A DNA stretch of 64,000 nucleotides from positions 248,001 to 312,000 of the forward strand of contig NZ_JACXAA010000008.1 of the NCBI RefSeq assembly GCF_014699035.1, in the 5' to 3' direction. Below the pieces are notes generated by a model, which made no database searches, had not been told where the DNA came from, and saw only the letters and a program-made list of their open reading frames with translations. Shown one piece after another: positions 1-64,000 of this stretch. The position numbers and the translations under genes were made by a program. Each line of letters begins with the position of its first letter. Position 1 is the stretch's first letter. Origin of the DNA: Spirosoma validum (GTDB taxonomy: Bacteria > Bacteroidota > Bacteroidia > Cytophagales > Spirosomataceae).

Positions 1-266
1 GAGATGTGACTAAACTCGTTACGTTCTTTTGGCTAAATTCAAGCATAGTATATAATGGAAACCTATCAGTTATCATTAACGCTTCGCGAAGCCTGATGGA
101 TTTATAGAAGAACGATTAATCGGAGTCCGATTGAGATAGAGCGGCATACGCTTTGGACCAATTATACCGCAGAATGGCTATTTTTCGGCCAAAATGGTTT
201 GTTTTTGAGAATCGTTTGTGTTACTTTGGCAACCAGAAGATAGTCAACCCCTCTGCCCATTCTGCA
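1..266. other. Intergenic/leader region with small palindromes
   Basis: No convincing gene is visible. Two palindromes stand out: a 12-base perfect one at 81-92 (GCTTCGCGAAGC) and a 6-bp stem with 3-base loop at 118-132 (AATCGG/CCGATT). Either could belong to the end of a gene left of the window. No clean TAnnTTTG promoter was found for the following gene. The reading frame of that gene stays open upstream to a TTG at 153, but its upstream part reads unlike the acidic protein. Confidence 0.4.
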
Positions 267-761
267 ATGAACTTTGACGACGAAGACGACGACGACAGCT
301 TTATGGACTGGGACGGTTTCGATGAGGACTATGATCCTGAAGAAGCGCGTGCTGAGATGGAGGCTGAAAACCGGCGTATCAAGAACCTGCCCATTCTGCG
401 GAAAGCAAATGAGCTCATGGAACTGACGCAGGCCATTGTCGAGACCATCAATAAAGAAGACGACGTGCTGATGATGCACGAGCAGATGCTGGCTAATGCC
501 ATGATGCTGGCGCCGAAAATTGTTGGTGCAGAAGGAGGAGATCTCTATACGCTACGGATGGAAAATGCGGTCATTATCAAAATGCACGCCCGCGAGCTTT
601 TAGCCCAAACGTCGTATTGTAAAGCCGAAAAATTGGCTACGCCCGCTTATCTGAACGTATTACGCGACGAAATCGAACAGTTCAGGCTACTCTTCGTGGA
701 GTGGGTAAATGGATTCGATAAAGACAATGACGCTCCAGACGACTGGGGATTGTTTTATTAG
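267..761 (+). CDS. Acidic hypothetical protein
   Basis: I do not recognise a named family. From the ATG at 267 the product is 164 residues and opens with a striking acidic run (nine D/E among the first eleven residues), followed by more D/E-rich sequence to about residue 30, then a mostly helical, Met- and Glu-rich body and a C-terminus ending DDWGLFY. The frame remains open to a TTG at 153, but that extension has no ribosome site and different composition, so ATG 267 is preferred. No signal peptide or membrane segment is seen, so it is probably cytosolic. It is transcribed away from the left edge and converges on the TPR/Ppx-like gene. Function unknown. Confidence 0.7.
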   Translation: MNFDDEDDDDSFMDWDGFDEDYDPEEARAEMEAENRRIKNLPILRKANELMELTQAIVETINKEDDVLMMHEQMLANAMMLAPKIVGAEGGDLYTLRMENAVIIKMHARELLAQTSYCKAEKLATPAYLNVLRDEIEQFRLLFVEWVNGFDKDNDAPDDWGLFY

Positions 762-826
762 CGAGCCCCAGAACCCTTGTACACTGCCTCAATTCTTAGT
801 AACCTGTAGTAGCTCGTAACACGCTG

Positions 827-2275
827 TTATCGAGTGTACATCGCTCCCTTGGCAATCGTCGATTCGTACTCGTAATTGATCGTCTCCAGGAATTTACCCG
901 TCACCCAGCCGATATTGGCATTTCGAATAAAGACGAACCGTTTTGGGCTTGAACCGGCATTGTAAGCGCTCATGACCGCGTCGAGCCACAGAGCTCCCGC
1001 AATGAGTTGCTTTTCCGAGAGCTGACTCTGAACCGTACTCACATCCTTCTCAGCCTGCTTCCGTGTTTCTGCATTCGCAATTGATCTCAGGTCGGGCTGG
1101 GTCAAGGCTTTGTAGTCATTAAGCGCCAGTTGCTTAAACCGCTCTACATCAGCTTCCAGAATTGGTACCGCCGTAACGCCCGCTTTCTCTGGGTACAGAT
1201 AGCTTACTAATGCCTGAGCAATATCGCCACCAACACCAATCGTTCGACGTTGCTTTAGTCCTGGATCTCTTAAGCGAGGTGCCAAAGTCGAGTCGGCAAT
1301 CGCTTTAACAACTCGCTGAGCTTCCCGTTTAAACGCGTCGGTATTCAGGGATCGTTTAGCTTCGATACGTTCGACCAATGTGGTAAGGCCAATGGGTATT
1401 GTGAGTTCGTGAAACGATTTATCGGCATGGGTGAAATTCCGACGGCTGGCATCCTGATCAAAATAACCGCCTGTTGTGCTATTGTTCCCCAGATTCAGCG
1501 ACGACGTAGTGGGCCAGACTTTACGGGGAATAGCCCCGATGGTAAAAAGCTGAGCCTCCCGGGTAGAGTTGAGTGTCGCATCGATTTTCAGGTTGGTACT
1601 GGGCAATACCCGCGTCAACTGTTCGTAGAACGCCTGCCGATTCTGGGGAGTTCTGGCTAGTTCTTTGTCTAGATCACTACTGAAAACGATGAATGTTCGT
1701 TCAGCCGGAATGTTATACCGCTTAATGGAGTCTAAGCCGATTCGTAGCGCATCCTGCCCACCTTTAGCCGATTTCGATGCGTCGGCAAGAAGGCCACTAT
1801 TGGGGATATCAAAGACGGTTTTGATGTCTTTTTCGTAAAAGTCGGTTTCATAGCTGGTTTTGAAAATAGCCACTTTTACACCAGCTGTACCGATCTGAAT
1901 GCCTGCGTAAACATTCTTACTGGAAATATCGCGGATGATTTCATTGACGGCCCAGCCACTGGCTACGTATTTGAGCTTCGTGTACTGCGTTCGGGCTTGT
2001 TCCAGATAACGCAGGGCTGTGGTCGAATCGCGAAGATCTTTGTAAGAAAGCCCCAGTAGTTCATTCGTGACAGCTTCCCAATACAGGTTTTTGTTCTGAA
2101 CGGCAGGCATGGCCCGCTGCAACAGATTAATCGATTCCTGTGATTTATCGACTTCGCGTAACGTATTGGCCAGTTTAATGTAGCGAATGGCTTGGGTAAG
2201 GCTAGCAGCATTTTGAGCCAGCACTGGCGATAACAACAGGCTTAGCCACACCGTTAGTGCACAGATACGTTTCAT
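827..2275 (-). CDS. Secreted TPR protein with Ppx/GppA-like domain
   Basis: The 482-residue product has an N-terminal signal peptide ending near SPVLAQ, so it is exported. Residues about 25-120 form TPR-like helical repeats. The rest resembles the actin-like Ppx/GppA phosphatase fold: a glycine-rich first strand (GIQIGTAGVKVAIF), an acidic STREAQ segment where the family has its EExR region, and a late GVGGDIAQAL loop. An exported Ppx-like protein is unusual because classical exopolyphosphatases are cytosolic; catalysis is not established. ATG 2275 was chosen over a TTG at 2302 because it gives a clean signal peptide. It converges on the acidic hypothetical gene. Confidence 0.7.
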   Translation of the reverse strand: MKRICALTVWLSLLLSPVLAQNAASLTQAIRYIKLANTLREVDKSQESINLLQRAMPAVQNKNLYWEAVTNELLGLSYKDLRDSTTALRYLEQARTQYTKLKYVASGWAVNEIIRDISSKNVYAGIQIGTAGVKVAIFKTSYETDFYEKDIKTVFDIPNSGLLADASKSAKGGQDALRIGLDSIKRYNIPAERTFIVFSSDLDKELARTPQNRQAFYEQLTRVLPSTNLKIDATLNSTREAQLFTIGAIPRKVWPTTSSLNLGNNSTTGGYFDQDASRRNFTHADKSFHELTIPIGLTTLVERIEAKRSLNTDAFKREAQRVVKAIADSTLAPRLRDPGLKQRRTIGVGGDIAQALVSYLYPEKAGVTAVPILEADVERFKQLALNDYKALTQPDLRSIANAETRKQAEKDVSTVQSQLSEKQLIAGALWLDAVMSAYNAGSSPKRFVFIRNANIGWVTGKFLETINYEYESTIAKGAMYTR

Positions 2276-2457
2276 AGTAGTAAAGTTTGCAAGACCAACC
2301 AAGATATACGGATAGGCTGACGTAACGGATTTGTTACCCTAACAAAAAACGCTACGTACTGGAAATCGTGAATTAAGCCCGGTAAATATGCCTGTTTGTT
2401 TGATAGGGTTATGTTCCTGAAAGGTGGTATCTTGCCAAACAAAATTCAGACAGTTGC

Positions 2458-2745
2458 ATGCGCTACGTTATTCATGCCTATGACCACACGGATGCCGACG
2501 CGCTTGACCGGCGTATGCGTGTACGGTCTGCCCACCTCGACTATGTTCGTCAGTTAAAAAGTATTGGTCAATTCATACTGGGCGGGGCCTTACTGGACCC
2601 AGATGGCAACATGATCGGCTCGATGCTTTTGCTCGATCTGGAAACAGAGGAGCAGTTAGCCGCTTATCTACAGGCTGATCCTTATATTGTCCAGGGCGTT
2701 TGGGATAGGGTTGATGTAAAACCGTTTCGTCAGGCGGATGTCTGA
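2458..2745 (+). CDS. YciI family protein
   Basis: This 95-residue protein matches the YCII-related alpha-beta barrel fold along its full length: N-terminal strand MRYVIHAYDH, the RMRVRSAHLDYV segment with the family's conserved His, a GGALLDPDGNMIGS segment, and the closing DPYIVQGVWDRVDVKPF motif seen in E. coli YciI. The biochemical role of the family is poorly defined; some members act as small dimeric hydrolase or dechlorinase-like enzymes. It sits upstream of a HAD phosphatase on the same strand with an 84-base gap. The ATG at 2458 is the natural start. Confidence 0.85.
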   Translation: MRYVIHAYDHTDADALDRRMRVRSAHLDYVRQLKSIGQFILGGALLDPDGNMIGSMLLLDLETEEQLAAYLQADPYIVQGVWDRVDVKPFRQADV

Positions 2746-2829
2746 AACAAGCTGGTTGGTGAATTCGCTGAGTAATCACAACGCTGATTCGGGTAGACGG
2801 CTACTTATACTTATTGACTAAAGATACCT

Positions 2830-3519
2830 TTGATACACGCTGCAATTTTTGATATGGATGGGCTGCTGGTGGACTCTGAACCTCACTGGCGGGCAATGGA
2901 ACGAGACGTATTTGCCACCGTTGGCCTTTATCTGACCGATGACCAATGTAAATTAACAACAGGTTTGCCCATTCTGGACGTAGTGCGCTACTGGTTTGTC
3001 CGGGAGCCCTGGACCCCGGAGGCCGCAGCAGGTCGCACCCATGAAGATCTTGCCGACGCCATTACGGAAGGCGTTCACGAGCGAATTGCGAACCTTGCCG
3101 AGCCCATGCCGGGTGCGTTATCGACTTTAAACTTTTTTGTGAATCGGGGGATTCCAACCGCCATTGCGTCGGCCTCGCCGATGAGTTTGATCGAGGTAGT
3201 TGTAACACGACTAGGCATTCGTGATGCGCTGACACTCTGGCATTCGGCTACCTTGGAGGCACGTAATAAGCCAGCACCGGATGTTTATTTAGGGACGGCC
3301 CGTAAACTGAACGTGCAGCCTGCCGATTGTCTGGCGTTTGAGGATTCGGGCAACGGTCTGAAATCGGCTTATGCCGCTGGTATGCGAACCATAGCCGTTC
3401 CGGGTGCTTTTGAATACGACGACTCTAAATTTTCCATTGCCACTATTAAATTGCCGGCGTTAACGGAGTTTTCGCTGGCTACGTTCGACAGTATACAGTT
3501 GAAAGAATACTATTCCTAA
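2830..3519 (+). CDS. HAD family sugar-phosphatase (HxpB/YniC-like)
   Basis: A 229-residue haloacid-dehalogenase hydrolase. Motif I (FDMDGLLVDSEP, residues 7-18) supplies the nucleophile and general-acid aspartates. The cap contains the TGLP segment, motif II is IASASP near residue 115, the conserved Lys is in NKPAPDVYL, and motif III is FEDSGNG near 176. This closely resembles the hexitol/2-deoxyglucose-6-phosphatase subgroup (YniC/HxpB), so small phosphosugars are likely substrates; the specific one cannot be read. The start is a TTG, because the first in-frame ATG lies inside motif I and would remove the nucleophile. Confidence 0.82.
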   Translation: MIHAAIFDMDGLLVDSEPHWRAMERDVFATVGLYLTDDQCKLTTGLPILDVVRYWFVREPWTPEAAAGRTHEDLADAITEGVHERIANLAEPMPGALSTLNFFVNRGIPTAIASASPMSLIEVVVTRLGIRDALTLWHSATLEARNKPAPDVYLGTARKLNVQPADCLAFEDSGNGLKSAYAAGMRTIAVPGAFEYDDSKFSIATIKLPALTEFSLATFDSIQLKEYYS

Positions 3520-3552
3520 CCTCATAATTGTGCGTTGCACGTTTTATTAACC

Positions 3553-4380
3553 ATGCGTATTTATCAACTCGATGCGTTTACGGATCGGCTGTTTGCTGGA
3601 AATCCGGCGGCTGTTATTCCGTTAACAGAATGGTTGCCGGACGAACAAATGCAGCTGATCGCATCTGAAAACAACCTTGCTGAAACGGCTTTTTACGTCA
3701 AAACCGACGGTGACGCCAATTATCACATTCGCTGGTTTACGCCCACTATGGAGGTGGATCTGTGTGGCCATGCTACGTTGGCAACTGCCTACGTCGTGTT
3801 TTTTCTGGAAGATAAAGTTGCCGATGATACGTCGGTCGATCAGATTTTTTTCGACTCCCGTAGTGGCCAGTTGAAGGTCTGTCGGGATGATAACGGTTGG
3901 CTAACACTCGACTTCCCCGCTGACGTTGTGCAAAAGCCTAATTTACAACCTCCCGCTCTACTTACCAGTGTACGGGAGAAACCTATAGCCATATTCAAGG
4001 GCAAAACCGACTACATGCTGGTTTATGAAAATCAGGCGCAGATCGAAGCGCTAACCCCTGATTTTCGGGAAATGAATACGGTTCCCGCTCGGGGAGTAAT
4101 CGTAACGGCACCTGGTGATACTGAATCGGGCGTTGACTTTGTATCCAGATTCTTTGGGCCGCAGGCAGGCATTGACGAAGACCCGGTTACGGGATCGGCG
4201 CACACGACGCTGGTGCCGTATTGGGCCGAGAAACTGGGCAAGAACGAGCTGACAGCCAAGCAACTATCGAAACGGGGCGGGTATCTCCGATGTAAACTTA
4301 ACGACGATGGCACAAAGCCTGCCCGGGTCGATATTTCAGGTCAGGTGCAGTTGTATCTGACGGGTGAAATCAATCCGTAG
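3553..4380 (+). CDS. PhzF family isomerase/epimerase-like protein
   Basis: The 275-residue product has the two-lobed diaminopimelate-epimerase-like PhzF fold. Visible signatures are LDAFTDRLFAGNPAAV at the N-terminus, the conserved Glu in NNLAETAF (general base in PhzF), CGHATLATA, and the second-lobe DPVTGSAH. Family members isomerise trans-2,3-dihydro-3-hydroxyanthranilate in phenazine producers, but no phenazine genes are present here, so the substrate is unknown. ATG 3553 is preferred to a TTG at 3535 because the family begins with the MxxYQLDAF strand. A second paralogue occurs at 62533-63450. Confidence 0.85.
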   Translation: MRIYQLDAFTDRLFAGNPAAVIPLTEWLPDEQMQLIASENNLAETAFYVKTDGDANYHIRWFTPTMEVDLCGHATLATAYVVFFLEDKVADDTSVDQIFFDSRSGQLKVCRDDNGWLTLDFPADVVQKPNLQPPALLTSVREKPIAIFKGKTDYMLVYENQAQIEALTPDFREMNTVPARGVIVTAPGDTESGVDFVSRFFGPQAGIDEDPVTGSAHTTLVPYWAEKLGKNELTAKQLSKRGGYLRCKLNDDGTKPARVDISGQVQLYLTGEINP

Positions 4381-4410
4381 CGTACTTATGTAGAAGTTTT
4401 AAGGAAATGA

Positions 4411-4449
4411 GACGAATGCCATAGCTCCAGTTATAGCATTCGTCGTTTT
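4411..4449 (+). terminator. Hairpin terminator between convergent genes
   Basis: A 9-bp stem GACGAATGC (4411-4419) / GCATTCGTC (4436-4444) is followed by GTTTT. It lies between the PhzF-family gene and the convergent DUF4198 gene and probably serves both. Confidence 0.75.
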
Positions 4450-4460
4450 AAACAGGAACC

Positions 4461-5267
4461 TTATCGACAGCCGAAGGTCAGGCTGCCCCAGTAGCTATGC
4501 CAATCGGCCGCGTTGGTATCTTTCTCCGGGATCATATGGACTAGACTGACCATGTTACTGCCTGCCCGAAGTCGAAACTGAATAAGACCCTGTACGTTGG
4601 AGTGATGCTTTTCTTCATTCAGTCGATTCGCGGCATCCCGGTTCCAGTAACGTACCAAAGCACCCGACAAGGGTTTATCTTCGAATAGAATGCGGAATTC
4701 TGCTATCTGTCCGGGATGCTGATTATATGGATTTTGGGTTGGAATAATTTCGAGCGTCATACCCGTGTTTTTAACAAACGTATTGTCGGTAATCGGCGTG
4801 CCGACCTGCACCAGCGTTTTCACACACCGCTCATAAAGTTCGCGGCTAGGCTTGTCCGTTTCGCCCTGCTGCTTACGAGCCGCTATTACGTTGTCGAGAC
4901 CATCTTCTTCCAGATACAGCAGGAAGCTGTCAGCCTTCATCGCCAAAAACTTTGGGGTATTGGCGAAACTGAATAAGTGCGTGCCGGGGGGTGTTAGTGA
5001 CACCGCTACGTCGCCGTATGTGTCGGCCGTTATCGTAGGCGTGAGGTCTGTCATACCACGAGCCGTGTGGTGGCGATATTGACTGATACGGTTCTTTTTT
5101 CCCTCCGAACGCTCGCCCACAAAACCTTCACCAACTAATACCTGTAGATTGATTTTTTCACCAACGCTGGCAAAAAAACGGCTTGGCTGCAGCCAGAATT
5201 CATGCCCAAAAGCCAAACCGGCACAAACAGTGATGAGTAGGCCGACAAGCAGTAAGAATTTTTTCAT
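4461..5267 (-). CDS. Exported DUF4198 domain protein
   Basis: A 268-residue protein with a signal peptide (MKKFLLLVGLLITVCAGLAFG) followed immediately by HEFWLQP, the hallmark opening of DUF4198 proteins, a family often linked to periplasmic metal handling (nickel/cobalt). The mature N-terminal His could be a metal ligand. The rest is predicted beta-rich, with a PGTHLFSF segment and a C-terminal WHSYWGSLTFGC. No transporter gene is adjacent, so a link to metals is inference. It is transcribed divergently from the small Cys/Lys-rich gene at 5330. Confidence 0.78.
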   Translation of the reverse strand: MKKFLLLVGLLITVCAGLAFGHEFWLQPSRFFASVGEKINLQVLVGEGFVGERSEGKKNRISQYRHHTARGMTDLTPTITADTYGDVAVSLTPPGTHLFSFANTPKFLAMKADSFLLYLEEDGLDNVIAARKQQGETDKPSRELYERCVKTLVQVGTPITDNTFVKNTGMTLEIIPTQNPYNQHPGQIAEFRILFEDKPLSGALVRYWNRDAANRLNEEKHHSNVQGLIQFRLRAGSNMVSLVHMIPEKDTNAADWHSYWGSLTFGCR

Positions 5268-5276
5268 CTATTTTAA

Positions 5277-5307
5277 TTTGTAATCAATCTAAACAAGCGT
5301 ACCTTTG
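5277..5307 (+). promoter_or_regulatory. Bacteroidota-type promoter (TTTG-N19-TAnnTTTG)
   Basis: TTTG at 5277-5280, a 19-base spacer, then TACCTTTG at 5300-5307. This fits the known Bacteroidota primary-sigma consensus and lies 22 bases upstream of the small ORF at 5330. Confidence 0.75.
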
Positions 5308-5329
5308 CTGCGTAAAGTACAGGAAATTA

Positions 5330-5485
5330 ATGACAGCCGAGTTCATCACATCTGAATATACTGCTTTACTGGACGATTCTAAGCAAATTGTCCAGTCCAA
5401 CGCGTTTATGGGACACGAGTGTGTCCTGAAAAAGTGCTGTAAGAAGTACAAAAAGGGGAAGCGCTGCAAGAAGTGCCCCGATTGA
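5330..5485 (+). CDS. Small Cys/Lys-rich protein (51 aa)
   Basis: A short ORF supported by the clean promoter just upstream. The 51-residue product is an ordinary helix-like N-terminus (MTAEFITSEYTALL) followed by a very basic Cys-rich tail: C31, then CC at 36-37, then C46 and C49, embedded in KKYKKGKRCKKCP. The cysteine spacing suggests a metal- or nucleic-acid-binding knuckle; I recall similar short KKxKKGKxCKxCP tails in other Bacteroidota but cannot verify that here. A longer opposite-strand frame (5284-5604) covers it and is judged spurious. Confidence 0.75.
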   Translation: MTAEFITSEYTALLDDSKQIVQSNAFMGHECVLKKCCKKYKKGKRCKKCPD

Positions 5486-5771
5486 TCTTCATTATCCCTT
5501 AGGTCAGTCCTTATTTCCCTACTTTCGCTAGCTGGAAGTACGTTACATTCTGGCACTAACCTCGCCCAGGAGACTCTCTTGACGCCATTACCTGAGCTAC
5601 TCACGGACGTCGTTCCGAAGCAATCTCATCCTGAATCTCTAAATAGATACCTGTAATCGTTGGTGTCAAAGGCTCATTCTGAATCTGCACTTCGGAATAT
5701 GGACTACTACTACTTTTTAGAAGAAATTGTAGTCAGGAACCCATCGTTTGGCTTTGTTGTCATAAGTGTAG

Positions 5772-6896
5772 ATGCACCTTTATCTGCACATACCGTTCTG
5801 CAAGCAGGCCTGTCACTACTGCGACTTTCATTTTAGCACGAGTCTCAGCCAGAAATCGGCTTTAGTCGATGCACTCTGCACCGAAATAGGCCTACAAAAA
5901 AATTACCTGCCTAATCAGCCATTAGAAACCATTTATTTTGGGGGAGGAACACCTTCATTGCTGACTGAGAGCGAATTAGAGCAATTGCTTGCGACGATTC
6001 ACGCCCAGTTTACGGTTTCATCTACAGCCGAAATTACCCTCGAAGCCAATCCTGACGATCTGTCGGCCGAAAAGCTCCAAATGCTACGTCGCTACGTTAA
6101 CCGCCTGAGTATTGGCATCCAAACGTTCGATGAGGCTACATTACGTTGGATGAACCGCGCCCACACGGCTACCGAAGCCGAAGCCTGCGTTGGGCTGGCT
6201 CGAGAAGCTGGTTTGGAGAATATGAGCGTGGATTTGATTTATGGCATTCCCAACCGCGACTCGCTACGTTGGCAGGCAGATTTACAGAACGTTCTCTCGC
6301 TCAACGTACCACACATCTCTGCCTATGCTCTTACGATCGAACCCGACACAGCTTTCGGACGGTGGCAGAAAAAAGGCAAATTTCCGCCCGCCGATGAAGC
6401 CCTGGCAGCCGAGCAATTTGAAGAACTGACGAAAGCGCTGACCGAGGCAGGTTATGAGCATTACGAAATCTCGAATTTTGCCCGACCAGCGCATTACGCC
6501 CGGCACAACACGGCCTATTGGCAACGCCGTGCCTATCTCGGGATCGGTCCAAGTGCGCACTCGTATAATGGCCATTCGCGACAATACAATATTGCGAACA
6601 ATGCTCGTTATATCGCTGATATTCAACAAGGGAAATTACCTGCTACGGTAGAAGAACTGACGACCGCCGATCAGGTAAACGAATACCTGCTAACGGGGTT
6701 ACGTACCCAATGGGGCTGTTCACTTGCTGAATTGAATACGCTGCTTGGAAAAGACTTTGCGCAGGCGCAGGAGCAAGATCTCAAAGCGATGTACGCATCG
6801 GGTTGGCTCATAAACGATGGCGATCAATTATGGTTATCGCAAGCGGGTAAACTTTTCGCCGATCGGGTGGCCGCTACGTTGTTTGTAGAAGAGTAG
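5772..6896 (+). CDS. hemW: Radical SAM heme chaperone HemW
   Basis: The 374-residue product carries the radical SAM cluster motif C10-x3-C14-x2-C17 in HIPFCKQACHYCDF, YFGGGTPSLL for SAM binding, and the HemN/HemW-type ANPDDLS and SIGIQTFDEATLRWMNR segments. The C-terminal part (GIGPSAHSYNG onward) matches HemW rather than true coproporphyrinogen dehydrogenase HemN, which has a longer N-terminus with an extra cysteine. HemW binds heme and passes it to target proteins in the cytosol. ATG 5772 gives the canonical MxLYLHIPFC start. The preceding 286 bases hold only the small ORF's 3' flank; no clear promoter was seen. Confidence 0.9.
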   Translation: MHLYLHIPFCKQACHYCDFHFSTSLSQKSALVDALCTEIGLQKNYLPNQPLETIYFGGGTPSLLTESELEQLLATIHAQFTVSSTAEITLEANPDDLSAEKLQMLRRYVNRLSIGIQTFDEATLRWMNRAHTATEAEACVGLAREAGLENMSVDLIYGIPNRDSLRWQADLQNVLSLNVPHISAYALTIEPDTAFGRWQKKGKFPPADEALAAEQFEELTKALTEAGYEHYEISNFARPAHYARHNTAYWQRRAYLGIGPSAHSYNGHSRQYNIANNARYIADIQQGKLPATVEELTTADQVNEYLLTGLRTQWGCSLAELNTLLGKDFAQAQEQDLKAMYASGWLINDGDQLWLSQAGKLFADRVAATLFVEE

Positions 6897-7035
6897 TACC
6901 GTAAATAGTTCGCTGCAATGCAAAGACGCCTGTGTGGTGGAAATCTGTACGTTACAACCTTCATTGCTTAAATCAGAATTTGTAAGCGGTTTTCCTGCCG
7001 CTTTACGCTTATTTTCGCGGAATACTTCTGCTTTT

Positions 7036-7929
7036 ATGAGTTCGCAACGCCCTGGCAATACGTTTCGCAATATGTCTCAGCAACCCCGTCCAAAGGCCTC
7101 TAACGCATCGACACCGCGGGACTCGAAAACCGAACGTACCGCCGGGCAGTCCCGGTCGTCGCGCGGAACGGGAGCGCAAAAGTACGCTGGATCATCAGCC
7201 TGGGATCGGACGCGCCGGTTCATGCGCGAGCGGCCCATGCTGGAACGTGTCTATCGGATTTGTCTGAAGGCGTTTTTATGGCTTTTCTTTGGGTCGATTG
7301 GATACGTTATTGTCTTGAAATACGTACCGGTCTGGGTGACACCCTTGGTTGTTTCGCGCTGGATCGACACGATTGGAACAAACGAAAGTAGCCATGTTTA
7401 TAAAAAATGGCGGTCGTATGATGTTATCAGTAAAGAGGCTGCACTAGCGGTCGTAGCGTCAGAAGATCAGGCTTTCCCGACGCACTGGGGGTTCGATTTC
7501 AATGAGATTCAGGACGCAATCAAAGAAAATGAGAAACGGGAACGACCACGCGGAGCCAGTACGATTTCGCAGCAGGTGGCCAAAAACGTGTTTCTCTGGA
7601 ACGGTCGCAGTTACGTTCGTAAGGGATTGGAAGTGTATTTCACTGTCCTGATTGAGTTAGTGTGGGGCAAAAAGCGCATTCTGGAAGTCTACCTGAACGT
7701 AGCGGAAACCGGTCCTATGACCTTTGGTATGGAGGCCGCATCACAACGGTATTACGGCCACTCGGCCGAAACACTTTCCCGTAATGAAGCTGCCCGAATG
7801 GCGGCCGTGTTGCCGAATCCCCGCTTGTTTTCAATCAGCAATCCATCAAATTACATTCAGCGCCGGACACGCCAAATTGCCCGGCAAATGCGCTATCTGG
7901 GCGGGCAGAGATACATTCGCAATTTGTAA
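7036..7929 (+). CDS. mtgA: Monofunctional peptidoglycan glycosyltransferase MtgA
   Basis: A GT51 enzyme that polymerises lipid II into glycan strands at the inner membrane. From ATG 7036 (297 residues) there is a basic, disordered cytosolic tail of about 70 residues, one membrane segment (FLWLFFGSIGYVIVL), then the glycosyltransferase domain. This has VVASEDQAFPTHWGFD with the catalytic Glu, RGASTISQQVAKNVFLW, and KKRILEVYLNVAE. There is no transpeptidase domain, hence monofunctional. The frame extends to a GTG at 6934, but the extension has no family similarity. It follows hemW in the same direction. Confidence 0.9.
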   Translation: MSSQRPGNTFRNMSQQPRPKASNASTPRDSKTERTAGQSRSSRGTGAQKYAGSSAWDRTRRFMRERPMLERVYRICLKAFLWLFFGSIGYVIVLKYVPVWVTPLVVSRWIDTIGTNESSHVYKKWRSYDVISKEAALAVVASEDQAFPTHWGFDFNEIQDAIKENEKRERPRGASTISQQVAKNVFLWNGRSYVRKGLEVYFTVLIELVWGKKRILEVYLNVAETGPMTFGMEAASQRYYGHSAETLSRNEAARMAAVLPNPRLFSISNPSNYIQRRTRQIARQMRYLGGQRYIRNL

Positions 7930-8054
7930 AGCCTTACTAATGAACACACTCGTTGCTTTAATCAATAAAGCTGACCTAGTGAACCACGGTCGATTTATAG
8001 ATGATTAGCAAACATATTGGTTTGACTTTGTATCATACTCAGCTGGTTAATAAA

Positions 8055-8489
8055 ATGAAAGAGTTTATTGTAAGAAAACAGGTCCGTATCAAAGCAGAAC
8101 CTTCGGAAGTTTGGAATGCATTGACCAATCCAGAAAAAACGAAGAAGTATTTTTTCAACTGCGAAGTTTACTCAGATTGGGAAGTGGGCAGCACGATATT
8201 GTTTACAGGAACAGTCTTTCTGATCAGGAAAATCGAAATGAAGGGTATCATCCTGAAGATCGAGCCCAATAAGCTTCTGCAATATTCTCTGACGAACGAA
8301 GACGATAAGGACGATTCCAATTTTTCAACCGTCACGGACGAACTGTCTTATAAAAATGGCGAAACGATTCTATCCATTACCGACAATGTAGGCCAGGGCG
8401 AAGGTGCCGAAGATCGCTATAAACGGTCGGAAGAAGGTTGGGATAAGATACTGGAAGGACTGAAAGAAGTTGTGGAAGAAGATAAGTGA
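8055..8489 (+). CDS. SRPBCC/AHSA1 domain protein
   Basis: A 144-residue START-like (AHSA1) protein. The opening VRKQVRIKAEPSEVWNALTNPEKTKKYFF is the classic family start, and the C-terminal helix EEGWDKILEGLKEVVE is the long lid helix of the fold. Members bind hydrophobic ligands or stimulate Hsp90 in eukaryotes; bacterial members have few defined roles. ATG 8055 is chosen over an upstream in-frame start at 8001. Its 3' end converges on the membrane protein gene at 8513, with a weak 7-bp hairpin between them. Confidence 0.8.
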   Translation: MKEFIVRKQVRIKAEPSEVWNALTNPEKTKKYFFNCEVYSDWEVGSTILFTGTVFLIRKIEMKGIILKIEPNKLLQYSLTNEDDKDDSNFSTVTDELSYKNGETILSITDNVGQGEGAEDRYKRSEEGWDKILEGLKEVVEEDK

Positions 8490-8512
8490 AAAGGGGTGAT
8501 GATTCGAAACCG

Positions 8513-8857
8513 TCACCGTCCTAAAAAACCTTCCAGCGAGACGGGTTCGTTATTCAGGATGAAGAAATAAACTAATCCGGCTAATACTAAATAGCTGACA
8601 GCCAGCCACTTTTTCTTCTGGGCAAACTCTGTCGGATGATGATAGTAATCGTAAATCATTGATGCCGATAAGCCCATAACCATCAGGAAGAACGAGAATA
8701 TCCCAAAATCTGTTCGGTATATACGTACTGACTCCATAAAGCGCGCGCCCGACACAATGTAGAGCAGCCAGGCAGCGAAACCTGCCCGATACAGGTACAC
8801 GCTCAGCCGCCGGTCGTTTTTAAGATCGAAGAGGTCGTCAGTGAATTTTTCGGACAT
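8513..8857 (-). CDS. Small three-helix membrane protein
   Basis: Not a family I recognise. The 114-residue product has a polar N-terminus (MSEKFTDDLFDLKNDRR) and three hydrophobic segments at roughly residues 25-40, 50-70 and 85-102, separated by short loops, one of which is His/Tyr-rich (YDYYHHPTEF). It is presumably an integral inner-membrane protein. It is divergent from the OsmC-family gene, sharing a 60-base intergenic region with it. Confidence 0.65.
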   Translation of the reverse strand: MSEKFTDDLFDLKNDRRLSVYLYRAGFAAWLLYIVSGARFMESVRIYRTDFGIFSFFLMVMGLSASMIYDYYHHPTEFAQKKKWLAVSYLVLAGLVYFFILNNEPVSLEGFLGR

Positions 8858-8917
8858 GATTTATTTACTTTGAGTTGGTGAAACTAATTATTTTACCTGA
8901 TAAACGCAAAAAACACA

Positions 8918-9379
8918 ATGCTTGATTCACAACCAGTTGACGTAGCGGAGGAATTTAATACGATGCGAATCGAACTTGCGCGCGTTGATGATGCCTTTCA
9001 TTTCGAAGCCATTGGCACCTCGGGCGTAGCGCAACATATGGATGCGGCCACTGACATTGGTGGCCATAACGCTGGAGCCCGCCCAATGGAAATGCTGCTG
9101 ATGGGTCTGGCAGGTTGCACGGCCATCGATATCATTCTGATCTTGCAGAAACAGAAGCAGGTGATCGACGATTTTCGGCTGAAAGTTGACGGTCTCCGCG
9201 TAAAAGGGGCTACGCCCGCGCCCTTCAAAAAAATTCATATTACGTACCTTCTGAAAGGACAGATCAACCCGGATAAACTACAGCGGGCGATTGATCTTTC
9301 AATGGATAAATATTGCTCTGCAACGGCCCAGCTACGTCCATCGGCTGAGATTACGTCTTCGTTTGAGTTAAATCTATAA
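8918..9379 (+). CDS. OsmC family peroxide-detoxifying protein
   Basis: A 153-residue OsmC/Ohr-fold protein. The two redox cysteines are visible: one in LMGLAGCTAIDI (about residue 67) and the second in MDKYCSATAQL near residue 133. GGHNAGARPMEML is the conserved helix start preceding the first cysteine. Members reduce organic hydroperoxides using a Cys-Cys catalytic pair. This protein belongs to the OsmC-like branch with short strands rather than classical Ohr. It is the likely end of a short transcription unit, since a stable hairpin follows at 9387. Confidence 0.85.
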   Translation: MLDSQPVDVAEEFNTMRIELARVDDAFHFEAIGTSGVAQHMDAATDIGGHNAGARPMEMLLMGLAGCTAIDIILILQKQKQVIDDFRLKVDGLRVKGATPAPFKKIHITYLLKGQINPDKLQRAIDLSMDKYCSATAQLRPSAEITSSFELNL

Positions 9380-9386
9380 GCTGGGT

Positions 9387-9417
9387 CGCCGTCGCGAATT
9401 CAAAAACCGCGACGGCG
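9387..9417 (+). terminator. Strong G+C-rich hairpin downstream of osmC-like gene
   Basis: A 10-bp stem CGCCGTCGCG (9387-9396) / CGCGACGGCG (9408-9417) with an 11-base loop. There is no T-tract after it, so it may stop transcription inefficiently or stabilise the 3' end. Confidence 0.55.
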
Positions 9418-9525
9418 GCTCGGCTTATAGGGTGATGAATACCTATGCCTCACTTCTTCACCGGAAGTGGGGCTATTTTTTGTGTTCAGGTTTGTCATAT
9501 CCCTCGCGTCTTCCGACTTTTGTTT

Positions 9526-10320
9526 ATGCAACAGTATCACGACTTACTCCGCCACATTCTTCAGAACGGCACACGCAAAACTGATCGTACCGGTACCGGC
9601 ACCATTAGTGTATTTGGCTATCAGATGCGTTTCGATTTACAGGAAGGATTTCCGCTACTGACGACCAAAAAAGTACATACGAAGTCGATTATTCACGAAT
9701 TACTGTGGTTTATCAAAGGCGACACGAATATCAAATACCTGAAGGACAACGGTGTAAGTATCTGGGATGAATGGGCCGATGAGAACGGTGATCTGGGTCC
9801 TGTGTATGGCAGGCAGTGGCGCAGTTGGGCCGCCCCCGACGGTCGGGTGATCGATCAACTGAGCGACGTATTACGCCAGCTTAAAAATTCACCGGATTCT
9901 CGCCGGATGATTATTTCGGCCTGGAACCCGGCTGATGTGCCCAGTATGGCGTTGCCGCCCTGCCATTTGTTGATGCAGTTTTACGTAGCAGACGGGAAGC
10001 TTTCCTGCCAGCTTTACCAACGTAGTGCCGACGTATTTCTGGGCGTGCCTTTCAACATTGCCAGCTACGCCCTGTTAACAATGATGATTGCGCAGGAATG
10101 TGGTTATACGGCGCACGAATTTATCTGGACGGGCGGTGATACGCATCTGTATCTGAACCACTTGGAGCAGGTTAAAACGCAACTGTCCCGCGAGCCACGT
10201 CCGTTACCAACCATGCGTCTGAATCCGAACGTAACGTCGGTTTTTGATTTTACCTACGGCGATTTTACCCTCGAAAATTACAACCCGTATCCAGCCATTA
10301 AAGCGCCGGTGGCCGTTTAA
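9526..10320 (+). CDS. thyA: Thymidylate synthase
   Basis: Converts dUMP to dTMP with methylenetetrahydrofolate. From ATG 9526 the protein is 264 residues, the same as E. coli ThyA, and the catalytic cysteine in [12 protein letters not shown] falls at residue 146 as in E. coli. Other landmarks are [36 protein letters not shown] for phosphate binding, [18 protein letters not shown] and a C-terminus ending in the closing loop. The frame extends to 9445, but the extra 27 residues are not part of the family. No folA is visible nearby. Confidence 0.96.
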
Positions 10321-10329
10321 ATAACGATA

Positions 10330-10896
10330 ATGGAGTATTACAAGCAAGTCTTTGATCAGCCTGACAACGTAGTGGATCGTTGGGTTGGTCAGGAGTTTGA
10401 ACAATGCCTGTTTAGAAAGCTGGATTTATCCCGCGTTGCGTTCACCGACTCGAACTTCATCAATTGCCGGTTTGAAGACTGTACACTAACGAGAGCGGAG
10501 TTGAAAAACACGAAGCTTTACGACGTCAGCTTTCTTAACTGCAAACTGGCGCATGTAGATTTTGGCCTTTGCAATGCGTTTGGGTTTCACGTCGATTTCC
10601 AGGAATGTCAACTCGATTACACTGTTTTTCTGAATCGGAAACTGAAAAAGGCTCGTTTTATAGAGTGCTCACTGAAAGAAGCGCATTTCGTAAAATGCGA
10701 GCTGACGGGGAGTGTGTTTAAAGACTGTAACCTTGAATTCGCCAGGTTTGAGGACAACAATCTGACGCAGGTCGATTTCTCCAGTTCGTACAATCTGGAG
10801 CTTGATCCGGATGATAATAAAGTGAAAAAAGCCCGGTTATCGCTGCATAACTTACCCGGGCTTTTGACAAAATATGATCTGGTAATCAGTAAATAA
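10330..10896 (+). CDS. Pentapeptide repeat protein
   Basis: A 188-residue protein made largely of pentapeptide repeats (A/C-D/N-L/F-x-x) from about residue 25 to 155, for example the run LDLSRVAFTDSNFINCRFED. These form a right-handed quadrilateral beta-helix. The repeats are Cys-rich at the fifth position. Relatives include Qnr/MfpA DNA-gyrase protectors, but many are of unknown role, and the short length and divergent C-terminus argue against calling it Qnr. It starts 9 bases after thyA and is likely co-transcribed with it. Confidence 0.85.
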   Translation: MEYYKQVFDQPDNVVDRWVGQEFEQCLFRKLDLSRVAFTDSNFINCRFEDCTLTRAELKNTKLYDVSFLNCKLAHVDFGLCNAFGFHVDFQECQLDYTVFLNRKLKKARFIECSLKEAHFVKCELTGSVFKDCNLEFARFEDNNLTQVDFSSSYNLELDPDDNKVKKARLSLHNLPGLLTKYDLVISK

Positions 10897-10923
10897 GACG
10901 TAGCGGTTTTCGAAACCTATTTC

Positions 10924-11232
10924 TCAGGCCCGCTGACTAAGCAACTTCTGGTATTCTTCTTCGATCATAGACCGTTCGTTACCGCCCCGGTAAACGTGGA
11001 AGTAATGCGACGCCAGCCCAATTCCCCAGCCAAGCATCGGGAAAATCGGCCAGGGGAAAATCCAGTGTCTATAACCGTCTGAATTGAATGCAAAAGTGGT
11101 AAAGGCCCAGATTAGCCATAATCCAGAATTGACAAGTAAATAACTCTGTAGATGCATCCGAAAGCCGACGCGGGCTTTGGCTTGTTTCCATAAATAAGCG
11201 TCGCGTTCAGGGGTGTTTTGTGTCGGTTCCAT
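10924..11232 (-). CDS. 2TM domain protein
   Basis: A 102-residue protein of the 2TM-domain type common in Bacteroidota. A charged N-terminus (AYLWKQAKARVGFRMHLQSY) leads into hydrophobic segment one (LVNSGLWLIWAFTTFAF), a loop ending in WIFPWPIFPMLGWGIGLASHYFHVY, and a charged tail (MIEEEYQKLL). The W-P-IFP-LGWGIGL signature and the histidines of HYFHVY are typical. It is found alone or fused to sensor kinases elsewhere; here it stands alone and converges on the pentapeptide gene. Confidence 0.85.
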   Translation of the reverse strand: MEPTQNTPERDAYLWKQAKARVGFRMHLQSYLLVNSGLWLIWAFTTFAFNSDGYRHWIFPWPIFPMLGWGIGLASHYFHVYRGGNERSMIEEEYQKLLSQRA

Positions 11233-11366
11233 AGAAAGTTAATGAGCGTTTTAGGATTAATTCGGTCGATTAAGCCGCCGATGAAGTAAAGGTAGTTTAC
11301 CCGGCTATCGAAGTTCTCTAAAATCTGACCGATTCCCTAACTTGCGGAGTAAATGACCATTTTCCG

Positions 11367-13070
11367 ATGACCAATTCCGAAATCGTTGACCTGCTCGAAC
11401 TAACCGGCCGGTTGATGGAACTTCACGACCGGGACGCATTTAAGACCCGATCGTTCCAGACAGCCGCCTTTAATTTAGATAAATCCACCGCCGACCTCGC
11501 CAATTTACCGGTTGAGGAACTGGTGAAATTACCAGGCATTGGAAAATCCGTCGCTCAGAAAATTCGGGAGATCGCCGAGACGGGCCGTTTGACCGATCTC
11601 GATGAATTGCTTGCGCAAACACCCGAAGGTGTCCTGGATATGTTTCGCATCAAAGGATTGGGCGTCAAGAAAGTGCGTACCCTCTGGCACGAACTGGGCA
11701 TCGATAATCTCCGCGATTTACAACAGGCAGGCGAAAATGGTGAAATTGCCAAAATCAAAGGATTTGGGGCCAGTACGCAGGAGAAGATTCTGGCAGCTCT
11801 GGAATTTTTACAGGAGCAACAGGGTAAAGTCAGAATGGATAAAGCGGCTCTGATAGCCAATCTGTTACGTGATGAACTAACGAAACATTTCGATCGGGTT
11901 GAAATCAGCGGGCAAGTTCGCCGAAAAGCACAGGAAGTCGATACGGTGCAATTGCTGATACAAACCAGCGATCCTGTATCAGCTATGCTAACGCTTAGCC
12001 AATTGCCTAACCTGACGCAAAACGAACTTGACTCGTCGCCATTTGTCTGGCGGGGTAAACTCAACGGCTTTGATGTGCTGGTCGAGTTGCTGCTGTATCC
12101 CGCCGAACAGATTGACCGTCAGTTATTTATTCAAACGGCCGGTGAACCGCATCTTCAGCAGGTCGGAGTAGGGGGCGTAACGTTACTGCAGGTGGCTTAT
12201 GCCTCGCCTGACGTAACAGAGCCCGCTATCTACGAGCGAGCGGGTTTACCGTATATCGTGCCTGAAATGCGGGAGGATGACTTTGCTTTTCGCTGGGCCA
12301 GTCGCCATCAGAACGATGAACTCGTTACGTGGGACGACCTGCGCGGTACGCTTCACAATCATAGCACCTGGTCGGATGGTAAGCAGTCGATAGCCGCTAT
12401 GGCTGCTTATTGTCGTGAGCTGGGTCTAACCTATTTTGGTATTGCTGATCACTCGAAAACCGCTACGTATGCCCACGGCCTGAGTGTTGAACAGATTCAG
12501 GTCCAGCAGGCTGAAGTTGATCAGCTTAACCAGAGTTTCGGTACGGACTTTCGCATTTTCAAAGGGATTGAATCCGATATTTTGGGTGATGGTTCGCTGG
12601 ATTACGACGACGCTACGTTAGCTACGTTCGATTATGTAGTGGCTTCGGTGCATCAAACTCTGACCATGTCGCTCGAAAAAGCGACGACGCGGTTATTGCG
12701 GGCCATCGAAAACCCGTACACGACCATTCTTGGGCACCCAACAGGTCGGTTATTACTCGCTCGTGAAGGCTATCCCATCGACCACCGCGCCATCATCGAT
12801 GCCTGCGCCGAGCACAACGTAGTGATTGAAATCAACGCCAGTCCTTACCGGCTCGACATCGACTGGCGCTGGATCGATTACGCGATCCAACAAGGCGTCA
12901 TGCTAAGCATCAACCCCGACGCACACGATCTGGCTGGTTTATTGGACATGCATTACGGCGTCGCCATCGGGCGTAAAGGCGGTCTAACCAAAGCCATGAC
13001 GTTTAATACGTTAACACTGGAAGAGATGAACGAATATCTGCAACAAAGGCGGGCACAGATAGGTAAGTAG
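11367..13070 (+). CDS. polX: PolX family protein (polymerase site degenerate, PHP domain intact)
   Basis: A 567-residue PolX protein with the usual order: helix-hairpin-helix (LVKLPGIGKSVAQKI, residues 53-67, and a second near 95-105), a polX nucleotidyltransferase region (about 150-320) and a PHP domain (about 326-560). PHP metal ligands are visible: LHNHSTWSDG (329-338), ADHSK (360-364), GIESDI (400-405), ASVH (426-429), GHPTGR (456-461), NPDAH (516-520). The polymerase motif GSxRRx(6)DxD is instead GQVRRKAQEVDTVQ, keeping one aspartate (D192) and losing the second. It may therefore act only as a PHP 3'-5' exonuclease or phosphoesterase. Confidence 0.9.
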   Translation: MTNSEIVDLLELTGRLMELHDRDAFKTRSFQTAAFNLDKSTADLANLPVEELVKLPGIGKSVAQKIREIAETGRLTDLDELLAQTPEGVLDMFRIKGLGVKKVRTLWHELGIDNLRDLQQAGENGEIAKIKGFGASTQEKILAALEFLQEQQGKVRMDKAALIANLLRDELTKHFDRVEISGQVRRKAQEVDTVQLLIQTSDPVSAMLTLSQLPNLTQNELDSSPFVWRGKLNGFDVLVELLLYPAEQIDRQLFIQTAGEPHLQQVGVGGVTLLQVAYASPDVTEPAIYERAGLPYIVPEMREDDFAFRWASRHQNDELVTWDDLRGTLHNHSTWSDGKQSIAAMAAYCRELGLTYFGIADHSKTATYAHGLSVEQIQVQQAEVDQLNQSFGTDFRIFKGIESDILGDGSLDYDDATLATFDYVVASVHQTLTMSLEKATTRLLRAIENPYTTILGHPTGRLLLAREGYPIDHRAIIDACAEHNVVIEINASPYRLDIDWRWIDYAIQQGVMLSINPDAHDLAGLLDMHYGVAIGRKGGLTKAMTFNTLTLEEMNEYLQQRRAQIGK

Positions 13071-13071
13071 A
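13053..13071 (+). repeat. Direct repeat, proximal copy (3' end of polX)
   Basis: GCACAGATAGGTAAGTAGA, spanning the codons AQIGK-stop of polX plus one base. An identical 19-base copy is at 15158-15176, on the far side of the RloA/RloB cassette. Confidence 0.9.
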
Positions 13072-13083
13072 GGACAACAATAA

Positions 13084-13130
13084 AAAAACGACGTAACTAT
13101 GAGAATTTTTCTCATAGTTACGTCGTTTTT
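13084..13130 (+). terminator. Perfect 22-bp palindromic terminator after polX
   Basis: The arms at 13084-13105 and 13109-13130 are perfectly complementary over 22 bp with a 3-base loop. One arm starts with five A and the other ends with five T, so it can stop transcription from either side. It insulates polX from the RloA gene. Confidence 0.9.
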
Positions 13131-13173
13131 CAGTTAAGACGTAGATTTTATAATCTTTTACGTTTTGAATCTT

Positions 13174-14454
13174 ATGCTTATTGAATTCAGCGTCGGCAAT
13201 TTTCTTTCCATCAAAGACCGACAAACTCTTCGTTTGGATGCCTCGTCAATTACAGAACACCGTGACCAGTTGATTGATGCCGGACGCTACAAGCTGCTAC
13301 GTAGTGCTGTTATTTATGGAGCCAACGCAAGTGGTAAGTCAAATATTCTGAGAGCCATTGAAACGTTAAATCGCATTGTAGTTACTTCAGCAGCAAGTTC
13401 CTCTACAACTGAAATTGAGGTCGAACCATTTCTACTTAGTACTGAAACCGAAGGAAAACCGAGTGCTTTTGAAATACTGTTTTTGCTTGACGGAATTCGA
13501 TATCGCTATGGTTTTGAGATTGATAGAAAAGCAGTAAAAGCGGAATGGCTGTTTATGGCCCGTAAAGAAAAAGAAAAGCCGCTTTTTCTTCGGGAGGCAA
13601 ATGGGATTGAAGTGTTTAAAGATTTTAAAGAGGGCAACGGGTTAGAAGAAAGAACCCGTGATAATGCATTATTTCTGGCTATTTGCGACCAATTTAATGG
13701 TGTGATAGCGAAGCGAGTAATAGCTTGGTTCAATAAATGGTTACCCATATCTGGTTTAGGCCACGACAGGTACAGAAAATTTCTATTTAATTTATTAGAT
13801 GAACCAGTAGCGAGAGAAGATTTAGTTGGTTTGGTAAAGCAGCTTAATTTAGGATTTTCCAATATTCTGCTTCAAAAAGAAAAGATAGACATCGACAATG
13901 AATTCTTGTCAAGATTTTCGGAGGAAAATAAACATAAGTTTTTTGATTTAGTCGAAGGGGAGCTTACTTCAGGTATAAAGACGATTCATAAGAAATATAA
14001 TTTTGATTATGAACCTGTTGAGAATGTAATCTTTGATTTGGGTATGCATGAATCTGCAGGCACTAACAAATTTTTCGACTTATTAGCTCCTATTTATTTA
14101 ATCTTAACCAAGGGCGGAATTTTAATAGTTGATGAACTTGATGCTAAACTACATCCATTGATGACGCAAGCTATTATTCGACTGTTTAACAATCCTGAAC
14201 TAAATCCTAATAACGCTCAATTAATTTTTGCTACACACGATACGAATCTATTATCTGCAAAACTGTTTCGGCGCGACCAGATTTACTTTACTGAAAAAGA
14301 CCGGTACGGTGCGACCAGTTTGTACTCGTTAGTTGAATATCAAGAAGAAGACGGAACGAAAGTACGTAAAGACCGGTCCTTTGAGGAGGATTACATTCGG
14401 GGACGTTACGGCGCTATCCCCTTCATTGGCGATCTATCGAAAATGGCATCTTGA
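13174..14454 (+). CDS. RloA/AbiLi-type AAA15 family ATPase (putative phage defence)
   Basis: A 426-residue SMC/ABC-like AAA ATPase of the COG1106/RloA type. Motifs: N-terminal MLIEFSVGNFLSIKD, Walker A GANASGKSN (49-57), signature-like SAGTNKFF near 294, Walker B ILIVDELD (316-323) followed by AKLHPLM, and the switch His in FATHDT (352-357). The C-terminal FEEDYIRGRYGAIPF is characteristic of RloA/AbiLi. It is paired by a one-base overlap with an RloB-like partner. Such pairs (AbiL; compare AriA-AriB of PARIS) are anti-phage abortive systems in which the ATPase senses infection. ATG 13174 replaces a TTG at 13165. Codons are visibly A+T-rich compared with polX. Confidence 0.85.
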   Translation: MLIEFSVGNFLSIKDRQTLRLDASSITEHRDQLIDAGRYKLLRSAVIYGANASGKSNILRAIETLNRIVVTSAASSSTTEIEVEPFLLSTETEGKPSAFEILFLLDGIRYRYGFEIDRKAVKAEWLFMARKEKEKPLFLREANGIEVFKDFKEGNGLEERTRDNALFLAICDQFNGVIAKRVIAWFNKWLPISGLGHDRYRKFLFNLLDEPVAREDLVGLVKQLNLGFSNILLQKEKIDIDNEFLSRFSEENKHKFFDLVEGELTSGIKTIHKKYNFDYEPVENVIFDLGMHESAGTNKFFDLLAPIYLILTKGGILIVDELDAKLHPLMTQAIIRLFNNPELNPNNAQLIFATHDTNLLSAKLFRRDQIYFTEKDRYGATSLYSLVEYQEEDGTKVRKDRSFEEDYIRGRYGAIPFIGDLSKMAS

Positions 14455-15131
14455 TGGCTCGGAAAGCGAAAATTGATAATTCCAAACTGAAACGGTTTGC
14501 TCGCAAAGAGACGAGCCGTAAACAGGATTTTCGAGCTAAACGACGTTTTTTTCTAATTGTGTGCGAGGGTGCTAAAACGGAGCCTAACTACTTCCGAGGC
14601 CTTGAAAAGAATTTGCCGCCAGGCGTTGTCAATACAATTGAATTAGCCATTGAAGGCGAAGGTCACAACACGTTAACCGTCATACAGGATGCAATCAATG
14701 CCAAAAAACGACTGGAGAATCAGGGAAGGATAATAGACGAAGTTTGGACTGTATTCGACCGGGATAGTTTCCCTGATCAAAATTTTAATAACGCGATTTT
14801 TAAAGGGCAAGCTCTCGGCGTTCATTGCGCCTGGACAAACGAAGCTTTTGAATTATGGTATCTACTTCACTTCCAGTTCTTCCAAAATGGAATGTCTCGT
14901 ACTGATTATAAAGCAGTTATTGAGCGAGAACTGTCACAAAGAATAGGACAGCCTTATAATTACGAGAAGAACAACAAGGATATGTTTACGCTTCTTCAGA
15001 AGTACGGCGATATAAAGCAAGCTATGGCACGAGCTAAAAATCTGGAAGCTGTCTTTGCTGGACGAACCGATTATGCGAATCACAACCCGTGTACGAAAGT
15101 ATATGAGCTACTAGAGAAATTAGGCTTTTAA
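14454..15131 (+). CDS. RloB/AbiLii-type Toprim-like effector
   Basis: A 225-residue RloB-family protein. A basic N-terminus (about 30 residues) precedes FFLIVCEGAKTEPNYF, whose Glu38 corresponds to the first acidic residue of a Toprim-like site; VFDRDSF (D102, D104) provides the DxD pair; NEAFELWYLLHF (129-140) is the family's signature. The likely role is the nuclease or nucleotide-processing effector controlled by the upstream ATPase. The start ATG overlaps the RloA stop by one base (TGATG), implying translational coupling; a TTG three bases earlier is the alternative. Confidence 0.82.
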   Translation: MARKAKIDNSKLKRFARKETSRKQDFRAKRRFFLIVCEGAKTEPNYFRGLEKNLPPGVVNTIELAIEGEGHNTLTVIQDAINAKKRLENQGRIIDEVWTVFDRDSFPDQNFNNAIFKGQALGVHCAWTNEAFELWYLLHFQFFQNGMSRTDYKAVIERELSQRIGQPYNYEKNNKDMFTLLQKYGDIKQAMARAKNLEAVFAGRTDYANHNPCTKVYELLEKLGF

Positions 15132-15157
15132 CAGTAAAGCACCTTCAACAGCATCAA

Positions 15158-15176
15158 GCACAGATAGGTAAGTAGA
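15158..15176 (+). repeat. Direct repeat, distal copy (polX tail remnant)
   Basis: Identical to 13053-13071. In the polX reading frame 15143-15175 reads LQQHQAQIGK-stop, against LQQRRAQIGK-stop in the intact gene. The copy is therefore a slightly diverged duplicate of the polX 3' end with no gene attached. Confidence 0.88.
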
Positions 15177-15308
15177 TTCTCAACTATAAATTAATTGTCA
15201 GTTAAGAATCTGGAAAAATAGGGTAAATCAGGCGGATTAACCCTTTAGCTTATTGACAGGTAGCTCCGTTAAGTAAGAGCGGCTTCCGCAGTTTCTTAAT
15301 CCGGCTAT

Positions 15309-17720
15309 ATGCGCCTTATCGGCTTACTGTGGCTATCGTTTTTTCTACTCAACGGAACGATGGCCCAACAACGAACAACCTCAAACGGACCGTCGCCAAC
15401 ATTTTCGGCGACGGGTTATGTGCGGGATGCCAAAACGGGTAAACCGATTCAGAGCGTCAATATCGTTGTGTTGAATGTATCGAAAGGCTACGTAACGGCA
15501 AAAGATGGGTTTTACATCGTTCAGCTTCCTCCTGGTAAATATATTTTGCGTTTCTCGCACGTAGGCTACCGGCCCCGCCAGGATACAATCTCACTGCAAC
15601 AAACGCTCTTCCGTGAAATTACGATGGAAGATGATGCGAAGGATCTGGAGGAGGTAGTCGTCACGAGCGAGACGCCCGACCGTAACGTACGAAAGGTTGA
15701 AATCGGCGTGTCGCAATTGACGATACGTAGCATCCGGCGGATTCCGCCGTTAATGGGCGAAGTCGACATTGTTCGGAGTTTGCTGCTGCTTCCAGGCGTG
15801 ACGACGGTAGGAGAGGGGGCACCCGGATTTAACGTTCGGGGCGGCAGTGCTGATCAGAACCTGATCCTGTTCGATGATGCGCCCGTATTCAATTCGAGTC
15901 ACCTGATGGGTTTTTTCTCGGTGTTCAATCCCGACGTTGTACGCGACGTAACGCTGAACCGGGGGGGCATAGCGGCTGCATATGGCGGGCGGGCGTCTTC
16001 GGTGCTGGATGTGAAAATTAAGGAGCCTGATGCCGAAAAATGGGGTATCAATGGTGGAATTGGGCTGATTTCGAGCCGGTTGGGTGTAGAAGGGCCAATC
16101 ATTAAAAATAAACTTTCGTTTCTGGCGGCAGCACGGGCGTCGTTCAGTGATTTTCTGTTCAAACTGGCTCCTCCGAACCTGATTGGCACGAAAGCCAATT
16201 TCTACGACGTAACGACCAAACTTAAATATCAACCCAGCGAGAAACACACGATCACCCTGACGGGCTATCTGAGTAAAGATGTTTTCAAACTGGCGTCCGA
16301 TTCGCTGTCAGGGCAGGAGATCAATGCCTCGTCGACGGAATTCAATTACCAGACGATGAATGCGGTTCTCCGCTGGAATTACTTCATGAGCAAGCAGGTG
16401 AATCTGGCTACGTCAGTTATTCTGAGTCGTTACCGGGCCGATCTGTCTTCTGCTGACTCGGCCAATGCTTTTCAGCTTGAATCAGGAATATTGCATCGAC
16501 AAGTCAAATCCGATTTGACCTACACGCCAAACGAAAATCATCAATGGCAGGCAGGAGTAAGCGCCATCGATTATCTGGTTCAACCTAACACTAGAACGCC
16601 CGGTCTGTTCTCCAACGTACTGCCAATTGACCTTGCCCGCGAACGAGCCTATGAACTGGCAGCCTACATCCAGGACGAGTGGAATCTCAATGCCGACGTT
16701 TCGGTAATTGCCGGACTACGCTATTCAGCGCTATTGAATCGGGGGCCAGCCACAGTACGAACGTATCAGGAAAACGGACCCCGGCAGGACGAAACCGTTA
16801 CGTCGGTGCAGAACTACGAAGCCAGTAAAACGTACCACTCGGCGGGTGGGTTGGAACCCCGACTGGCCGTACGCTGGTCAGTCGGCGAGGGAAAGGCCAT
16901 TAAGGTAGGTTACAGCCGACTGCGTCAGTACATTCAGCAGGTGACGAACACAACAGCTGCGTTACCGACCTCGCGCTGGCACCTAAGTGATACGCATACG
17001 AAACCAACGATTGCTGATCAATGGTCCTTAGGGTACTTCCATAATACGTCTGACAATGCCATCGAAGCCTCGGGGGAGGTGTATTACAAAACCCTGATGA
17101 ATGCCATTGATTATAGGGATGGGGCTGAGCTGCAACTGACGCAAGCAGTTGAAACGCAGATCGTACAGGGCCATGGCCGGGCGTACGGAGTTGAAGGTTT
17201 GCTACGTAAAAACAAGGGTCGCTGGACGGGTTTCATGAGCTATACCTACGCCCGTACGTTCCTGACCATGAACAGCCCCTACATCAGTGAGCAGGTAAAC
17301 AACGGAAATCCATATCCGGCTAATTACGATAAACCGCATACTCTGAACGTACTGGCGACCCATCGACCTACAACCTGGTTCAGTATGTCACTGAATTTTA
17401 CCTATAGCACAGGCCGCCCAACGACACAGCCATCCGCCATTGCCAGAGTAGCGGGTGTACTTGTACCGATTTACCTGGATCGGAATCAGCAGCGGGTGCC
17501 TGCTTATCATCGGCTCGATTTTTCGATGACATTTGAGCAAAATCCACTCAAGAAAAAACGGAACCAAAGCAGCTGGGTTTTCTCCATTTATAATGTTTAT
17601 GCCCACAAAAACGCCTATTCAGTCTTTTATAAATTGAGTCCGGCTTCGTCCGCGGATGCGTATAAACTGTCCATTTTTGGAACGGCCTTTCCGTCGCTCA
17701 CCTACAATTTTAAATTCTAA
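15309..17720 (+). CDS. TonB-dependent receptor with carboxypeptidase-like N-domain
   Basis: An 803-residue outer-membrane receptor. A signal peptide (to TMAQ, residue about 20) is followed by a CarboxypepD_reg-like domain (GYVRDAKTGKPIQSVNIVV to about 115) and a plug domain with GFNVRGGSADQNLILFDDAPV (about 170-195). The C-terminal beta-barrel runs to a terminal aromatic (YNFKF). Substrate is unknown; the partner DUF4249 lipoprotein begins at the last base of the stop codon, so the pair is translationally coupled. This gene order is typical of Bacteroidota nutrient-uptake pairs distinct from SusC/SusD. ATG 15309 gives the signal peptide. Confidence 0.9.
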   Translation: MRLIGLLWLSFFLLNGTMAQQRTTSNGPSPTFSATGYVRDAKTGKPIQSVNIVVLNVSKGYVTAKDGFYIVQLPPGKYILRFSHVGYRPRQDTISLQQTLFREITMEDDAKDLEEVVVTSETPDRNVRKVEIGVSQLTIRSIRRIPPLMGEVDIVRSLLLLPGVTTVGEGAPGFNVRGGSADQNLILFDDAPVFNSSHLMGFFSVFNPDVVRDVTLNRGGIAAAYGGRASSVLDVKIKEPDAEKWGINGGIGLISSRLGVEGPIIKNKLSFLAAARASFSDFLFKLAPPNLIGTKANFYDVTTKLKYQPSEKHTITLTGYLSKDVFKLASDSLSGQEINASSTEFNYQTMNAVLRWNYFMSKQVNLATSVILSRYRADLSSADSANAFQLESGILHRQVKSDLTYTPNENHQWQAGVSAIDYLVQPNTRTPGLFSNVLPIDLARERAYELAAYIQDEWNLNADVSVIAGLRYSALLNRGPATVRTYQENGPRQDETVTSVQNYEASKTYHSAGGLEPRLAVRWSVGEGKAIKVGYSRLRQYIQQVTNTTAALPTSRWHLSDTHTKPTIADQWSLGYFHNTSDNAIEASGEVYYKTLMNAIDYRDGAELQLTQAVETQIVQGHGRAYGVEGLLRKNKGRWTGFMSYTYARTFLTMNSPYISEQVNNGNPYPANYDKPHTLNVLATHRPTTWFSMSLNFTYSTGRPTTQPSAIARVAGVLVPIYLDRNQQRVPAYHRLDFSMTFEQNPLKKKRNQSSWVFSIYNVYAHKNAYSVFYKLSPASSADAYKLSIFGTAFPSLTYNFKF

Positions 17721-18781
17721 TGAAACTACGGGGTTTAGTGTACGCGCATTTTTTGCTGGCTGGCCTGCTCGCGGTTTCGTGCGTGACAGAGTTTCAGCCG
17801 GATTCGGTTAGTATTCCTCCCTCGCTCATTGTTGAGGGTGAAATCACTGACCAGCCAGGGCCTTACAGAATTCGGTTAACCCGCACGGCCGACTATTCAT
17901 ATAAAAGCCTGAACCTGCTCGAAACAGGAGCCACGATCACTATTTCCGATAATTTGGGTAACCAGGAAATCCTGCAGGAAAATACAGGCGTGTATTCAAC
18001 TAAGGCAACGGGATTACAGGGCGTGGCCGGTAGGACCTACAAAGTGAGCATAAAAACTAAAGATGGAAAAGTTTATGAATCAACGCCGGAGTTATTAAAA
18101 GCGGCCCCACCTATTCAGAAACTTTACTACAAATACACGGTCGAACCGACCGGTATTCTGTTTTCCCGCCGACAGGGTTGGGATGTATACCTGGATACAA
18201 AAGATCCCGAACCGTTGGACAATTACTACCGCTGGAACTGGACACATTATGAGCCACTTGAGGCTTGTTATAAAGCAGAAATACCGGGTGGCGGTGGGGT
18301 ATACACGGGCCTGGTTTGCTGTGAGCCCTGTTGGGACATCACGCGTTGTTATAATTGCATCAATGTCAATTCGGACGCGAACACGAATGGTCAGGTCATT
18401 AGTGGCCAGTTCATTATGCGCGTACCGTATAAATCGACCGGGCGTTATTACCTCGAAGTACAGCAGCAGGCCATTAGCGAGGGGGCTTATACATTCTGGA
18501 AAAGTGTTCGCCAGTTGGTAAGCAATACGGGTGGGCTATTCGATGCGGCACCGTCTTTGGTACAAGGTAATATGCGGTGTATAAGCGATCCAGCAACAAG
18601 AGCTTACGGCTTTTTTGGCGCAACGGGTGTGTCTGAGCAATACATCTACGTAGACCGTAGTACCGGTCAGGGTACGCCCGACCTCGATCAAGAGATAATA
18701 ATTCCGCAGCCTTCGGCCTGTTATCCCTGCGAGAACAGTATCTACCGAACGTCTACCAAACCCCGCTGGTGGACGTATTGA
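17720..18781 (+). CDS. DUF4249 family lipoprotein
   Basis: A 353-residue lipoprotein: the lipobox LAVSC places the acylated Cys at residue 21. The mature part opens with SIPPSLIVEGEITDQPGPYRIRLTRTADY, the DUF4249 hallmark, and continues as beta-rich sequence with a Cys-rich middle (residues about 190-215 have eight Cys, for example CCEPCWDITRCYNC), which suggests disulfides or metal binding. It is the accessory partner of the upstream receptor, overlapping it by one base. Its place in the cell is the outer membrane. Confidence 0.87.
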   Translation: MKLRGLVYAHFLLAGLLAVSCVTEFQPDSVSIPPSLIVEGEITDQPGPYRIRLTRTADYSYKSLNLLETGATITISDNLGNQEILQENTGVYSTKATGLQGVAGRTYKVSIKTKDGKVYESTPELLKAAPPIQKLYYKYTVEPTGILFSRRQGWDVYLDTKDPEPLDNYYRWNWTHYEPLEACYKAEIPGGGGVYTGLVCCEPCWDITRCYNCINVNSDANTNGQVISGQFIMRVPYKSTGRYYLEVQQQAISEGAYTFWKSVRQLVSNTGGLFDAAPSLVQGNMRCISDPATRAYGFFGATGVSEQYIYVDRSTGQGTPDLDQEIIIPQPSACYPCENSIYRTSTKPRWWTY

Positions 18782-18883
18782 ATTCGATGCGATCAGTAAA
18801 GTAAAACCAGGAGCTATTTATTCTTTTAGAGAAACGGCAACTAAATGACCATAGGATCAATAGAATCCAAATAAATACTTGAA

Positions 18884-18916
18884 TTTGCTCATAGTTCGCC
18901 TGATTACGTAGTTTTG
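18884..18916 (+). promoter_or_regulatory. Bacteroidota-type promoter for GT9 gene
   Basis: TTTG at 18884-18887, a 21-base spacer, TAGTTTTG at 18909-18916; the ATG is 16 bases downstream of the -7 element. Confidence 0.75.
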
Positions 18917-18932
18917 CAAAAATGATTGGGAT

Positions 18933-19931
18933 ATGGCTCCGCCGGTAAAAATATTGGTTCTTCAGTTTGCTTCTATTGGCAACGTCGTGTTGACAACGCC
19001 CGTTGTTCGCTGTCTGAAGAAGCAACTGCCGAATGTCGAGGTGCATTACTGTACCAAAGATGCCTATCGGTCAATCATTGCCTATAATCCCCACATCGCC
19101 AAATCGCATTATCTTACCGGCAGTGTCTATACACTTATTCGCCAGCTTCGTGCAGAACGCTTTGACTACGTAATCGATCTGCAAAATAACGTAGCAACAA
19201 ATGTGATTAAGCTGGCCCTGGGCGCTCGGTCGTATAGTATCGAGCGGCAGTCGGTACGTCAATGGCTCTATGTCCGCTGGAAGGTGAATGCGTTGCCCGA
19301 TCAGCACATTGTTGACCGCTATATGGCTACGGTGCAGTCGTTAGGCGTTGAGAACGATGGGCGCGGACTGGATTATTTTATTCCGTATAAAGACGAAGTT
19401 GAACTCGACTGGCTGCCCCTCACACACCAGCCTAACTTTGTGGCTTATGCCATTGGTGGGCAAAGCCTGACCCGGCGTTTACCCGTTCGGCGCATGATTG
19501 AATTGTGCCGCAAGATCAATTATCCGATCGTACTCCTGGGTGATAAGGCTGATCGGAAGGCGGGCGAGGAAATCGTGCGGGCGATTGGCGGGAAACAGAT
19601 TTACAATGCTTGTGGCCATTTCAACCTCAATCAGTCGGCGTCGTTGCTACAACGGGCGCGGGTCGTGTTCAGTCACGATACGGGGCTGATGCATATTGCG
19701 GCCGCGTTTGGCAAGAAAGTCTACTCAATCTGGGGCAGCACTACTCCGCAATTCGGATTTTACCCGTATAAAACGCCACACACCCGGCTCGAAAACTCGG
19801 GTTTAGGTTGCCGCCCCTGCTCAGCGACGGGCCCCGATAACTGCCCCATGAAGCACTTTAAGTGCATGAACAACCTCTCCTTCGACTTCGACGTAAAAGA
19901 ATTGCGCACGCGGAAAAAGAATTTCGAATAA
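18933..19931 (+). CDS. Glycosyltransferase family 9 (heptosyltransferase-like)
   Basis: A 332-residue GT-B fold enzyme of the ADP-heptose:LPS heptosyltransferase family. It has LVLQFASIGNVVLTTPVVRCL at the N-terminus and SHDTGLMHIAAAFGKKVYSIWG in the donor-binding domain (about 245-268). A C-terminal Cys cluster (CRPCSATGPDNCPMKHFKC) is shared with the convergent neighbour. It probably adds a sugar to lipid A core or other surface glycan at the cytosolic face of the inner membrane; the exact donor is not readable. Confidence 0.88.
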   Translation: MAPPVKILVLQFASIGNVVLTTPVVRCLKKQLPNVEVHYCTKDAYRSIIAYNPHIAKSHYLTGSVYTLIRQLRAERFDYVIDLQNNVATNVIKLALGARSYSIERQSVRQWLYVRWKVNALPDQHIVDRYMATVQSLGVENDGRGLDYFIPYKDEVELDWLPLTHQPNFVAYAIGGQSLTRRLPVRRMIELCRKINYPIVLLGDKADRKAGEEIVRAIGGKQIYNACGHFNLNQSASLLQRARVVFSHDTGLMHIAAAFGKKVYSIWGSTTPQFGFYPYKTPHTRLENSGLGCRPCSATGPDNCPMKHFKCMNNLSFDFDVKELRTRKKNFE

Positions 19932-19939
19932 ACCGAGAT

Positions 19940-20989
19940 TCACCGTAATAATTGTCGGATACGGTCGGCCACAGCCTCTACCGAGATGTCATATAGGCAA
20001 GCCAGATCGCCCCGCCAGCAGGGTTTGTTGCCAAAAACGGAACAGGGGCGGCAGGTCAATACGTCGGTTGAGATTTGCAGGATAGCTTCATCGCCCTGCC
20101 CCCACGGACCAAAACCGGCGTCAGGATGGGTAGCTCCCCAGATTGACAGGACTGGTACACCACTCAACGCGGCCAGGTGCATATTGCCCGAGTCCATGCA
20201 GAGCATACCCTTCAGTCGGCGAATGAGCGCTAATTCAGTGGCTAAAGAAAGCTGACCCGCTACTAAAACAACTTGCGGAAAACGTTGACGTAACGTTTCG
20301 AGTTGTCTAATTTCCTCAGAACCACCACCGAATAAGAAAATGGTGACTGGCTGATTAGCGTAGAGTTTTTCCAGTAAGGGTGCAAACCGCTCGAAGGGCC
20401 ACATCTTTTGTTGGTGCTGAGCAAAGGGCGCGATACCCAGCCAGGGGGCGTTAGGAGCAATGGGTTGGTGGGCGAGAAACGTAGTAAGTTCCGCTTCAGC
20501 AGACGTAACGGGCGGAAACTGAAAGGATCGGGACGGCTCAAGCGTAAACCCGGCCTGGTCGAAGGCTCGGGCGTAGCGCTCCACACTATGCGCCAGTCGT
20601 CGGCGAACCTTATTTTCCTTGCGTGTCAGCGCTTTTTTCTCGGCCCGTCCTTTATCGATCGTAACCGACGAAACACCTACCAGCCGAAACAAACTTTTCA
20701 GAACCGCTGACCGCAAGTTTTGATGGGCATCAACCACTACCCGGAACGGCCCCAGTTGACGAAGCTCACTGAACAGACGTACTAAGCCATTGAAACCCTT
20801 ATGTCGCCCCTCGAAGTCGGCACCAACAACACGGACATTTGGAAACTGCTCAAAAAAAACGGCGAATTTCTGACGGGTTACCAACGTAACGCTCACCTCC
20901 GGATAACGCACCGTGAACGCCTGCACGACGGGTGCCAGCAGGGCCACGTCGCCCATGGCCGAAAAACGGAGAAGGAGCAGCTGCTTCAT
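19940..20989 (-). CDS. Glycosyltransferase family 9 (heptosyltransferase-like), second copy
   Basis: A 349-residue GT9 enzyme with LLLLRFSAMGDVALLAPVVQAF at the start and CMDSGNMHLAALSGVPVLSIWG around residues 262-283. It ends with a Cys cluster CRPCSVFGNKPCWRGDLACL aligned with that of the convergent gene, though the two proteins are otherwise diverged. The two stop codons lie only 9 bases apart, with no terminator between them. It is upstream-linked to the DUF4254 gene on the same strand, an association that suggests a common LPS-core task. Confidence 0.88.
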   Translation of the reverse strand: MKQLLLLRFSAMGDVALLAPVVQAFTVRYPEVSVTLVTRQKFAVFFEQFPNVRVVGADFEGRHKGFNGLVRLFSELRQLGPFRVVVDAHQNLRSAVLKSLFRLVGVSSVTIDKGRAEKKALTRKENKVRRRLAHSVERYARAFDQAGFTLEPSRSFQFPPVTSAEAELTTFLAHQPIAPNAPWLGIAPFAQHQQKMWPFERFAPLLEKLYANQPVTIFLFGGGSEEIRQLETLRQRFPQVVLVAGQLSLATELALIRRLKGMLCMDSGNMHLAALSGVPVLSIWGATHPDAGFGPWGQGDEAILQISTDVLTCRPCSVFGNKPCWRGDLACLYDISVEAVADRIRQLLR

Positions 20990-21081
20990 TCGCTAGTAGT
21001 CATTGGTGGTTAGAGATTGTCAGTTGATTTTTCTATGACGTTACAACCAATGACCAATAAGAGTTAATGACCACTAAATAA

Positions 21082-21690
21082 CTATTTCCCCGACTCTCCA
21101 TAAAGTACCGGGTTCAGTGTAGGGTCGTTGTACATTTTCATCTGCCGATACACTTTCATAAACCGGTTGCCAGTCTGGATATCTTCGATCAGCTCGTTAA
21201 AGCAGCGGGCTAAATCGGTCTCCTGTTCGAGTAATACGTCCAGTTTCTGCCGCGCTTTCTGCCGGTGCTCATCCGAAACCGATTCCCGATCAACCTGCTC
21301 CCGGAAGTGATAGATCTTGAGCTGTAAAATCGACATTCGGTCGAGCAGCCAAGCCGGCGTTTCGGAGTTCATGCGTGCCCCGTCTTTTGGCGTAATAGCT
21401 TGAAAAAGGTCTGAAAACCAACTGTCTATCAGCTCGACCGTATCTGTCCGATCCTGGTTCGACTGGTCGATCCGGCGCTTAATCGCTACCAGCTCGTCGG
21501 GCCGGATGGTTGGGCTACGAATGATGTCTTCCAGATGCCATTGGACCGTATCGATCCAGTTTTTCTGGTACAACAGAAAACCAATGTCGTTCGAAGAATA
21601 CGGGTTTTGACTGGGGGCGTCGACGTGATCGGTCAGATGGTAATGCTGAATACTCTGACGGAAAATGTCGTTGGCAAGTAAGGCGTTCAT
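21082..21690 (-). CDS. DUF4254 domain protein
   Basis: A 202-residue, almost entirely helical cytosolic protein of the DUF4254 family, which is common in Bacteroidota next to LPS glycosyltransferases. Visible features are an N-terminal segment with Asn-Pro-Tyr-Ser and FLLYQKNWIDTVQWHLEDIIR, a charged central helix pair and RQKLDVLLEQETDLARCFNELIEDI. Function is unknown. It precedes the GT9 gene in the same direction with a 92-base gap, so the two may be co-transcribed. Confidence 0.8.
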   Translation of the reverse strand: MNALLANDIFRQSIQHYHLTDHVDAPSQNPYSSNDIGFLLYQKNWIDTVQWHLEDIIRSPTIRPDELVAIKRRIDQSNQDRTDTVELIDSWFSDLFQAITPKDGARMNSETPAWLLDRMSILQLKIYHFREQVDRESVSDEHRQKARQKLDVLLEQETDLARCFNELIEDIQTGNRFMKVYRQMKMYNDPTLNPVLYGESGK

Positions 21691-21707
21691 AGGCAGTTAA
21701 TCGACTG

Positions 21708-21715
21708 CAAAGATA
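21708..21715 (-). promoter_or_regulatory. -7 element for DUF4254 gene
   Basis: On the minus strand TATCTTTG, a perfect TAnnTTTG match, 17 bases upstream of the ATG. A -33 TTG is not clear; CTG sits at about the right distance. Confidence 0.5.
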
Positions 21716-21832
21716 CGGGTTTTCGCGGGTGTCAGGAAGAGAGCGCGTAACAGAGACTATGAAAACCCGGCTGGCGAAAGTGGGGGTTTTTTATTATAAT
21801 GCGATTTATGCGTCCATTCTAATTGTATTTAT

Positions 21833-23104
21833 ATGGAATTATATTATTCATTTTCAGTACTGATCGTTCTTACTGCTGTATTCGCCTATGTCAACGAGCG
21901 CTTCTTAAAATTGCCATCTACCATTGGTATTATGCTGATGGCCATGCTGGTTTCTATTGCATTGGTTGTTACGGGTAATCTATTTCCGAACCAGTTCGAT
22001 TTCGACGGGTTTTCGCGGTTCATTGCCAACCTTGATTTTACGGAAATATTGATGGGCGCGATGCTTAATTTCCTGTTGTTTGCCGGAGCCATTCATGTGC
22101 GTCTGAAAGATTTGCGGGAGCAACGGGCTCCAATTATTGTTTTCTCAACGATCAGCGTCATGATTTCCACTTTCATTGTCGGCTTTCTGATCTATTATCT
22201 TCTGCCCCTCTTCCGATTGAATGTTCCCTTAATCCAATGCCTTGTTTTTGGCGCATTGATCTCGCCAACGGACCCGATTGCTGTGTTGGGTATTCTGAAA
22301 AAAGCGGGTGTCCGTAAATCGTTAGAAACGAAAGTGGCGGGTGAATCACTGTTCAACGATGGGGTAGCCGTCGTCGTTTTTGCCGTTCTGCTTCAATTGG
22401 CACAGGGCTCGGATGTCGACGTATCGTTTAGCAACATATCCTGGCTACTCATCAAAGAAGCGGTCGGTGGGTTTGGCATGGGTGTTCTGATCGGGTTTAT
22501 TGGCTCACGGGCGATGCAACGTATCGACAATCCCAACGTATCGGCGCTGATTACGCTGGCCATCGTAATGGGGGGCTATCTGATTGCCCGAGCTGCGCAT
22601 ATCTCGGGACCGCTAACGATGGTAGCGGCCGGGCTGGTAGTGGGAAACGTTGGGAAAGCCAGCCGGATTTCGGAGACGACTCAGGATTATTTAGACAAGT
22701 TCTGGGAGTTAATTGACGAGATCATGAACGCTATCCTGTTCCTGATTATGGGGTTTGAGCTCTTGCTGATTCCGCACATCATGGACTACTGGGCCCTGGG
22801 TCTGATTAGCATTGGTCTGGTGCTTTTTGCCCGATTCATTTCAATCTGGGTACCAACGCTGATCATACCCTTCAAAGCCAGATTTGACAAGCGAACCATC
22901 ACCATTTTGGTATGGGGTGGTTTGCGGGGGGGCGTTTCTGTTGCCTTAGCGCTCTCTATTGACGAGCACCTGAACAAAAACCTGTTTCTGGCCATGACGT
23001 ATTTCATTGTGGTGTTTTCGATTCTGGTCCAGGGCCTTACCGTTAGTAAGCTTACCAAGAATCAGAAACCGTCAGAGCTGGTTGAGGCTGACGACTTGGA
23101 TTAG
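21833..23104 (+). CDS. CPA1-type Na+/H+ antiporter (NhaP-like)
   Basis: A 423-residue membrane protein with about 12-13 hydrophobic segments. Signature motifs of the CPA1 family are present: SPTDPIAVLGILK (about 145-157) with the ion-coordinating Thr-Asp, GESLFNDGVAVVVF with the Asn-Asp pair, and WGGLRGGVSVALAL near residue 362. It exchanges cytosolic Na+ or K+ for protons, supporting pH and salt balance. No regulatory RCK domain is attached; the tail ends in a short acidic stretch. The ATG at 21833 precedes the first membrane helix directly. Confidence 0.9.
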   Translation: MELYYSFSVLIVLTAVFAYVNERFLKLPSTIGIMLMAMLVSIALVVTGNLFPNQFDFDGFSRFIANLDFTEILMGAMLNFLLFAGAIHVRLKDLREQRAPIIVFSTISVMISTFIVGFLIYYLLPLFRLNVPLIQCLVFGALISPTDPIAVLGILKKAGVRKSLETKVAGESLFNDGVAVVVFAVLLQLAQGSDVDVSFSNISWLLIKEAVGGFGMGVLIGFIGSRAMQRIDNPNVSALITLAIVMGGYLIARAAHISGPLTMVAAGLVVGNVGKASRISETTQDYLDKFWELIDEIMNAILFLIMGFELLLIPHIMDYWALGLISIGLVLFARFISIWVPTLIIPFKARFDKRTITILVWGGLRGGVSVALALSIDEHLNKNLFLAMTYFIVVFSILVQGLTVSKLTKNQKPSELVEADDLD

Positions 23105-23428
23105 TATGACACGCCTTAGCTGATATTCGCTGATACGTTTATTCGGTGACAAACCAGGTTTTTTGATGAAACAACGTATTTTTCTTGGGGAGAAATACTT
23201 AATTTGGGGCAGCAAAATTTTAGCCTATGGGTTTGGTGGATCATATTGGCCATACACCCTATTTACACTCCGCAAAGTGCTGCCCCATCTGAAAACCAAG
23301 TCCCCATTGGCTTATTAGCTGGTTTGCCTGATTTATGCATCGGTACTAGGTGTTGTGTCTGATTTTTGTGTCTGCGTATTCATAGTGCGTATTTTTTTTA
23401 CTCTTTTTTACCTTAATTCTATTTACCA
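23105..23428. other. Long intergenic region with a distant inverted repeat
   Basis: No gene is recognised in these 324 bases. A 10-base inverted repeat, TGGGGCAGCA at 23205-23214 and TGCTGCCCCA at 23278-23287, could fold a 63-base loop. The region upstream of the protease start is T-rich. No TAnnTTTG element was found close to the ATG. It may be a long structured leader for the protease gene. Confidence 0.4.
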
Positions 23429-26400
23429 ATGACCAATTTTTACGCTTTTTTTTCGTCTTCGCTCCGCTTCATCTTGCTGGGGTTATGGCCGTTATTGACT
23501 GGTTTGCCGATCAATAGTCAGGCCCAGAATAAAGCAGATCAGTCTATTTACGGACAGTATATTGTGGTCTACAAAAAGGATGCATCCGTGCTGGGAGAAG
23601 TTAAATCAATCCAAACTTACCAGCAGCGACAGCAGGTAATGCAGCAAGTAGCCGCTGCTACTTTACTTCGTAACGGGCTCGCCGGCAAGCCCGTGCTTCA
23701 TGTCTACGATAAGGCTTTACTGGGTTTTGCGGTTAGTAGCCTGACCCCAGCCGAGGTTAGACAGCTTCGTCAGGACGATCAGGTAGCTTACATTGTTGCT
23801 GACCAGCCCGTTTTTCTCGACAACCACGGTGCTCCTTCGATGCTGGCCAGCAGTTGCAATGGCCCTAGCATTACGCTTAACGGGGTAACCAATTACAATG
23901 TAGGGCTGGCCTCTTTCGGATCGGCTACTATTGTCACCGGCCAGGTAGTACTAGTGAACGATGGCATATCGCCCACAACGGATGGCTGTAGTGCCATCCA
24001 GAACAATATTTCGGGTAAGATTGCTCTAATCGACCGCGGTACCTGCGGATTTAGTGAGAAAGCCTATTCGGCTCAACAGGCGGGGGCTATTGGCGTTATT
24101 ATTGCGAACAATGTGGCTGGTACTGCGCCTAGTATGAGTGGCAGCACTAATGCTAATCTGGTAACCATCCCGGTCATGTCGCTTTCTTTGCCGGACGGAA
24201 ATGCGTTAAAAACGGCGTTGACCACTGGTACCGTAACGGCGACCCTTGACAAAATACTCCCTACCGCCAGTTCCCAATGTAAGCCCTGGGGCATTAGCCG
24301 GGTTGGCGGAGGCCTGTCAGGCGTGGGGAAGCGAGCCTGGATCATCGACACAGGTATTGACTTTACACACCCCGATCTGAACGTAAACACGGCTTTATCG
24401 GCCTATTTTATTGGAACCAGTCCGGTGGATGGGAACGGCCATGGTACGCACGTAGCGGGCACGATAGCGGCTAAAGACAACGGGATCGGGGTAATTGGCG
24501 TAGCAGCCGGGGCCGAGGTAGTAGCCGTACGGGTTTTTCCGGATCAGGGGGGATCAACTACGTCGGTTATAATAGCTGGGATCAACTACGTCACGGCCCA
24601 TGCCGCCAGCGGTGACGTGGTGAACATGAGCCTGGGGGGCGACCCTGATCCGGCCAAGGAAGAGGCCGTTCTGGCTCTGTCGGGGGTTTGTAACGTTGTG
24701 CTTTCAGCAGGGAACGATGCTAAGAATGCCAACTTTTCCAGCCCCGCCCGGGTCAATGGACCCAACATCTTCACCGTGTCAGCCATGGATATCAACGGTC
24801 AACTGGCCAGCTTCTCCAACTTTGGTAACGGGGCTGTCAACGGCCCTGTTGATTATAGCGCGCCTGGAGTGAATGTGGCCTCCTGTTGGCTCAACGGCGG
24901 CTACGCCTATCTAAATGGCACTTCCATGGCGGCTCCCCATGTAGCGGGCCTGTTGTTGCTGGGCCGAATTTGTGCGACCTCAAAAGTTACGGGCGACCCG
25001 GATGGTAATCCCGATCTCATCGCTACTCTCTACAATCCGGCCAGTGATATCGATAACGACCGTGACGGGGTAACCGCCTGTGGGGGTGACTGTGACGACA
25101 ATGACCCAGCGGTTCATCCGGGGGCAGTCGAGATTTGTGATGGCAAAGACAATAACTGCAATGGGCAAATTGATGAAGGAAACGTCTGTTGCCCAGCTGG
25201 TAACGCGGGTAAACTGTACGTAAACGCCAGCGCTACGGGGGCCAATAATGGTCTTTCCTGGGCGAATGCTTTTACCTCGCTACAGGCCGCCATTACCTCA
25301 GCCAAACGCTGTAGCCAGATCACACAGATATGGGTAGCCAAAGGAACCTATTACCCGACTGTCGATGCTTTGGGCAATGCCTCTCCACTCGATGTACGTA
25401 CCAAAGCATTTAGTTTGAAAAATGGCCTGGCCATCTACGGGGGATTTGTTGGGAATGAGGCCCCGAACTACAACGTATCGCAGCGCAATCTGGTTGCTAA
25501 TCAGACGACTCTCAGCGGTAATATTCAGCAGGACAATGTGGCCACCAACAACGCGTACAATGTTATTCTGAACATGCCGGTTTTTGGTGATTCTTTGAAT
25601 AATACGGCTGTACTAGATGGTTTTACCGTTCGGGGTGGATACGGCAACCTGCTGGTTAGTAACTATCTTTCCTTTCCGGCGGCCTATGGGGGTGGCATGT
25701 TCAATTATACCTCAGCCCCTACCATCAGAAATAATCAATTTGTCGAGAACGTTGCGTATGTCGGCGGGGGGGTAGCAAATATATTATCAGACCCCATTGT
25801 AACGAACTGTTCCTTTATGGGTAATGGCGGTACTATTTGTAGTAGCGGAGGTGGAATAGACAACACGTCGTCATCGCCGGTGCTGATCAACTGCTCGTTT
25901 TCTGGCAACCGGGCGACTTCTGCAGGCGGTATGTACATCAGTGACGGACCGTCGACCATTATTAGAAATGTCATCTTCTGGGGAAATAGTACAGAGTTGG
26001 ATGGTGATCTGGCCAATGCGACCATCAATTACAGCATCATTCAGGGAGGCTGGTCGGGCGCAGGCACGGGAAATCTGAGCCTCGATCCTAAATTCGTTAG
26101 TCAGCCAGCCGTCGGCCAATCTACGGGAAACCTCGCCCTTACAGCTTCTTCACCGGCTATTAACGGCGGTAGCCCTTCCACAACGTCGGCAACTGTTGGT
26201 ATCACCGATTTGGCGAGTAATCCCCGGTTTTATAACAATGGCCAGATCGACATAGGAGCGTACGAATATCAGGGTATTTCGACGATACCTGATCTGACGA
26301 TTACGACCTACGCCCGACCCACCACCCTGTACGGTACGAACAATATCAGTGTGGTAGTGGACGTGGTCGAACTAGTAGGAACGCCTACCAGCGGCACTGT

Positions 26401-26713
26401 GGTCGTTCGATTAACCAAAGATTCCAGAGTTAGGCTGGACTTCCCATCCACCGCCACTACCGTCAATAACCGGTCAGTGCAGAATAGTGTCTGGAGTTTT
26501 GATGGTACATCAAATGCCAGCTATTACATTCTGACTACGACAGCGGGTATTCCCGCTGGTGATAAGCTTTCGTTCGGCTTTACGGGAGTGTTAACGCCTG
26601 GAGCAACGACGGGAATCGTAACGCTGAGTTCGGTAATCGTTGGAGGTAGTGGGCAGGAAATTCGTCTCACCAATAATTCCGACGCCGATAAGCTCGATTA
26701 CTTTCAGCAGTGA
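23429..26713 (+). CDS. Secreted multidomain subtilase (S8) with PA, MopE-like and beta-helix regions
   Basis: A 1094-residue exported protease. In order: signal peptide (1-32), I9-type propeptide (about 40-130), PA-like domain (about 145-275), S8 catalytic domain with Asp307 (WIIDTG), His338 (GNGHGTHVAGT), oxyanion Asn429 (SAGND) and Ser499 (NGTSMAAPH). A MopE-type Asp/Cys-rich metal-binding stretch follows (about 542-587: DNDRDG, GGDCDDND, ICDGKDNNCNG), then a region resembling right-handed beta-helix proteins (about 596-950) and a C-terminal beta-sandwich. A PA domain placed before, not inside, the catalytic domain is unusual. No T9SS C-terminal domain is evident. It probably degrades proteins outside the cell. 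Confidence 0.88.
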   Translation: MTNFYAFFSSSLRFILLGLWPLLTGLPINSQAQNKADQSIYGQYIVVYKKDASVLGEVKSIQTYQQRQQVMQQVAAATLLRNGLAGKPVLHVYDKALLGFAVSSLTPAEVRQLRQDDQVAYIVADQPVFLDNHGAPSMLASSCNGPSITLNGVTNYNVGLASFGSATIVTGQVVLVNDGISPTTDGCSAIQNNISGKIALIDRGTCGFSEKAYSAQQAGAIGVIIANNVAGTAPSMSGSTNANLVTIPVMSLSLPDGNALKTALTTGTVTATLDKILPTASSQCKPWGISRVGGGLSGVGKRAWIIDTGIDFTHPDLNVNTALSAYFIGTSPVDGNGHGTHVAGTIAAKDNGIGVIGVAAGAEVVAVRVFPDQGGSTTSVIIAGINYVTAHAASGDVVNMSLGGDPDPAKEEAVLALSGVCNVVLSAGNDAKNANFSSPARVNGPNIFTVSAMDINGQLASFSNFGNGAVNGPVDYSAPGVNVASCWLNGGYAYLNGTSMAAPHVAGLLLLGRICATSKVTGDPDGNPDLIATLYNPASDIDNDRDGVTACGGDCDDNDPAVHPGAVEICDGKDNNCNGQIDEGNVCCPAGNAGKLYVNASATGANNGLSWANAFTSLQAAITSAKRCSQITQIWVAKGTYYPTVDALGNASPLDVRTKAFSLKNGLAIYGGFVGNEAPNYNVSQRNLVANQTTLSGNIQQDNVATNNAYNVILNMPVFGDSLNNTAVLDGFTVRGGYGNLLVSNYLSFPAAYGGGMFNYTSAPTIRNNQFVENVAYVGGGVANILSDPIVTNCSFMGNGGTICSSGGGIDNTSSSPVLINCSFSGNRATSAGGMYISDGPSTIIRNVIFWGNSTELDGDLANATINYSIIQGGWSGAGTGNLSLDPKFVSQPAVGQSTGNLALTASSPAINGGSPSTTSATVGITDLASNPRFYNNGQIDIGAYEYQGISTIPDLTITTYARPTTLYGTNNISVVVDVVELVGTPTSGTVVVRLTKDSRVRLDFPSTATTVNNRSVQNSVWSFDGTSNASYYILTTTAGIPAGDKLSFGFTGVLTPGATTGIVTLSSVIVGGSGQEIRLTNNSDADKLDYFQQ

Positions 26714-26746
26714 GGTAAATAAACAGGTTCAGTATTAAGCTATATA

Positions 26747-26794
26747 GAATCACCTGAATGCAGTTGCTATCTCTGCGCTGCATTCAGGTGATTC
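26747..26794 (+). terminator. Bidirectional hairpin between protease gene and moeA
   Basis: A perfect 17-bp stem: 26747-26763 (GAATCACCTGAATGCAG) pairs with 26778-26794, with a 14-base loop. It lies between the convergent 3' ends. No long T-run follows. Confidence 0.8.
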
Positions 26795-26826
26795 CAGTAT
26801 AAGCGATAATCAGGTTCGATGGCAAC

Positions 26827-28059
26827 TTATCGGACTGTCTCCCATACCTGAAAAGCCTCTCCTGCGCCAAATTTAGACCGCTCAACTGGAAGTTCCATGA
26901 AGGCGTCGGCGGCTAATAAGTTGGCAAAATCGGCGGAGCCGGAACCGGGTAGTGGATGAGCCAGGATTCGGCCGTCGGGTTCTGACGTAAGTCGAACAGG
27001 CAGAAAATACGTAACGGTGGGTTTGAACGTAGCATCTTCGGCCAATTGTGCATAACGTGTTGGGAGGGAAGTCAGCCCAAGCGACGCGCGCAGATAAGGC
27101 AATACGTAGCGATACGCACATAACACCGTCGAAACCGGGTTTCCGGGAAGACCAAAAACTGTTTTATTGGTAGCCGTACCGAACCAAAGGGGTTTGCCCG
27201 GCCGTTGCTCGATTTTATGGAAATGTTTCTGAACGCCTAACTGCGCCAGAACATCTGGGACAAAGTCTGCCTTGCCAGCGGATACGCCACCGCTCAGAAT
27301 CAATACGTCGTTTTCGGAAAGTAGTGTTGCCAGACGATCCTTAAGAATCGCTTCGTTATCAACGATATGGTGCAACGTAGCCTGAATACCCAGCGATTTC
27401 AGCGCAGCTCGCAACATGTACGTATTGGAGCGCCGGATCTGGTAGGGCAGGGGTGCATCACCAACGTCAACTAATTCATCGCCGGTTGAAATGAGCGCTA
27501 CATGGGGTAGCGTTGTTACGGTCAACTGGGTTTGCCCGACCGATGCCGCAACGGCCAATTCCGAGGGACCGAGACGCGTACCGACTGGTAGTAATTCGTC
27601 TCCTGCCCGACGATCTGTAGCGCGGGGGTGAAGATGCTGGCCTTTTTCTATATCGCCAATCGTGATCGTTGCTTGCCCCGCCGAAATATTGACGTCTTCA
27701 TAGCGAATAACCGTATCAACGCCTACCGGTAACATCGCGCCGGTCATTACTTCCAGGCACGTATTGGCCTCACTTAGCGTCTGCTGCGGCTGACCGGCGA
27801 ATTGCGTACCAACTATACGGAACTCACGCTGCCCCGCCTGGTAATCTGCGAAGCGAATGGCAATTCCATCCATCGCTACCCGATCGAATGGCGGAAAATC
27901 ACGGTCAGCATAAACGGCGTTACGTAGTACGCGACCGTCAGCGTCTGCGAGCGAAACGATTTCAGTGGGTAATGTCAGCCGATGTTGTTGAGTAAGGGCA
28001 AAAGCTTCGAAAACGGAAAGCATGGGAAGAGTGATGATTTGTGTAGTAATATTCGGCAT
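26827..28059 (-). CDS. moeA: Molybdopterin molybdenumtransferase MoeA
   Basis: Inserts molybdate into adenylylated molybdopterin to form Mo-cofactor. The 410-residue protein shows DRDFPPFDRVAMDGIA at the N-terminus, a beta-rich domain II, and the MPT-binding domain with LISTGDELVDVG, LILSGGVSAGKADFVPDVL and FGLPGNPVSTVLCAYRYVLP. A C-terminal beta domain IV follows. ATG 28059 is used; MLSVFEAF, 12 residues in, is an alternative start closer to canonical MoeA. It is divergent from moaC-mobA, from which it is separated by a toxin-antitoxin pair. Confidence 0.94.
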   Translation of the reverse strand: MPNITTQIITLPMLSVFEAFALTQQHRLTLPTEIVSLADADGRVLRNAVYADRDFPPFDRVAMDGIAIRFADYQAGQREFRIVGTQFAGQPQQTLSEANTCLEVMTGAMLPVGVDTVIRYEDVNISAGQATITIGDIEKGQHLHPRATDRRAGDELLPVGTRLGPSELAVAASVGQTQLTVTTLPHVALISTGDELVDVGDAPLPYQIRRSNTYMLRAALKSLGIQATLHHIVDNEAILKDRLATLLSENDVLILSGGVSAGKADFVPDVLAQLGVQKHFHKIEQRPGKPLWFGTATNKTVFGLPGNPVSTVLCAYRYVLPYLRASLGLTSLPTRYAQLAEDATFKPTVTYFLPVRLTSEPDGRILAHPLPGSGSADFANLLAADAFMELPVERSKFGAGEAFQVWETVR

Positions 28060-28114
28060 TTATTACTGGATTCGCCAGCCTATCCCTAATTCATTAATGA
28101 GTGGCTTTTTTTCT

Positions 28115-28139
28115 TATATTTGTTAATCACAATTAACAA
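28115..28139 (+). promoter_or_regulatory. Promoter -7 element overlapped by palindromic operator (TA operon)
   Basis: TATATTTG at 28115-28122 is a perfect -7 match. Overlapping it, TTGTTAAT (28120-28127) and ATTAACAA (28132-28139) form an 8-bp inverted repeat with 4-base centre. The position over the transcription start and just before the antitoxin ATG at 28150 is what an autoregulatory toxin-antitoxin operator should look like. Confidence 0.65.
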
Positions 28140-28149
28140 TAATTAAGTC

Positions 28150-28443
28150 ATGGCTACAGAGATTGTCAGTAATTATAAAAATTTAGTTGCTCAAATCGGT
28201 ATGCTTATTGACATCGCTGGCTACCGAAATGATTACGTAGCTAAAAAAATAGGCCTATCCTCTGCCAGCTTTGCTACGAAGAAAAAACGGCAAAGTTTCT
28301 CCGTTGACGAAGTTGAAAAAATAATACAAATTATTGAAAATGAGGATGTAGATGACTACCTAATGGTGAAAATCATGGAGTCTCGAAAAGACGAGCCAAC
28401 CCTTTCCTTGGCAGAGTTTAAGACTCAGATGGGATGGAAATAA
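28150..28443 (+). CDS. Putative antitoxin (HTH-like), toxin-antitoxin pair
   Basis: A 97-residue helical protein preceding a RelE-like gene, overlapping it by 10 bases. The central part (YRNDYVAKKIGLSSASFATKKK, with a further helix FSVDEVEKIIQII) looks like a short XRE-style helix-turn-helix, and the acidic C-terminal region (ESRKDEPTLSLAEFK) is likely the toxin-binding tail. It would bind the palindrome at 28120-28139 and neutralise the toxin. This assignment rests on size, order, overlap and operator, not on a close family match. Confidence 0.72.
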   Translation: MATEIVSNYKNLVAQIGMLIDIAGYRNDYVAKKIGLSSASFATKKKRQSFSVDEVEKIIQIIENEDVDDYLMVKIMESRKDEPTLSLAEFKTQMGWK

Positions 28444-28733
28444 CCGTACGTAAATCGTTCATCAAGGAACTGAAAAAACTGCCATCTAAAATTCAGCAAT
28501 CTGTTAGAACTATTTTAGAAGAATTAGAAGAGGCTACCGATCTGGAAAATTCTGGCGTAGACTATAAATATATGGAAGGTCAGAAACAAGGTCAGAATTA
28601 TTATCGCATTCGGGTTGGTAGTTGGCGGATGGGTGGTGAGTACACGCCACCAGTCAACGAGCAAACGGCTGCTTCTGTTATCATCACGATTTTGAGCAGA
28701 GGAGACATTTACAAGAAATTTCCCCCAAAATAG
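28434..28733 (+). CDS. RelE/ParE-superfamily toxin
   Basis: A 99-residue basic protein with the RelE-like fold pattern: two N-terminal helices (VRKSFIKELKKLPSKIQQSVRTIL), then beta strands with YYRIRVGSWRMGGEY, equivalent to YRxRVGxYRI of the family, and a last strand with IITILSRGDIYKKFPPK. RelE-type toxins cleave mRNA on the ribosome; ParE-type toxins poison gyrase; the sequence does not decide between them. It overlaps the upstream antitoxin frame. A+T-richer than the flanking Mo-cofactor genes, suggesting acquisition. Confidence 0.82.
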   Translation: MEITVRKSFIKELKKLPSKIQQSVRTILEELEEATDLENSGVDYKYMEGQKQGQNYYRIRVGSWRMGGEYTPPVNEQTAASVIITILSRGDIYKKFPPK

Positions 28734-28793
28734 GCTTTTCTTCGACTAAAAATATGACAGTCGAGTGCCAGACTGTACACTATTCTCTCAATT

Positions 28794-29267
28794 ATGAACT
28801 CATTTTCTCATCTCAACGCCGAAGAAAATCCCGCCATGGTGGACGTAGGTGCTAAAACCGTTACGCGCCGGACAGCCCGCGCCCGGAGCGTAGTGGCACT
28901 GAATTCCGAAATCATGCAACACCTGAATGGTACGGATATTACCACTAAAAAAGGTCCTGTCTTTCAGACCGCGATCATTGCCGGAACAATGGCGGCCAAA
29001 CGTACCGACGACCTGATTCCACTTTGCCATTCACTGGGTTTGGATAATTGCCAGATAACCATTACGACTGAGGGGAACGATGCCATCGTAGATTGTCTGG
29101 TAGCTACCGAAGGAAAAACGGGAGTCGAAATGGAGGCCTTGGTTGGCGCATCGGTAGCCGCTTTGACGATCTACGACATGTGCAAAGCCTTCTCGCACGA
29201 CATCGTTATTAAAGAAACCAAGCTCATGGAAAAAACGGGCGGCAAACGCGATTTTCGACGTGACTAA
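28794..29267 (+). CDS. moaC: Cyclic pyranopterin monophosphate synthase MoaC
   Basis: Converts the MoaA product into cyclic pyranopterin monophosphate, the first stable Mo-cofactor intermediate. The 157-residue protein has AMVDVGAKTVTRRTARA, a LIPLCHSLGLDNCQI stretch with the active-site His, KTGVEMEALVGASVAALTIYD and the closing KLMEKTGGKRDF. Ser replaces the usual Pro in CHPLxL. The frame overlaps mobA by 8 bases. moaA, moaD, moaE and mogA are not in this window. Confidence 0.95.
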   Translation: MNSFSHLNAEENPAMVDVGAKTVTRRTARARSVVALNSEIMQHLNGTDITTKKGPVFQTAIIAGTMAAKRTDDLIPLCHSLGLDNCQITITTEGNDAIVDCLVATEGKTGVEMEALVGASVAALTIYDMCKAFSHDIVIKETKLMEKTGGKRDFRRD

Positions 29268-29832
29268 ACTAAACGGACTCATCCTGACGGGCGGACGTAG
29301 TATGCGCATGGGGCAGGATAAATCGCAACTGGTTTATCACGAAAAGCCTCAGCGTGAACACCTGACCGACTTACTTAAGCCGTATTGCAGCGTTGTATAT
29401 TGGTCGGTGAACGTAGCGCAGGCACATGAGCTAGCCGATTCCGAACAGCTACGTATCGTCGACGCCTTTGATCTACCCGGTCCATTGAATGGCATCCTCT
29501 CGGCGTTAACATACGATCCGGAAGCCGCCTGGTTCGTCGTCGCCTGCGACATGCCGTTGTTAACCGTTCTATCGCTCGATGCGCTTGTGAAGGGACGTAA
29601 CGAAGCAAAAATGGCGACGGTGTTTTATGATTCGGATGGGCAGTTGCCGGAACCACTTCTGGGAATCTACGAACCTGCCTTCGGCCCAGTTATACAACAA
29701 GCCGTTAAAAATGGCGTTTACTCTCCTCGTCAGCTTCTCCAGCAAAACGATAGTCAATTATTGACTGCACCCGATTTGCGCGAACTGACAAACATCAACG
29801 ACCCGTCGGCAAGAGCAAAACTGGATTCGTGA
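29260..29832 (+). CDS. mobA: Molybdenum cofactor guanylyltransferase (MobA-like)
   Basis: A 190-residue nucleotidyltransferase: LNGLILTGGRSMRMGQDKSQL is the GTP-binding loop (LxGGxSxRMGxDK), PGPLNGILSAL and VACDMPLL are the remaining MobA motifs, including the metal-binding Asp. It would attach GMP to molybdopterin for bis-MGD enzymes. GTG at 29260 overlaps the moaC stop by 8 bases, indicating coupling. The distinction from MocA (CMP) rests on overall MobA resemblance. Confidence 0.85.
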   Translation: MTKLNGLILTGGRSMRMGQDKSQLVYHEKPQREHLTDLLKPYCSVVYWSVNVAQAHELADSEQLRIVDAFDLPGPLNGILSALTYDPEAAWFVVACDMPLLTVLSLDALVKGRNEAKMATVFYDSDGQLPEPLLGIYEPAFGPVIQQAVKNGVYSPRQLLQQNDSQLLTAPDLRELTNINDPSARAKLDS

Positions 29833-29874
29833 ACATCAGGATAAAATGAGGGTTCATACGTAAAACGAATTCCT

Positions 29875-30528
29875 ATGAATCCACTACGTCATCTGCTGTT
29901 GGGCGCTGGATCTTTTTTGCTCGGAAATATAGCCTCGGCGCAACGTGTGACTCCTTCCCCTGAACTCCGGGCGTTCAGCGAACAACGAATTAAACACCAG
30001 AAAACACTTGGGCTGACACTTGGCAGTTTTGCGCTGGCTAACATCGCCGTTGGTGCGATAGCTGCCGGGCAAACCTCAGGCGAGACGAAGTATTTTCACA
30101 AAATGAACGTCTACTGGAACCTGGTCAATCTGGGTATTGCCGGATTCGGTCTACTGGGATCTCGTAAAGGGAGCGCTGATTCAGAAACGCTGGCCGATGC
30201 AATCCGGAAACATGAGAACATGAAGCAGATTTTGCTTATCAACACAGGTTTGGACGTAGCCTACGTAGTGGGTGGTGCTTATTTGCGTGAGCGTGCCCGG
30301 TCTGGATTGGCCCAGCCTGGATTGGCCCGGCCTGGATTGGCGAATTCGCAGCCCGACAAGTCCGACCAATTAAACGGCTATGGCAAATCGATTATGGTAC
30401 AGGGTGGTTTTTTGCTGGCCTTTGATCTGGTCAACTATTTCATTTTCAAAAAGCGGGGTGATAAACAAGAGCGTCTATTGCTCTCATCTGGGCTCAGCGG
30501 TGTGGGTGTTGCCTTCGCTATTCGATAG
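29875..30528 (+). CDS. Hypothetical membrane protein with short tandem repeat
   Basis: A 217-residue protein of unknown family. It has a signal-like start (LLLGAGSFLLGNIASAQ), then hydrophobic segments around residues 45-65, 80-97, 118-135 and 172-190, giving a polytopic membrane pattern. A polar linker at about 143-158 is built from three near-identical GLAQP/GLARP/GLANS units encoded by a 15-base tandem repeat. It follows mobA by 42 bases but no functional link to Mo-cofactor is evident. Confidence 0.6.
   Translation: MNPLRHLLLGAGSFLLGNIASAQRVTPSPELRAFSEQRIKHQKTLGLTLGSFALANIAVGAIAAGQTSGETKYFHKMNVYWNLVNLGIAGFGLLGSRKGSADSETLADAIRKHENMKQILLINTGLDVAYVVGGAYLRERARSGLAQPGLARPGLANSQPDKSDQLNGYGKSIMVQGGFLLAFDLVNYFIFKKRGDKQERLLLSSGLSGVGVAFAIR
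30302..30341 (+). repeat. 15-bp tandem repeat in coding sequence
   Basis: About 2.7 copies of CTGGATTGGCCCAGC (with one A-to-G change) encode the Gly-Leu-Ala-x-Pro repeats. In-frame unit length means copy-number changes would not shift the frame. Confidence 0.9.
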
Positions 30529-30641
30529 GCTACCGGACTGTTCAGGGCTGTTTGGAAAGTTAAGCTTTACATGAACTAATCAGAATTTTGCGCCGTTCTG
30601 CGATAATTTACTAATCGCACTGGACTGAGTGCAACGTAGCG

Positions 30642-31427
30642 ATGCAACCTCATTTACAACCGTTTCGGACATTCATTACAAAAGCCATTGAGTCGATTCA
30701 GCAGGACCCCGATGCTGTCGGTTTGGCGGCAGGCGGCTCCTGGGCATCAGGCGACGTAGACGCATATTCGGACCTTGACTTGGTGCTGGTGACGAATCAA
30801 AAAATAGCACCTGAGCTGGAAAATATGCAGGTATACGCAGCAAAATTAGGGTCTTTGCTGGCGTCTTTTCAGGGCGATCATGTGGGCGAGCCCCGGTTGC
30901 TGATTGCGCTTTATGAATCATCACTGCTGCATGTGGATATCAAGTTCTTAACGCCCGGTGAATTTCATGATCGGGTTGAAGATCCGATTGTTCTCTGGGA
31001 GCGTGAGGAAATTTTGACGAACATTATTCAGCAATCGACGGCGCAATATCCACCCTTTGACTTCCAATATACCGAAGATCGTTTTTGGATTTGGGCACAT
31101 TATGCCGCCCTGAAGATTGGTCGCGGGGAATATTTTGAAGCGATTGATTTTCTGGCTTTTGTGCGTAATGCGGTGATCGGGCCGATGCTGCACCTCAAAA
31201 ATTCGAGTCTACCGCGCGGAGTTCGTCGGGCGGAAACGACGTTTGGCGTAACGGAACTCGCCCGACTTCGAAAGACCGTGGCCATGCCCGACCGCGATGT
31301 ATTGGTGAGTAGTTTATGGGAGGTCATGTACCTTTACGAATCGTTGCGGGATGCACTGGCTCCGGAAACATTCCAGAAAAACACAGCTGCGCAATTAGCC
31401 GTTACACGATACGTGGCTGCTCTTTGA
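30642..31427 (+). CDS. Nucleotidyltransferase (aminoglycoside adenylyltransferase-like)
   Basis: A 261-residue Pol-beta-fold nucleotidyltransferase. The motif GGSWASGDVDAYSDLDLVLV (about 31-50) supplies Gly-Ser and the Asp-x-Asp metal pair, and LLHVDIKFL near 106 gives the third Asp. The C-terminal half is helical (RFWIWAHYAALKIGRGEYFEAIDFL). This architecture resembles streptomycin or lincosamide adenylyltransferases, but the substrate cannot be predicted and a housekeeping role is equally possible. It is preceded by a GCTACGT-type word 11 bases before the ATG. Confidence 0.78.
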   Translation: MQPHLQPFRTFITKAIESIQQDPDAVGLAAGGSWASGDVDAYSDLDLVLVTNQKIAPELENMQVYAAKLGSLLASFQGDHVGEPRLLIALYESSLLHVDIKFLTPGEFHDRVEDPIVLWEREEILTNIIQQSTAQYPPFDFQYTEDRFWIWAHYAALKIGRGEYFEAIDFLAFVRNAVIGPMLHLKNSSLPRGVRRAETTFGVTELARLRKTVAMPDRDVLVSSLWEVMYLYESLRDALAPETFQKNTAAQLAVTRYVAAL

Positions 31428-31474
31428 GACTTGACATACGCTTAAAACCAGCGACTTCGTTTCGCTAATACATA

Positions 31475-31951
31475 ATGGCAAACCAGGATGAATATTTTTT
31501 GCGCGAGGCTATCCAATTGGCTCGCGAAGGCATGACAACCGGACAGGGTGGGCCATTTGGTTCGGTTGTTGTTCGTAATGGGGAAATCATAGGGCGCGGG
31601 TGCAATCAGGTCACGTCAACTAATGACCCAACGGCCCATGCGGAGGTCGTTGCCATTCGTGATGCTTGTCGAAATCTCGGTACGTTTCAACTGGAAGGCT
31701 GTACGCTTTATGCTTCCTGCGAGCCTTGCCCCATGTGTTTAGGCGCCATTTACTGGGCGCGACCCAGCCGGATTGTGTACGGAGCGTTTCACTCCGATGC
31801 CGCCGGAGCGGGTTTCGACGATCAGTTTATTTATGAAGAATTAGACAAAACGCGCGAACAGCGCCATATTCCGATGCACCAACTCCTGCGTGACGAAGCC
31901 GATAAGGTTTTTCAGGAATGGATAGCATTGGAAAAGCGAATTCCATATTGA
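31475..31951 (+). CDS. guaD: Guanine deaminase (GuaD type)
   Basis: A 158-residue CDA-superfamily enzyme. The zinc site is visible as HAEV (His and catalytic Glu) and CEPCPMC (two Cys). Flanking sequences NDPTAHAEVVAIRDACRNLGT and CEPCPMCLGAIYWARPSRIVYG closely match the B. subtilis guanine deaminase GuaD, and the AAGAGFDDQFIYEEL segment is typical of it rather than of the tRNA deaminase TadA. It converts guanine to xanthine in purine salvage. Confidence 0.88.
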   Translation: MANQDEYFLREAIQLAREGMTTGQGGPFGSVVVRNGEIIGRGCNQVTSTNDPTAHAEVVAIRDACRNLGTFQLEGCTLYASCEPCPMCLGAIYWARPSRIVYGAFHSDAAGAGFDDQFIYEELDKTREQRHIPMHQLLRDEADKVFQEWIALEKRIPY

Positions 31952-31953
31952 TA

Positions 31954-32030
31954 TAGAGACGCAAGGTATTACATCTCTTGTGCATCCGCCGAAACCATCC
32001 GGATATGAAACGCGAGGGGTTGCGTCTCTA
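31954..32030. repeat. Interspersed inverted repeat (TAGAGACGCAA type)
   Basis: TAGAGACGCAA at 31954-31964 and its exact reverse complement TTGCGTCTCTA at 32020-32030 frame 55 bases. From memory, similar TAGAGACGC inverted repeats are dispersed in Bacteroidota and other genomes. The right arm contributes the -33 TTG of the downstream promoter. Confidence 0.7.
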
Positions 32031-32048
32031 CAAAAAGCTGTACTTTTG
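32020..32048 (+). promoter_or_regulatory. Promoter of the kdn/kds operon
   Basis: TTG (32020-32022), 18-base spacer, TACTTTTG (32041-32048). The ATG of kdnA is 61 bases further on. The -33 element lies inside the right arm of an inverted repeat. Confidence 0.72.
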
Positions 32049-32109
32049 CAAAAAATAGGTTCGCTTGAAAAATCACATTGCCGAAGCGACCTTCTAAACT
32101 GATTTTGAT

Positions 32110-33315
32110 ATGCCAGGAATGGAATTTTTTGGAGCGGCCGAGCGCAAGGAAATCAACGATGTGCTTGAGACCGGCATCCTGTTTCGGTATAATCACGAAG
32201 CACAACGTAACAATATCTACAAAGCTCGCGAGTTCGAAGCTGAGGTCGCTAAAGTTGTTGGTGCCAAATACGCGCATGCTGTGTCGAGCGGATCGACCGC
32301 CGTTTTGTGCGCTTTAGCTGCTGCCGGGATCGGCGCGGGCGATGAGGTCATTGTGCCGCCTTTCACGTACATCGCTACAGTCGAAGCCGTACTGATGATT
32401 GGTGCTCTACCCGTTTTCGCTGATATTGACGATACGCTTTGTCTGAGCGCTGAAGGCATTCGCAAGGTCATTACGCCCAAAACCAAAGCCATTTGCCTGG
32501 TGCATATGTGTGGTCAAATGGCTGACATGGATGCGATTATGACTATTGTGAATGAGCATAATTTAGTCTTGGTGGAAGATGCTGGCCAGGCGATGGGCGC
32601 ATCGTACAAAGGAACGTCAACAGGATTATGGGGTAAGACCGGCGCATACTCGTTCGATTTTTTCAAGATCGCAACGGCGGGCGAAGGTGGTATCATGGTT
32701 ACGAATGACGAAACTGCGTATAAACACGCTGATTCGTATTCCGATCATGGGCACGACCACGTTGGCTCAAACCGGGGCATGGAACAACACCCGATTCTAG
32801 GCTTCAACTACCGGATCAGTGAACTTCATGCCGCGGTTGGCCTAGTGCAAACACGCCGGGTACCCGAGATTATCAAGAACAACAATGCGCACAAAACTCG
32901 GCTGATGTCGGCACTGGCGAACGTACCAGGTCTGTCATTTGCGCGAATTCCGGACGCGGACGGGGATTCCGCTACATTCCTGAATCTGCTACTAGCCGAT
33001 ACGGATTCTGCACAACGTACCGTCGCTGAACTGAACGCTGCGGGCGTGGGCGGGTTCAACTACTGGTTCACGAATATGTATCATTTCATCAACCAGTGGG
33101 ATCACATCAAGCAAATGCGGACGGCTTCGGCGCTGGCCATACAAAAATTCGGTGTTCCACAGGACTATTCGACTCTCGATATTCCTAATGCACAAGCGAC
33201 TATCGGTCGATTGATTTCGTTTGGTATTCGGGCGTCATGGTCAACGGAAGAAGTAGATAAACTAGCTTCTAACATCGAAGCGGCTGTTCGGAAAGCCACC
33301 CTGGTTGAAGCATAA
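32110..33315 (+). CDS. kdnA: 8-amino-3,8-dideoxy-manno-octulosonate synthase KdnA (DegT-family aminotransferase)
   Basis: A 401-residue PLP-dependent aminotransferase of the DegT/DnrJ/EryC1/StrS family. The opening MPGMEFFGAAERKEINDVLE and internal GAGDEVIVPPFTYIATVEA, LVHMCGQMADMD, GHDHVGSNRGMEQHPI resemble Shewanella KdnA. PLP lysine is Lys186 in SFDFFKIATAGEGG, with Asp157 (VEDAGQ) for the pyridine nitrogen. It transaminates the 8-oxo-Kdo made by KdnB to Kdo8N. It is the first gene of the operon and is followed after 29 bases by kdnB. The pairing with kdnB and kds genes supports the specific call over other sugar aminotransferases. Confidence 0.88.
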   Translation: MPGMEFFGAAERKEINDVLETGILFRYNHEAQRNNIYKAREFEAEVAKVVGAKYAHAVSSGSTAVLCALAAAGIGAGDEVIVPPFTYIATVEAVLMIGALPVFADIDDTLCLSAEGIRKVITPKTKAICLVHMCGQMADMDAIMTIVNEHNLVLVEDAGQAMGASYKGTSTGLWGKTGAYSFDFFKIATAGEGGIMVTNDETAYKHADSYSDHGHDHVGSNRGMEQHPILGFNYRISELHAAVGLVQTRRVPEIIKNNNAHKTRLMSALANVPGLSFARIPDADGDSATFLNLLLADTDSAQRTVAELNAAGVGGFNYWFTNMYHFINQWDHIKQMRTASALAIQKFGVPQDYSTLDIPNAQATIGRLISFGIRASWSTEEVDKLASNIEAAVRKATLVEA

Positions 33316-33344
33316 TTTCTCCGCCTTTATGGCTTAACAACAAA

Positions 33345-34448
33345 ATGGTAGCTGCACAGACACAAACCACGCATAAAAACTTCAAGGGGATCGAGAAAAC
33401 GGTTTTCGGTCGCGGATGCTTCTCTCAACTCGACGAAATTCTAGCCCCAAAACGAGCAGACAACGAAGGATATTTTGTCTTTCTGGTCGATAACTATTTC
33501 AAAGGTAAACCCCTCGAAGGTCGCGTTCCAGTTCATCCCGAAGATGTAACGTATTACATCAGCGTTGAAGAACACGAGCCAACCACCGATCAGATCGATC
33601 AACTTCGCGACGAAATTCTGGCGAAGAAAGGCCTGCCGTCGGGGATCGTCGGTATTGGTGGCGGCAGTATCATGGATATTGCGAAAGCACTGTCGCTAAT
33701 GCTGACCAACGAAGGCTCATCGACGCTCTACCAGGGCTTGAACCTGATCAAAAAACCGGGTATTTATCACGTTGGCGTACCTACCATTTCCGGTACTGGA
33801 GCCGAAGTTTCGATGACCGCCGTACTGACTGGCCCCGTTAAAAAACTGGGTCTTAAATGTGAATGGACGGTGTTCAATCAGGTTGTTCTTGATCCTGAAC
33901 TGATTGCCAGTGTACCGCGTAACTGGTGGTTCTATACCGGCATGGATACGTACATTCATTGCATTGAGTCGGAGAATGGCCGGATGAACAACGCGTATTC
34001 GCATGCTTACGCTGAGCAGGCCATGAAGCTCTGCCGCGAAGTATACCTGGGCGAAAACTCTGGCCAGACGCCTGAAAATGATGATAAACTGATGGTCGCT
34101 TCGCTGATGGGTGGGCTTAGTCTGACGTACTCCGAAGTAGGCGTTTGTCACGCGTTGAGCTACGGTCTGTCGAAGATTCTGGGAACGCGGCACTGTTACG
34201 CCAACTGCCTGATCATGAATCATCTGGAGGATTATTATCCGCAGGGTGTAGCTGAGTTCAAAGAAATGGTCGCGTATCACCAGATCGATTTACCGCAAGG
34301 TTTATCGAAAGACTGGAGTGACGATATCCTTACACAGATGGCGCACGTATCATACAATCTGCCGCATATGTGGCTACACGCTATTGGCGACAACTGGCAG
34401 GAGGTCATCACAATTGATCTGCTAAAAGATCTGTTTCGACGTTTGTAG
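33345..34448 (+). CDS. kdnB: 3-deoxy-manno-octulosonate 8-oxidase KdnB (iron-containing alcohol dehydrogenase)
   Basis: A 367-residue type III metal-dependent alcohol dehydrogenase. NAD-binding loop GIGGGSIMDIAKAL (about 103-116), VGVPTISGTGAEVS, and metal ligands in GMDTYIHCIES, GVCHALSYGL and GTRHCYANC are visible. In Shewanella KdnB oxidises C8 of Kdo to the aldehyde for KdnA. Placement directly after kdnA and in one operon with kdsA and kdsB makes this assignment much more likely than a general alcohol dehydrogenase. Confidence 0.88.
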   Translation: MVAAQTQTTHKNFKGIEKTVFGRGCFSQLDEILAPKRADNEGYFVFLVDNYFKGKPLEGRVPVHPEDVTYYISVEEHEPTTDQIDQLRDEILAKKGLPSGIVGIGGGSIMDIAKALSLMLTNEGSSTLYQGLNLIKKPGIYHVGVPTISGTGAEVSMTAVLTGPVKKLGLKCEWTVFNQVVLDPELIASVPRNWWFYTGMDTYIHCIESENGRMNNAYSHAYAEQAMKLCREVYLGENSGQTPENDDKLMVASLMGGLSLTYSEVGVCHALSYGLSKILGTRHCYANCLIMNHLEDYYPQGVAEFKEMVAYHQIDLPQGLSKDWSDDILTQMAHVSYNLPHMWLHAIGDNWQEVITIDLLKDLFRRL

Positions 34449-34468
34449 TAAACTTTTGCCGATAGCTG

Positions 34469-34972
34469 ATGAAGAACCTACTTAGAATTGCCTTCATTAT
34501 CCTTACCGTATCGGTGAACATCGGATGCGACCAGGTGTCGAAAACTATCGTTAGAGAAAAGATGGGCTATGGCGGAAGCATCCAGCTTTTGAACAGCCAT
34601 CTGACTATTACAAAGGTCGAAAATACAGGCGCTTTCTTAAGTTTGGGCGATTCATGGCCACCACTGCTTAAAAGTATACTGTTACTTGCTTTGCCCGTAC
34701 TTGCTATCATTTTAGGATTTGCCTATTTGCTGTTCAAATTCAATACGCCCCGCCTATTTGTCATTGGTGCGTGTTTTATCATTGGTGGCGGCATTGGTAA
34801 TATTATCGACCGGATGGCATACGGCTCGGTAACTGATTTCCTGCACATCAGTTTCGGTATTCTTCAAACCGGCATCTTCAATATGGCTGATGTATCAGTC
34901 ATGGTTGGTGCCGGCCTTATTTTGCTTAATTCCTTTCTGAAACCTCAGGGGGATGACAGTCAACTTATTTAA
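34469..34972 (+). CDS. lspA: Lipoprotein signal peptidase (LspA)
   Basis: A 167-residue aspartyl peptidase with four membrane helices that removes signal peptides from prolipoproteins in the inner membrane. Catalytic aspartates are Asp114 (NIIDR) and Asp141 (FNMADV); CDQVSK at residue 20-25 and NTGAFLSLG (52-60) are conserved. It is embedded between kdnB and kdsA in the same operon, so it is transcribed with Kdo genes; no direct functional connection is known. Confidence 0.93.
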   Translation: MKNLLRIAFIILTVSVNIGCDQVSKTIVREKMGYGGSIQLLNSHLTITKVENTGAFLSLGDSWPPLLKSILLLALPVLAIILGFAYLLFKFNTPRLFVIGACFIIGGGIGNIIDRMAYGSVTDFLHISFGILQTGIFNMADVSVMVGAGLILLNSFLKPQGDDSQLI

Positions 34973-34985
34973 AAACGACAAATCA

Positions 34986-35837
34986 ATGTCTCAAAAAATC
35001 GTTCGCGTTGGCGACATCGAATGCGGATCGGATGAGTTATTTCTTATCAGCGGTCCGTGTGTTATTGAAGACGAAAAAATCATGATGACAGTGGCTGAGC
35101 AACTCCGTGAAATTCAGGAGCGGGTCGGCATTAAAATCATCTATAAATCATCGTTTCAGAAGGACAACCGCTCCAGCCTGAACTATTACAACGGTCCTGG
35201 CCTGGAAAAAGGGATGCAGATTCTGGCGAAAGTAAAAGAGCAATTTGGCTTCCCACTTCTGACCGACGTACACTATCCAGACCAGTGCGCACCCGCTGCA
35301 GAAGTCGTCGACGTACTGCAAATTCCGGCCTATCTGTGTATGCAAACGATGCTGGTTACAGCGGCTGCTAAAACAGGTCGAGTCGTGAACATCAAGCACG
35401 GGCAGTTTCTGGCGCCGGAAAATATGAAGCATCCGGTCAAGAAAGTCGAAGATTCGGGTAGCGATCAGATCATCCTGACCGAACGGGGATACACTTTTGG
35501 CTACAACGACTTAGTGGTTGATCCGCGTAGTTTCTATCACATGGCACGTACCAATTATCCGGTTGTGTTCGACGTAACGCATGCCATTCGTAAGTATGGT
35601 ATCCCATCCGCCGACGCAAAAGGTGGTGCGCGCGAATACCTGCCGGTTCTGGCCCGTGCGGGCGTAGCAGCGGGTGTGGATGGTTTATTCGTAGAAACGC
35701 ACACTTGTCCGTCTGAAGCGCTTTGCGATGCCGCCAGTCAACTAGATATTCGCTATCTGGAAGAATTCCTGAAGCCGCTGCTTGAACTGCACGCTGTGGA
35801 AGTAAAATACCGGAACACTCTGCCAGAGCTAGCGTAG
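34986..35837 (+). CDS. kdsA: 3-deoxy-8-phosphooctulonate synthase (Kdo8P synthase)
   Basis: Condenses arabinose 5-phosphate and phosphoenolpyruvate to Kdo 8-phosphate. ATG 34986 gives 283 residues. The opening KIVRVGDIECG and SGPCVIEDE contain Cys25, the metal ligand of the metal-dependent class II enzymes (Aquifex type), unlike the Asn of E. coli KdsA. Other motifs: YKSSFQKDNRSS, GPGLEKGMQIL, TDVHYPDQ, FDVTHAIRKYG, VETHTCPSEALCD. An upstream in-frame start at 34953 would overlap lspA and is not needed. A terminator-like hairpin follows. Confidence 0.95.
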   Translation: MSQKIVRVGDIECGSDELFLISGPCVIEDEKIMMTVAEQLREIQERVGIKIIYKSSFQKDNRSSLNYYNGPGLEKGMQILAKVKEQFGFPLLTDVHYPDQCAPAAEVVDVLQIPAYLCMQTMLVTAAAKTGRVVNIKHGQFLAPENMKHPVKKVEDSGSDQIILTERGYTFGYNDLVVDPRSFYHMARTNYPVVFDVTHAIRKYGIPSADAKGGAREYLPVLARAGVAAGVDGLFVETHTCPSEALCDAASQLDIRYLEEFLKPLLELHAVEVKYRNTLPELA

Positions 35838-35860
35838 TGAAAGAGAATGTAAAATGATTG

Positions 35861-35936
35861 TCGTGATGTCGGGTTTGAGAACCCGACATTTTTTCGCATT
35901 AGTAACAGTGTCAGGTTCAAAAACCCGACATCACGA
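35861..35936 (+). repeat. Tandem hairpins/attenuator-like repeat before kdsC-like gene
   Basis: ATGTCGGGTT (35866-35875) pairs with AACCCGACAT (35880-35889) and is followed by a run of T, forming a factor-independent terminator. A second copy, TGTCAGGTT (35909-35917) / AACCCGACA (35922-35930), follows. The outer arm TCGTGATGTCGGGTT (35861-35875) is also fully complementary over 15 bases to 35922-35936, so a long alternative stem would displace the terminator. Confidence 0.78.
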
Positions 35937-35937
35937 A

Positions 35938-36657
35938 ATGACTGAAATCGAACAAACCTTCACCGCGCTCGGTGGTCAATTTATCACACCCGTTGCTACG
36001 TTAACGGAAAAGCTTAAATCCATACGGGCTATTGTGTTCGATTGGGATGGCGTATTTAACGATGGTGTCAAAACCGGCTCGGGCAGTAGTTCGTTCAGTG
36101 AAGTGGATTCGATGGGTACGAATCTACTCCGTTTCGGGTTCTGGTTGCATCACAACCAGCAATTGCCCGTTGTCGCCATCGTAACGGGCGTAACGAACGT
36201 ACTGGCCGACGGACTTGTGCAAAGGGAGCATTTTCATGCTTGCTACTCACAGGCGAAACATAAAGTAGAGGTACTGGCGCATTTTCTGGATGAGCATAAA
36301 TTGCAGCCGCAGGAAGTCGCATTTTTCTTTGATGATGCGCTCGATTTGTCCGTAGCTGAAATAGCCGGTGTCCGGGTCATGATACGTCGAAATGCCAATC
36401 CACTCTTTACCAACTACGTTATCCAAAATGGGCTGGCTGATTACATAACAGGTAACCAGAGCGGCCAGTTTGCTGTACGGGAAGGTTGCGAACTTATATT
36501 AGGCCTACTCGGCCAATTTGATACGGTCATGGCTGAACGGTTGCGCTACCGCCCCGTCTACGATCAATATTACCAACAGCGGCAAGCCATCGAACCAACG
36601 TACTGGACCGTTGGTGCTGCTGGTCCAGAACCCAAATCACAGATACTTCCCGTATGA
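35938..36657 (+). CDS. Kdo 8-phosphate phosphatase-like HAD protein (KdsC type)
   Basis: A 239-residue HAD phosphatase with motif I FDWDGVFNDG, a middle VTGVTNVLADGLV segment and the KdsC-like pair FFFDDALDLSVAEIAGV and DYITGNQSGQFAVREGCELIL. It would release phosphate from Kdo8P. It is longer than the usual 180-residue tetrameric KdsC, with about 45 extra N-terminal residues and a C-terminal extension of about 40. ATG 35938 is chosen; the frame extends to 35854 through the repeat, which is not coding in character. kdsB overlaps its stop by 4 bases. Confidence 0.85.
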   Translation: MTEIEQTFTALGGQFITPVATLTEKLKSIRAIVFDWDGVFNDGVKTGSGSSSFSEVDSMGTNLLRFGFWLHHNQQLPVVAIVTGVTNVLADGLVQREHFHACYSQAKHKVEVLAHFLDEHKLQPQEVAFFFDDALDLSVAEIAGVRVMIRRNANPLFTNYVIQNGLADYITGNQSGQFAVREGCELILGLLGQFDTVMAERLRYRPVYDQYYQQRQAIEPTYWTVGAAGPEPKSQILPV

Positions 36658-37409
36658 TCATTGGTATTATTCCTGCCCGTTACGGGTCAACTCGTTTTCC
36701 TGGCAAACCGTTAGCGGACATTGGTGGCAAATCCATGATTCAGCGGGTACTGGAACAAGCCAGTCAAGCCAAATTATTAGCGAAAGTCGTAGTCGCAACC
36801 GATGACGATCGTATTGCCGAAGCTGTACATCGACTAGGGTATGAAGCCGTCATGACCCGTGTCGATCATCCTAGCGGTACTGATCGTTGCTGGGAGGCTT
36901 ATAATTTACTAGTAGAGTCAGGTACTCTAGCTGCCGATACGTCGAATTACGTGATCAATATTCAGGGCGATGAGCCTTTTATCGATCCGGCACAGATTGA
37001 TGAATTAGCTACCATTCTGGATGGAACAGTTGAACTGGCTACGCAAATGGCATCAGTTGATTCAGCGGAGATTCTACATGACCTGAAGGAAGCCAAAATC
37101 ATCATTAATGCGCAGAACGAAGCACTTTACTTCAGTCGCGCGGCCATTCCCTATTTATGGGGTATAGAACCCGATCAGTGGCACGAACACCACGAATACC
37201 ATCGCCATGTTGGATTATACGCCTACCGTGCCGACATACTGGAAGCGATTACTCAACTACCCCCATCTCCACTCGAGCAGGCCGAATCGTTAGAGCAATT
37301 ACGCTGGCTGGAAGCAGGCTATCGGATTAAGTTGATTGAAACAAGCTATCAGACCCCGACCGTCGATAGCCCGGCTGATATTGAGAAAATTTTACGAGAT
37401 GTGCTGTAA
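36654..37409 (+). CDS. kdsB: CMP-Kdo/CMP-Kdo8N cytidylyltransferase
   Basis: Activates Kdo (or Kdo8N) with CTP for transfer to lipid A. The 251-residue protein has the nucleotide-binding IIPARYGSTRFPGKPLADI, DHPSGTDRCWEA, NIQGDEPFI with metal-binding Asp, YFSRAAIPY, and HVGLYAYR. ATGA overlap with the upstream gene indicates coupling. In Shewanella the KdsB clustered with KdnAB prefers Kdo8N, so the same is inferred here. It is the last operon gene and converges with an 18-base overlap on the GT87-like gene. Confidence 0.93.
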   Translation: MIIGIIPARYGSTRFPGKPLADIGGKSMIQRVLEQASQAKLLAKVVVATDDDRIAEAVHRLGYEAVMTRVDHPSGTDRCWEAYNLLVESGTLAADTSNYVINIQGDEPFIDPAQIDELATILDGTVELATQMASVDSAEILHDLKEAKIIINAQNEALYFSRAAIPYLWGIEPDQWHEHHEYHRHVGLYAYRADILEAITQLPPSPLEQAESLEQLRWLEAGYRIKLIETSYQTPTVDSPADIEKILRDVL

Positions 37410-38588
37410 CTGGATGCTGGTTGTTTTAGGCTGCATCCAGATTTGATACTGAATCCGAGCCCAAACCAGTAAGCAGGGAACGGCTTTAATATTATAGGGC
37501 TGGAAGAAATACTTTTGAACGGCGGGCGGGAAAATGTCGGTGGGCGATAGCGAGGTAAAGACAATGACCAGTGCTAATAAGATCCTGTCCAGAGCCGTCG
37601 GCGAATCGAGTGTTACCCACCATAAAGCCACGCCCGTTACGGCCATGACGTAGGTTGGTGATTCGGCCATTTTGTTGAACACGATCATGAACAGGAGAAA
37701 GTAAGCGATCATACGCCGTTGGAATAGCCAATCTTTCCAGAGCGTAAACCGCAGGAAAGGCAGCAGAAACAACGTAGCACCAATGGTTTCAATGATTCGA
37801 TAATTCGCATCGGTTTTAGTCATGCCGAACCAGGCTTCAGCAATCCCCATGACCGATACCTGTAACCCTAATTTACTGTCAACTACAACCCGGAACCACT
37901 CCTTGTATTCGGCCATCAGATTATTGAATGGGATCAGCGTTAGGGGGGCAAACGCAAATAAAACGGTCCAGGTAATCATTGCCAGGATGAACTGCGGCTT
38001 TTTGGGATAGAAAAGAAAGAAACCAGCGGCCGCTGCACCGTAGAATTTAATGAAGCCGCACAACATAAAGAAGGAAGCCGCCTGCCAGACTCGTTCGTTA
38101 CGTAAGTGATACAATCCCAGCAATATAGCACCCACGATGAGGTTGTTACTTTGCAGATTTTGTGCCGTAATAAGCGCTTCCAGAATGATAATCAGCAGAG
38201 CCTTGCGCCGTTGCTGATCTGCATCTTTTTCGTCGGACAGGTAAAACCAAACGCCCGCCAGTAAGACGAACGTATTGAGTAGATTCCAGAGAATAACGCC
38301 AAACCAGACGGGCATATAATAGAAAGGCCCCATCAGCCAGGCAAACGTTGGACTGTATTTGTAGTCGTCGAAGTACAGTTCAGGATGCAGTCCGTAGATG
38401 CTCTTGTTCAGAAGCAAGTTGTGAAACGGTTTGGCAAACATCAGGTAGTTGTTGTAGTTGCCAAAACCAAGTAATAAATTCTGAACCGCTGCCAGGCAGA
38501 AAAGAAAAATATACAGCCCCATCAGGCGGGGTAAAGTAAAAAATTGAAAAACGCGTTGCAACGTAGTGAGTCGTCTAAAAGCGTACAA
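37392..38588 (-). CDS. GT87 (DUF2029) family membrane glycosyltransferase
   Basis: A polytopic membrane protein of up to 398 residues with about ten hydrophobic segments. YDDYKYSP-like sequence (LYFDDYKYSPTFAWLMGPFYY, residues about 71-91), QSNNLIVGAILLGL and GFIKFYGAAAAGFF match the GT87/DUF2029 polyprenyl-phosphate-mannose-type glycosyltransferases. The start is uncertain: TTG 38588 overlaps a possible -7 element (38586-38593), TTG 38561 or the Met at 38522 are alternatives. Its 3' end overlaps kdsB by 18 bases on the opposite strand. Donor and acceptor are unknown. Confidence 0.78.
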   Translation of the reverse strand: MYAFRRLTTLQRVFQFFTLPRLMGLYIFLFCLAAVQNLLLGFGNYNNYLMFAKPFHNLLLNKSIYGLHPELYFDDYKYSPTFAWLMGPFYYMPVWFGVILWNLLNTFVLLAGVWFYLSDEKDADQQRRKALLIIILEALITAQNLQSNNLIVGAILLGLYHLRNERVWQAASFFMLCGFIKFYGAAAAGFFLFYPKKPQFILAMITWTVLFAFAPLTLIPFNNLMAEYKEWFRVVVDSKLGLQVSVMGIAEAWFGMTKTDANYRIIETIGATLFLLPFLRFTLWKDWLFQRRMIAYFLLFMIVFNKMAESPTYVMAVTGVALWWVTLDSPTALDRILLALVIVFTSLSPTDIFPPAVQKYFFQPYNIKAVPCLLVWARIQYQIWMQPKTTSIQLQHIS

Positions 38589-38600
38589 AATTAAGCAGGA

Positions 38601-38626
38601 TTGATCGACTTGCCCCTATATCTTTG
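38601..38626 (+). promoter_or_regulatory. Promoter for thiamin pyrophosphokinase gene
   Basis: TATCTTTG at 38619-38626 (perfect -7) with TTG at 38601-38603 (15-base spacer, short). The ATG is only 7 bases after the -7 element, suggesting a leaderless or near-leaderless mRNA. Confidence 0.55.
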
Positions 38627-38633
38627 CCCAACT

Positions 38634-39296
38634 ATGTCATCTCATCATGTTATCCGCGATAAACAGGAGCCTGCACTGCTCATTGCTAATGGAGAAGCCT
38701 GTCAACCCGAGCTTCTGGGGCAGTTGCTGGAATGGAGTCCGACGGTCGTCGTGCTGGATAGTGCCATTTGGCGAGTGCTTGAATTAGGTATAAAAGTGGA
38801 CGTGTTGCTCGGTGATTTCGATCGAAACCTGGACCTTGACGCCATTCGGGCACAGCAATATCCGCTGGACGTTGTGCATACTCCCGACCAGAACAAAACG
38901 GATCTCGATAAAGGAATTGAATTCCTGATTGAACGGGGTTTTCCGGCAGTGAACATTGTTTGGGCAACAGGCCGCCGGGCTGATCACAGTCTTACGAACA
39001 TGACCAACATCGTTCGCTATAAAGACAAGATTCGGATTGTGATGATTGACGACCATTCCAAAATTTTTCCGCTGGTTGGTCGATTCGAGAAATGGTATGA
39101 AGCCGGAACACCGATCTCGCTGATTCCGGTTGGAACCGTAACTGGTTTTAGGTCGGAAGGATTAAAATATAACCTGCAGGATGCTACGTTAAAACTGGGT
39201 TATTTTACTAGTAGTAGTAATGAAGCAGCCACAGATGGGTTCGTACGTATCGAAGCCCAAACGGGCGATTTACTCATTATGGAATGCTGGGATTAA
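38634..39296 (+). CDS. Thiamin pyrophosphokinase
   Basis: Makes thiamin diphosphate from thiamin and ATP. The 220-residue protein has the catalytic-domain signatures VDVLLGDFDR (55-64), DQNKTDLDKGIEFL (85-98) and ATGRRADHSLTNM (111-123), then a beta-sandwich thiamin-binding C-terminus with SLIPVG and GLKYNL. Arg replaces the usual Ser after LGDFD. ATG 38634 is preferred to a TTG at 38601 that lies at the putative -33 element. A hairpin terminator follows. Confidence 0.9.
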   Translation: MSSHHVIRDKQEPALLIANGEACQPELLGQLLEWSPTVVVLDSAIWRVLELGIKVDVLLGDFDRNLDLDAIRAQQYPLDVVHTPDQNKTDLDKGIEFLIERGFPAVNIVWATGRRADHSLTNMTNIVRYKDKIRIVMIDDHSKIFPLVGRFEKWYEAGTPISLIPVGTVTGFRSEGLKYNLQDATLKLGYFTSSSNEAATDGFVRIEAQTGDLLIMECWD

Positions 39297-39346
39297 CGTC
39301 GGTTTGCGTTAAATAATTTGTTAATTGTAGGAGGGTATCTGAGGAA

Positions 39347-39371
39347 AAAAGTGACAGCTTAAGTCACTTTT
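39347..39371 (+). terminator. Hairpin terminator
   Basis: AAAAGTGAC (39347-39355) pairs with GTCACTTTT (39363-39371), 9 bp with a 7-base loop, downstream of the thiamin pyrophosphokinase gene. Confidence 0.8.
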
Positions 39372-39429
39372 CGGGTGGCGAATTGACGAATAGTACGTCA
39401 TAGGTAAACGAGTCCGAATCGTTTATGCT

Positions 39430-39711
39430 ATGAGCGAATACACGTTGAACCAACTGACAACTTACCAGTTAGCTGAACTTGCGCTGAAGTCAGCTACGTT
39501 TTTAGCCGTTGTTACCCGATCGACAGCTAAAATGGAGCTTTATTACCTCAATGGGCACTTCATTGAGATAAATTACTGCCTAAACACACCCACTAAGCAG
39601 TCTGGCCAATGGCGACTTTATTCCGCTAATCACTTTCCCGACGACCCATCCAGTGCTAAGTATCTAACAATCTATCTAAAGCAGATTGAGTTAGTTATTG
39701 ACCGAATCTAA
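39430..39711 (+). CDS. Hypothetical small protein
   Basis: A 93-residue protein with no recognised family. The sequence mixes a helical N-terminus (LTTYQLAELALKSATF) and beta-like strands (KMELYYLNGHFIEINYCL). No signal peptide or membrane span is apparent. It is flanked by a terminator upstream and converges on mtaB. Possibly lineage-specific. Confidence 0.6.
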   Translation: MSEYTLNQLTTYQLAELALKSATFLAVVTRSTAKMELYYLNGHFIEINYCLNTPTKQSGQWRLYSANHFPDDPSSAKYLTIYLKQIELVIDRI

Positions 39712-39759
39712 AGTTGCGCAATAGGGGATTACGATTTTTACTTGACGGGGTTGCCGCAG

Positions 39760-41118
39760 TTAATGCGTTTCCAGCACTGCTTCGCTTTCTTCTGCCTCCA
39801 TTAAACCGTTGGCGTTTATAGCCGTCAGGCGCACGGGTAAGGTTTCGTTTATGAGCAGCGGATCATATTGCGCGACAACACGAACATAGTTTTCAGTAAA
39901 GCCCTGCATACGTCCGGTCCGACGCTCGGCGTTCTCTACGTCTTCCTCAAAGAGCACTGTAGCTGTTCGGCCAACCTGCGAATCGTAGAAGGCACGACGT
40001 TTTTTGTCCGATAAGATGTGCAGCATTTTTGAGCGTTCAGCCCGGGTATGACCCGGCACAGTGGGTTTTATGGCCAAAGCCGTTGTGTTCGGGCGCTCGG
40101 AATATGTGAATACGTGTAGATACGAAATCGGCAGTTCGTTCAGGAATTGGTACGTTTCTTTAAACAACTCGCCCGTTTCTCCGGGATGGCCAACTATTAC
40201 ATCGACACCAATGCAGGCGTGGGGCATTAACTCCTTTATTTTCTGAACGCGATCAACATACAGTTCGCGCTTGTAGCGACGGCGCATCAGACCCAGTACG
40301 CGATTACTCCCTGATTGCAAAGGCACGTGAAAATGGGGAACAAACCGTTTCGACTGTGCTACGAAAGCGATAATCTCGTCGGTCAGGAGATTAGGTTCGA
40401 TGCTTGAAATACGGAACCGCTCAATACCCTCGACCTCGTCCAGGGCACGTATCAGATCAAAAAAAGTAGCCTCCCGCTGGTCCGCCAGTCCGGGCCCACT
40501 ACTCAAACCAAAGTCGCCAATATTTACGCCCGTCAGGACAATCTCTTTTACGCCACGTTCAGCGATTTCCTGAGCGGCTCGCACTACGTTCGCAACGGTA
40601 TCGGAACGACTCTTTCCGCGCGCTAGTGGAATGGTGCAGTAAGCGCAGGGGTAATCGCAGCCATCCTGCACTTTCAGAAACGTACGGGTACGGTCGTTAA
40701 GCGAGTAGGAGGCATGATACTCGATAGCTTCTTCAATGGGTGAGTTGAATACCTGAGCCGGTTGACCAGTCGGTACTTTCTCGAACGTAGCCATAAGCTC
40801 ATGCAACCGAAATTTTTCGGAAGCTCCCAGAACCGCATCAACACCCGGAATCTCGGCAATCTCTTTCGGCTTCAGCTGCGCGTAACAACCCAGAATCGCT
40901 ACATAGCCATCGGGGTTAATTTTCTGAGCTTCGCGAACGATTTTTCGACATTTTTTATCGGCATTGTCTGTGACGGAACAAGTATTGATAACAAAGATGT
41001 CGGGGTTTTGATTGAACTCCACGCGCTCGTAGCCGTGCTGTTCCATCAGACGGGCGAGGGTTGAGGTTTCGGAGAAGTTTAGCTTGCAGCCAAGCGTATA
41101 AAAGGCAACTTTTTTCAC
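39760..41118 (-). CDS. mtaB: tRNA t6A37 methylthiotransferase MtaB
   Basis: A radical SAM methylthiotransferase that converts t6A to ms2t6A at tRNA position 37. N-terminal UPF0004 cysteines occur in LGCKLNFSET, NTCSVTDNA and GCYAQLKP; the radical SAM cluster is CDYPCAYC; RISSIEPN and VDVIVGHPGE follow; a TRAM domain lies at the C-terminus. GTG 41118 is chosen over TTG 41139 because the latter lies inside a perfect -7 element (41137-41144) and cannot be on the resulting mRNA. The product is then 452 residues. Confidence 0.93.
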   Translation of the reverse strand: MKKVAFYTLGCKLNFSETSTLARLMEQHGYERVEFNQNPDIFVINTCSVTDNADKKCRKIVREAQKINPDGYVAILGCYAQLKPKEIAEIPGVDAVLGASEKFRLHELMATFEKVPTGQPAQVFNSPIEEAIEYHASYSLNDRTRTFLKVQDGCDYPCAYCTIPLARGKSRSDTVANVVRAAQEIAERGVKEIVLTGVNIGDFGLSSGPGLADQREATFFDLIRALDEVEGIERFRISSIEPNLLTDEIIAFVAQSKRFVPHFHVPLQSGSNRVLGLMRRRYKRELYVDRVQKIKELMPHACIGVDVIVGHPGETGELFKETYQFLNELPISYLHVFTYSERPNTTALAIKPTVPGHTRAERSKMLHILSDKKRRAFYDSQVGRTATVLFEEDVENAERRTGRMQGFTENYVRVVAQYDPLLINETLPVRLTAINANGLMEAEESEAVLETH

Positions 41119-41136
41119 AGCACGTAATGTATCCCG

Positions 41137-41144
41137 CAAAGTTA
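41137..41144 (-). promoter_or_regulatory. -7 element for mtaB
   Basis: TAACTTTG on the minus strand; 18 bases upstream of the GTG at 41118. No clear -33 TTG. Confidence 0.5.
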
Positions 41145-41237
41145 CAAAAAAACGGCGGAGATGAGCGGTCCGACGTTTCGGTCCGTTACGTTAGGTAGAA
41201 GGTCGGTAGGTTTAGCTGATTAACCTCTTTATTTGGC

Positions 41238-42134
41238 ATGAAAAACCTTTTGTTGATCTGTCTGATTAGTAGTACGATCACGCTACGTGCTGATGAAATA
41301 TATGCCCAACAAACACCCGTTAGTGAAACCGTTACGTATGGTCCTGATTCGCAACGGCAAGCGGGTGTACCAAAAGGAGAAGTGACAAAGTACGTCTGGA
41401 AAAGTAAGGTGTTCCCGAATACAATTCGTGAGTACTACGTCTATGTACCTGCTCAATATAATGCGCAGAATCCGGCTGCGCTAATGGTCTTTCAGGATGG
41501 ACATACGTATGTGAAAGAAGACGGAGATTTTCGGGTACCGATTGTGTTCGATAACCTGATTCATCAAAAAGCCATGCCCGTTACAATCGGTTTGTTTATT
41601 AATCCTGGTCAGCATGGTGAAGAACTGCCGAAGGAACCATTTCGGGCAGATAATCGCAGTTTCGAATATGACACACTTACCGATCAATACGCTCGTTTAC
41701 TCCTAGATGAGCTAATTCCGGAAATAAGCAAAAAGTACAACCTATCGAATTCGTCAACGATGCGGGCGGTTTGTGGCCTTTCGTCGGGAGGGATTTGTGC
41801 GTTTACGGTAGCCTGGCAAAAACCGGATCAATTTCATAAAGTACTGAGTCACATTGGTAGTTTCACGAATATCAAAGGTGGCTATGTTTATCCGTCGCTG
41901 ATTCGCAAGGCGCCGAAACGTAATATCAAAGTGTTTCTGCAGGATGGAAGCAGCGATCTTGACAATCAACACGGCAACTGGTGGCTGGCTAATCAGGAAA
42001 TGGAGGCCGCTCTCAAATATAGCAAATACGATTACAAGTTTGTTGGCGGTACGGGAGGGCATACCGGGAAACATGGCGGCTCTATCTTACCCGAATCGCT
42101 ACGTTGGTTATGGTCTGATGTTGTTAATAAATAG
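41238..42134 (+). CDS. Exported alpha/beta-hydrolase (putative esterase)
   Basis: A 298-residue secreted hydrolase of the Fes/D-type putative esterase family. A signal sequence (LLLICLISSTITLRADEIYA) precedes a domain with VYVPAQYNAQNPAALMVFQDG, PVTIGLFINPG, and the nucleophile elbow GLSSGG (Ser). Asp in LQDGSSDLDN and His in GGTGGHTGKHGG complete the likely triad. Relatives hydrolyse ferulate esters, enterochelin or other oligomers; the true substrate is unknown. Confidence 0.82.
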   Translation: MKNLLLICLISSTITLRADEIYAQQTPVSETVTYGPDSQRQAGVPKGEVTKYVWKSKVFPNTIREYYVYVPAQYNAQNPAALMVFQDGHTYVKEDGDFRVPIVFDNLIHQKAMPVTIGLFINPGQHGEELPKEPFRADNRSFEYDTLTDQYARLLLDELIPEISKKYNLSNSSTMRAVCGLSSGGICAFTVAWQKPDQFHKVLSHIGSFTNIKGGYVYPSLIRKAPKRNIKVFLQDGSSDLDNQHGNWWLANQEMEAALKYSKYDYKFVGGTGGHTGKHGGSILPESLRWLWSDVVNK

Positions 42135-42156
42135 TGAAGTCAACTCGCTGAATACG

Positions 42157-42164
42157 TATTTTTG
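42157..42164 (+). promoter_or_regulatory. -7 element immediately before rsmE
   Basis: TATTTTTG, a perfect -7 match ending 6 bases before the ATG at 42171. No good -33 element is visible. Confidence 0.45.
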
Positions 42165-42170
42165 CTCTAT

Positions 42171-42893
42171 ATGCATTTATTCTATCAGCCCGGCGTGGAT
42201 TCGGTGGGGTCAGTTGCTTTTCTAAGAGAAGATGATTCGCGCCATGCTATCAAAACGTTACGTCTGGGAATTGGAGACAAAATAGACGTTACGGACGGGC
42301 ACGGAAACCGTTATTTAGCCGTTATTACGTCGGCCGATGCCCGGCGTTGTCAGTTTCGGATAATGGACACGCAAACGACGCCCCCGCGCCCGTTTTCTGT
42401 CCGAATTTGCGTAGCACCAACCAAAAATCTGGATCGTATTGAATGGTTTGTGGAAAAGGCTGTTGAGGTTGGCATCGAGCGAATTAGTTTCTTTTTCGGG
42501 CAACATTCCGAGCGTCGGGTACTCAAACTTGAACGTTTAGAGAAAATAGCAGTGGCAGCCATGAAGCAGTCGCTTCAGTCGTACCTACCCCAATTGGACG
42601 AAGCTGTGCCGTTTAGCGAATTAATAAAAACAGTAGATGAGGAGCAACGGTTTATAGCGCACTTGCCCAGCATGGATTTGCCTGATGATAATTCTCCGGT
42701 TAACTTAGCAAAAGTGGCGACTCCAACGGGGCAATACGTTGTTTTGATCGGACCAGAAGGTGATTTTGCCGAAAAAGAAATTCAGCAGGCGATTGCGGCT
42801 GGTTTTCAGATGGTAACGCTCGGTACGAATCGCTTACGTACCGAAACGGCTGCGCTAACGGCCTGCCAGTTATTAAACTTCCTGAACGTATGA
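42171..42893 (+). CDS. rsmE: 16S rRNA (uracil-1498-N3)-methyltransferase RsmE
   Basis: A SPOUT-class methyltransferase of 240 residues. The N-terminal PUA-like domain (HAIKTLRLGIGDKIDVTDGHG) is followed by the knotted domain with LIGPEGDFAEKE and LGTNRLRTETAAL, the SAM-binding loops of the family. It methylates U1498 of 16S rRNA. ATG 42171 is used, since the upstream TTG at 42162 lies in a -7 element. The DUF4159 gene starts inside its last codons (4-base overlap). Confidence 0.93.
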   Translation: MHLFYQPGVDSVGSVAFLREDDSRHAIKTLRLGIGDKIDVTDGHGNRYLAVITSADARRCQFRIMDTQTTPPRPFSVRICVAPTKNLDRIEWFVEKAVEVGIERISFFFGQHSERRVLKLERLEKIAVAAMKQSLQSYLPQLDEAVPFSELIKTVDEEQRFIAHLPSMDLPDDNSPVNLAKVATPTGQYVVLIGPEGDFAEKEIQQAIAAGFQMVTLGTNRLRTETAALTACQLLNFLNV

Positions 42894-43552
42894 AAAAACT
42901 ATTGATTGCAGTATTCATTATCCACGCCACAGTATCTCTTGCTCAAGGTCCATACGCGTATAAAATTGCCAAGCTAAAATACAATGGTGGGGGCGACTGG
43001 TATGCCAACAAAACCTCCGTGTCCAACCTGATTAAGTTTGCCAACGCTAACCTGCGGATGAACATCTTCCCGGAAGAAGATATTGTAGAGCCAGGTAGTC
43101 CGGATATTTTTGGGTATCCGTTTATTCACATGACAGGTCATGGCAACGTAACGTTCAGCGATGCCGAAGTTCAGAATTTACGTCGCTATCTGTTGTCAGG
43201 CGGATTTCTGCATATCGACGACAATTATGGTCTGGACAAATTTATCCGGCGTGAGATGAAGAAAGTGTTTCCGGAACTATCGTTTGTAGAGTTACCGTTT
43301 ACGCACCCGGTCTATCAGCAGAAGTTTAAATTTCCCAATGGTCTACCCAAAGTTCACGAGCATGACGGGAAATCTCCGCAAGGATTTGGACTAATTTATC
43401 AGGGACGATTGGTCTGTTTTTACAGCTATGAATGTGATTTAGGAAATGGCTGGGAAGACCAAAGCGTTTACAATGATCCGGAACCTGTGCGGCAGCAGGC
43501 GTTGCGTATGGGTGCTAATTTACTTCAGTATGCCACAACGGTAATTAACTAA
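42890..43552 (+). CDS. DUF4159 domain protein, exported
   Basis: A 220-residue exported protein with signal peptide (LLIAVFIIHATVSLAQ). The mature domain has YNGGGDWYANKTSVSNLI, HMTGHGNVTF, GGFLHIDDNYG and FIRREMKKVFPE, which is the DUF4159 pattern, related to the class I glutamine amidotransferase-like or ThuA-type fold. Function is unknown. It overlaps rsmE by 4 bases (ATGA), so both are probably co-translated. Confidence 0.85.
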   Translation: MKKLLIAVFIIHATVSLAQGPYAYKIAKLKYNGGGDWYANKTSVSNLIKFANANLRMNIFPEEDIVEPGSPDIFGYPFIHMTGHGNVTFSDAEVQNLRRYLLSGGFLHIDDNYGLDKFIRREMKKVFPELSFVELPFTHPVYQQKFKFPNGLPKVHEHDGKSPQGFGLIYQGRLVCFYSYECDLGNGWEDQSVYNDPEPVRQQALRMGANLLQYATTVIN

Positions 43553-43595
43553 AGTATTATTTGGGGAAACAGACCTAAATTCACTTTAATTTCGT

Positions 43596-43603
43596 TAGTT
43601 TTG
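43596..43603 (+). promoter_or_regulatory. -7 element for desaturase gene
   Basis: TAGTTTTG at 43596-43603, a perfect match, 50 bases before the GTG start. The -33 element is weak. Confidence 0.45.
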
Positions 43604-43653
43604 TAGTACTATTCTTAGTCACTGTCGCGTTCACCTTCTTAATTAAAAATACT

Positions 43654-44469
43654 GTGATTTTTGTCTTGGCTGCGTTTATTGGGCACTGGTATCTGTCTTT
43701 GTTCTGCCAAACGTTCTTTTTACACCGTTATTCAGCCCACAAAATGTTCTCGATGAGCAAATTTTGGGAGCGGTTTTTTTATGCCCTAACGTACGTATCG
43801 CAAGGTTCATCGTATCTGAGCCCACGGGCATACGCTGTGTTACACCGGATGCACCACGCCTTTAGCGATACAGAAAGAGATCCTCATTCGCCCCATCATA
43901 CGAAGAACATTTTTACGATGATGTGGAAGACTAAAGATATTTATAATGCTGTACTGCATCGTAAGCAGGCTATTGAAAAGCAGTTCGACCGGAATTATCC
44001 AGAATGGAATTTTATCGAAAAAATTGGCGATTCCTGGTTTTCCCGCGCTGGCTGGATGGTGCTTTACAGTGTATTCTACGTCTTTGCGTTCCTCTACCTG
44101 GATATGCACTGGGCATTCTTCTTCCTGTTACCCGTTCATTTTGTGATGGGACCGGTACACGGCGCTATCATCAACTGGAGTGGACACAAATATGGTTACT
44201 CGAACTTTGATAACCAGGATCAGTCGAAAAATTCGTTGATTTTGGATGTGGTCATGATGGGTGAATTGTTCCAGAACAATCACCACAAACGTCCAAATGC
44301 AGCCAACTTTGGTGCCAAGTGGTTCGAATTCGATCCAACGTATCCGGTTATCGGCCTATTGCACAAACTGCATATCGTCCGTTTACGACCGTCGGCTGAA
44401 GCGAAGAAGGCTCAGAATGAAGTCGGTCATGATCGGCGCGTTGAAATCAGAGATGAAGTAGACGCTTAG
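43654..44469 (+). CDS. Acyl-lipid/acyl-CoA fatty acid desaturase
   Basis: A 271-residue membrane di-iron desaturase. Histidine boxes are visible: HRYSAH (about 24-29), HRMHH (64-68) and NNHHKRP near 209, with INWSGHKYGY providing an additional ligand His. Four hydrophobic segments flank them. It introduces a double bond (probably delta-9) into acyl chains, adjusting membrane fluidity. It starts with GTG at 43654. A perfect terminator follows. Confidence 0.88.
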   Translation: MIFVLAAFIGHWYLSLFCQTFFLHRYSAHKMFSMSKFWERFFYALTYVSQGSSYLSPRAYAVLHRMHHAFSDTERDPHSPHHTKNIFTMMWKTKDIYNAVLHRKQAIEKQFDRNYPEWNFIEKIGDSWFSRAGWMVLYSVFYVFAFLYLDMHWAFFFLLPVHFVMGPVHGAIINWSGHKYGYSNFDNQDQSKNSLILDVVMMGELFQNNHHKRPNAANFGAKWFEFDPTYPVIGLLHKLHIVRLRPSAEAKKAQNEVGHDRRVEIRDEVDA

Positions 44470-44486
44470 AATACACTATCTCTCAC

Positions 44487-44527
44487 AAAGAAAAAGCCCC
44501 GAACGATAAGTTCGGGGCTTTTTCTTT
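44487..44527 (+). terminator. Strong hairpin terminator after desaturase
   Basis: An 18-bp perfect stem (44487-44504 with 44510-44527) with a G+C-rich core, an A-run on one side and a T-run on the other, so it is bidirectional between convergent genes. Confidence 0.93.
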
Positions 44528-44538
44528 GCAAGTAACCT

Positions 44539-44551
44539 GGACCGCTGGTCC
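44539..44551. repeat. Palindromic repeat GGACCGCTGGTCC, copy 1
   Basis: GGACC-GCT-GGTCC; identical to 45115-45127 and, reversed, to 45169-45181. It lies between the desaturase terminator and the nucleotidase stop. Confidence 0.85.
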
Positions 44552-44557
44552 GGGGGG

Positions 44558-45085
44558 TTACAGCAAAATTGTCGCTACGTCCTGCCAGGATTTGACGCGT
44601 TTAAATTGCTGATCTTCCCGATTGTGCAACGCATCGAAGAGTAACCCTTCTCCCTGGAAAGTGCGCAGGTTACGGGGCAAATCGTCAATCAGATAGGCTG
44701 TGCTCAATACGCTCTTGTCGCCCAGGAAAATATAGTTACGCCAGGGAATAGCCGGAAAATGTTCTTGTAACCAATCCCATTTCTCCCGTAATGAATTCGG
44801 AAATTCTTGCGCTGCCGAAGCGATAAAAACGTCATACTTTTTCATCAGGTCAGCAATGACGTCCTGAGCACCTTCCATCACGTCAATATCGCGAAAGAAG
44901 CCGGGTTCGTGTACTCGCTCCGAAATGGCTTTGTATTCGCGTTCATCAAACAGCTCGTGAAATGATTTTTCTTTTAACTCGTCAAACGTATATCGAGGCA
45001 TTTCGCCTTCCAGATAGAGTTTGATAAACTTGGCATGGGTGTCGGCCATGACATCATCCATGTCAATTGCAATTCGTTGTTTCAT
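44558..45085 (-). CDS. 5'-nucleotidase, HAD type (NT5C-like)
   Basis: A 175-residue HAD phosphatase matching the cytosolic 5'(3')-deoxyribonucleotidase family. Motif I is AIDMDDVMAD; the middle has EPGFFRDIDVMEGAQDVI and ASAAQEFPNSLREKWDWL; motif III is LIDDLPRNL. Such proteins dephosphorylate (deoxy)nucleoside monophosphates. It is bracketed on both sides by copies of the same palindromic repeat and has no obvious operon partner. Confidence 0.85.
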   Translation of the reverse strand: MKQRIAIDMDDVMADTHAKFIKLYLEGEMPRYTFDELKEKSFHELFDEREYKAISERVHEPGFFRDIDVMEGAQDVIADLMKKYDVFIASAAQEFPNSLREKWDWLQEHFPAIPWRNYIFLGDKSVLSTAYLIDDLPRNLRTFQGEGLLFDALHNREDQQFKRVKSWQDVATILL

Positions 45086-45105
45086 AAGTTGGAACCGGGA
45101 TTTAG

Positions 45106-45190
45106 CTGTAGTCTGGACCGCTGGTCCGTGTATAAAAGAACCAGCTCTAATTTAGCCTTCGGCTACTCGGACCAGCGGTCCAGGCTACAG
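45106..45190. repeat. Inverted repeat element containing GGACCGCTGGTCC, copies 2 and 3
   Basis: 23-base arms at 45106-45128 and 45168-45190 are complementary except for one position; each arm contains the 13-base palindrome. The spacer is 39 bases. It looks like a dispersed REP- or MITE-like element in the 5' flank of the nucleotidase gene. Confidence 0.82.
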
Positions 45191-45217
45191 TTAAATTCCG
45201 CCAGGCCGCCGGAGCGG

Positions 45218-46693
45218 TCAGATTTTTAAGGTTGTATCAAATTTTTCTAGATAATCGGCGACGCGCCGTACGAACTGCCCGCCCAGAGAACCATCGACAA
45301 CGCGGTGATCGTAGGAGTGGGATAGGAACATCAATTGGCGGATACCAATAAAATCGCCCTGCGGTGTTTCAATGACGGCTGGTTTTTTGACGATAGCGCC
45401 AAACGCCATAATCGCTACCTGCGGCTGAACAATAATGGGCGTGCCCATCAGATTACCAAACATGCCAATGTTGGAGATGGTATACGTACCGCCCGCCAGA
45501 TCGTCGGCAGTAAGTTTGTTTTCGCGGGCACGTCTGCTCAGGTCATTCACTTTATTGGTAAGGCCAATAAGATTGTACTGATCCGCATTGTGAATGACCG
45601 GCACGATTAAATTCCCACTGGGTAAAGCTACAGCCATCCCAATATTGATCGACTTTTTGACCAGAATTGTATCACCTTCCACCGATATGTTGATCATTGG
45701 AAAGTCTTTAATCGCCTTTACGACTGCTTCGATCATAATGGGCGTGAACGTCAGATTTTCGCCGGTTTGTTTCTTGAACTGGTCTTTACTCTGCGTACGC
45801 CATTGTGCAACCGGCGTCATATCGGCTTCAACGAACGAGCTGACGTGCGGAGAAATCTGCTTTGATTCTACCATCCGTTGCGCGATCATCTTCCGCATCC
45901 GATCCATCTGAATAATATCCGCCTGGCCGTTGACGGACGTGGCAGGGGGCAGAGGGCGTGGGGCAGAGGACAAAGGGTTCGGGGTTTGAGGCACTGAATT
46001 TTCTACCTCATGCCGTATGCCCCCTGCCTCCTGCGATTTTCCCTCCGCGCGATCCAGTACGTAAGCAAGAATATCTTTCTTCGTGACGCGATTCTCTGCT
46101 CCTGATCCGGAAATTCGGTCGAGTTCTTCACGGGAGACGTTTTCCTCTTTAGCAATATTCAGGACTAGCGGGGAATAGAACCGGTGTTCGGAGACCGGTA
46201 CATCACTTGCCAAGGACGTAGCGGAGGTCGCCACTGCTTTCTCCGTTGGGGCTGGTCGAGTGCTCATTGCCAGAATGCTGGCTTCCAGTTCGTGAGCGGC
46301 CTGGGATGTAGTTGGTTCAGGAACGTCTGCATTGACCGAATCGACCGTAACGTTCGCTACGTCGCCAATACCTTTGGGAGTCTGATCGGCTTCCTCTGCT
46401 ACGTGTTCAGCAGGCTTGGATGGTTCAGGATTCGTCTCTTTATCGACAGCCGCTTTTGTTTCGATACGGGCAATGGGGGCGCCAACTGCCACTACGTCGC
46501 CATCCTTTACCAAAACCTCCCTGAGTACACCACTAACGGGAGCAGGCACTTCAGTATCTACTTTGTCCGTAGCTACCTCCAATACGGACTCGTCAGCTTC
46601 AATACGATCGCCGGGCTGCTTAAGCCACGTAATGACCGTACATTCCATTATACTTTCGCCCATTTTGGGCATAACCATGTCAATGAGAGCCAT
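45218..46693 (-). CDS. 2-oxo acid dehydrogenase E2 (dihydrolipoamide acyltransferase)
   Basis: The E2 core of a pyruvate- or branched-chain-type dehydrogenase complex, 491 residues. One lipoyl domain at 1-78 with lipoylated Lys44 (TDKVDT), an acidic and Ala/Pro-rich linker (about 85-170), a peripheral-subunit-binding domain (YSPLVLNIAKEENV, about 172-212), a second Pro-rich linker (about 225-255), and the catalytic domain ending with HSYDHRVVDG (His about 463). E1 and E3 genes are not in the window. The second linker is encoded by repetitive DNA. Confidence 0.92.
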   Translation of the reverse strand: MALIDMVMPKMGESIMECTVITWLKQPGDRIEADESVLEVATDKVDTEVPAPVSGVLREVLVKDGDVVAVGAPIARIETKAAVDKETNPEPSKPAEHVAEEADQTPKGIGDVANVTVDSVNADVPEPTTSQAAHELEASILAMSTRPAPTEKAVATSATSLASDVPVSEHRFYSPLVLNIAKEENVSREELDRISGSGAENRVTKKDILAYVLDRAEGKSQEAGGIRHEVENSVPQTPNPLSSAPRPLPPATSVNGQADIIQMDRMRKMIAQRMVESKQISPHVSSFVEADMTPVAQWRTQSKDQFKKQTGENLTFTPIMIEAVVKAIKDFPMINISVEGDTILVKKSINIGMAVALPSGNLIVPVIHNADQYNLIGLTNKVNDLSRRARENKLTADDLAGGTYTISNIGMFGNLMGTPIIVQPQVAIMAFGAIVKKPAVIETPQGDFIGIRQLMFLSHSYDHRVVDGSLGGQFVRRVADYLEKFDTTLKI

Positions 46694-46702
46694 GTTTTTA
46701 GT

Positions 46703-46777
46703 AGTGAAGAGTGAAGAATGAAGAGTGAAGAATAGAGTAATTGATACTCTTCATTTTTCACTCTTCATTCTTCACTA
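46703..46777. repeat. Inverted GAAGARTGAAGA-type repeat
   Basis: The left arm (46703-46733) is built of repeated GTGAAGA units and the right arm (about 46746-46777) carries the imperfect reverse complement. It separates the E2 gene from cinA and encodes the last residues of CinA. Confidence 0.8.
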
Positions 46778-48023
46778 ATAAAATCTCTTCCCGCAGCATA
46801 TTCAGCAAATACGTTGTGGTCAGTTGAATGTTCTGGTCGCGGTATTGGCCGAGCTTGAGTAGGCGCGTCACGGTACGTTGGTCCGTAGCGCAGGCAATCC
46901 AGATGGTACCAACGGGTTTGTCAGGTGTGCCACCGTCGGGACCAGCAATGCCGCTGGTGGCAATACCAACGTTTGTTCCCAGTGCTTTACGGACACCCTC
47001 TGCCATCTGACGGATGGTTTCTTCACTAACCGCTCCTACTTGTTCCAGCGTTTCGGGCTGAACACCGAGTTGGGCTACTTTAACTGCGTTACTGTAGCTG
47101 ACAATACTTCCCCAGAAATAAGCTGACGAACCCGGCACCTTGGTAATCTGAGCGGATACGTACCCGCCCGTGCAGCTTTCAGCAATGCCCAGTGTTAGCT
47201 TCTTCTCCTTTAATAACTTGCCAACAACGGTTTCAAGTTCATCATCGTCGAAGCCAAATACATTTTTCTCGATCATGGGCATAACAAGCTGAACCTGTTC
47301 CGCCAGTTCACGGTCAATCTGGTCGAGGTCAGTTCCCGTATCGGTCAAGCGTAGTCGCACTCCACCAAAACTAGGCAAATAAGCTAGTTTAATGTGCTCA
47401 GGCAGAGCATCTTCCCAGGCTTCGATACGTTCCGCCAGAAACGATTCGCCAATGCCGACTGTCCGAATCATTTTATGCTTAATAATCGGCGTCAGAAAGT
47501 GCTGAGTCAATTTCGGCAGAATCCGGTTCGTCATCAAATGCTTCATCTCGAACGGAACGCCGGGTAATGATACGTACACCCGACCTTCATACTCGAACCA
47601 CATACCTGGTGCCGTTCCCCAGTCGTTCTGCATGTAAACAGCGTTGGCAGGTAAATCGGCCTGAGCTCGGTTCAGATCGGTCATTTCGCGACCGCGCTTC
47701 TCGAAGAAACTCGTTACTAACGCCAGCGCTGTTTCGTTACGTACCATGCCGACTCCGAAATACGTGCATAACGTTTTCTTGGTGATGTCGTCTTTCGTGG
47801 GACCAAGTCCTCCCGTTATGATGATGACGTCAGCCCGCTGGTGCGCTTCGTGCAAAACCTGAAGAATAACGTCGGCCTGATCGCCTACGGATGATTTACG
47901 AACGGTACGGATGCCAATATTGGTTAGTTCGGTGCCAATCCACTGCGTATTGGTGTCGGTAATTTGTCCGAACAAAATTTCGTCGCCGATCGTGATTACT
48001 TCGGCACGGATGGTATTAATCAT
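46758..48023 (-). CDS. cinA: CinA family protein (competence/damage-inducible, NMN amidohydrolase type)
   Basis: A 421-residue protein with an N-terminal MoCF-like domain (ITIGDEILFGQITDTN, TGGLGPTKDD) and a C-terminal CinA domain with GIAESCTGGYVSAQITKVPG, the GSIVSYSNAVK segment and TSGIAGPDGGTPDKPVGTIW. Family members cleave ADP-ribose and/or deamidate nicotinamide mononucleotide, and may take part in DNA uptake or repair. The last residues (VKNEE) are read from the inverted GAAGA repeat. A -7 element lies about 100 bases upstream (48123-48130). Confidence 0.92.
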   Translation of the reverse strand: MINTIRAEVITIGDEILFGQITDTNTQWIGTELTNIGIRTVRKSSVGDQADVILQVLHEAHQRADVIIITGGLGPTKDDITKKTLCTYFGVGMVRNETALALVTSFFEKRGREMTDLNRAQADLPANAVYMQNDWGTAPGMWFEYEGRVYVSLPGVPFEMKHLMTNRILPKLTQHFLTPIIKHKMIRTVGIGESFLAERIEAWEDALPEHIKLAYLPSFGGVRLRLTDTGTDLDQIDRELAEQVQLVMPMIEKNVFGFDDDELETVVGKLLKEKKLTLGIAESCTGGYVSAQITKVPGSSAYFWGSIVSYSNAVKVAQLGVQPETLEQVGAVSEETIRQMAEGVRKALGTNVGIATSGIAGPDGGTPDKPVGTIWIACATDQRTVTRLLKLGQYRDQNIQLTTTYLLNMLREEILLVKNEE

Positions 48024-48122
48024 GTTGATGGAAAACGGCTTATGAGCAGGGTGGTAAGTCTACTTAGCAGCCTGTAGAAATAATTAGTTATTATTCATTT
48101 GACATTACCCGCTCTTTGCTGT

Positions 48123-48130
48123 CAAAAGTA
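48123..48130 (-). promoter_or_regulatory. -7 element upstream of cinA
   Basis: TACTTTTG on the minus strand; about 100 bases before the cinA ATG. No clear -33. Confidence 0.4.
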
Positions 48131-48185
48131 CAAAAAAACGATTTAGCGCCATTAACCGTTATAAAATGGCAATCTGATTAACACC

Positions 48186-48953
48186 ATGATGAATCAACAT
48201 GTTTTTACCGCCGGTTTGCTGGCTCTAACAATCAGTACCACTAGTTTCGCTCAGGATTCGACTCGTCAGAAATCATCAAGTGGTGGTATTTTTGGAAAAA
48301 TCCTGGATGCTGTGACGCAGCCTGCTGCTGGTACGTCGGGTAGTCTGACGAGTACGGATATTGCAACCGGCTTGAAAGAAGCGTTACGTATCGGTGTAAA
48401 TAATGGGGCCACACAGGCATCGGCGTTGGATGGGTATTTTAAAAATCCATTATTGAAAATTGCTTTCCCGCCCGAAGCACAAAATGTAGCGATGAAGCTT
48501 CGGCAATTGGGTTTTACCAAGCAGGTTGATCAATTCGAATTATCACTCAATCGGGCTGCTGAGGATGCTGCCAAGAAAGCGGCACCTGTTTTTGTCAAAG
48601 CGATTACGTCAATGAGTATTCAGGATGCGGTAGGAATCCTGCGAGGGCAGAATGATGCGGCAACACAGTATCTCCGTCGAACGTCCGGTCAGCAGCTGGT
48701 TACGGAGTTTACACCCATTATCGATAGTACGTTGAGGAAAAATAACGCGACAAAATATTACACCGACCTGGTAAATATTTATAACAAGGTGCCGTTTGTG
48801 CAGAAGAAGGTAAATCCTAATCTAACTGAGTACGCGACTGGCAAAGCCGTTGACGGGTTGTTTGTTTTAGTCGCTCAGGAAGAACAGAAAATCCGCGAAA
48901 ATCCAGCCGCACGGGTTACGGATCTGCTGAAACGGGTGTTTTCGAAACAGTAG
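48186..48953 (+). CDS. DUF4197 domain protein, exported
   Basis: A 255-residue exported protein with a signal peptide (to SFAQ, about residue 23). The mature part matches DUF4197: GLKEALRIGVNNGATQASALDGYFKNPLLKIAFPPE, then AAKKAAPVFVKAITSMSIQDAVGIL, ending with TDLLKRVF. It is predicted all-helical and periplasmic. Function is unknown. A second ATG one codon downstream (48189) is an equivalent start. A terminator lies between it and the globin gene. Confidence 0.85.
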   Translation: MMNQHVFTAGLLALTISTTSFAQDSTRQKSSSGGIFGKILDAVTQPAAGTSGSLTSTDIATGLKEALRIGVNNGATQASALDGYFKNPLLKIAFPPEAQNVAMKLRQLGFTKQVDQFELSLNRAAEDAAKKAAPVFVKAITSMSIQDAVGILRGQNDAATQYLRRTSGQQLVTEFTPIIDSTLRKNNATKYYTDLVNIYNKVPFVQKKVNPNLTEYATGKAVDGLFVLVAQEEQKIRENPAARVTDLLKRVFSKQ

Positions 48954-48974
48954 CCGAATAGAACCCATACGCTT

Positions 48975-49012
48975 AACGCCCCAAGGCTTCATGCTTTCGG
49001 GGCGTTTTTTTA
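48975..49012 (+). terminator. Hairpin terminator with T-run
   Basis: AACGCCCC (48975-48982) pairs with GGGGCGTT (48999-49006), with an imperfect inner extension, followed by seven or more T. Confidence 0.85.
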
Positions 49013-49411
49013 TTCTTCCATGTACGAGTCATTGTTGATGTACTCCAATTTATGATTCCAGACCAGGGCAATCTGGGTTGCACGTTGACGTACTTGTTCT
49101 GCGTTTTCACCGATAAAATTCTCTGCGATTGTTTGCGAAAATAACTGAAGCCAGCGCTCAAAGTGATCGATGGTGAGCGTATGTTTCTGATTGACGATCA
49201 GATGTGGACGAAACGGATGACCATCGTAAGCGTTGTTCCCGAGGATGATGGATTCCCAGAACGCGTACATTTTGGGCAGGTGTTTCGACCAGTCGACCTG
49301 TGCTACGTCTGTAAACACAGGGCCAATGAATGAATCAGCCTGAACTTTCTCGTAAAATGAATCGACCAAAAGTCGGACAGCTTCGGGCGAATCCAGTGTT
49401 CTTTTTTGCAT
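49010..49411 (-). CDS. Group III truncated haemoglobin
   Basis: A 133-residue globin with group III (trHbP) features: SFYEKVQADSFIGPVF in the A-B helices, LPKMYAFWESIILGNNAYDGHPFRPH over the C-E region, and DHFERWLQLFSQTI around the F helix. Such proteins bind haem and handle oxygen or nitrogen oxides. It is close to a Spx/ArsC-like gene on the same strand, though 42 bases separate them. ATG 49411. Confidence 0.87.
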   Translation of the reverse strand: MQKRTLDSPEAVRLLVDSFYEKVQADSFIGPVFTDVAQVDWSKHLPKMYAFWESIILGNNAYDGHPFRPHLIVNQKHTLTIDHFERWLQLFSQTIAENFIGENAEQVRQRATQIALVWNHKLEYINNDSYMEE

Positions 49412-49453
49412 AACCTCTCAAACTTGAGTACGTAGCTGATATTTCTTTCCGGA

Positions 49454-49801
49454 CTACGTGGTGAATGTTTTTTCGTACTCATCAGCTTTAAAGCCTAACG
49501 CGATAAGCTGCCCATTTGATTCAATCAGCGGCCTTCGAATAACCGACGGTTTGGCGATCATCAGCGCGATGGCTCCTTCCATATCCGCTGGTTTGTCAGC
49601 ATCGGAAAGTTTCTTCCAGGTTGTTCCGGCGCGATTGACCAGTTCCTCCCAGGGCTTCTGCGTAAGCCAGTGTTCTATTCTGTTTCGGTCGATACCTTGT
49701 TTCTTATAATCATGAAATTGATAGTCGACTCCGTGCCCGGCGAGCCAGACGCGCGCTTTCTTGACGGTATCACAATTTGGAATGGCGTATAAGGTATACA
49801 T
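49454..49801 (-). CDS. ArsC/Spx family thioredoxin-like protein
   Basis: A 115-residue thioredoxin-fold protein of the ArsC/Spx/YffB family: YAIPNCDTVKKARVWL has the single Cys near residue 10, and PSVIRRPLIESNGQLIALGF contains the conserved Arg-Pro. It is most like YffB, a GSH-dependent thiol reductase-like protein, rather than a proven arsenate reductase; no ars genes are adjacent. Confidence 0.85.
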   Translation of the reverse strand: MYTLYAIPNCDTVKKARVWLAGHGVDYQFHDYKKQGIDRNRIEHWLTQKPWEELVNRAGTTWKKLSDADKPADMEGAIALMIAKPSVIRRPLIESNGQLIALGFKADEYEKTFTT

Positions 49802-49928
49802 GAGGCTAAGCTTCTTTTGCGCTAAAATTACCGGATTTTAGGTTTTTTAGGCTAGTATATGCCATTGTTCGGCACGTTCATTTGCTACGTAGCGTTCGGA
49901 TTGCCATACATTTCCCGTCGATGTTCTG

Positions 49929-49936
49929 TAAATTTG
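49929..49936 (+). promoter_or_regulatory. -7 element immediately before gldC
   Basis: TAAATTTG at 49929-49936 ends 5 bases before the ATG at 49942. A TTG at 49901 is too distant (25 bases) for a standard -33. Confidence 0.45.
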
Positions 49937-49941
49937 TGGCT

Positions 49942-50292
49942 ATGAAAAAATCAGATATTCACTTTTCGGTCGAGTTAGATAACCAGAATGTTCCCGAAAA
50001 AATATATTGGGAAGCTACAGATAACCCCAACGAAGGCTTAAGCGACACCAGAGCCATCGCCATTTCCCTATGGGATCATTACCACAATAGTACCCTCAAA
50101 ATTGACCTCTGGACAAAAGATATGGAAGTGGTCGATATGAAACGTTTCCTGATCGAAATGATGAGCGGCATTGCCGATACAGCCGTAAACGCAACGGGTG
50201 ATCAGCGCATGGCTACCGACATCGAAAATACGTGCCGCGTGTTGAGCAAACGACTCGAAGAAGAAATTAAGCAGCAGGAAAAACAGCCGTAA
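49942..50292 (+). CDS. gldC: Gliding motility protein GldC
   Basis: A 116-residue cytosolic protein. The sequence MKKSDIHFSVELDNQNVPEKIYWEATDNPNEG and SLWDHYHNSTLKIDLWTKDMEV match GldC of Flavobacterium, which helps gliding and is associated with the GldB/T9SS machinery. ATG 49942 replaces the upstream frame start at 49882. GldB is not in this window. The Bacteroidota restriction of GldC supports the taxonomic inference. Confidence 0.92.
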   Translation: MKKSDIHFSVELDNQNVPEKIYWEATDNPNEGLSDTRAIAISLWDHYHNSTLKIDLWTKDMEVVDMKRFLIEMMSGIADTAVNATGDQRMATDIENTCRVLSKRLEEEIKQQEKQP

Positions 50293-50362
50293 TTTATAGT
50301 AGAGTAGACCTGTCGGGCGTTAGTAGGTTGGCACTTATTTACCTGATGCGACCCCATTTTTT

Positions 50363-51550
50363 ATGAAAAATATTCTTCTGCTAGTTCTGGTAGCGACCAG
50401 TGCGCTTGCTCAAAAAGCTGGCATTCAGTTTCGTCAGGCCCCAATAGAAACGGTGTTTCAGGAAGCTCGGCGAGCTGGTAAACCCATTTTTGTTGAGATT
50501 TACTCACCAACCTGTCACGTTTGCGAAAGTTTTATTCCAACGCTGGCCGACAGTCGGGTTGGGAAATTCTACAATGCAAAGTTCATCAGCACGAAATTAG
50601 ATATTGGGCAACCTGCCACGAGAAATTTTTTAGACAGTCGTCGGTTGCTGGTGCCCTCGTTGCCCATGTTCCTTTATTTCGACCCGCAGCAGAATCTGGT
50701 TCACTTTGCGTTGAGCAATAATTCGACGGATGAAGTGATCCGACACGGCACCAATGCGCTGGAACCGCAGGCACGTAGCCAGACGATGAAATCGCGGTAT
50801 CAGCAGGGGGAACGGTCGCCCAATTTCCTGATCGATTACGCGATGTATAGCCGGATCACGAGAGATACGACGGCCAACATTGCGGCTATGAACGACTATG
50901 CCAAAAAGACGTCACCTGCTACGTATACCAACCAAACAAATTGGCTGGCCATGCAAAAACTTATACTGGATTCTGAGAATCCCATGTTTCAGTATATGCT
51001 GAGTCATCTGGACGCTTATCGTAAACCATATGGGGCTGAACAAACGCAAAAGGTTGCCGAAAATATCCTGATGTCGTCTTTGTTCAGCGGCCGGGGTGAG
51101 CAGTTTCCTATTGCCAAAATTTTGCAGATCCGGCAAGACCTGACCAAAATCGGCATTGATGCAAAGGTCGCGGCCAACCGAACCTTGCTGCCGGAAGTGA
51201 AAGCCTATTTCCGGGCTCATCAGACTGCCAAAGCGGTTGAGCGTATGGACAATCAGGTCAATTCCAACCAGATGTCGGTTCTGGAATACCTCTATATTTC
51301 CCGGCTCTTTAACCGAAACAGCCCCGATGCAGTAGCTGCCCCAACCGTAACGAAATGGGTCAATAAAGCACTGGCGCTGAAACCGGGACCGAAAGAGCAG
51401 GCTGACCTGTATTACGAATTAGCTGAAGCTTACCGGCAGGGCGGTAAAAATGGGGATGCGCAGAAGGCGGCTCAGAAATCGATGGAACTGGCGCAGTCCA
51501 GTCGGTTGGATACGCGCCGGAACGTTGAACAGATGGGGAAACTGAAATAA
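50363..51550 (+). CDS. Exported thioredoxin-fold protein with TPR-like C-terminus
   Basis: A 395-residue exported protein. The signal peptide ends at ALAQ (residue 16). Residues about 20-130 form a thioredoxin fold with the active-site-like CHVC (EIYSPTCHVCESF). The remainder is helical with a TPR-like unit near the C-terminus (YYELAEAYRQGGKNGDAQKAAQKSMEL). It may be a periplasmic thiol oxidoreductase or thiol-disulfide sensor; partner unknown. A strong terminator follows. Confidence 0.8.
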   Translation: MKNILLLVLVATSALAQKAGIQFRQAPIETVFQEARRAGKPIFVEIYSPTCHVCESFIPTLADSRVGKFYNAKFISTKLDIGQPATRNFLDSRRLLVPSLPMFLYFDPQQNLVHFALSNNSTDEVIRHGTNALEPQARSQTMKSRYQQGERSPNFLIDYAMYSRITRDTTANIAAMNDYAKKTSPATYTNQTNWLAMQKLILDSENPMFQYMLSHLDAYRKPYGAEQTQKVAENILMSSLFSGRGEQFPIAKILQIRQDLTKIGIDAKVAANRTLLPEVKAYFRAHQTAKAVERMDNQVNSNQMSVLEYLYISRLFNRNSPDAVAAPTVTKWVNKALALKPGPKEQADLYYELAEAYRQGGKNGDAQKAAQKSMELAQSSRLDTRRNVEQMGKLK

Positions 51551-51562
51551 AGATTTTGCGAG

Positions 51563-51601
51563 AATAGCGTGCTCATAATTCTGTGAGCACGCTATTTTTT
51601 T
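51563..51601 (+). terminator. Hairpin terminator with T-run
   Basis: AATAGCGTGCTCA (51563-51575) pairs perfectly with TGAGCACGCTATT (51584-51596), an 8-base loop, followed by six T. Confidence 0.93.
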
Positions 51602-51654
51602 GACAGGCATTTTAGCCGGCACATTGGTTACAGGATAACGTAGCAGCTTTATTT

Positions 51655-54066
51655 ATGACACTAGTTTTACGTGCTATTTTCCATTGGGTTTTATTGATTA
51701 TCACGACTCAATCCATTTTGTTGGCTCAGTCTGGTTCACTGCGTCTGCATGTTGAGGAGGCTGATAAGCGTGGGGTTTTCGGCGCTACATTACAACTGAC
51801 CGATCGAGCCGATACAACCCGCAAGCTGTATGCCATCAGCGACACGGCGGGTAACGCGTTCTTTCGTCTGGCAACCAATCGAACGTATCGGCTCTTGGTT
51901 ACGTCGGTTGGCTATAAACCGGTTCGGAAAGAAATCGCGAGTCAACAAATGCAGAATGTACTTACCGTGGTGATGACGCCCGACAATGTGCAGCTTCAGT
52001 CTGTATACGTAACGGCGGCTAAGCCACTGGTTAGGCAGGAAGATGATAAGACCATTGTTGACCCTGAGCCGATCGCTGCGACCAGCACGAGCGCCTACGA
52101 ACTGCTGGAAAAAACGCCCGGCCTCTTTCTTGACCCGGACGGAAATGTGTATCTGAGCAGTACAACCCCGGCTACGATCTACATCAATGGTCGGGAACAG
52201 AAAATGAGTGCGTCCGACATCGCGTCTATTCTGAAAAGTTTGCCGCCCAATAGTATTGCCCGAATGGAAATTCTGCGGACGCCGTCGGCTCGTTATGATG
52301 CAAGCAGTAGTGGCGGTATTGTGAATATCATCCTGAAAAAAGGGGTTAGTCTCGGCTTAACGGGTTCGGTCAATGCGGGGTTTAATCAGGGTCGGTTTGG
52401 AAATCAGTACGTTGGACTCAATCTGAACAATACCCAAGGCCGACGTTCATCTTATCTGAATTTGAATTACACGCATCGTAATTCGTACGAACAGATTCAA
52501 ACGAATCGAACGTTTTCACCGGATTCCATACTGCGGCAGGATGCCTACACGACATTTCCGGCCCATGTTTTTTACGCAGGGTATGGACTTGGTTTCGAAA
52601 CGTCCCGGAAATGGGATTTGAATCTGGATGGGCGGTTTTCCTGGAATGAATCAGCCTCATCGGCAAGCAATAGTAATCAGATTAGCCAGGTCAGTACTGG
52701 TCGCCTGGTGTCTGATAACCTAAATCAGATTGATGGTACTAATCGACTAGTGTCGATCACCCAGGGAGCAACGGCTAAATACAAACTTGACACCCTCGGT
52801 TCTGAATGGATAACTGACCTTTCCTATACGTTCATGGGTAACCGGGGTACGCAGGATTTTTCGACGCAATACATCCAGCCCGAGCGGAACCGGACCGCTG
52901 GCGATGGCAATTTTGATTCGCAACGCCATCTGGTAGCGATTCAGACCGATTTAAAATACAAACTGACGAAAACCATTACGTTCGAAACCGGTGCGAAACT
53001 TACCTGGCAGCAGTTCAACAGTCGTCAGGATTATTTCAACCAACGTACGAATCAGCGGATAATCGATGTCGGGCGAACGAACTCATTTGAGTACCGCGAA
53101 AATATCAATTCCGCCTATGCACAGATGTCCAAGACATTTGGTCCATTCCTGTTAAAAGGGGGATTACGGCTGGAAAATACCAACATGAATGGGCATCAAC
53201 GAATACCGACCGATACGACGTTTAAAATCAACCGAACCGACCTGTTTCCATATGTTTTCCTGAGTCGGAAAGTGGCGAAAATTGCAGGCTATGAGTTACG
53301 TAGTTATCTGGTATACCGGCGTTCTATTACAAGACCGGCTTATGATTACCTGAATCCGGCGGCCCGTTACGTTGATCAGTATCTGTATGAGCGTGGTAAT
53401 CCGGCATTACGTCCTCAGTTCACCGAAAATTACGAAGTAAATATCAGCATGGAGGATCGCCCGCTGTTTGCGATTGGCCGGAATAATACGCGCGATATTT
53501 TTACGAACGTCGTTTATCAGGACCCCGCCAGACCAAGTGTTGCCTACCGTACGTACGACAATCTTGGTATCAACCGGGAAACGTATTTTCGGATACTAGC
53601 TGGTATTCCGCCGATCAACCGATATTTCTTTGTTGTCGGAGCACAATACAATTACAATGAATATTCGGGTATGTATGAAAACAAGCCACTGAATTTTGAG
53701 CGGGGAAGCTGGTCATTTTTTACGTATCACTCCCTGAAAATTGATAATCGCTCGACGCTGACAGTCAATGGTTTCATTCGAACCCGTGGCCAGCTTCAAT
53801 TCTATGAACTAAGTAATTTTGGAGGAATGAATATAGGGCTGAATCGAAAGTTTATGAAGGATAAACTCATGATCACGCTGGCTGCCAACGACCTATTCTT
53901 TACCAACTACTATCAGTTTGTTCTTCAGCAGGGTTCTGTCTCGGCGGACGGATTACGACGTAACGACACCCGACGAGTGGGCTTAACGCTACGTTATAAT
54001 TTCGGGGTACGTAAGAAAGAAGAGCGGACGAATCCGTTTACTATCGAACCACCCGTACAGAATTGA
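51655..54066 (+). CDS. TonB-dependent receptor-like outer-membrane protein (OMP_b-brl_3 type)
   Basis: An 803-residue outer-membrane protein. Signal peptide (to LLAQ), a carboxypeptidase-regulatory-like beta domain (SLRLHVEEADKRGVFGATLQL, about 28-110), a plug domain (about 115-230; DPDGNVYLSSTTPATIYING, SARYDASSSGGIVNIILKKG) and an OMP_b-brl_3-type barrel (about 240-803). Typical partners of this family are unlinked. The transported or bound compound cannot be inferred; the proline/aromatic C-terminus has no obvious T9SS domain. Confidence 0.87.
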   Translation: MTLVLRAIFHWVLLIITTQSILLAQSGSLRLHVEEADKRGVFGATLQLTDRADTTRKLYAISDTAGNAFFRLATNRTYRLLVTSVGYKPVRKEIASQQMQNVLTVVMTPDNVQLQSVYVTAAKPLVRQEDDKTIVDPEPIAATSTSAYELLEKTPGLFLDPDGNVYLSSTTPATIYINGREQKMSASDIASILKSLPPNSIARMEILRTPSARYDASSSGGIVNIILKKGVSLGLTGSVNAGFNQGRFGNQYVGLNLNNTQGRRSSYLNLNYTHRNSYEQIQTNRTFSPDSILRQDAYTTFPAHVFYAGYGLGFETSRKWDLNLDGRFSWNESASSASNSNQISQVSTGRLVSDNLNQIDGTNRLVSITQGATAKYKLDTLGSEWITDLSYTFMGNRGTQDFSTQYIQPERNRTAGDGNFDSQRHLVAIQTDLKYKLTKTITFETGAKLTWQQFNSRQDYFNQRTNQRIIDVGRTNSFEYRENINSAYAQMSKTFGPFLLKGGLRLENTNMNGHQRIPTDTTFKINRTDLFPYVFLSRKVAKIAGYELRSYLVYRRSITRPAYDYLNPAARYVDQYLYERGNPALRPQFTENYEVNISMEDRPLFAIGRNNTRDIFTNVVYQDPARPSVAYRTYDNLGINRETYFRILAGIPPINRYFFVVGAQYNYNEYSGMYENKPLNFERGSWSFFTYHSLKIDNRSTLTVNGFIRTRGQLQFYELSNFGGMNIGLNRKFMKDKLMITLAANDLFFTNYYQFVLQQGSVSADGLRRNDTRRVGLTLRYNFGVRKKEERTNPFTIEPPVQN

Positions 54067-54117
54067 TTTTACGAAGGGTTCAACAACTTTGTTGATCAGA
54101 AAACCTGAACGAAGGTA

Positions 54118-54672
54118 TTATTCGCGTTGGTAGACTGGCCGGGTGAACGGCGGCTGACGAAGAAGATTAAACGAGTTTTCGTCGCCTAGTGATACTGCCC
54201 GGCGAAGATCATTTTCTGCCTGGGGCAACTGCCGAAATTGAATCCGGGCTAAAGCCCGCCAGCGATACGCATCCGGTTTTTCGTCCCGGAAGTGCCAGAC
54301 GGCTTTATCGAACTCCCGGAACGCCTGTTGGAATTCGTCTGTTTTGTAATAAGCAATCCCCCGATCTAAATAACAGTCAGCGAGTGTATTATCCAGATTG
54401 ATGGCCTGGGTTAGGTCGTATATGGCTGAATAGTAATTTTCCTGAATGAGTTGACATTTACCTCGGTAGGCGTAAGCGATTGCTGATTTAGGGTGTTGTC
54501 GAACAGCCTCGTCGAACAAGGAATAAGCCTCGTCTATTCGTCGGTTATCGACTAATTCGATGCCTGTACGAAAACGTTTCCGATCTTTGTCGGCCAGCGT
54601 ATCGTGGTCCATCAGGAAATAGCGAATTGTCAAATAAAGCGTAAACAGCAGACCTAGCCCTACAACTTCCAT
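54118..54672 (-). CDS. Membrane-anchored TPR protein
   Basis: A 184-residue protein: one N-terminal membrane segment (VVGLGLLFTLYLTIRYFLM), then TPR repeats at roughly residues 35-170 (AYSLFDEAVRQHPKSAIAYAYRGKCQL, AIYDLTQAINLDNTLADCYLDRGIAYY). It probably scaffolds protein contacts at the inner membrane, with the repeats on the cytosolic or periplasmic side. No neighbouring partner is evident. Confidence 0.78.
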   Translation of the reverse strand: MEVVGLGLLFTLYLTIRYFLMDHDTLADKDRKRFRTGIELVDNRRIDEAYSLFDEAVRQHPKSAIAYAYRGKCQLIQENYYSAIYDLTQAINLDNTLADCYLDRGIAYYKTDEFQQAFREFDKAVWHFRDEKPDAYRWRALARIQFRQLPQAENDLRRAVSLGDENSFNLLRQPPFTRPVYQRE

Positions 54673-54740
54673 ATCTCTGTCTGGTTTTTCTTAATCCTGC
54701 GAATTTACTTTTTTTATACCTACTAAGGCAAGCAAGTAAC

Positions 54741-55091
54741 TCAGTTTAGTTGTGCCTGCACAGCCTTAGGCAAGCTTTTTTTGACCAACTCGTATGAATG
54801 GTCGATCCATTCCTGAAGGTCAGCTGTGCGCACACGACCATCAACCGTGATGGTATTCCAATGCGTCTTATTCATGTGATAGCCTGGCGCAACAGCGCTG
54901 TGCTCGTCCCGCAATTGCACGGCTCGTTCGGGATCGCACTTAAGATTAATAGTGGTTGGCTGGCTTTCTGTAGCCAATAAGGCAAACATTTTTCCTCCAA
55001 CTTTAAACACCAACGCATCTCCCCCGAATGGAAACGATTCCGTGACCCCCGGTTTGGCAATGCAATACTCACGTAACGATTCGGTATTCAT
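54741..55091 (-). CDS. MmcQ/YjbR family protein
   Basis: A 116-residue protein with the YjbR/CyaY-like fold: LREYCIAKPGVTESFPFGGDALVFKVGGKMFALL, INLKCDPERA, YHMNKTHWNTI and WIDHSYELVKKSLPK are the conserved family landmarks. It was once described as DNA-binding, but the true role is unclear. It overlaps the upstream small membrane protein gene by 4 bases, so the pair is translationally coupled. Confidence 0.88.
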   Translation of the reverse strand: MNTESLREYCIAKPGVTESFPFGGDALVFKVGGKMFALLATESQPTTINLKCDPERAVQLRDEHSAVAPGYHMNKTHWNTITVDGRVRTADLQEWIDHSYELVKKSLPKAVQAQLN

Positions 55092-55276
55092 CGGACACAG
55101 TGACGAACAGTATACACAATGATCGCAAATAAAAACATGACAATCGAAATCCGATTGATTCCATGCATCATTCGAAGATTTACACTGGTTGGGTGATTGG
55201 GATCAGGTTTACGAAATACCCGAAAGAAATAAGAAAAAACAGGGCCAATTTTGAAATAATCAATGAATCTGTTCAC
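55088..55276 (-). CDS. Small single-pass membrane protein (DUF6728-like)
   Basis: A 62-residue protein starting with GTG: MNRFIDYFKIGPVFSYFF, then a charged FRKPDPNHPTSVNLRMMHGINRIS linker and a hydrophobic C-terminal segment (IVMFLFAIIVYTV). The layout and the KPDPNHP-NLRMMHGINRISI sequence resemble a short family I know as DUF6728 in Cytophagales, but this is from memory. It is upstream of and coupled to the MmcQ-like gene. Confidence 0.7.
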   Translation of the reverse strand: MNRFIDYFKIGPVFSYFFRVFRKPDPNHPTSVNLRMMHGINRISIVMFLFAIIVYTVRHCVR

Positions 55277-55391
55277 GAGAAAATTGATGTATGATGAAAA
55301 CCGGATAAAGCCAGCAGTAGATAATCTGCTTATTTACCTAACAAATAGGGGAGCCAAAACATTACGGCTTTTCGCTATTATTCACAACTAA

Positions 55392-57404
55392 TTACGCATG
55401 CTCCAACGTCGGCTCAATCCAGCGGTTATCTTCACGGATAAGCTCGATTAACTCATCGACAGCACGGTCGGCCGGGACCGATTTTTTAATCACTTGCTGA
55501 CCCCGGTAAAGCGCAATCTTGTCGCGACCAATGCCTACGTATCCGTAATCCGCATCAGCCATTTCACCGGGCCCGTTGACGATACAGCCCATAATTCCGA
55601 TTTTAACGCCTTTAAGATGGTCGGTACGTTGCCGGATATGCGCCGTTGTTTCCTGTAAATCGAACAGCGTCCGACCACAGGACGGACAGGAAATGTATTC
55701 CGTTTTGGTGATCCGGGTACGGGCCGCCTGCAAAATCCCGAAGGATAGGCTGTTGAGCGCTTTGAGCTGTCCAGCCTGTGGCGTCGAGTTGGATAGCATA
55801 ATGCCATCACCCAGGCCGTCAATCAATAAACCACCTACATCAGTTGCCGCATAAAGTGGTACGTTCTCATCCAGTACGTCTGAGTAATTACGTTGTATGA
55901 CAACGGGCGTACGAATTTCCTGATTGATCAATTCAACAAATAACCGACGCAGCTCAGGCATGGCATGAGCATTGTTAGTCTGAATGATCAACACAACCGT
56001 TGTGTCGATACGTAGTGCGGCCACTAATTCAGCTGATAATTCTGACAGCGACAGTTGCACAAAATTTAGGCGGCTATGCAACAGCTCTGGGACCGATTGA
56101 GCTGTCAAATAAGCACCGGCACTGAGTATCGGGAACGTATTAGTCTGATCGGAACTAGATTGCCAGACTGTATAATCCAGAATCTGTTTTAAGCCATTCG
56201 GTAACATAAATTGTGCTGGATGCGAACCTGTGTAGACGTAATCAGCACCCAGGTCGTTCATGCGCCATTTGTCGGGCTCTGGCAAATAAAAATGACCGAT
56301 TGGCTTTAGGTTATCATGTTCCTGAACGGGTACCTGACTAAAATCAGCAATGACGCGCGGTACGTTCTGTCCCCCGAAATTGGCGACTTCATGGGTTGAC
56401 CGGCGGGTGTACTGAAATGGATTGATGGGATACGTAGTGATTGCCGGAATCGCTATACTTTCTGATGCCCGGTGGGTATATCGGTTAATAAGAGCCTGGG
56501 CAACCGGCGCTTCGCGTTCGGGCTCTTCGGTAAGTGACACACGAACGGTATCGCCAATGCCATCTTCGAGCAACGTACCGATGCCCAGCGCCGATTTGAT
56601 ACGTCCGTCTTCGGCTTCGCCCGCTTCTGTTACGCCCAGGTGCAGCGGATAAGGCTTTAGTCCCTCCTCATCCAAGCGTTGTACCAGTAACCGATACGCC
56701 TGTACCATTACTTGTGGATTACTCGACTTCATCGACAACGTAATGTTGTAATAATTCTCGTCCTCGCAGATCCGTAAGAATTCCAGCGCCGACTCGACCA
56801 TACCCACCGGCGTATCGCCGTACCGACTCAGAATCCGGTCAGAGAGAGAGCCATGGTTGGTTCCGATGCGCATAGCCGTACCGTATTCTTTACAGATGCG
56901 TACCAGCGGCAAAAATTTCGCCCGAATCCGCTCCAGTTCAGAAGCATAGGCTGCATCGGTATAATCAATGAATTCAAAACGTTTGCGGTCGGCGTAGTTG
57001 CCGGGGTTGATCCGTACTTTCTCCACTACCCGGGCGGCTAATTCAGCTGCGTTGGGTGTAAAGTGAATATCGGCTACCAACGGTGTCGTGTAACCACGCG
57101 CCCGAAGTTCTTTGCGGATGTTTTCCAGATTCTGGGCTTCTTTCACGCTCGGTGCCGTAATGCGCACATACTCGCATCCGGCCTCGATCATCCGTATACT
57201 TTGCTCCACGGAACCAAGCGTGTCCATCGTATCCACCGTGGTCATCGACTGCACCCGAATCGGATAATCTGAACCCATCGGTACGTCGCCAATATTGACC
57301 GTGATGGTTTTTCGGCGAATGTATTCAGTTAACGATGGTGTATAGAGAATAGAGGAATCAGTTTGCTTAACTGACTGAGGAGGAGTAAGCAGCGAATCGA
57401 ACAT
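55392..57404 (-). CDS. ispG: 4-hydroxy-3-methylbut-2-enyl diphosphate synthase IspG, long form
   Basis: The penultimate enzyme of the MEP isoprenoid pathway, an Fe4S4 reductase. The 670-residue product is the long form found in Bacteroidota, Chlamydia and plants, with an insertion domain between the TIM barrel (about 25-300: VRITAPSVKEAQNLENI, VRINPGNYADRKRFEF) and the cluster domain. Cluster cysteines are in CPSCGRT and MGCIVNGPGE, with the conserved Glu. The insertion (about 300-560) is the usual A* domain. ATG 57404. A -7 element lies at 57436-57443. Confidence 0.95.
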   Translation of the reverse strand: MFDSLLTPPQSVKQTDSSILYTPSLTEYIRRKTITVNIGDVPMGSDYPIRVQSMTTVDTMDTLGSVEQSIRMIEAGCEYVRITAPSVKEAQNLENIRKELRARGYTTPLVADIHFTPNAAELAARVVEKVRINPGNYADRKRFEFIDYTDAAYASELERIRAKFLPLVRICKEYGTAMRIGTNHGSLSDRILSRYGDTPVGMVESALEFLRICEDENYYNITLSMKSSNPQVMVQAYRLLVQRLDEEGLKPYPLHLGVTEAGEAEDGRIKSALGIGTLLEDGIGDTVRVSLTEEPEREAPVAQALINRYTHRASESIAIPAITTYPINPFQYTRRSTHEVANFGGQNVPRVIADFSQVPVQEHDNLKPIGHFYLPEPDKWRMNDLGADYVYTGSHPAQFMLPNGLKQILDYTVWQSSSDQTNTFPILSAGAYLTAQSVPELLHSRLNFVQLSLSELSAELVAALRIDTTVVLIIQTNNAHAMPELRRLFVELINQEIRTPVVIQRNYSDVLDENVPLYAATDVGGLLIDGLGDGIMLSNSTPQAGQLKALNSLSFGILQAARTRITKTEYISCPSCGRTLFDLQETTAHIRQRTDHLKGVKIGIMGCIVNGPGEMADADYGYVGIGRDKIALYRGQQVIKKSVPADRAVDELIELIREDNRWIEPTLEHA

Positions 57405-57435
57405 ACGAGTATCGGCGTAAGGCCGTTTGACCAGA

Positions 57436-57443
57436 CAAAGGTA
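57436..57443 (-). promoter_or_regulatory. -7 element for ispG
   Basis: TACCTTTG on the minus strand, 31 bases before the ispG ATG; -33 not obvious. Confidence 0.5.
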
Positions 57444-57729
57444 CGGAAAAAGCAGTTTCCCGGTTTCCTGTTGGCTATGGGAACAACGTAGCGTAGATGG
57501 AAAGTGTTCGCGTGCCCGATCTTAATCCTCTAGCCTGTATAGCCTGTAATACGATATAGTGCTCATGGGAGAACGTAGCCGTTAACTTCACGTTATGTAT
57601 TCAGAATTTTGGCTGTATTATCTTTAGTTAACGCATTATCGTGTTGAATAGATTGCCGGGGCATACGATCAGGAAAAACAAAAAAAACAGTCTGTCGTTC
57701 AATAAGCGTACTACTAGACGAACAACCCA

Positions 57730-57737
57730 TACGTTTG
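57730..57737 (+). promoter_or_regulatory. -7 element for secreted Lys-rich protein
   Basis: TACGTTTG, 51 bases before the ATG at 57789; no matching -33 element. Confidence 0.4.
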
Positions 57738-57788
57738 GGGCAATAGCAACAACGGGTATTACAACCTGTTAATCAATTTAAAAACAGC

Positions 57789-58127
57789 ATGAAGACCACG
57801 TTATTAAGCGTATTTGCATTTATTACAGTACTAACAACTGCTGTTTATGGGCAGGACAGTACAACCACAAAGACGAAGGAAAAACGTCAGCAAGAATGGG
57901 CTGAACGAAAAGCTCGCGTGAAAGAAGATCTGAACGAAACAGGTCAGGTGATTAAGCAAAAAGCGAAAGTCGCCAATGAAGCTGTTGGGAGGGGAGCTCA
58001 GAAAGTAGGGGAGACGGTAAATAAAGGATTAGATAAAGCCGAAAATGCGATTGTCACAGAAGCCGATAAGCTAAAAGCCAAACGGGATTCTTCAAAAGCC
58101 GAAAAAGCCCGCCGGGATACGTTGTAA
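57789..58127 (+). CDS. Exported Lys/Ala-rich amphipathic protein (LEA/CsbD-like)
   Basis: A 112-residue exported protein: signal peptide to AVYGQ (about residue 22), then a highly charged Lys/Glu/Ala-rich helix (KEKRQQEWAERKARVKEDLN, AKVANEAVGRGAQKVGETVN) without Cys or Trp clusters. The composition and repeated 11-residue-like spacing resemble LEA or CsbD-type stress proteins, but no domain is certain. It may protect periplasmic proteins or membranes under stress. Confidence 0.65.
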   Translation: MKTTLLSVFAFITVLTTAVYGQDSTTTKTKEKRQQEWAERKARVKEDLNETGQVIKQKAKVANEAVGRGAQKVGETVNKGLDKAENAIVTEADKLKAKRDSSKAEKARRDTL

Positions 58128-58206
58128 TTACGACGATAGTACGCTGAGTTAAACCCCTGTGTATTTACTCAGAAACTTTGCGCTGGGTTTAAATGGGTGT
58201 GGCATA

Positions 58207-59079
58207 TTACTCCAGTTTCGCACCGACTTTTGGGTATTTGCCACGCCAGTGTTTCCATCGCTTGTGCGACCAGAGCCAGTCAGACGGGTTGTTGCGTATC
58301 GTGGTTTCGATCATGTCGCGATAACGTTCCATAATTGTACCCAGCGGCAAATCAGTATAGGGAGGTTCGGCAACGGTGCGGATCGTAATCTCATAATAGC
58401 CCCGGCGCACCCGTACCGTGTCTAAATAAAACACGGGAAAATTTCGACTGCGTGCCAGTCGTTCGGCGCCTGGATAAAACGGTGAATCGCGGTGCAGAAA
58501 ATCCGTCCAGTAAGCTTGTTCCGGCACATCAGGAACCTGGTCAGACATCAAGCCAATCATTCTTGGAATGTCTTTGCGTGCTACCATCTGGCGAGGTAGC
58601 GTATTCATGGCCGTTGGTATAGCACCGAAACTGGACCGAACGTCGCGCATCAATCTGTCGAAAAATTCATTGGTTAGTGGTTTATAAATACTGTCGACAG
58701 GTACTCCATTAAGTACTAAAGATCCTGGAAGCCATTCCCAGTTACCCTGGTGAGAGGTCATGCCAATAATCGTCTGGCCAGCCTGAATGTTAGACCGAAT
58801 CAAGTCCAGATTTACAAACCTGACCCGTTTCTGTATTTCCTCAGGAGACAGGGCGGGCAGTTTGATGATCTCAACAAATAAATCGGCCAGATTTCGATAA
58901 AAATTTCTCGTAATGCGATGACGCTCAGCGAGTGACTTCTCTGGGAATGATAGCCGAAGATTTTCATCAATTACTTGCCGACGATAACGGATTACATAGA
59001 GTAGCAGGAAATACAGGACATTGGAAATACCATATAATATACTAAGCGGTAAACGCGATAAAAAGCGAAAAAATGTCAT
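58207..59079 (-). CDS. Lipid A biosynthesis acyltransferase (LpxL/HtrB-like)
   Basis: A 290-residue lysophospholipid/lipid A acyltransferase. One N-terminal membrane helix (LSILYGISNVLYFLLLYVI) is followed by the H-x4-D/E-type active site in TSHQGNWEWLPGS (His and Glu), and PFYPGAERLARSRNFPVFY plus WLWSHKRWKHW. Such enzymes add secondary acyl chains to the Kdo-lipid A precursor. This fits the Kdo operon functionally, though not in distance. ATG 59079 is used, since TTG 59097 lacks support. Confidence 0.87.
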   Translation of the reverse strand: MTFFRFLSRLPLSILYGISNVLYFLLLYVIRYRRQVIDENLRLSFPEKSLAERHRITRNFYRNLADLFVEIIKLPALSPEEIQKRVRFVNLDLIRSNIQAGQTIIGMTSHQGNWEWLPGSLVLNGVPVDSIYKPLTNEFFDRLMRDVRSSFGAIPTAMNTLPRQMVARKDIPRMIGLMSDQVPDVPEQAYWTDFLHRDSPFYPGAERLARSRNFPVFYLDTVRVRRGYYEITIRTVAEPPYTDLPLGTIMERYRDMIETTIRNNPSDWLWSHKRWKHWRGKYPKVGAKLE

Positions 59080-59164
59080 TTGTTGAGCGTAGACCAACTA
59101 GGAAGAAAACCATTGTTTAGTCTTAAAATTAAAAATTTACAAAATTCGTTGTCGGTATTGTTTT

Positions 59165-59193
59165 TTTGCTTTATTTGTAAACGGATACGTTTG
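59165..59193 (+). promoter_or_regulatory. Bacteroidota-type promoter for WbqC gene
   Basis: TTTG (59165-59168), 17-base spacer, TACGTTTG (59186-59193). The TTG start codon is only 5 bases after the -7 element, implying very short or no leader. Confidence 0.7.
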
Positions 59194-59198
59194 TTTTA

Positions 59199-59867
59199 TT
59201 GGAAAAGTACCAGCTAACGCCAAATCCGGCCGAGTCTCATCCGACGCGCTTACTCATTGAGCTACATTATCTGCCTTGTTTAGATTATCTATCAGGTATG
59301 ATGCAGTTCGGAGATGTTCGACTAGAGGCTCATGAGCATTACCAGAAGCAAAGTTACAGAAATCGTTGCTACGTTCTGACGGCAAACAAAGTGGATGTTC
59401 TTACGGTACCGGTACAAAAGGGAACCCATCACTTGCCAATCCGTGATCTTCGGATCGATAACGGTCAGCACTGGCAACTTCACCATTGGCGATGTTTACA
59501 GGCTGCTTACGGAAAGGCACCATTTTTTGAATACTACGCTCCTGACTTTGAATGGGTCTACCGTAAAAACTGGACGTATTTGTTTGATTTGAATTATGAA
59601 CTGCTGACAATTTGTCTGAAATTAATGCAGGTACGCATAGCCTTAGACCTGACAGATTGGTATGATAAAACCGCACCAATCGGTCTATTTGACGCCCGGT
59701 CGAAGGTAAATCCGCGAAATGGATCAGAATCGTATGTATTCCATCAGCCGGTTGCCTATTCGCAAAATTTTGGCCAGAAGTTTGTACCAAATCTAAGTGT
59801 AATAGACCTGTTGTTCTGCCAGGGACCGGCCGCTACGGACGTGTTGAAGGCTGGCCTTCGGGAGTGA
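59199..59867 (+). CDS. WbqC family protein
   Basis: A 222-residue WbqC-like protein, a family found in O-antigen and surface-glycan loci with suspected sugar-modifying activity. Conserved features are LLIELHYLPCLDYLSGM, QSYRNRCYVL, HHLPIRDLRIDNGQHWQLHH, QAAYGKAPFFEYY and NLSVIDLLFCQGP. Start: the only in-frame standard start before the conserved block is TTG 59199. clpC follows closely: its frame reaches into this gene's stop region, but its real start is 59930. Confidence 0.85.
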   Translation: MEKYQLTPNPAESHPTRLLIELHYLPCLDYLSGMMQFGDVRLEAHEHYQKQSYRNRCYVLTANKVDVLTVPVQKGTHHLPIRDLRIDNGQHWQLHHWRCLQAAYGKAPFFEYYAPDFEWVYRKNWTYLFDLNYELLTICLKLMQVRIALDLTDWYDKTAPIGLFDARSKVNPRNGSESYVFHQPVAYSQNFGQKFVPNLSVIDLLFCQGPAATDVLKAGLRE

Positions 59868-59929
59868 ACAAATCCTTTAAACTCTTCGTTAGGCCAGTAA
59901 GAAGCTTACCTAAGGAGACCCTAAAACGA

Positions 59930-62458
59930 ATGGAAGCAAAATTCTCAAATCGCGTTAAGGAAGTTATCACGCTGAGTCGGGAAGAAGCCTTGCGCTTAGG
60001 ACACGATTATATCGGCACAGAGCATCTGCTGCTCGGTATGATTCGTGAGGGAGAGGGTGTGGCCGTCGGATTGCTGAAAAAACTTGGCATTTCGCTCGAC
60101 GAACTCCGGGTTACGATTGAACAGGCTACGAAAGGAACAGCCACCAACAACGTGAAGAACTTAGCCAATATTCCACTGACCCGTCAGTCGGAGAAGACGC
60201 TGAAGATCACGTATCTGGAGGCTAAGATTTTCAAAAGTCCGCTGATTGGCACGGAACACCTTCTACTATCGATTCTGCGTGATGAAGACAATGTCGCCAC
60301 GCAGATTCTCAATAAGTTTAATGTTAATTACGAAGTCATTAAGGAGATGTTGGAATACCAATCTTCAGGAAGCCGTCCGGTGATGGGCCCTGAAACCGAC
60401 GACGACGACAATGACCGTGGGATGTTTGGTGGCAGTAGCTCCAGTTCAGGCAAAGATCCCAAAGGCACCGAGAAGTCCAGAACACCTGTACTGGATAATT
60501 TCGGTCGCGATCTAACTAAACTCGCTGAAGTTGGCAAACTCGACCCCATCGTCGGTCGTGAAAAAGAAATTGAACGCGTTGCTCAGATCCTGAGCCGCCG
60601 GAAGAAAAACAACCCGATTCTGATTGGTGAGCCGGGCGTTGGTAAAACAGCGATTGCTGAAGGACTGGCGCTACGTATTGTTCAGAAGAAAGTATCGCGG
60701 GTGTTGTTCGGCAAACGTGTGGTTACCCTCGACCTTGCGTCGCTCGTGGCTGGTACAAAATACCGGGGCCAGTTTGAAGAGCGCATGAAAGCCGTAATGA
60801 ATGAACTGGAAAAATCGCCTGAGGTGATTCTGTTCATTGATGAGCTTCATACCATAGTGGGTGCAGGTGGCGCTTCTGGATCGCTTGACGCATCGAACAT
60901 GTTCAAACCAGCACTGGCTCGGGGCGACATTCAATGCATCGGTGCCACAACGCTGGACGAATACCGTCAGTACATCGAGAAAGATGGCGCTCTGGCCCGT
61001 CGTTTCCAGATGGTTATGGTAGACGCTACGTCGATCGACGAAACCATCGAAATCCTGAATAACATCAAGGATAAATACGAGGATCACCACCACGTTAATT
61101 ACACGAAAGAAGCGATTGAGGCTGCCGTGAAATTGTCAGAGCGTTATATTTCTGACCGGTTTCTGCCCGATAAAGCCATCGACGTAATGGATGAAGTGGG
61201 GGCTCGCGTACACATCTCGAACATCACGGTTCCTGAAGATATTCTGAAGCTTGAAGAGCAGATCGAGAACATCAAGAAGGAGAAAAATCAGGTTGTTAAG
61301 AGCCAGAAGTACGAAGAAGCTGCTCAACTTCGCGATAAGGAAAAACGTCTGATCGATCAGCTCGATCGCGCTAAACAGGCGTGGGAGGAAGATACCAAGA
61401 AACGTCGCTATACAGTGAACGAAGAAAGCGTTGCTGAAGTCGTAGCCATGATGACGGGTATTCCGGTCACGAGTGTATCGAACGACGAAGGCAAGAAACT
61501 GGTCAACATGGGCGAAGAACTGAAAGGCCGGGTTATTGGTCAGCAGTCGGCCATTGACAAGTTGGTGAAAGCCATTCAACGGACGCGCGTTGGTCTGAAA
61601 GATCCGAAAAAACCGATTGGTTCGTTTATTTTCCTTGGCCCAACGGGCGTCGGAAAAACCGAATTAGCTAAAGTACTCGCTACGTATCTGTTCGATAAAG
61701 ATGATGCGCTGGTACGTATCGATATGTCGGAATACATGGAGAAATTCAGCGTTAGCCGTCTGGTTGGCGCCCCTCCGGGCTACGTTGGTTACGAAGAAGG
61801 TGGTCAGTTGACCGAGAAAATTCGCCGGAAGCCATATAGCGTTGTATTACTTGACGAAATCGAAAAAGCGCACCCGGATGTGTTCAACATCCTGCTGCAA
61901 GTGCTTGACGATGGTATCCTGACGGATGGCCTTGGTCGTCGGGTCGATTTCCGCAACACGATCATCATCATGACTTCGAACATCGGGGTTCGTGATCTGA
62001 AAGATTTCGGAGCGGGTATCGGTTTCTCGACGCGGAAGTCGGCTGAAACACAGGATGAGTTAATGAAGAGCACGATTCAGAGTGCGCTTCGTAAAGCCTT
62101 CTCGCCGGAATTCCTGAACCGTCTGGACGATGTGATTGTGTTTAACTCACTACAACGTGAAGACATTCACAAAATCATTGACCTGATGTTGGGTAAACTG
62201 CTCGGTCGTGTTACGAACCTTGGTTATACGGTTGAGCTAACGGAGAAAGCAAAAGACTTCCTGTCTGAGAAAGGGTATGATCCGCAGTATGGCGCTCGTC
62301 CGTTGAGTCGCGCCATCCAGCGTTACCTCGAAGATCCCGTTGCTGAAGAAATTCTGAAGGGAGAATTGAAAGAAGGTGATGTAATTCTGGCCGACTACAG
62401 TGGCGAGGGTGAAACCCTGACTATAACTGTCAAAAAACAGGAAGAAGTAATCGAATAA
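59930..62458 (+). CDS. clpC: ATP-dependent Clp protease ATP-binding subunit ClpC
   Basis: An 842-residue Hsp100 unfoldase that feeds ClpP. ATG 59930 has one of the very few Shine-Dalgarno-like sequences in the window (AAGGAG, 59912-59917). Domains: two N-repeats ([20 protein letters not shown] to about 150), D1 AAA with Walker [10 protein letters not shown] and Walker [10 protein letters not shown], a UVR-like middle coiled coil ([14 protein letters not shown]), D2 AAA with GPTGVGKTE and [12 protein letters not shown]. No LGF/IGF ClpP-binding loop was examined in detail. A hairpin terminator follows. Confidence 0.96.
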
Positions 62459-62480
62459 ATAATCATAATTTTCTTAGTAG

Positions 62481-62516
62481 AAAGCCGCCTGACTTTAATG
62501 TTGGGCGGCTTTTTTG
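62481..62516 (+). terminator. Hairpin terminator after clpC
   Basis: AAAGCCGCC (62481-62489) pairs with GGCGGCTTT (62504-62512), extended by four further pairs including two wobble pairs, followed by T-rich sequence. Confidence 0.9.
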
Positions 62517-62532
62517 GTAGACAGGTTTGGAT

Positions 62533-63450
62533 TCACAAATGCCAGGTTCCTTCTGCGATCAGTTGAGTTCTGCCGCCGACATTTAGTACGTAATGATTAT
62601 TCGTTAACTCACCATCCAGATAGATGTACGATTTTCTGTTTATCTGAAAACCCTGTTCAACTACAGCTTTAATTATCGGCTGATCGTAGTTTAGCAGATA
62701 AGCTAACAAACAGCCATTAGCACTGCCTGTAGCGGCATCTTCCACTACTTTGTTGTTTTCGATCAAGATCATTCGGGCATTGTAATCATTCGCACGATCG
62801 TACGTCTCTCTGGTAAAGAAAAAGAGCGACGTCGAATGACCGGTTGGGCTATTGGTGCGGTACTTATTCTTTGAAATCAGAAAGTTTTTGAAGGGTTGAT
62901 ACGAAAGCTCAACCCTGTTAATAGCGTCTAAGCTATTGAGTGGAATGATTATATAGGGTAGCCCCGTGCTAATTTCCTGAATGGGTAACGTAGCGTCAAG
63001 ATCATCAGGATTAGTACCTAGTGATTCTGCTACTTCTTTTTTGTCGAACGTTTCGCGAATTTCTGGTTGTGTCTGCCGCATGTAGAACAGGCTTTCATCG
63101 ATGTTCTGGGGATCTAAAATCGAAATAGTTATGTCGCTATGGGTAAGTTCAAGTGTTAAGTTTTCTGGAGCCTGAGGCAGAAGGAATTTAGAGATTACGT
63201 AGCTCGTACCAAGTGAAGGATGACCCGCAAAAGGTACCTCATGTTCTGGGGTAAATATTTGAACCACAAATCGCTGGTTGTTTTTATTCGCTTTGATAAA
63301 GGTTGTTTCAGCAAAGTTTATTTCCCGGGCAATACGTTGCATTTTCTCGTCTGAAAGGCGATTGTCTAAATCCAGAAAAACAGCCAGTTGATTTCCTTCA
63401 TATTTCGCATTGGCAAAAACGTCTACGATGTAATAGTTGATGGTTTTCAT
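62533..63450 (-). CDS. PhzF family protein, second copy
   Basis: A 305-residue PhzF-fold protein, paralogous to the one at 3553-4380 but clearly diverged. INYYIVDVFANAKYEGNQLAV, NFAETTFI with the general-base Glu, PFAGHPSLGTSYV and DAATGSANGCLL are visible. Residues about 105-180 include a longer insert than in the first copy. Substrate unknown. It is downstream of a GMC oxidoreductase on the same strand, separated by a perfect 40-base palindrome. Confidence 0.85.
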   Translation of the reverse strand: MKTINYYIVDVFANAKYEGNQLAVFLDLDNRLSDEKMQRIAREINFAETTFIKANKNNQRFVVQIFTPEHEVPFAGHPSLGTSYVISKFLLPQAPENLTLELTHSDITISILDPQNIDESLFYMRQTQPEIRETFDKKEVAESLGTNPDDLDATLPIQEISTGLPYIIIPLNSLDAINRVELSYQPFKNFLISKNKYRTNSPTGHSTSLFFFTRETYDRANDYNARMILIENNKVVEDAATGSANGCLLAYLLNYDQPIIKAVVEQGFQINRKSYIYLDGELTNNHYVLNVGGRTQLIAEGTWHL

Positions 63451-63475
63451 GAACGGACTGGATAATGGGCAAAAT

Positions 63476-63515
63476 GAAAAGGTCGTAAAGGTAAGCTTAC
63501 CTTTACGACCTTTTC
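63476..63515 (-). terminator. Perfect 40-base palindrome
   Basis: Positions 63476-63515 read the same on both strands with no loop (centre AAGCTT). It starts with GAAAAGG and ends CCTTTTC. It would fold into a cruciform or terminator-like hairpin with an inner loop of at least 4 bases and ends the GMC gene on the minus strand. Confidence 0.85.
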
Positions 63516-63543
63516 AACGAGTGATTCTAACTATAAAAACAGA

Positions 63544-64000
63544 TTAAATACTTTTCTGCTTCACCTGATCGATCAGGTATTCTGATGTTCGCATAGAAGC
63601 CGCCAGAATGGTCCAGGTAACGTTTTTATCACCCTGAGAGACGAACGGAGCTGCATCGACCACGAACAGGTTTTTTACATCATGGGCCTGCTGATATTTA
63701 TTTAGGGCCGACGTGCGTGGGTCATTTCCCATCCGAACGGTACCAACTTCATGAATAATTCGACCGGGGGCCGCTAAACCGTACCCATGAGCCGTGTCAG
63801 GACCAGGTTTAGAACCAAGCGGGATGCCACCCATGGCATGAATAATTTCTTCGAAGGTGTCCTGCATGTGCTTAGCCTGTTTCACCTCGTAGTCCGACCA
63901 TTTGTAATGGAAACGTAGCACCGGAATACCGTATTTATCTACCTTGTCCGGATCGATCTCGCAGTAATTGCTTTCGAGTGGCACCGGTTCGCCCCGACCA
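63544..64000 (-). CDS. GMC family oxidoreductase, C-terminal part (cut by window edge)
   Basis: The visible end of a flavin (FAD) glucose-methanol-choline oxidoreductase. Conserved GMC_oxred_C features are HEVGTVRMGNDPRTSALN with the active-site His, NLFVVDAAPFVSQGDKNVTWTIL with the second catalytic residue (Asn), and a closing helix (LAASMRTSEYLIDQV). The start and the FAD domain lie beyond the window. Substrates of this branch are sugar acids or alcohols; gluconate 2-dehydrogenase subunits are the closest type I can name. Confidence 0.85.
   Translation of the reverse strand, partial: GRGEPVPLESNYCEIDPDKVDKYGIPVLRFHYKWSDYEVKQAKHMQDTFEEIIHAMGGIPLGSKPGPDTAHGYGLAAPGRIIHEVGTVRMGNDPRTSALNKYQQAHDVKNLFVVDAAPFVSQGDKNVTWTILAASMRTSEYLIDQVKQKSI

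Follow-up and report, generated by a model that had tools for sequence, protein, structure and literature searches.

An AbiL-type RloA/RloB cassette in the last codons of polX in Spirosoma validum, with a candidate operator palindrome

Genes and features of the polX locus

The window, i.e., the whole stretch of 64,000 nucleotides analysed here, belongs to the 8.22-Mb genome of Spirosoma validum (G000) and carries on its forward strand polX (11367-13070), the gene for a PHP-domain DNA polymerase/exonuclease of family X. Its product matches NCBIfam PRK08609 at 9.4e-122 and 407 bits, slightly below the cut-off of 426, and the HHH and PHP domains are also matched. The gene ends in the proximal copy of a tail repeat (13038-13071, forward strand), the last 19 nt of which recur in a distal copy (15143-15176, forward strand). 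Between the two copies lie a perfect inverted repeat with 22-bp arms (13084-13130, not assigned to a strand), which contains the operator-like core TGAGAATTTTTCTCA (13100-13114, likewise without strand), conserved upstream of RloA in Bacteroidota, and two forward-strand genes, RloA (13174-14454) and RloB (14454-15131). The distal copy adjoins resident intergenic DNA (15177-15308, forward strand), which resembles the DNA directly 3' of polX in genomes where the site is empty, and this is followed by a forward-strand gene for a TonB-dependent receptor (15309-17720), which usually adjoins polX in this genus and is not cargo. A scan of 12500-15600 against Rfam gave no match at gathering scores.

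The base composition of the cassette deviates from that of its surroundings. G+C is 39.0% in 13072-15157 compared with 47.9% in the whole window and 51.5% in polX, and GC3 is 33-40% in RloA/RloB against 55-56% in polX and the TonB-receptor gene. A previous reading of the sequence only had called the cassette A+T-rich on the basis of two 60-nt samples, both of which were reproduced (20 of 60 G+C at 14041-14100 and 35 of 60 at 12841-12900). It had also seen no integrase inside, and this agrees with the list of open reading frames, in which RloA and RloB fill 13174-15131 and other sizeable frames lie only inside or antisense to them.

RloA, the likely start of which is the ATG at 13174, matches the PADLOC profile AbiLi over residues 1-423 of 426 (2e-94, 314 bits) and the Pfam domain AAA_21 (1.5e-41), in keeping with an ATPase of the AAA_21/ABC family. 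The Toprim-like RloB, encoded directly downstream with an overlap of one base, matches Pfam RloB (PF13707, 5.9e-44) and PADLOC AbiLii (6.6e-28). The profiles bear out the earlier assignment to RloA/RloB of AbiL type, and the description of an ATPase gene overlapping RloB also stands, except that the domain above the Pfam cut-off is AAA_21 and not AAA_15. The catalytic acidic residues of Toprim-type enzymes are a glutamate and a DxD motif, and E38, D102 and D104 of RloB are invariant in all ten aligned RloB sequences. Judged by these matches, RloA/RloB is an AbiL-type anti-phage defence pair, and of a known kind.

According to PMC10440598, AbiL is a bicistronic system of abortive infection whose effector is a TOPRIM_OLD protein, and TOPRIM_OLD toxins are neutralised by AAA proteins. 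The present cassette shares with AbiL of Lactococcus (AbiLi/AbiLii), and with RloA/RloB of type I restriction loci, the two-gene layout of an AAA ATPase and an RloB/Toprim-like protein; it differs from them in representing a Bacteroidota subfamily, in occupying the polX tail by itself instead of being part of a restriction locus or a plasmid, and in carrying a TGAGA-N5-TCTCA palindrome. PARIS likewise encodes an ATPase sensor and a Toprim effector in separate genes, and part of PMC12409363 states that AriA keeps AriB inactive and that AriB cuts tRNA. The AriA profile does match RloA (4.5e-39), however, with 133 bits it falls far behind AbiLi, and the effector here is RloB; membership in PARIS (AriA/AriB) is rejected, since RloA is closest to AbiLi. 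Sequence searches against solved structures gave no useful match, and none to the solved PARIS chains at the thresholds used, and the predicted structure of RloA is poor (pLDDT 60).

Three distant relatives of RloB were found in viral contigs, and 34 plasmid records contain RloB, every one at less than 60% identity. A second, distant RloB type (33-36% identical) is located on a Spirosoma plasmid (L046, contig C2 of G019). In Arcicella rosea, RloB of an otherwise conserved RloAB locus (L090/L109) has an internal TGA stop, and in G035 RloB is split across two contig ends (L086, L087), where an assembly break or an intragenic repeat is possible.

Empty and filled polX sites in the genus

polX is present in all 36 genomes of the genus, and in 32 of them the same TonB-receptor gene lies 3' of it; G013, G019, G024 and G026 have another polX neighbour and were left out of the count of empty and filled sites. 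Twenty-eight of the 32 sites are empty, with 39-191 bp from the polX stop to the TonB-receptor start, and four are filled, three with RloAB (G000, G008 and G033) and one, in G004, with 4.1 kb of unrelated cargo between duplicated polX tails. Both kinds of genome had been predicted by the sequence-only reading, i.e., those with a single tail and no cassette and those with other cargo between duplicated tails, and relatives with an empty site are the majority. The G004 insert (L051, 11837-15056, forward strand) includes a piece of a DDE_Tnp_4 transposase at 14011-14412 and encodes a secreted-looking protein of 443 residues with no Pfam match at E 0.01. In G008 and G033 (L055, L080) the TonB-receptor gene aligns in at least two pieces, with possible frameshifts or indels beside the insertion.

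The two identical 19-mers noticed at the outset (13053-13071 and 15158-15176) are the end of a 34-nt direct repeat with 27 of 34 positions identical. Both copies translate as the polX C-terminus, the proximal one as LQQRRAQIGK-stop and the distal one as LQQHQAQIGK-stop, which agrees with the initial view of the latter as a diverged polX end, and the 19-mer, far from recurring at many unrelated loci, has just two copies in the 8.22-Mb genome with up to two mismatches allowed. When the polX tail was compared with up to 9.5 kb of DNA behind polX in the 36 genus genomes and in 60 others of the family (fetched from 186 outside the genus; a few stretches were shorter than 9.5 kb owing to contig ends), the four filled genomes scored 80, 32, 19 and 16, against a largest control of 14 over the 96 genomes. 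Tail copies above control thus occur at exactly the four filled sites and at none of the other 92 polX loci, the empty site of G023 being at control level (14). A 20-letter signature of the tail, searched in the 36 genus genomes, occurs exactly only at polX and in the distal copies of G004 and G008, and with one mismatch also in a handful of unrelated places; in viral contigs it gave one match, which is unrelated. Duplication of the tail is therefore observed at all four filled polX sites, and insertion takes place in the last polX codons.

In G004 the distal tail ends like the empty site of its sister G005 and continues into nearly the same intergenic sequence, and the end of the polX-attached tail differs from the distal copy. 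Compared with its empty relative G003, G008 also has the resident end in the distal copy and an altered end attached to polX. The copy with the resident end is thereby identified in both genomes, and because it is the distal one, the inserts must have changed the last polX codons and displaced the old end. Of the earlier proposal that the gene end was replaced and duplicated, duplication holds for the four filled sites and replacement for G004 and G008, but the tail ends in G000 are identical, so that the resident copy cannot be told from the incoming one in the window itself. Furthermore, the RloB frame runs into the distal polX tail in G008 and G033 (...KKEDES-MNDYLQQRRENVRKRA and ...KKEDES-MTDYLQRRRTKIRKKL), where the tail supplies the RloB stop; in G000 RloB has its own stop.

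The duplication is a feature of the polX site, not of RloAB generally. The RloAB locus set comprised 86 of 89 loci (L131, L158 and L165 have no RloA; L095 was left out, being from the same genome as L080), and flanks were compared for 83 of the 86, two genomes being counted twice (L090/L109 and L092/L161). Against 332 mismatched left/right pairs with a maximum of 14, the only loci above control are the three polX sites and L127, and tail duplication as a general habit of RloAB is rejected. At L127 a 17-nt direct repeat has one copy 250 bp before RloA and the other 184 bp after RloB; it sits at the edge of the compared stretch and may extend further. A second Spirosoma site for RloAB lies between ispF and an amidohydrolase gene; 30 of the 36 ispF loci were fetched, of which 29 are empty and the thirtieth (G035) holds RloAB, and G019 also has RloAB behind ispF. 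No tail repeat was found at the ispF site, above control in G019 or by eye in G035. Directly upstream of ispF in G019 (L084, 4382-5919) there are two gene pairs, named by eye, that are nucleotidyltransferase/HEPN-like.

Integrative elements are known to enter the 3' ends of genes, of tRNA genes and others, and to restore the target gene. The polX site resembles them in its direct repeats, its restored gene and the insertion of other cargo at this point in G004, and by eye the repeats end no more than about 30 nt apart on polX; the cassette could then be what remains of a larger island that integrated by means of its own tyrosine or serine integrase, with the polX tail as attB, and later lost this integrase and most of its other DNA, so that RloAB stayed behind between attL and attR. 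Unlike such elements, however, the four inserts contain no integrase or recombinase, as far as scanned, and their repeats vary in length, three of them hold little beyond RloAB, and the 60 family genomes from outside the genus have no tail copy within 9.5 kb of polX. We regard an island remnant as possible, if on the doubtful side.

The varying repeat length, together with the presence of RloAB at other sites without repeats above control, would suit chance capture, in which linear DNA recombined during its uptake, illegitimately or through short homology, with the repeats serving once as ordinary homology, at a spot that merely tolerates insertions. This is an unlikely account of four filled sites that are all duplicated, with close breakpoints and two types of cargo.

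A single ancient insertion of RloAB at polX, inherited vertically and lost exactly in many lineages through recombination between the tails, is compatible with the AU test, which does not reject one clade for the three polX-site cassettes (p 0.099), and the tail repeats make exact loss possible. However, it demands many losses across the 28 empty genomes, monophyly of the polX-site RloAB appears in 4% of bootstrap trees, and the RloAB tree, which joins G008 and G033 (97/96), groups G000 with cassettes from sites other than polX (90/94). In the polX tree, G033 is sister to the empty G003, G000 stands apart, and G004, as sister to the empty G005, requires its own insertion in any case. A single ancient event is thus improbable. 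From the two trees and the AU test, two separate insertions are secure, i.e., that of G004 and that of RloAB, and three or more are likely.

The palindrome upstream of RloA

The palindrome is the most useful additional observation made at this locus. A host regulon with many such sites is ruled out by the one exact copy of TGAGA-N5-TCTCA in the 8.22-Mb genome, a count that says nothing beyond itself, since a reversed control pattern is absent as well. Within 150 bp upstream of RloA the pattern is present exactly in 69 of 81 Bacteroidota loci and with at most one mismatch in 78, compared with 2 and 6, respectively, of 3343 background windows, which are mostly coding. The set of 81 excludes L161, L109 and three loci in which RloA is truncated or the upstream DNA is short, and G035, with RloA and RloB on separate contigs, lies outside it. 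Eight genus loci of other RloB types have the site once, with one mismatch.

One copy is found in 36 loci, those of Spirosoma included, and exactly two copies in 41, with centres separated by 38-39 bp (13 loci), 47-51 bp (20) or 61-62 bp (8), i.e., by three discrete spacings that lie 11-12 bp apart and that, the 81 loci being related by descent, do not amount to 41 independent events. With a period of 10.5 the spacings give a resultant length of 0.82, and of five periods tested 11.5 gives the highest value; one further two-site locus has a spacing of 103 (200-bp stretch, exact cores). The RloA start codon follows the proximal copy at a distance of 10-36 bp, and a TAnnTTTG box, which we take to be the Bacteroidota -7 element, occurs within 70 bp upstream in 60 of the 81 loci, a count made without background control. 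From its sequence and position the palindrome looks like a cassette-specific operator, for which it is a candidate, and the arrangement is consistent with a dimer that recognises a double-stranded operator, with the two-site loci presenting both copies on one face of the DNA. Autoregulated type II toxin-antitoxin operons are bicistronic with a palindrome at the promoter, as is the RloAB cassette, but RloA is an ATPase and not a recognised DNA-binding antitoxin.

A strict palindrome pair was found in one of 395 phylum genomes, in an apparent repeated coding segment, and no match coincided with RloAB; the scan serves as a test of specificity only. Viral contigs gave at least 120 pair matches, and the 80 listed include no RloA/RloB match and have other centres, with nearly continuous spacing over the same range.

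That the palindrome instead serves the upstream gene as an intrinsic terminator, or acts as an RNA hairpin, is suggested by the long Spirosoma arms (up to 22 bp), the strong fold of 13068-13173 (-40.5 kcal/mol, z -10) and a terminator scan that reports the 13084-13130 repeat on the minus strand only, but is highly doubtful in view of a core that is kept in sequence, two-site loci that keep discrete spacings, a proximal copy so near the start codon, and complementarity that is weak beyond the TGAGA/TCTCA core across loci. The long arms in Spirosoma may, in addition to an operator function, act as a terminator. No report of a conserved palindrome for AbiL/RloAB was found in the literature searched, most subscription journals being outside the search.

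Proposed course of events and its meaning

The probable explanation, in our view, is that a horizontally acquired two-gene cassette of AbiL type entered the last polX codons by one reciprocal exchange, that RloAB functions in defence, and that its expression is set at the palindrome. The incoming DNA would have included a segment that matched the polX tail, and a single reciprocal exchange there would join it to the chromosome, giving in order polX with a cassette-supplied end, the cassette, a second tail that ends as the resident gene did, and the DNA upstream of the next gene, left intact. As no recombinase was found, we infer the mechanism of entry, which would be either the action of a site-specific recombinase supplied in trans or a crossover at short homology. 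If the pair works like the known members of its family, RloA would sense infection and restrain RloB, and RloB once freed would cut nucleic acid, the substrate in the analogous PARIS being tRNA, and halt phage growth. A protein that reads the palindrome probably sets expression, and the simplest form of this would be autoregulation by RloA or by RloA-RloB.

A bolder version, which we consider quite unlikely, makes the Spirosoma polX tail an attachment site for integrase-less cassettes that are moved by a recombinase encoded elsewhere and trade ends with polX, the RloAB cassettes bringing a palindromic operator that they recognise themselves. If true, each cassette would provide polX with a new end followed by a hairpin, and the last cassette gene might use the old polX stop; in many Bacteroidota the two palindromes of a pair would be separated by roughly an integral number of helical turns, and RloAB cassettes, having their own operator, would bring expression control to any site they enter.

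The literature matches listed contain no mention of polX as an integration site. The defence pair is of a known kind, but its location is unusual, is used repeatedly and has a clearly delimited footprint. Within one genus, a core DNA-repair gene thus offers a point at which defence genes and other cargo have inserted repeatedly, and where in the clearest cases the resident and incoming ends can be distinguished, and the AbiL family gains a concrete, testable candidate for a cis-element.
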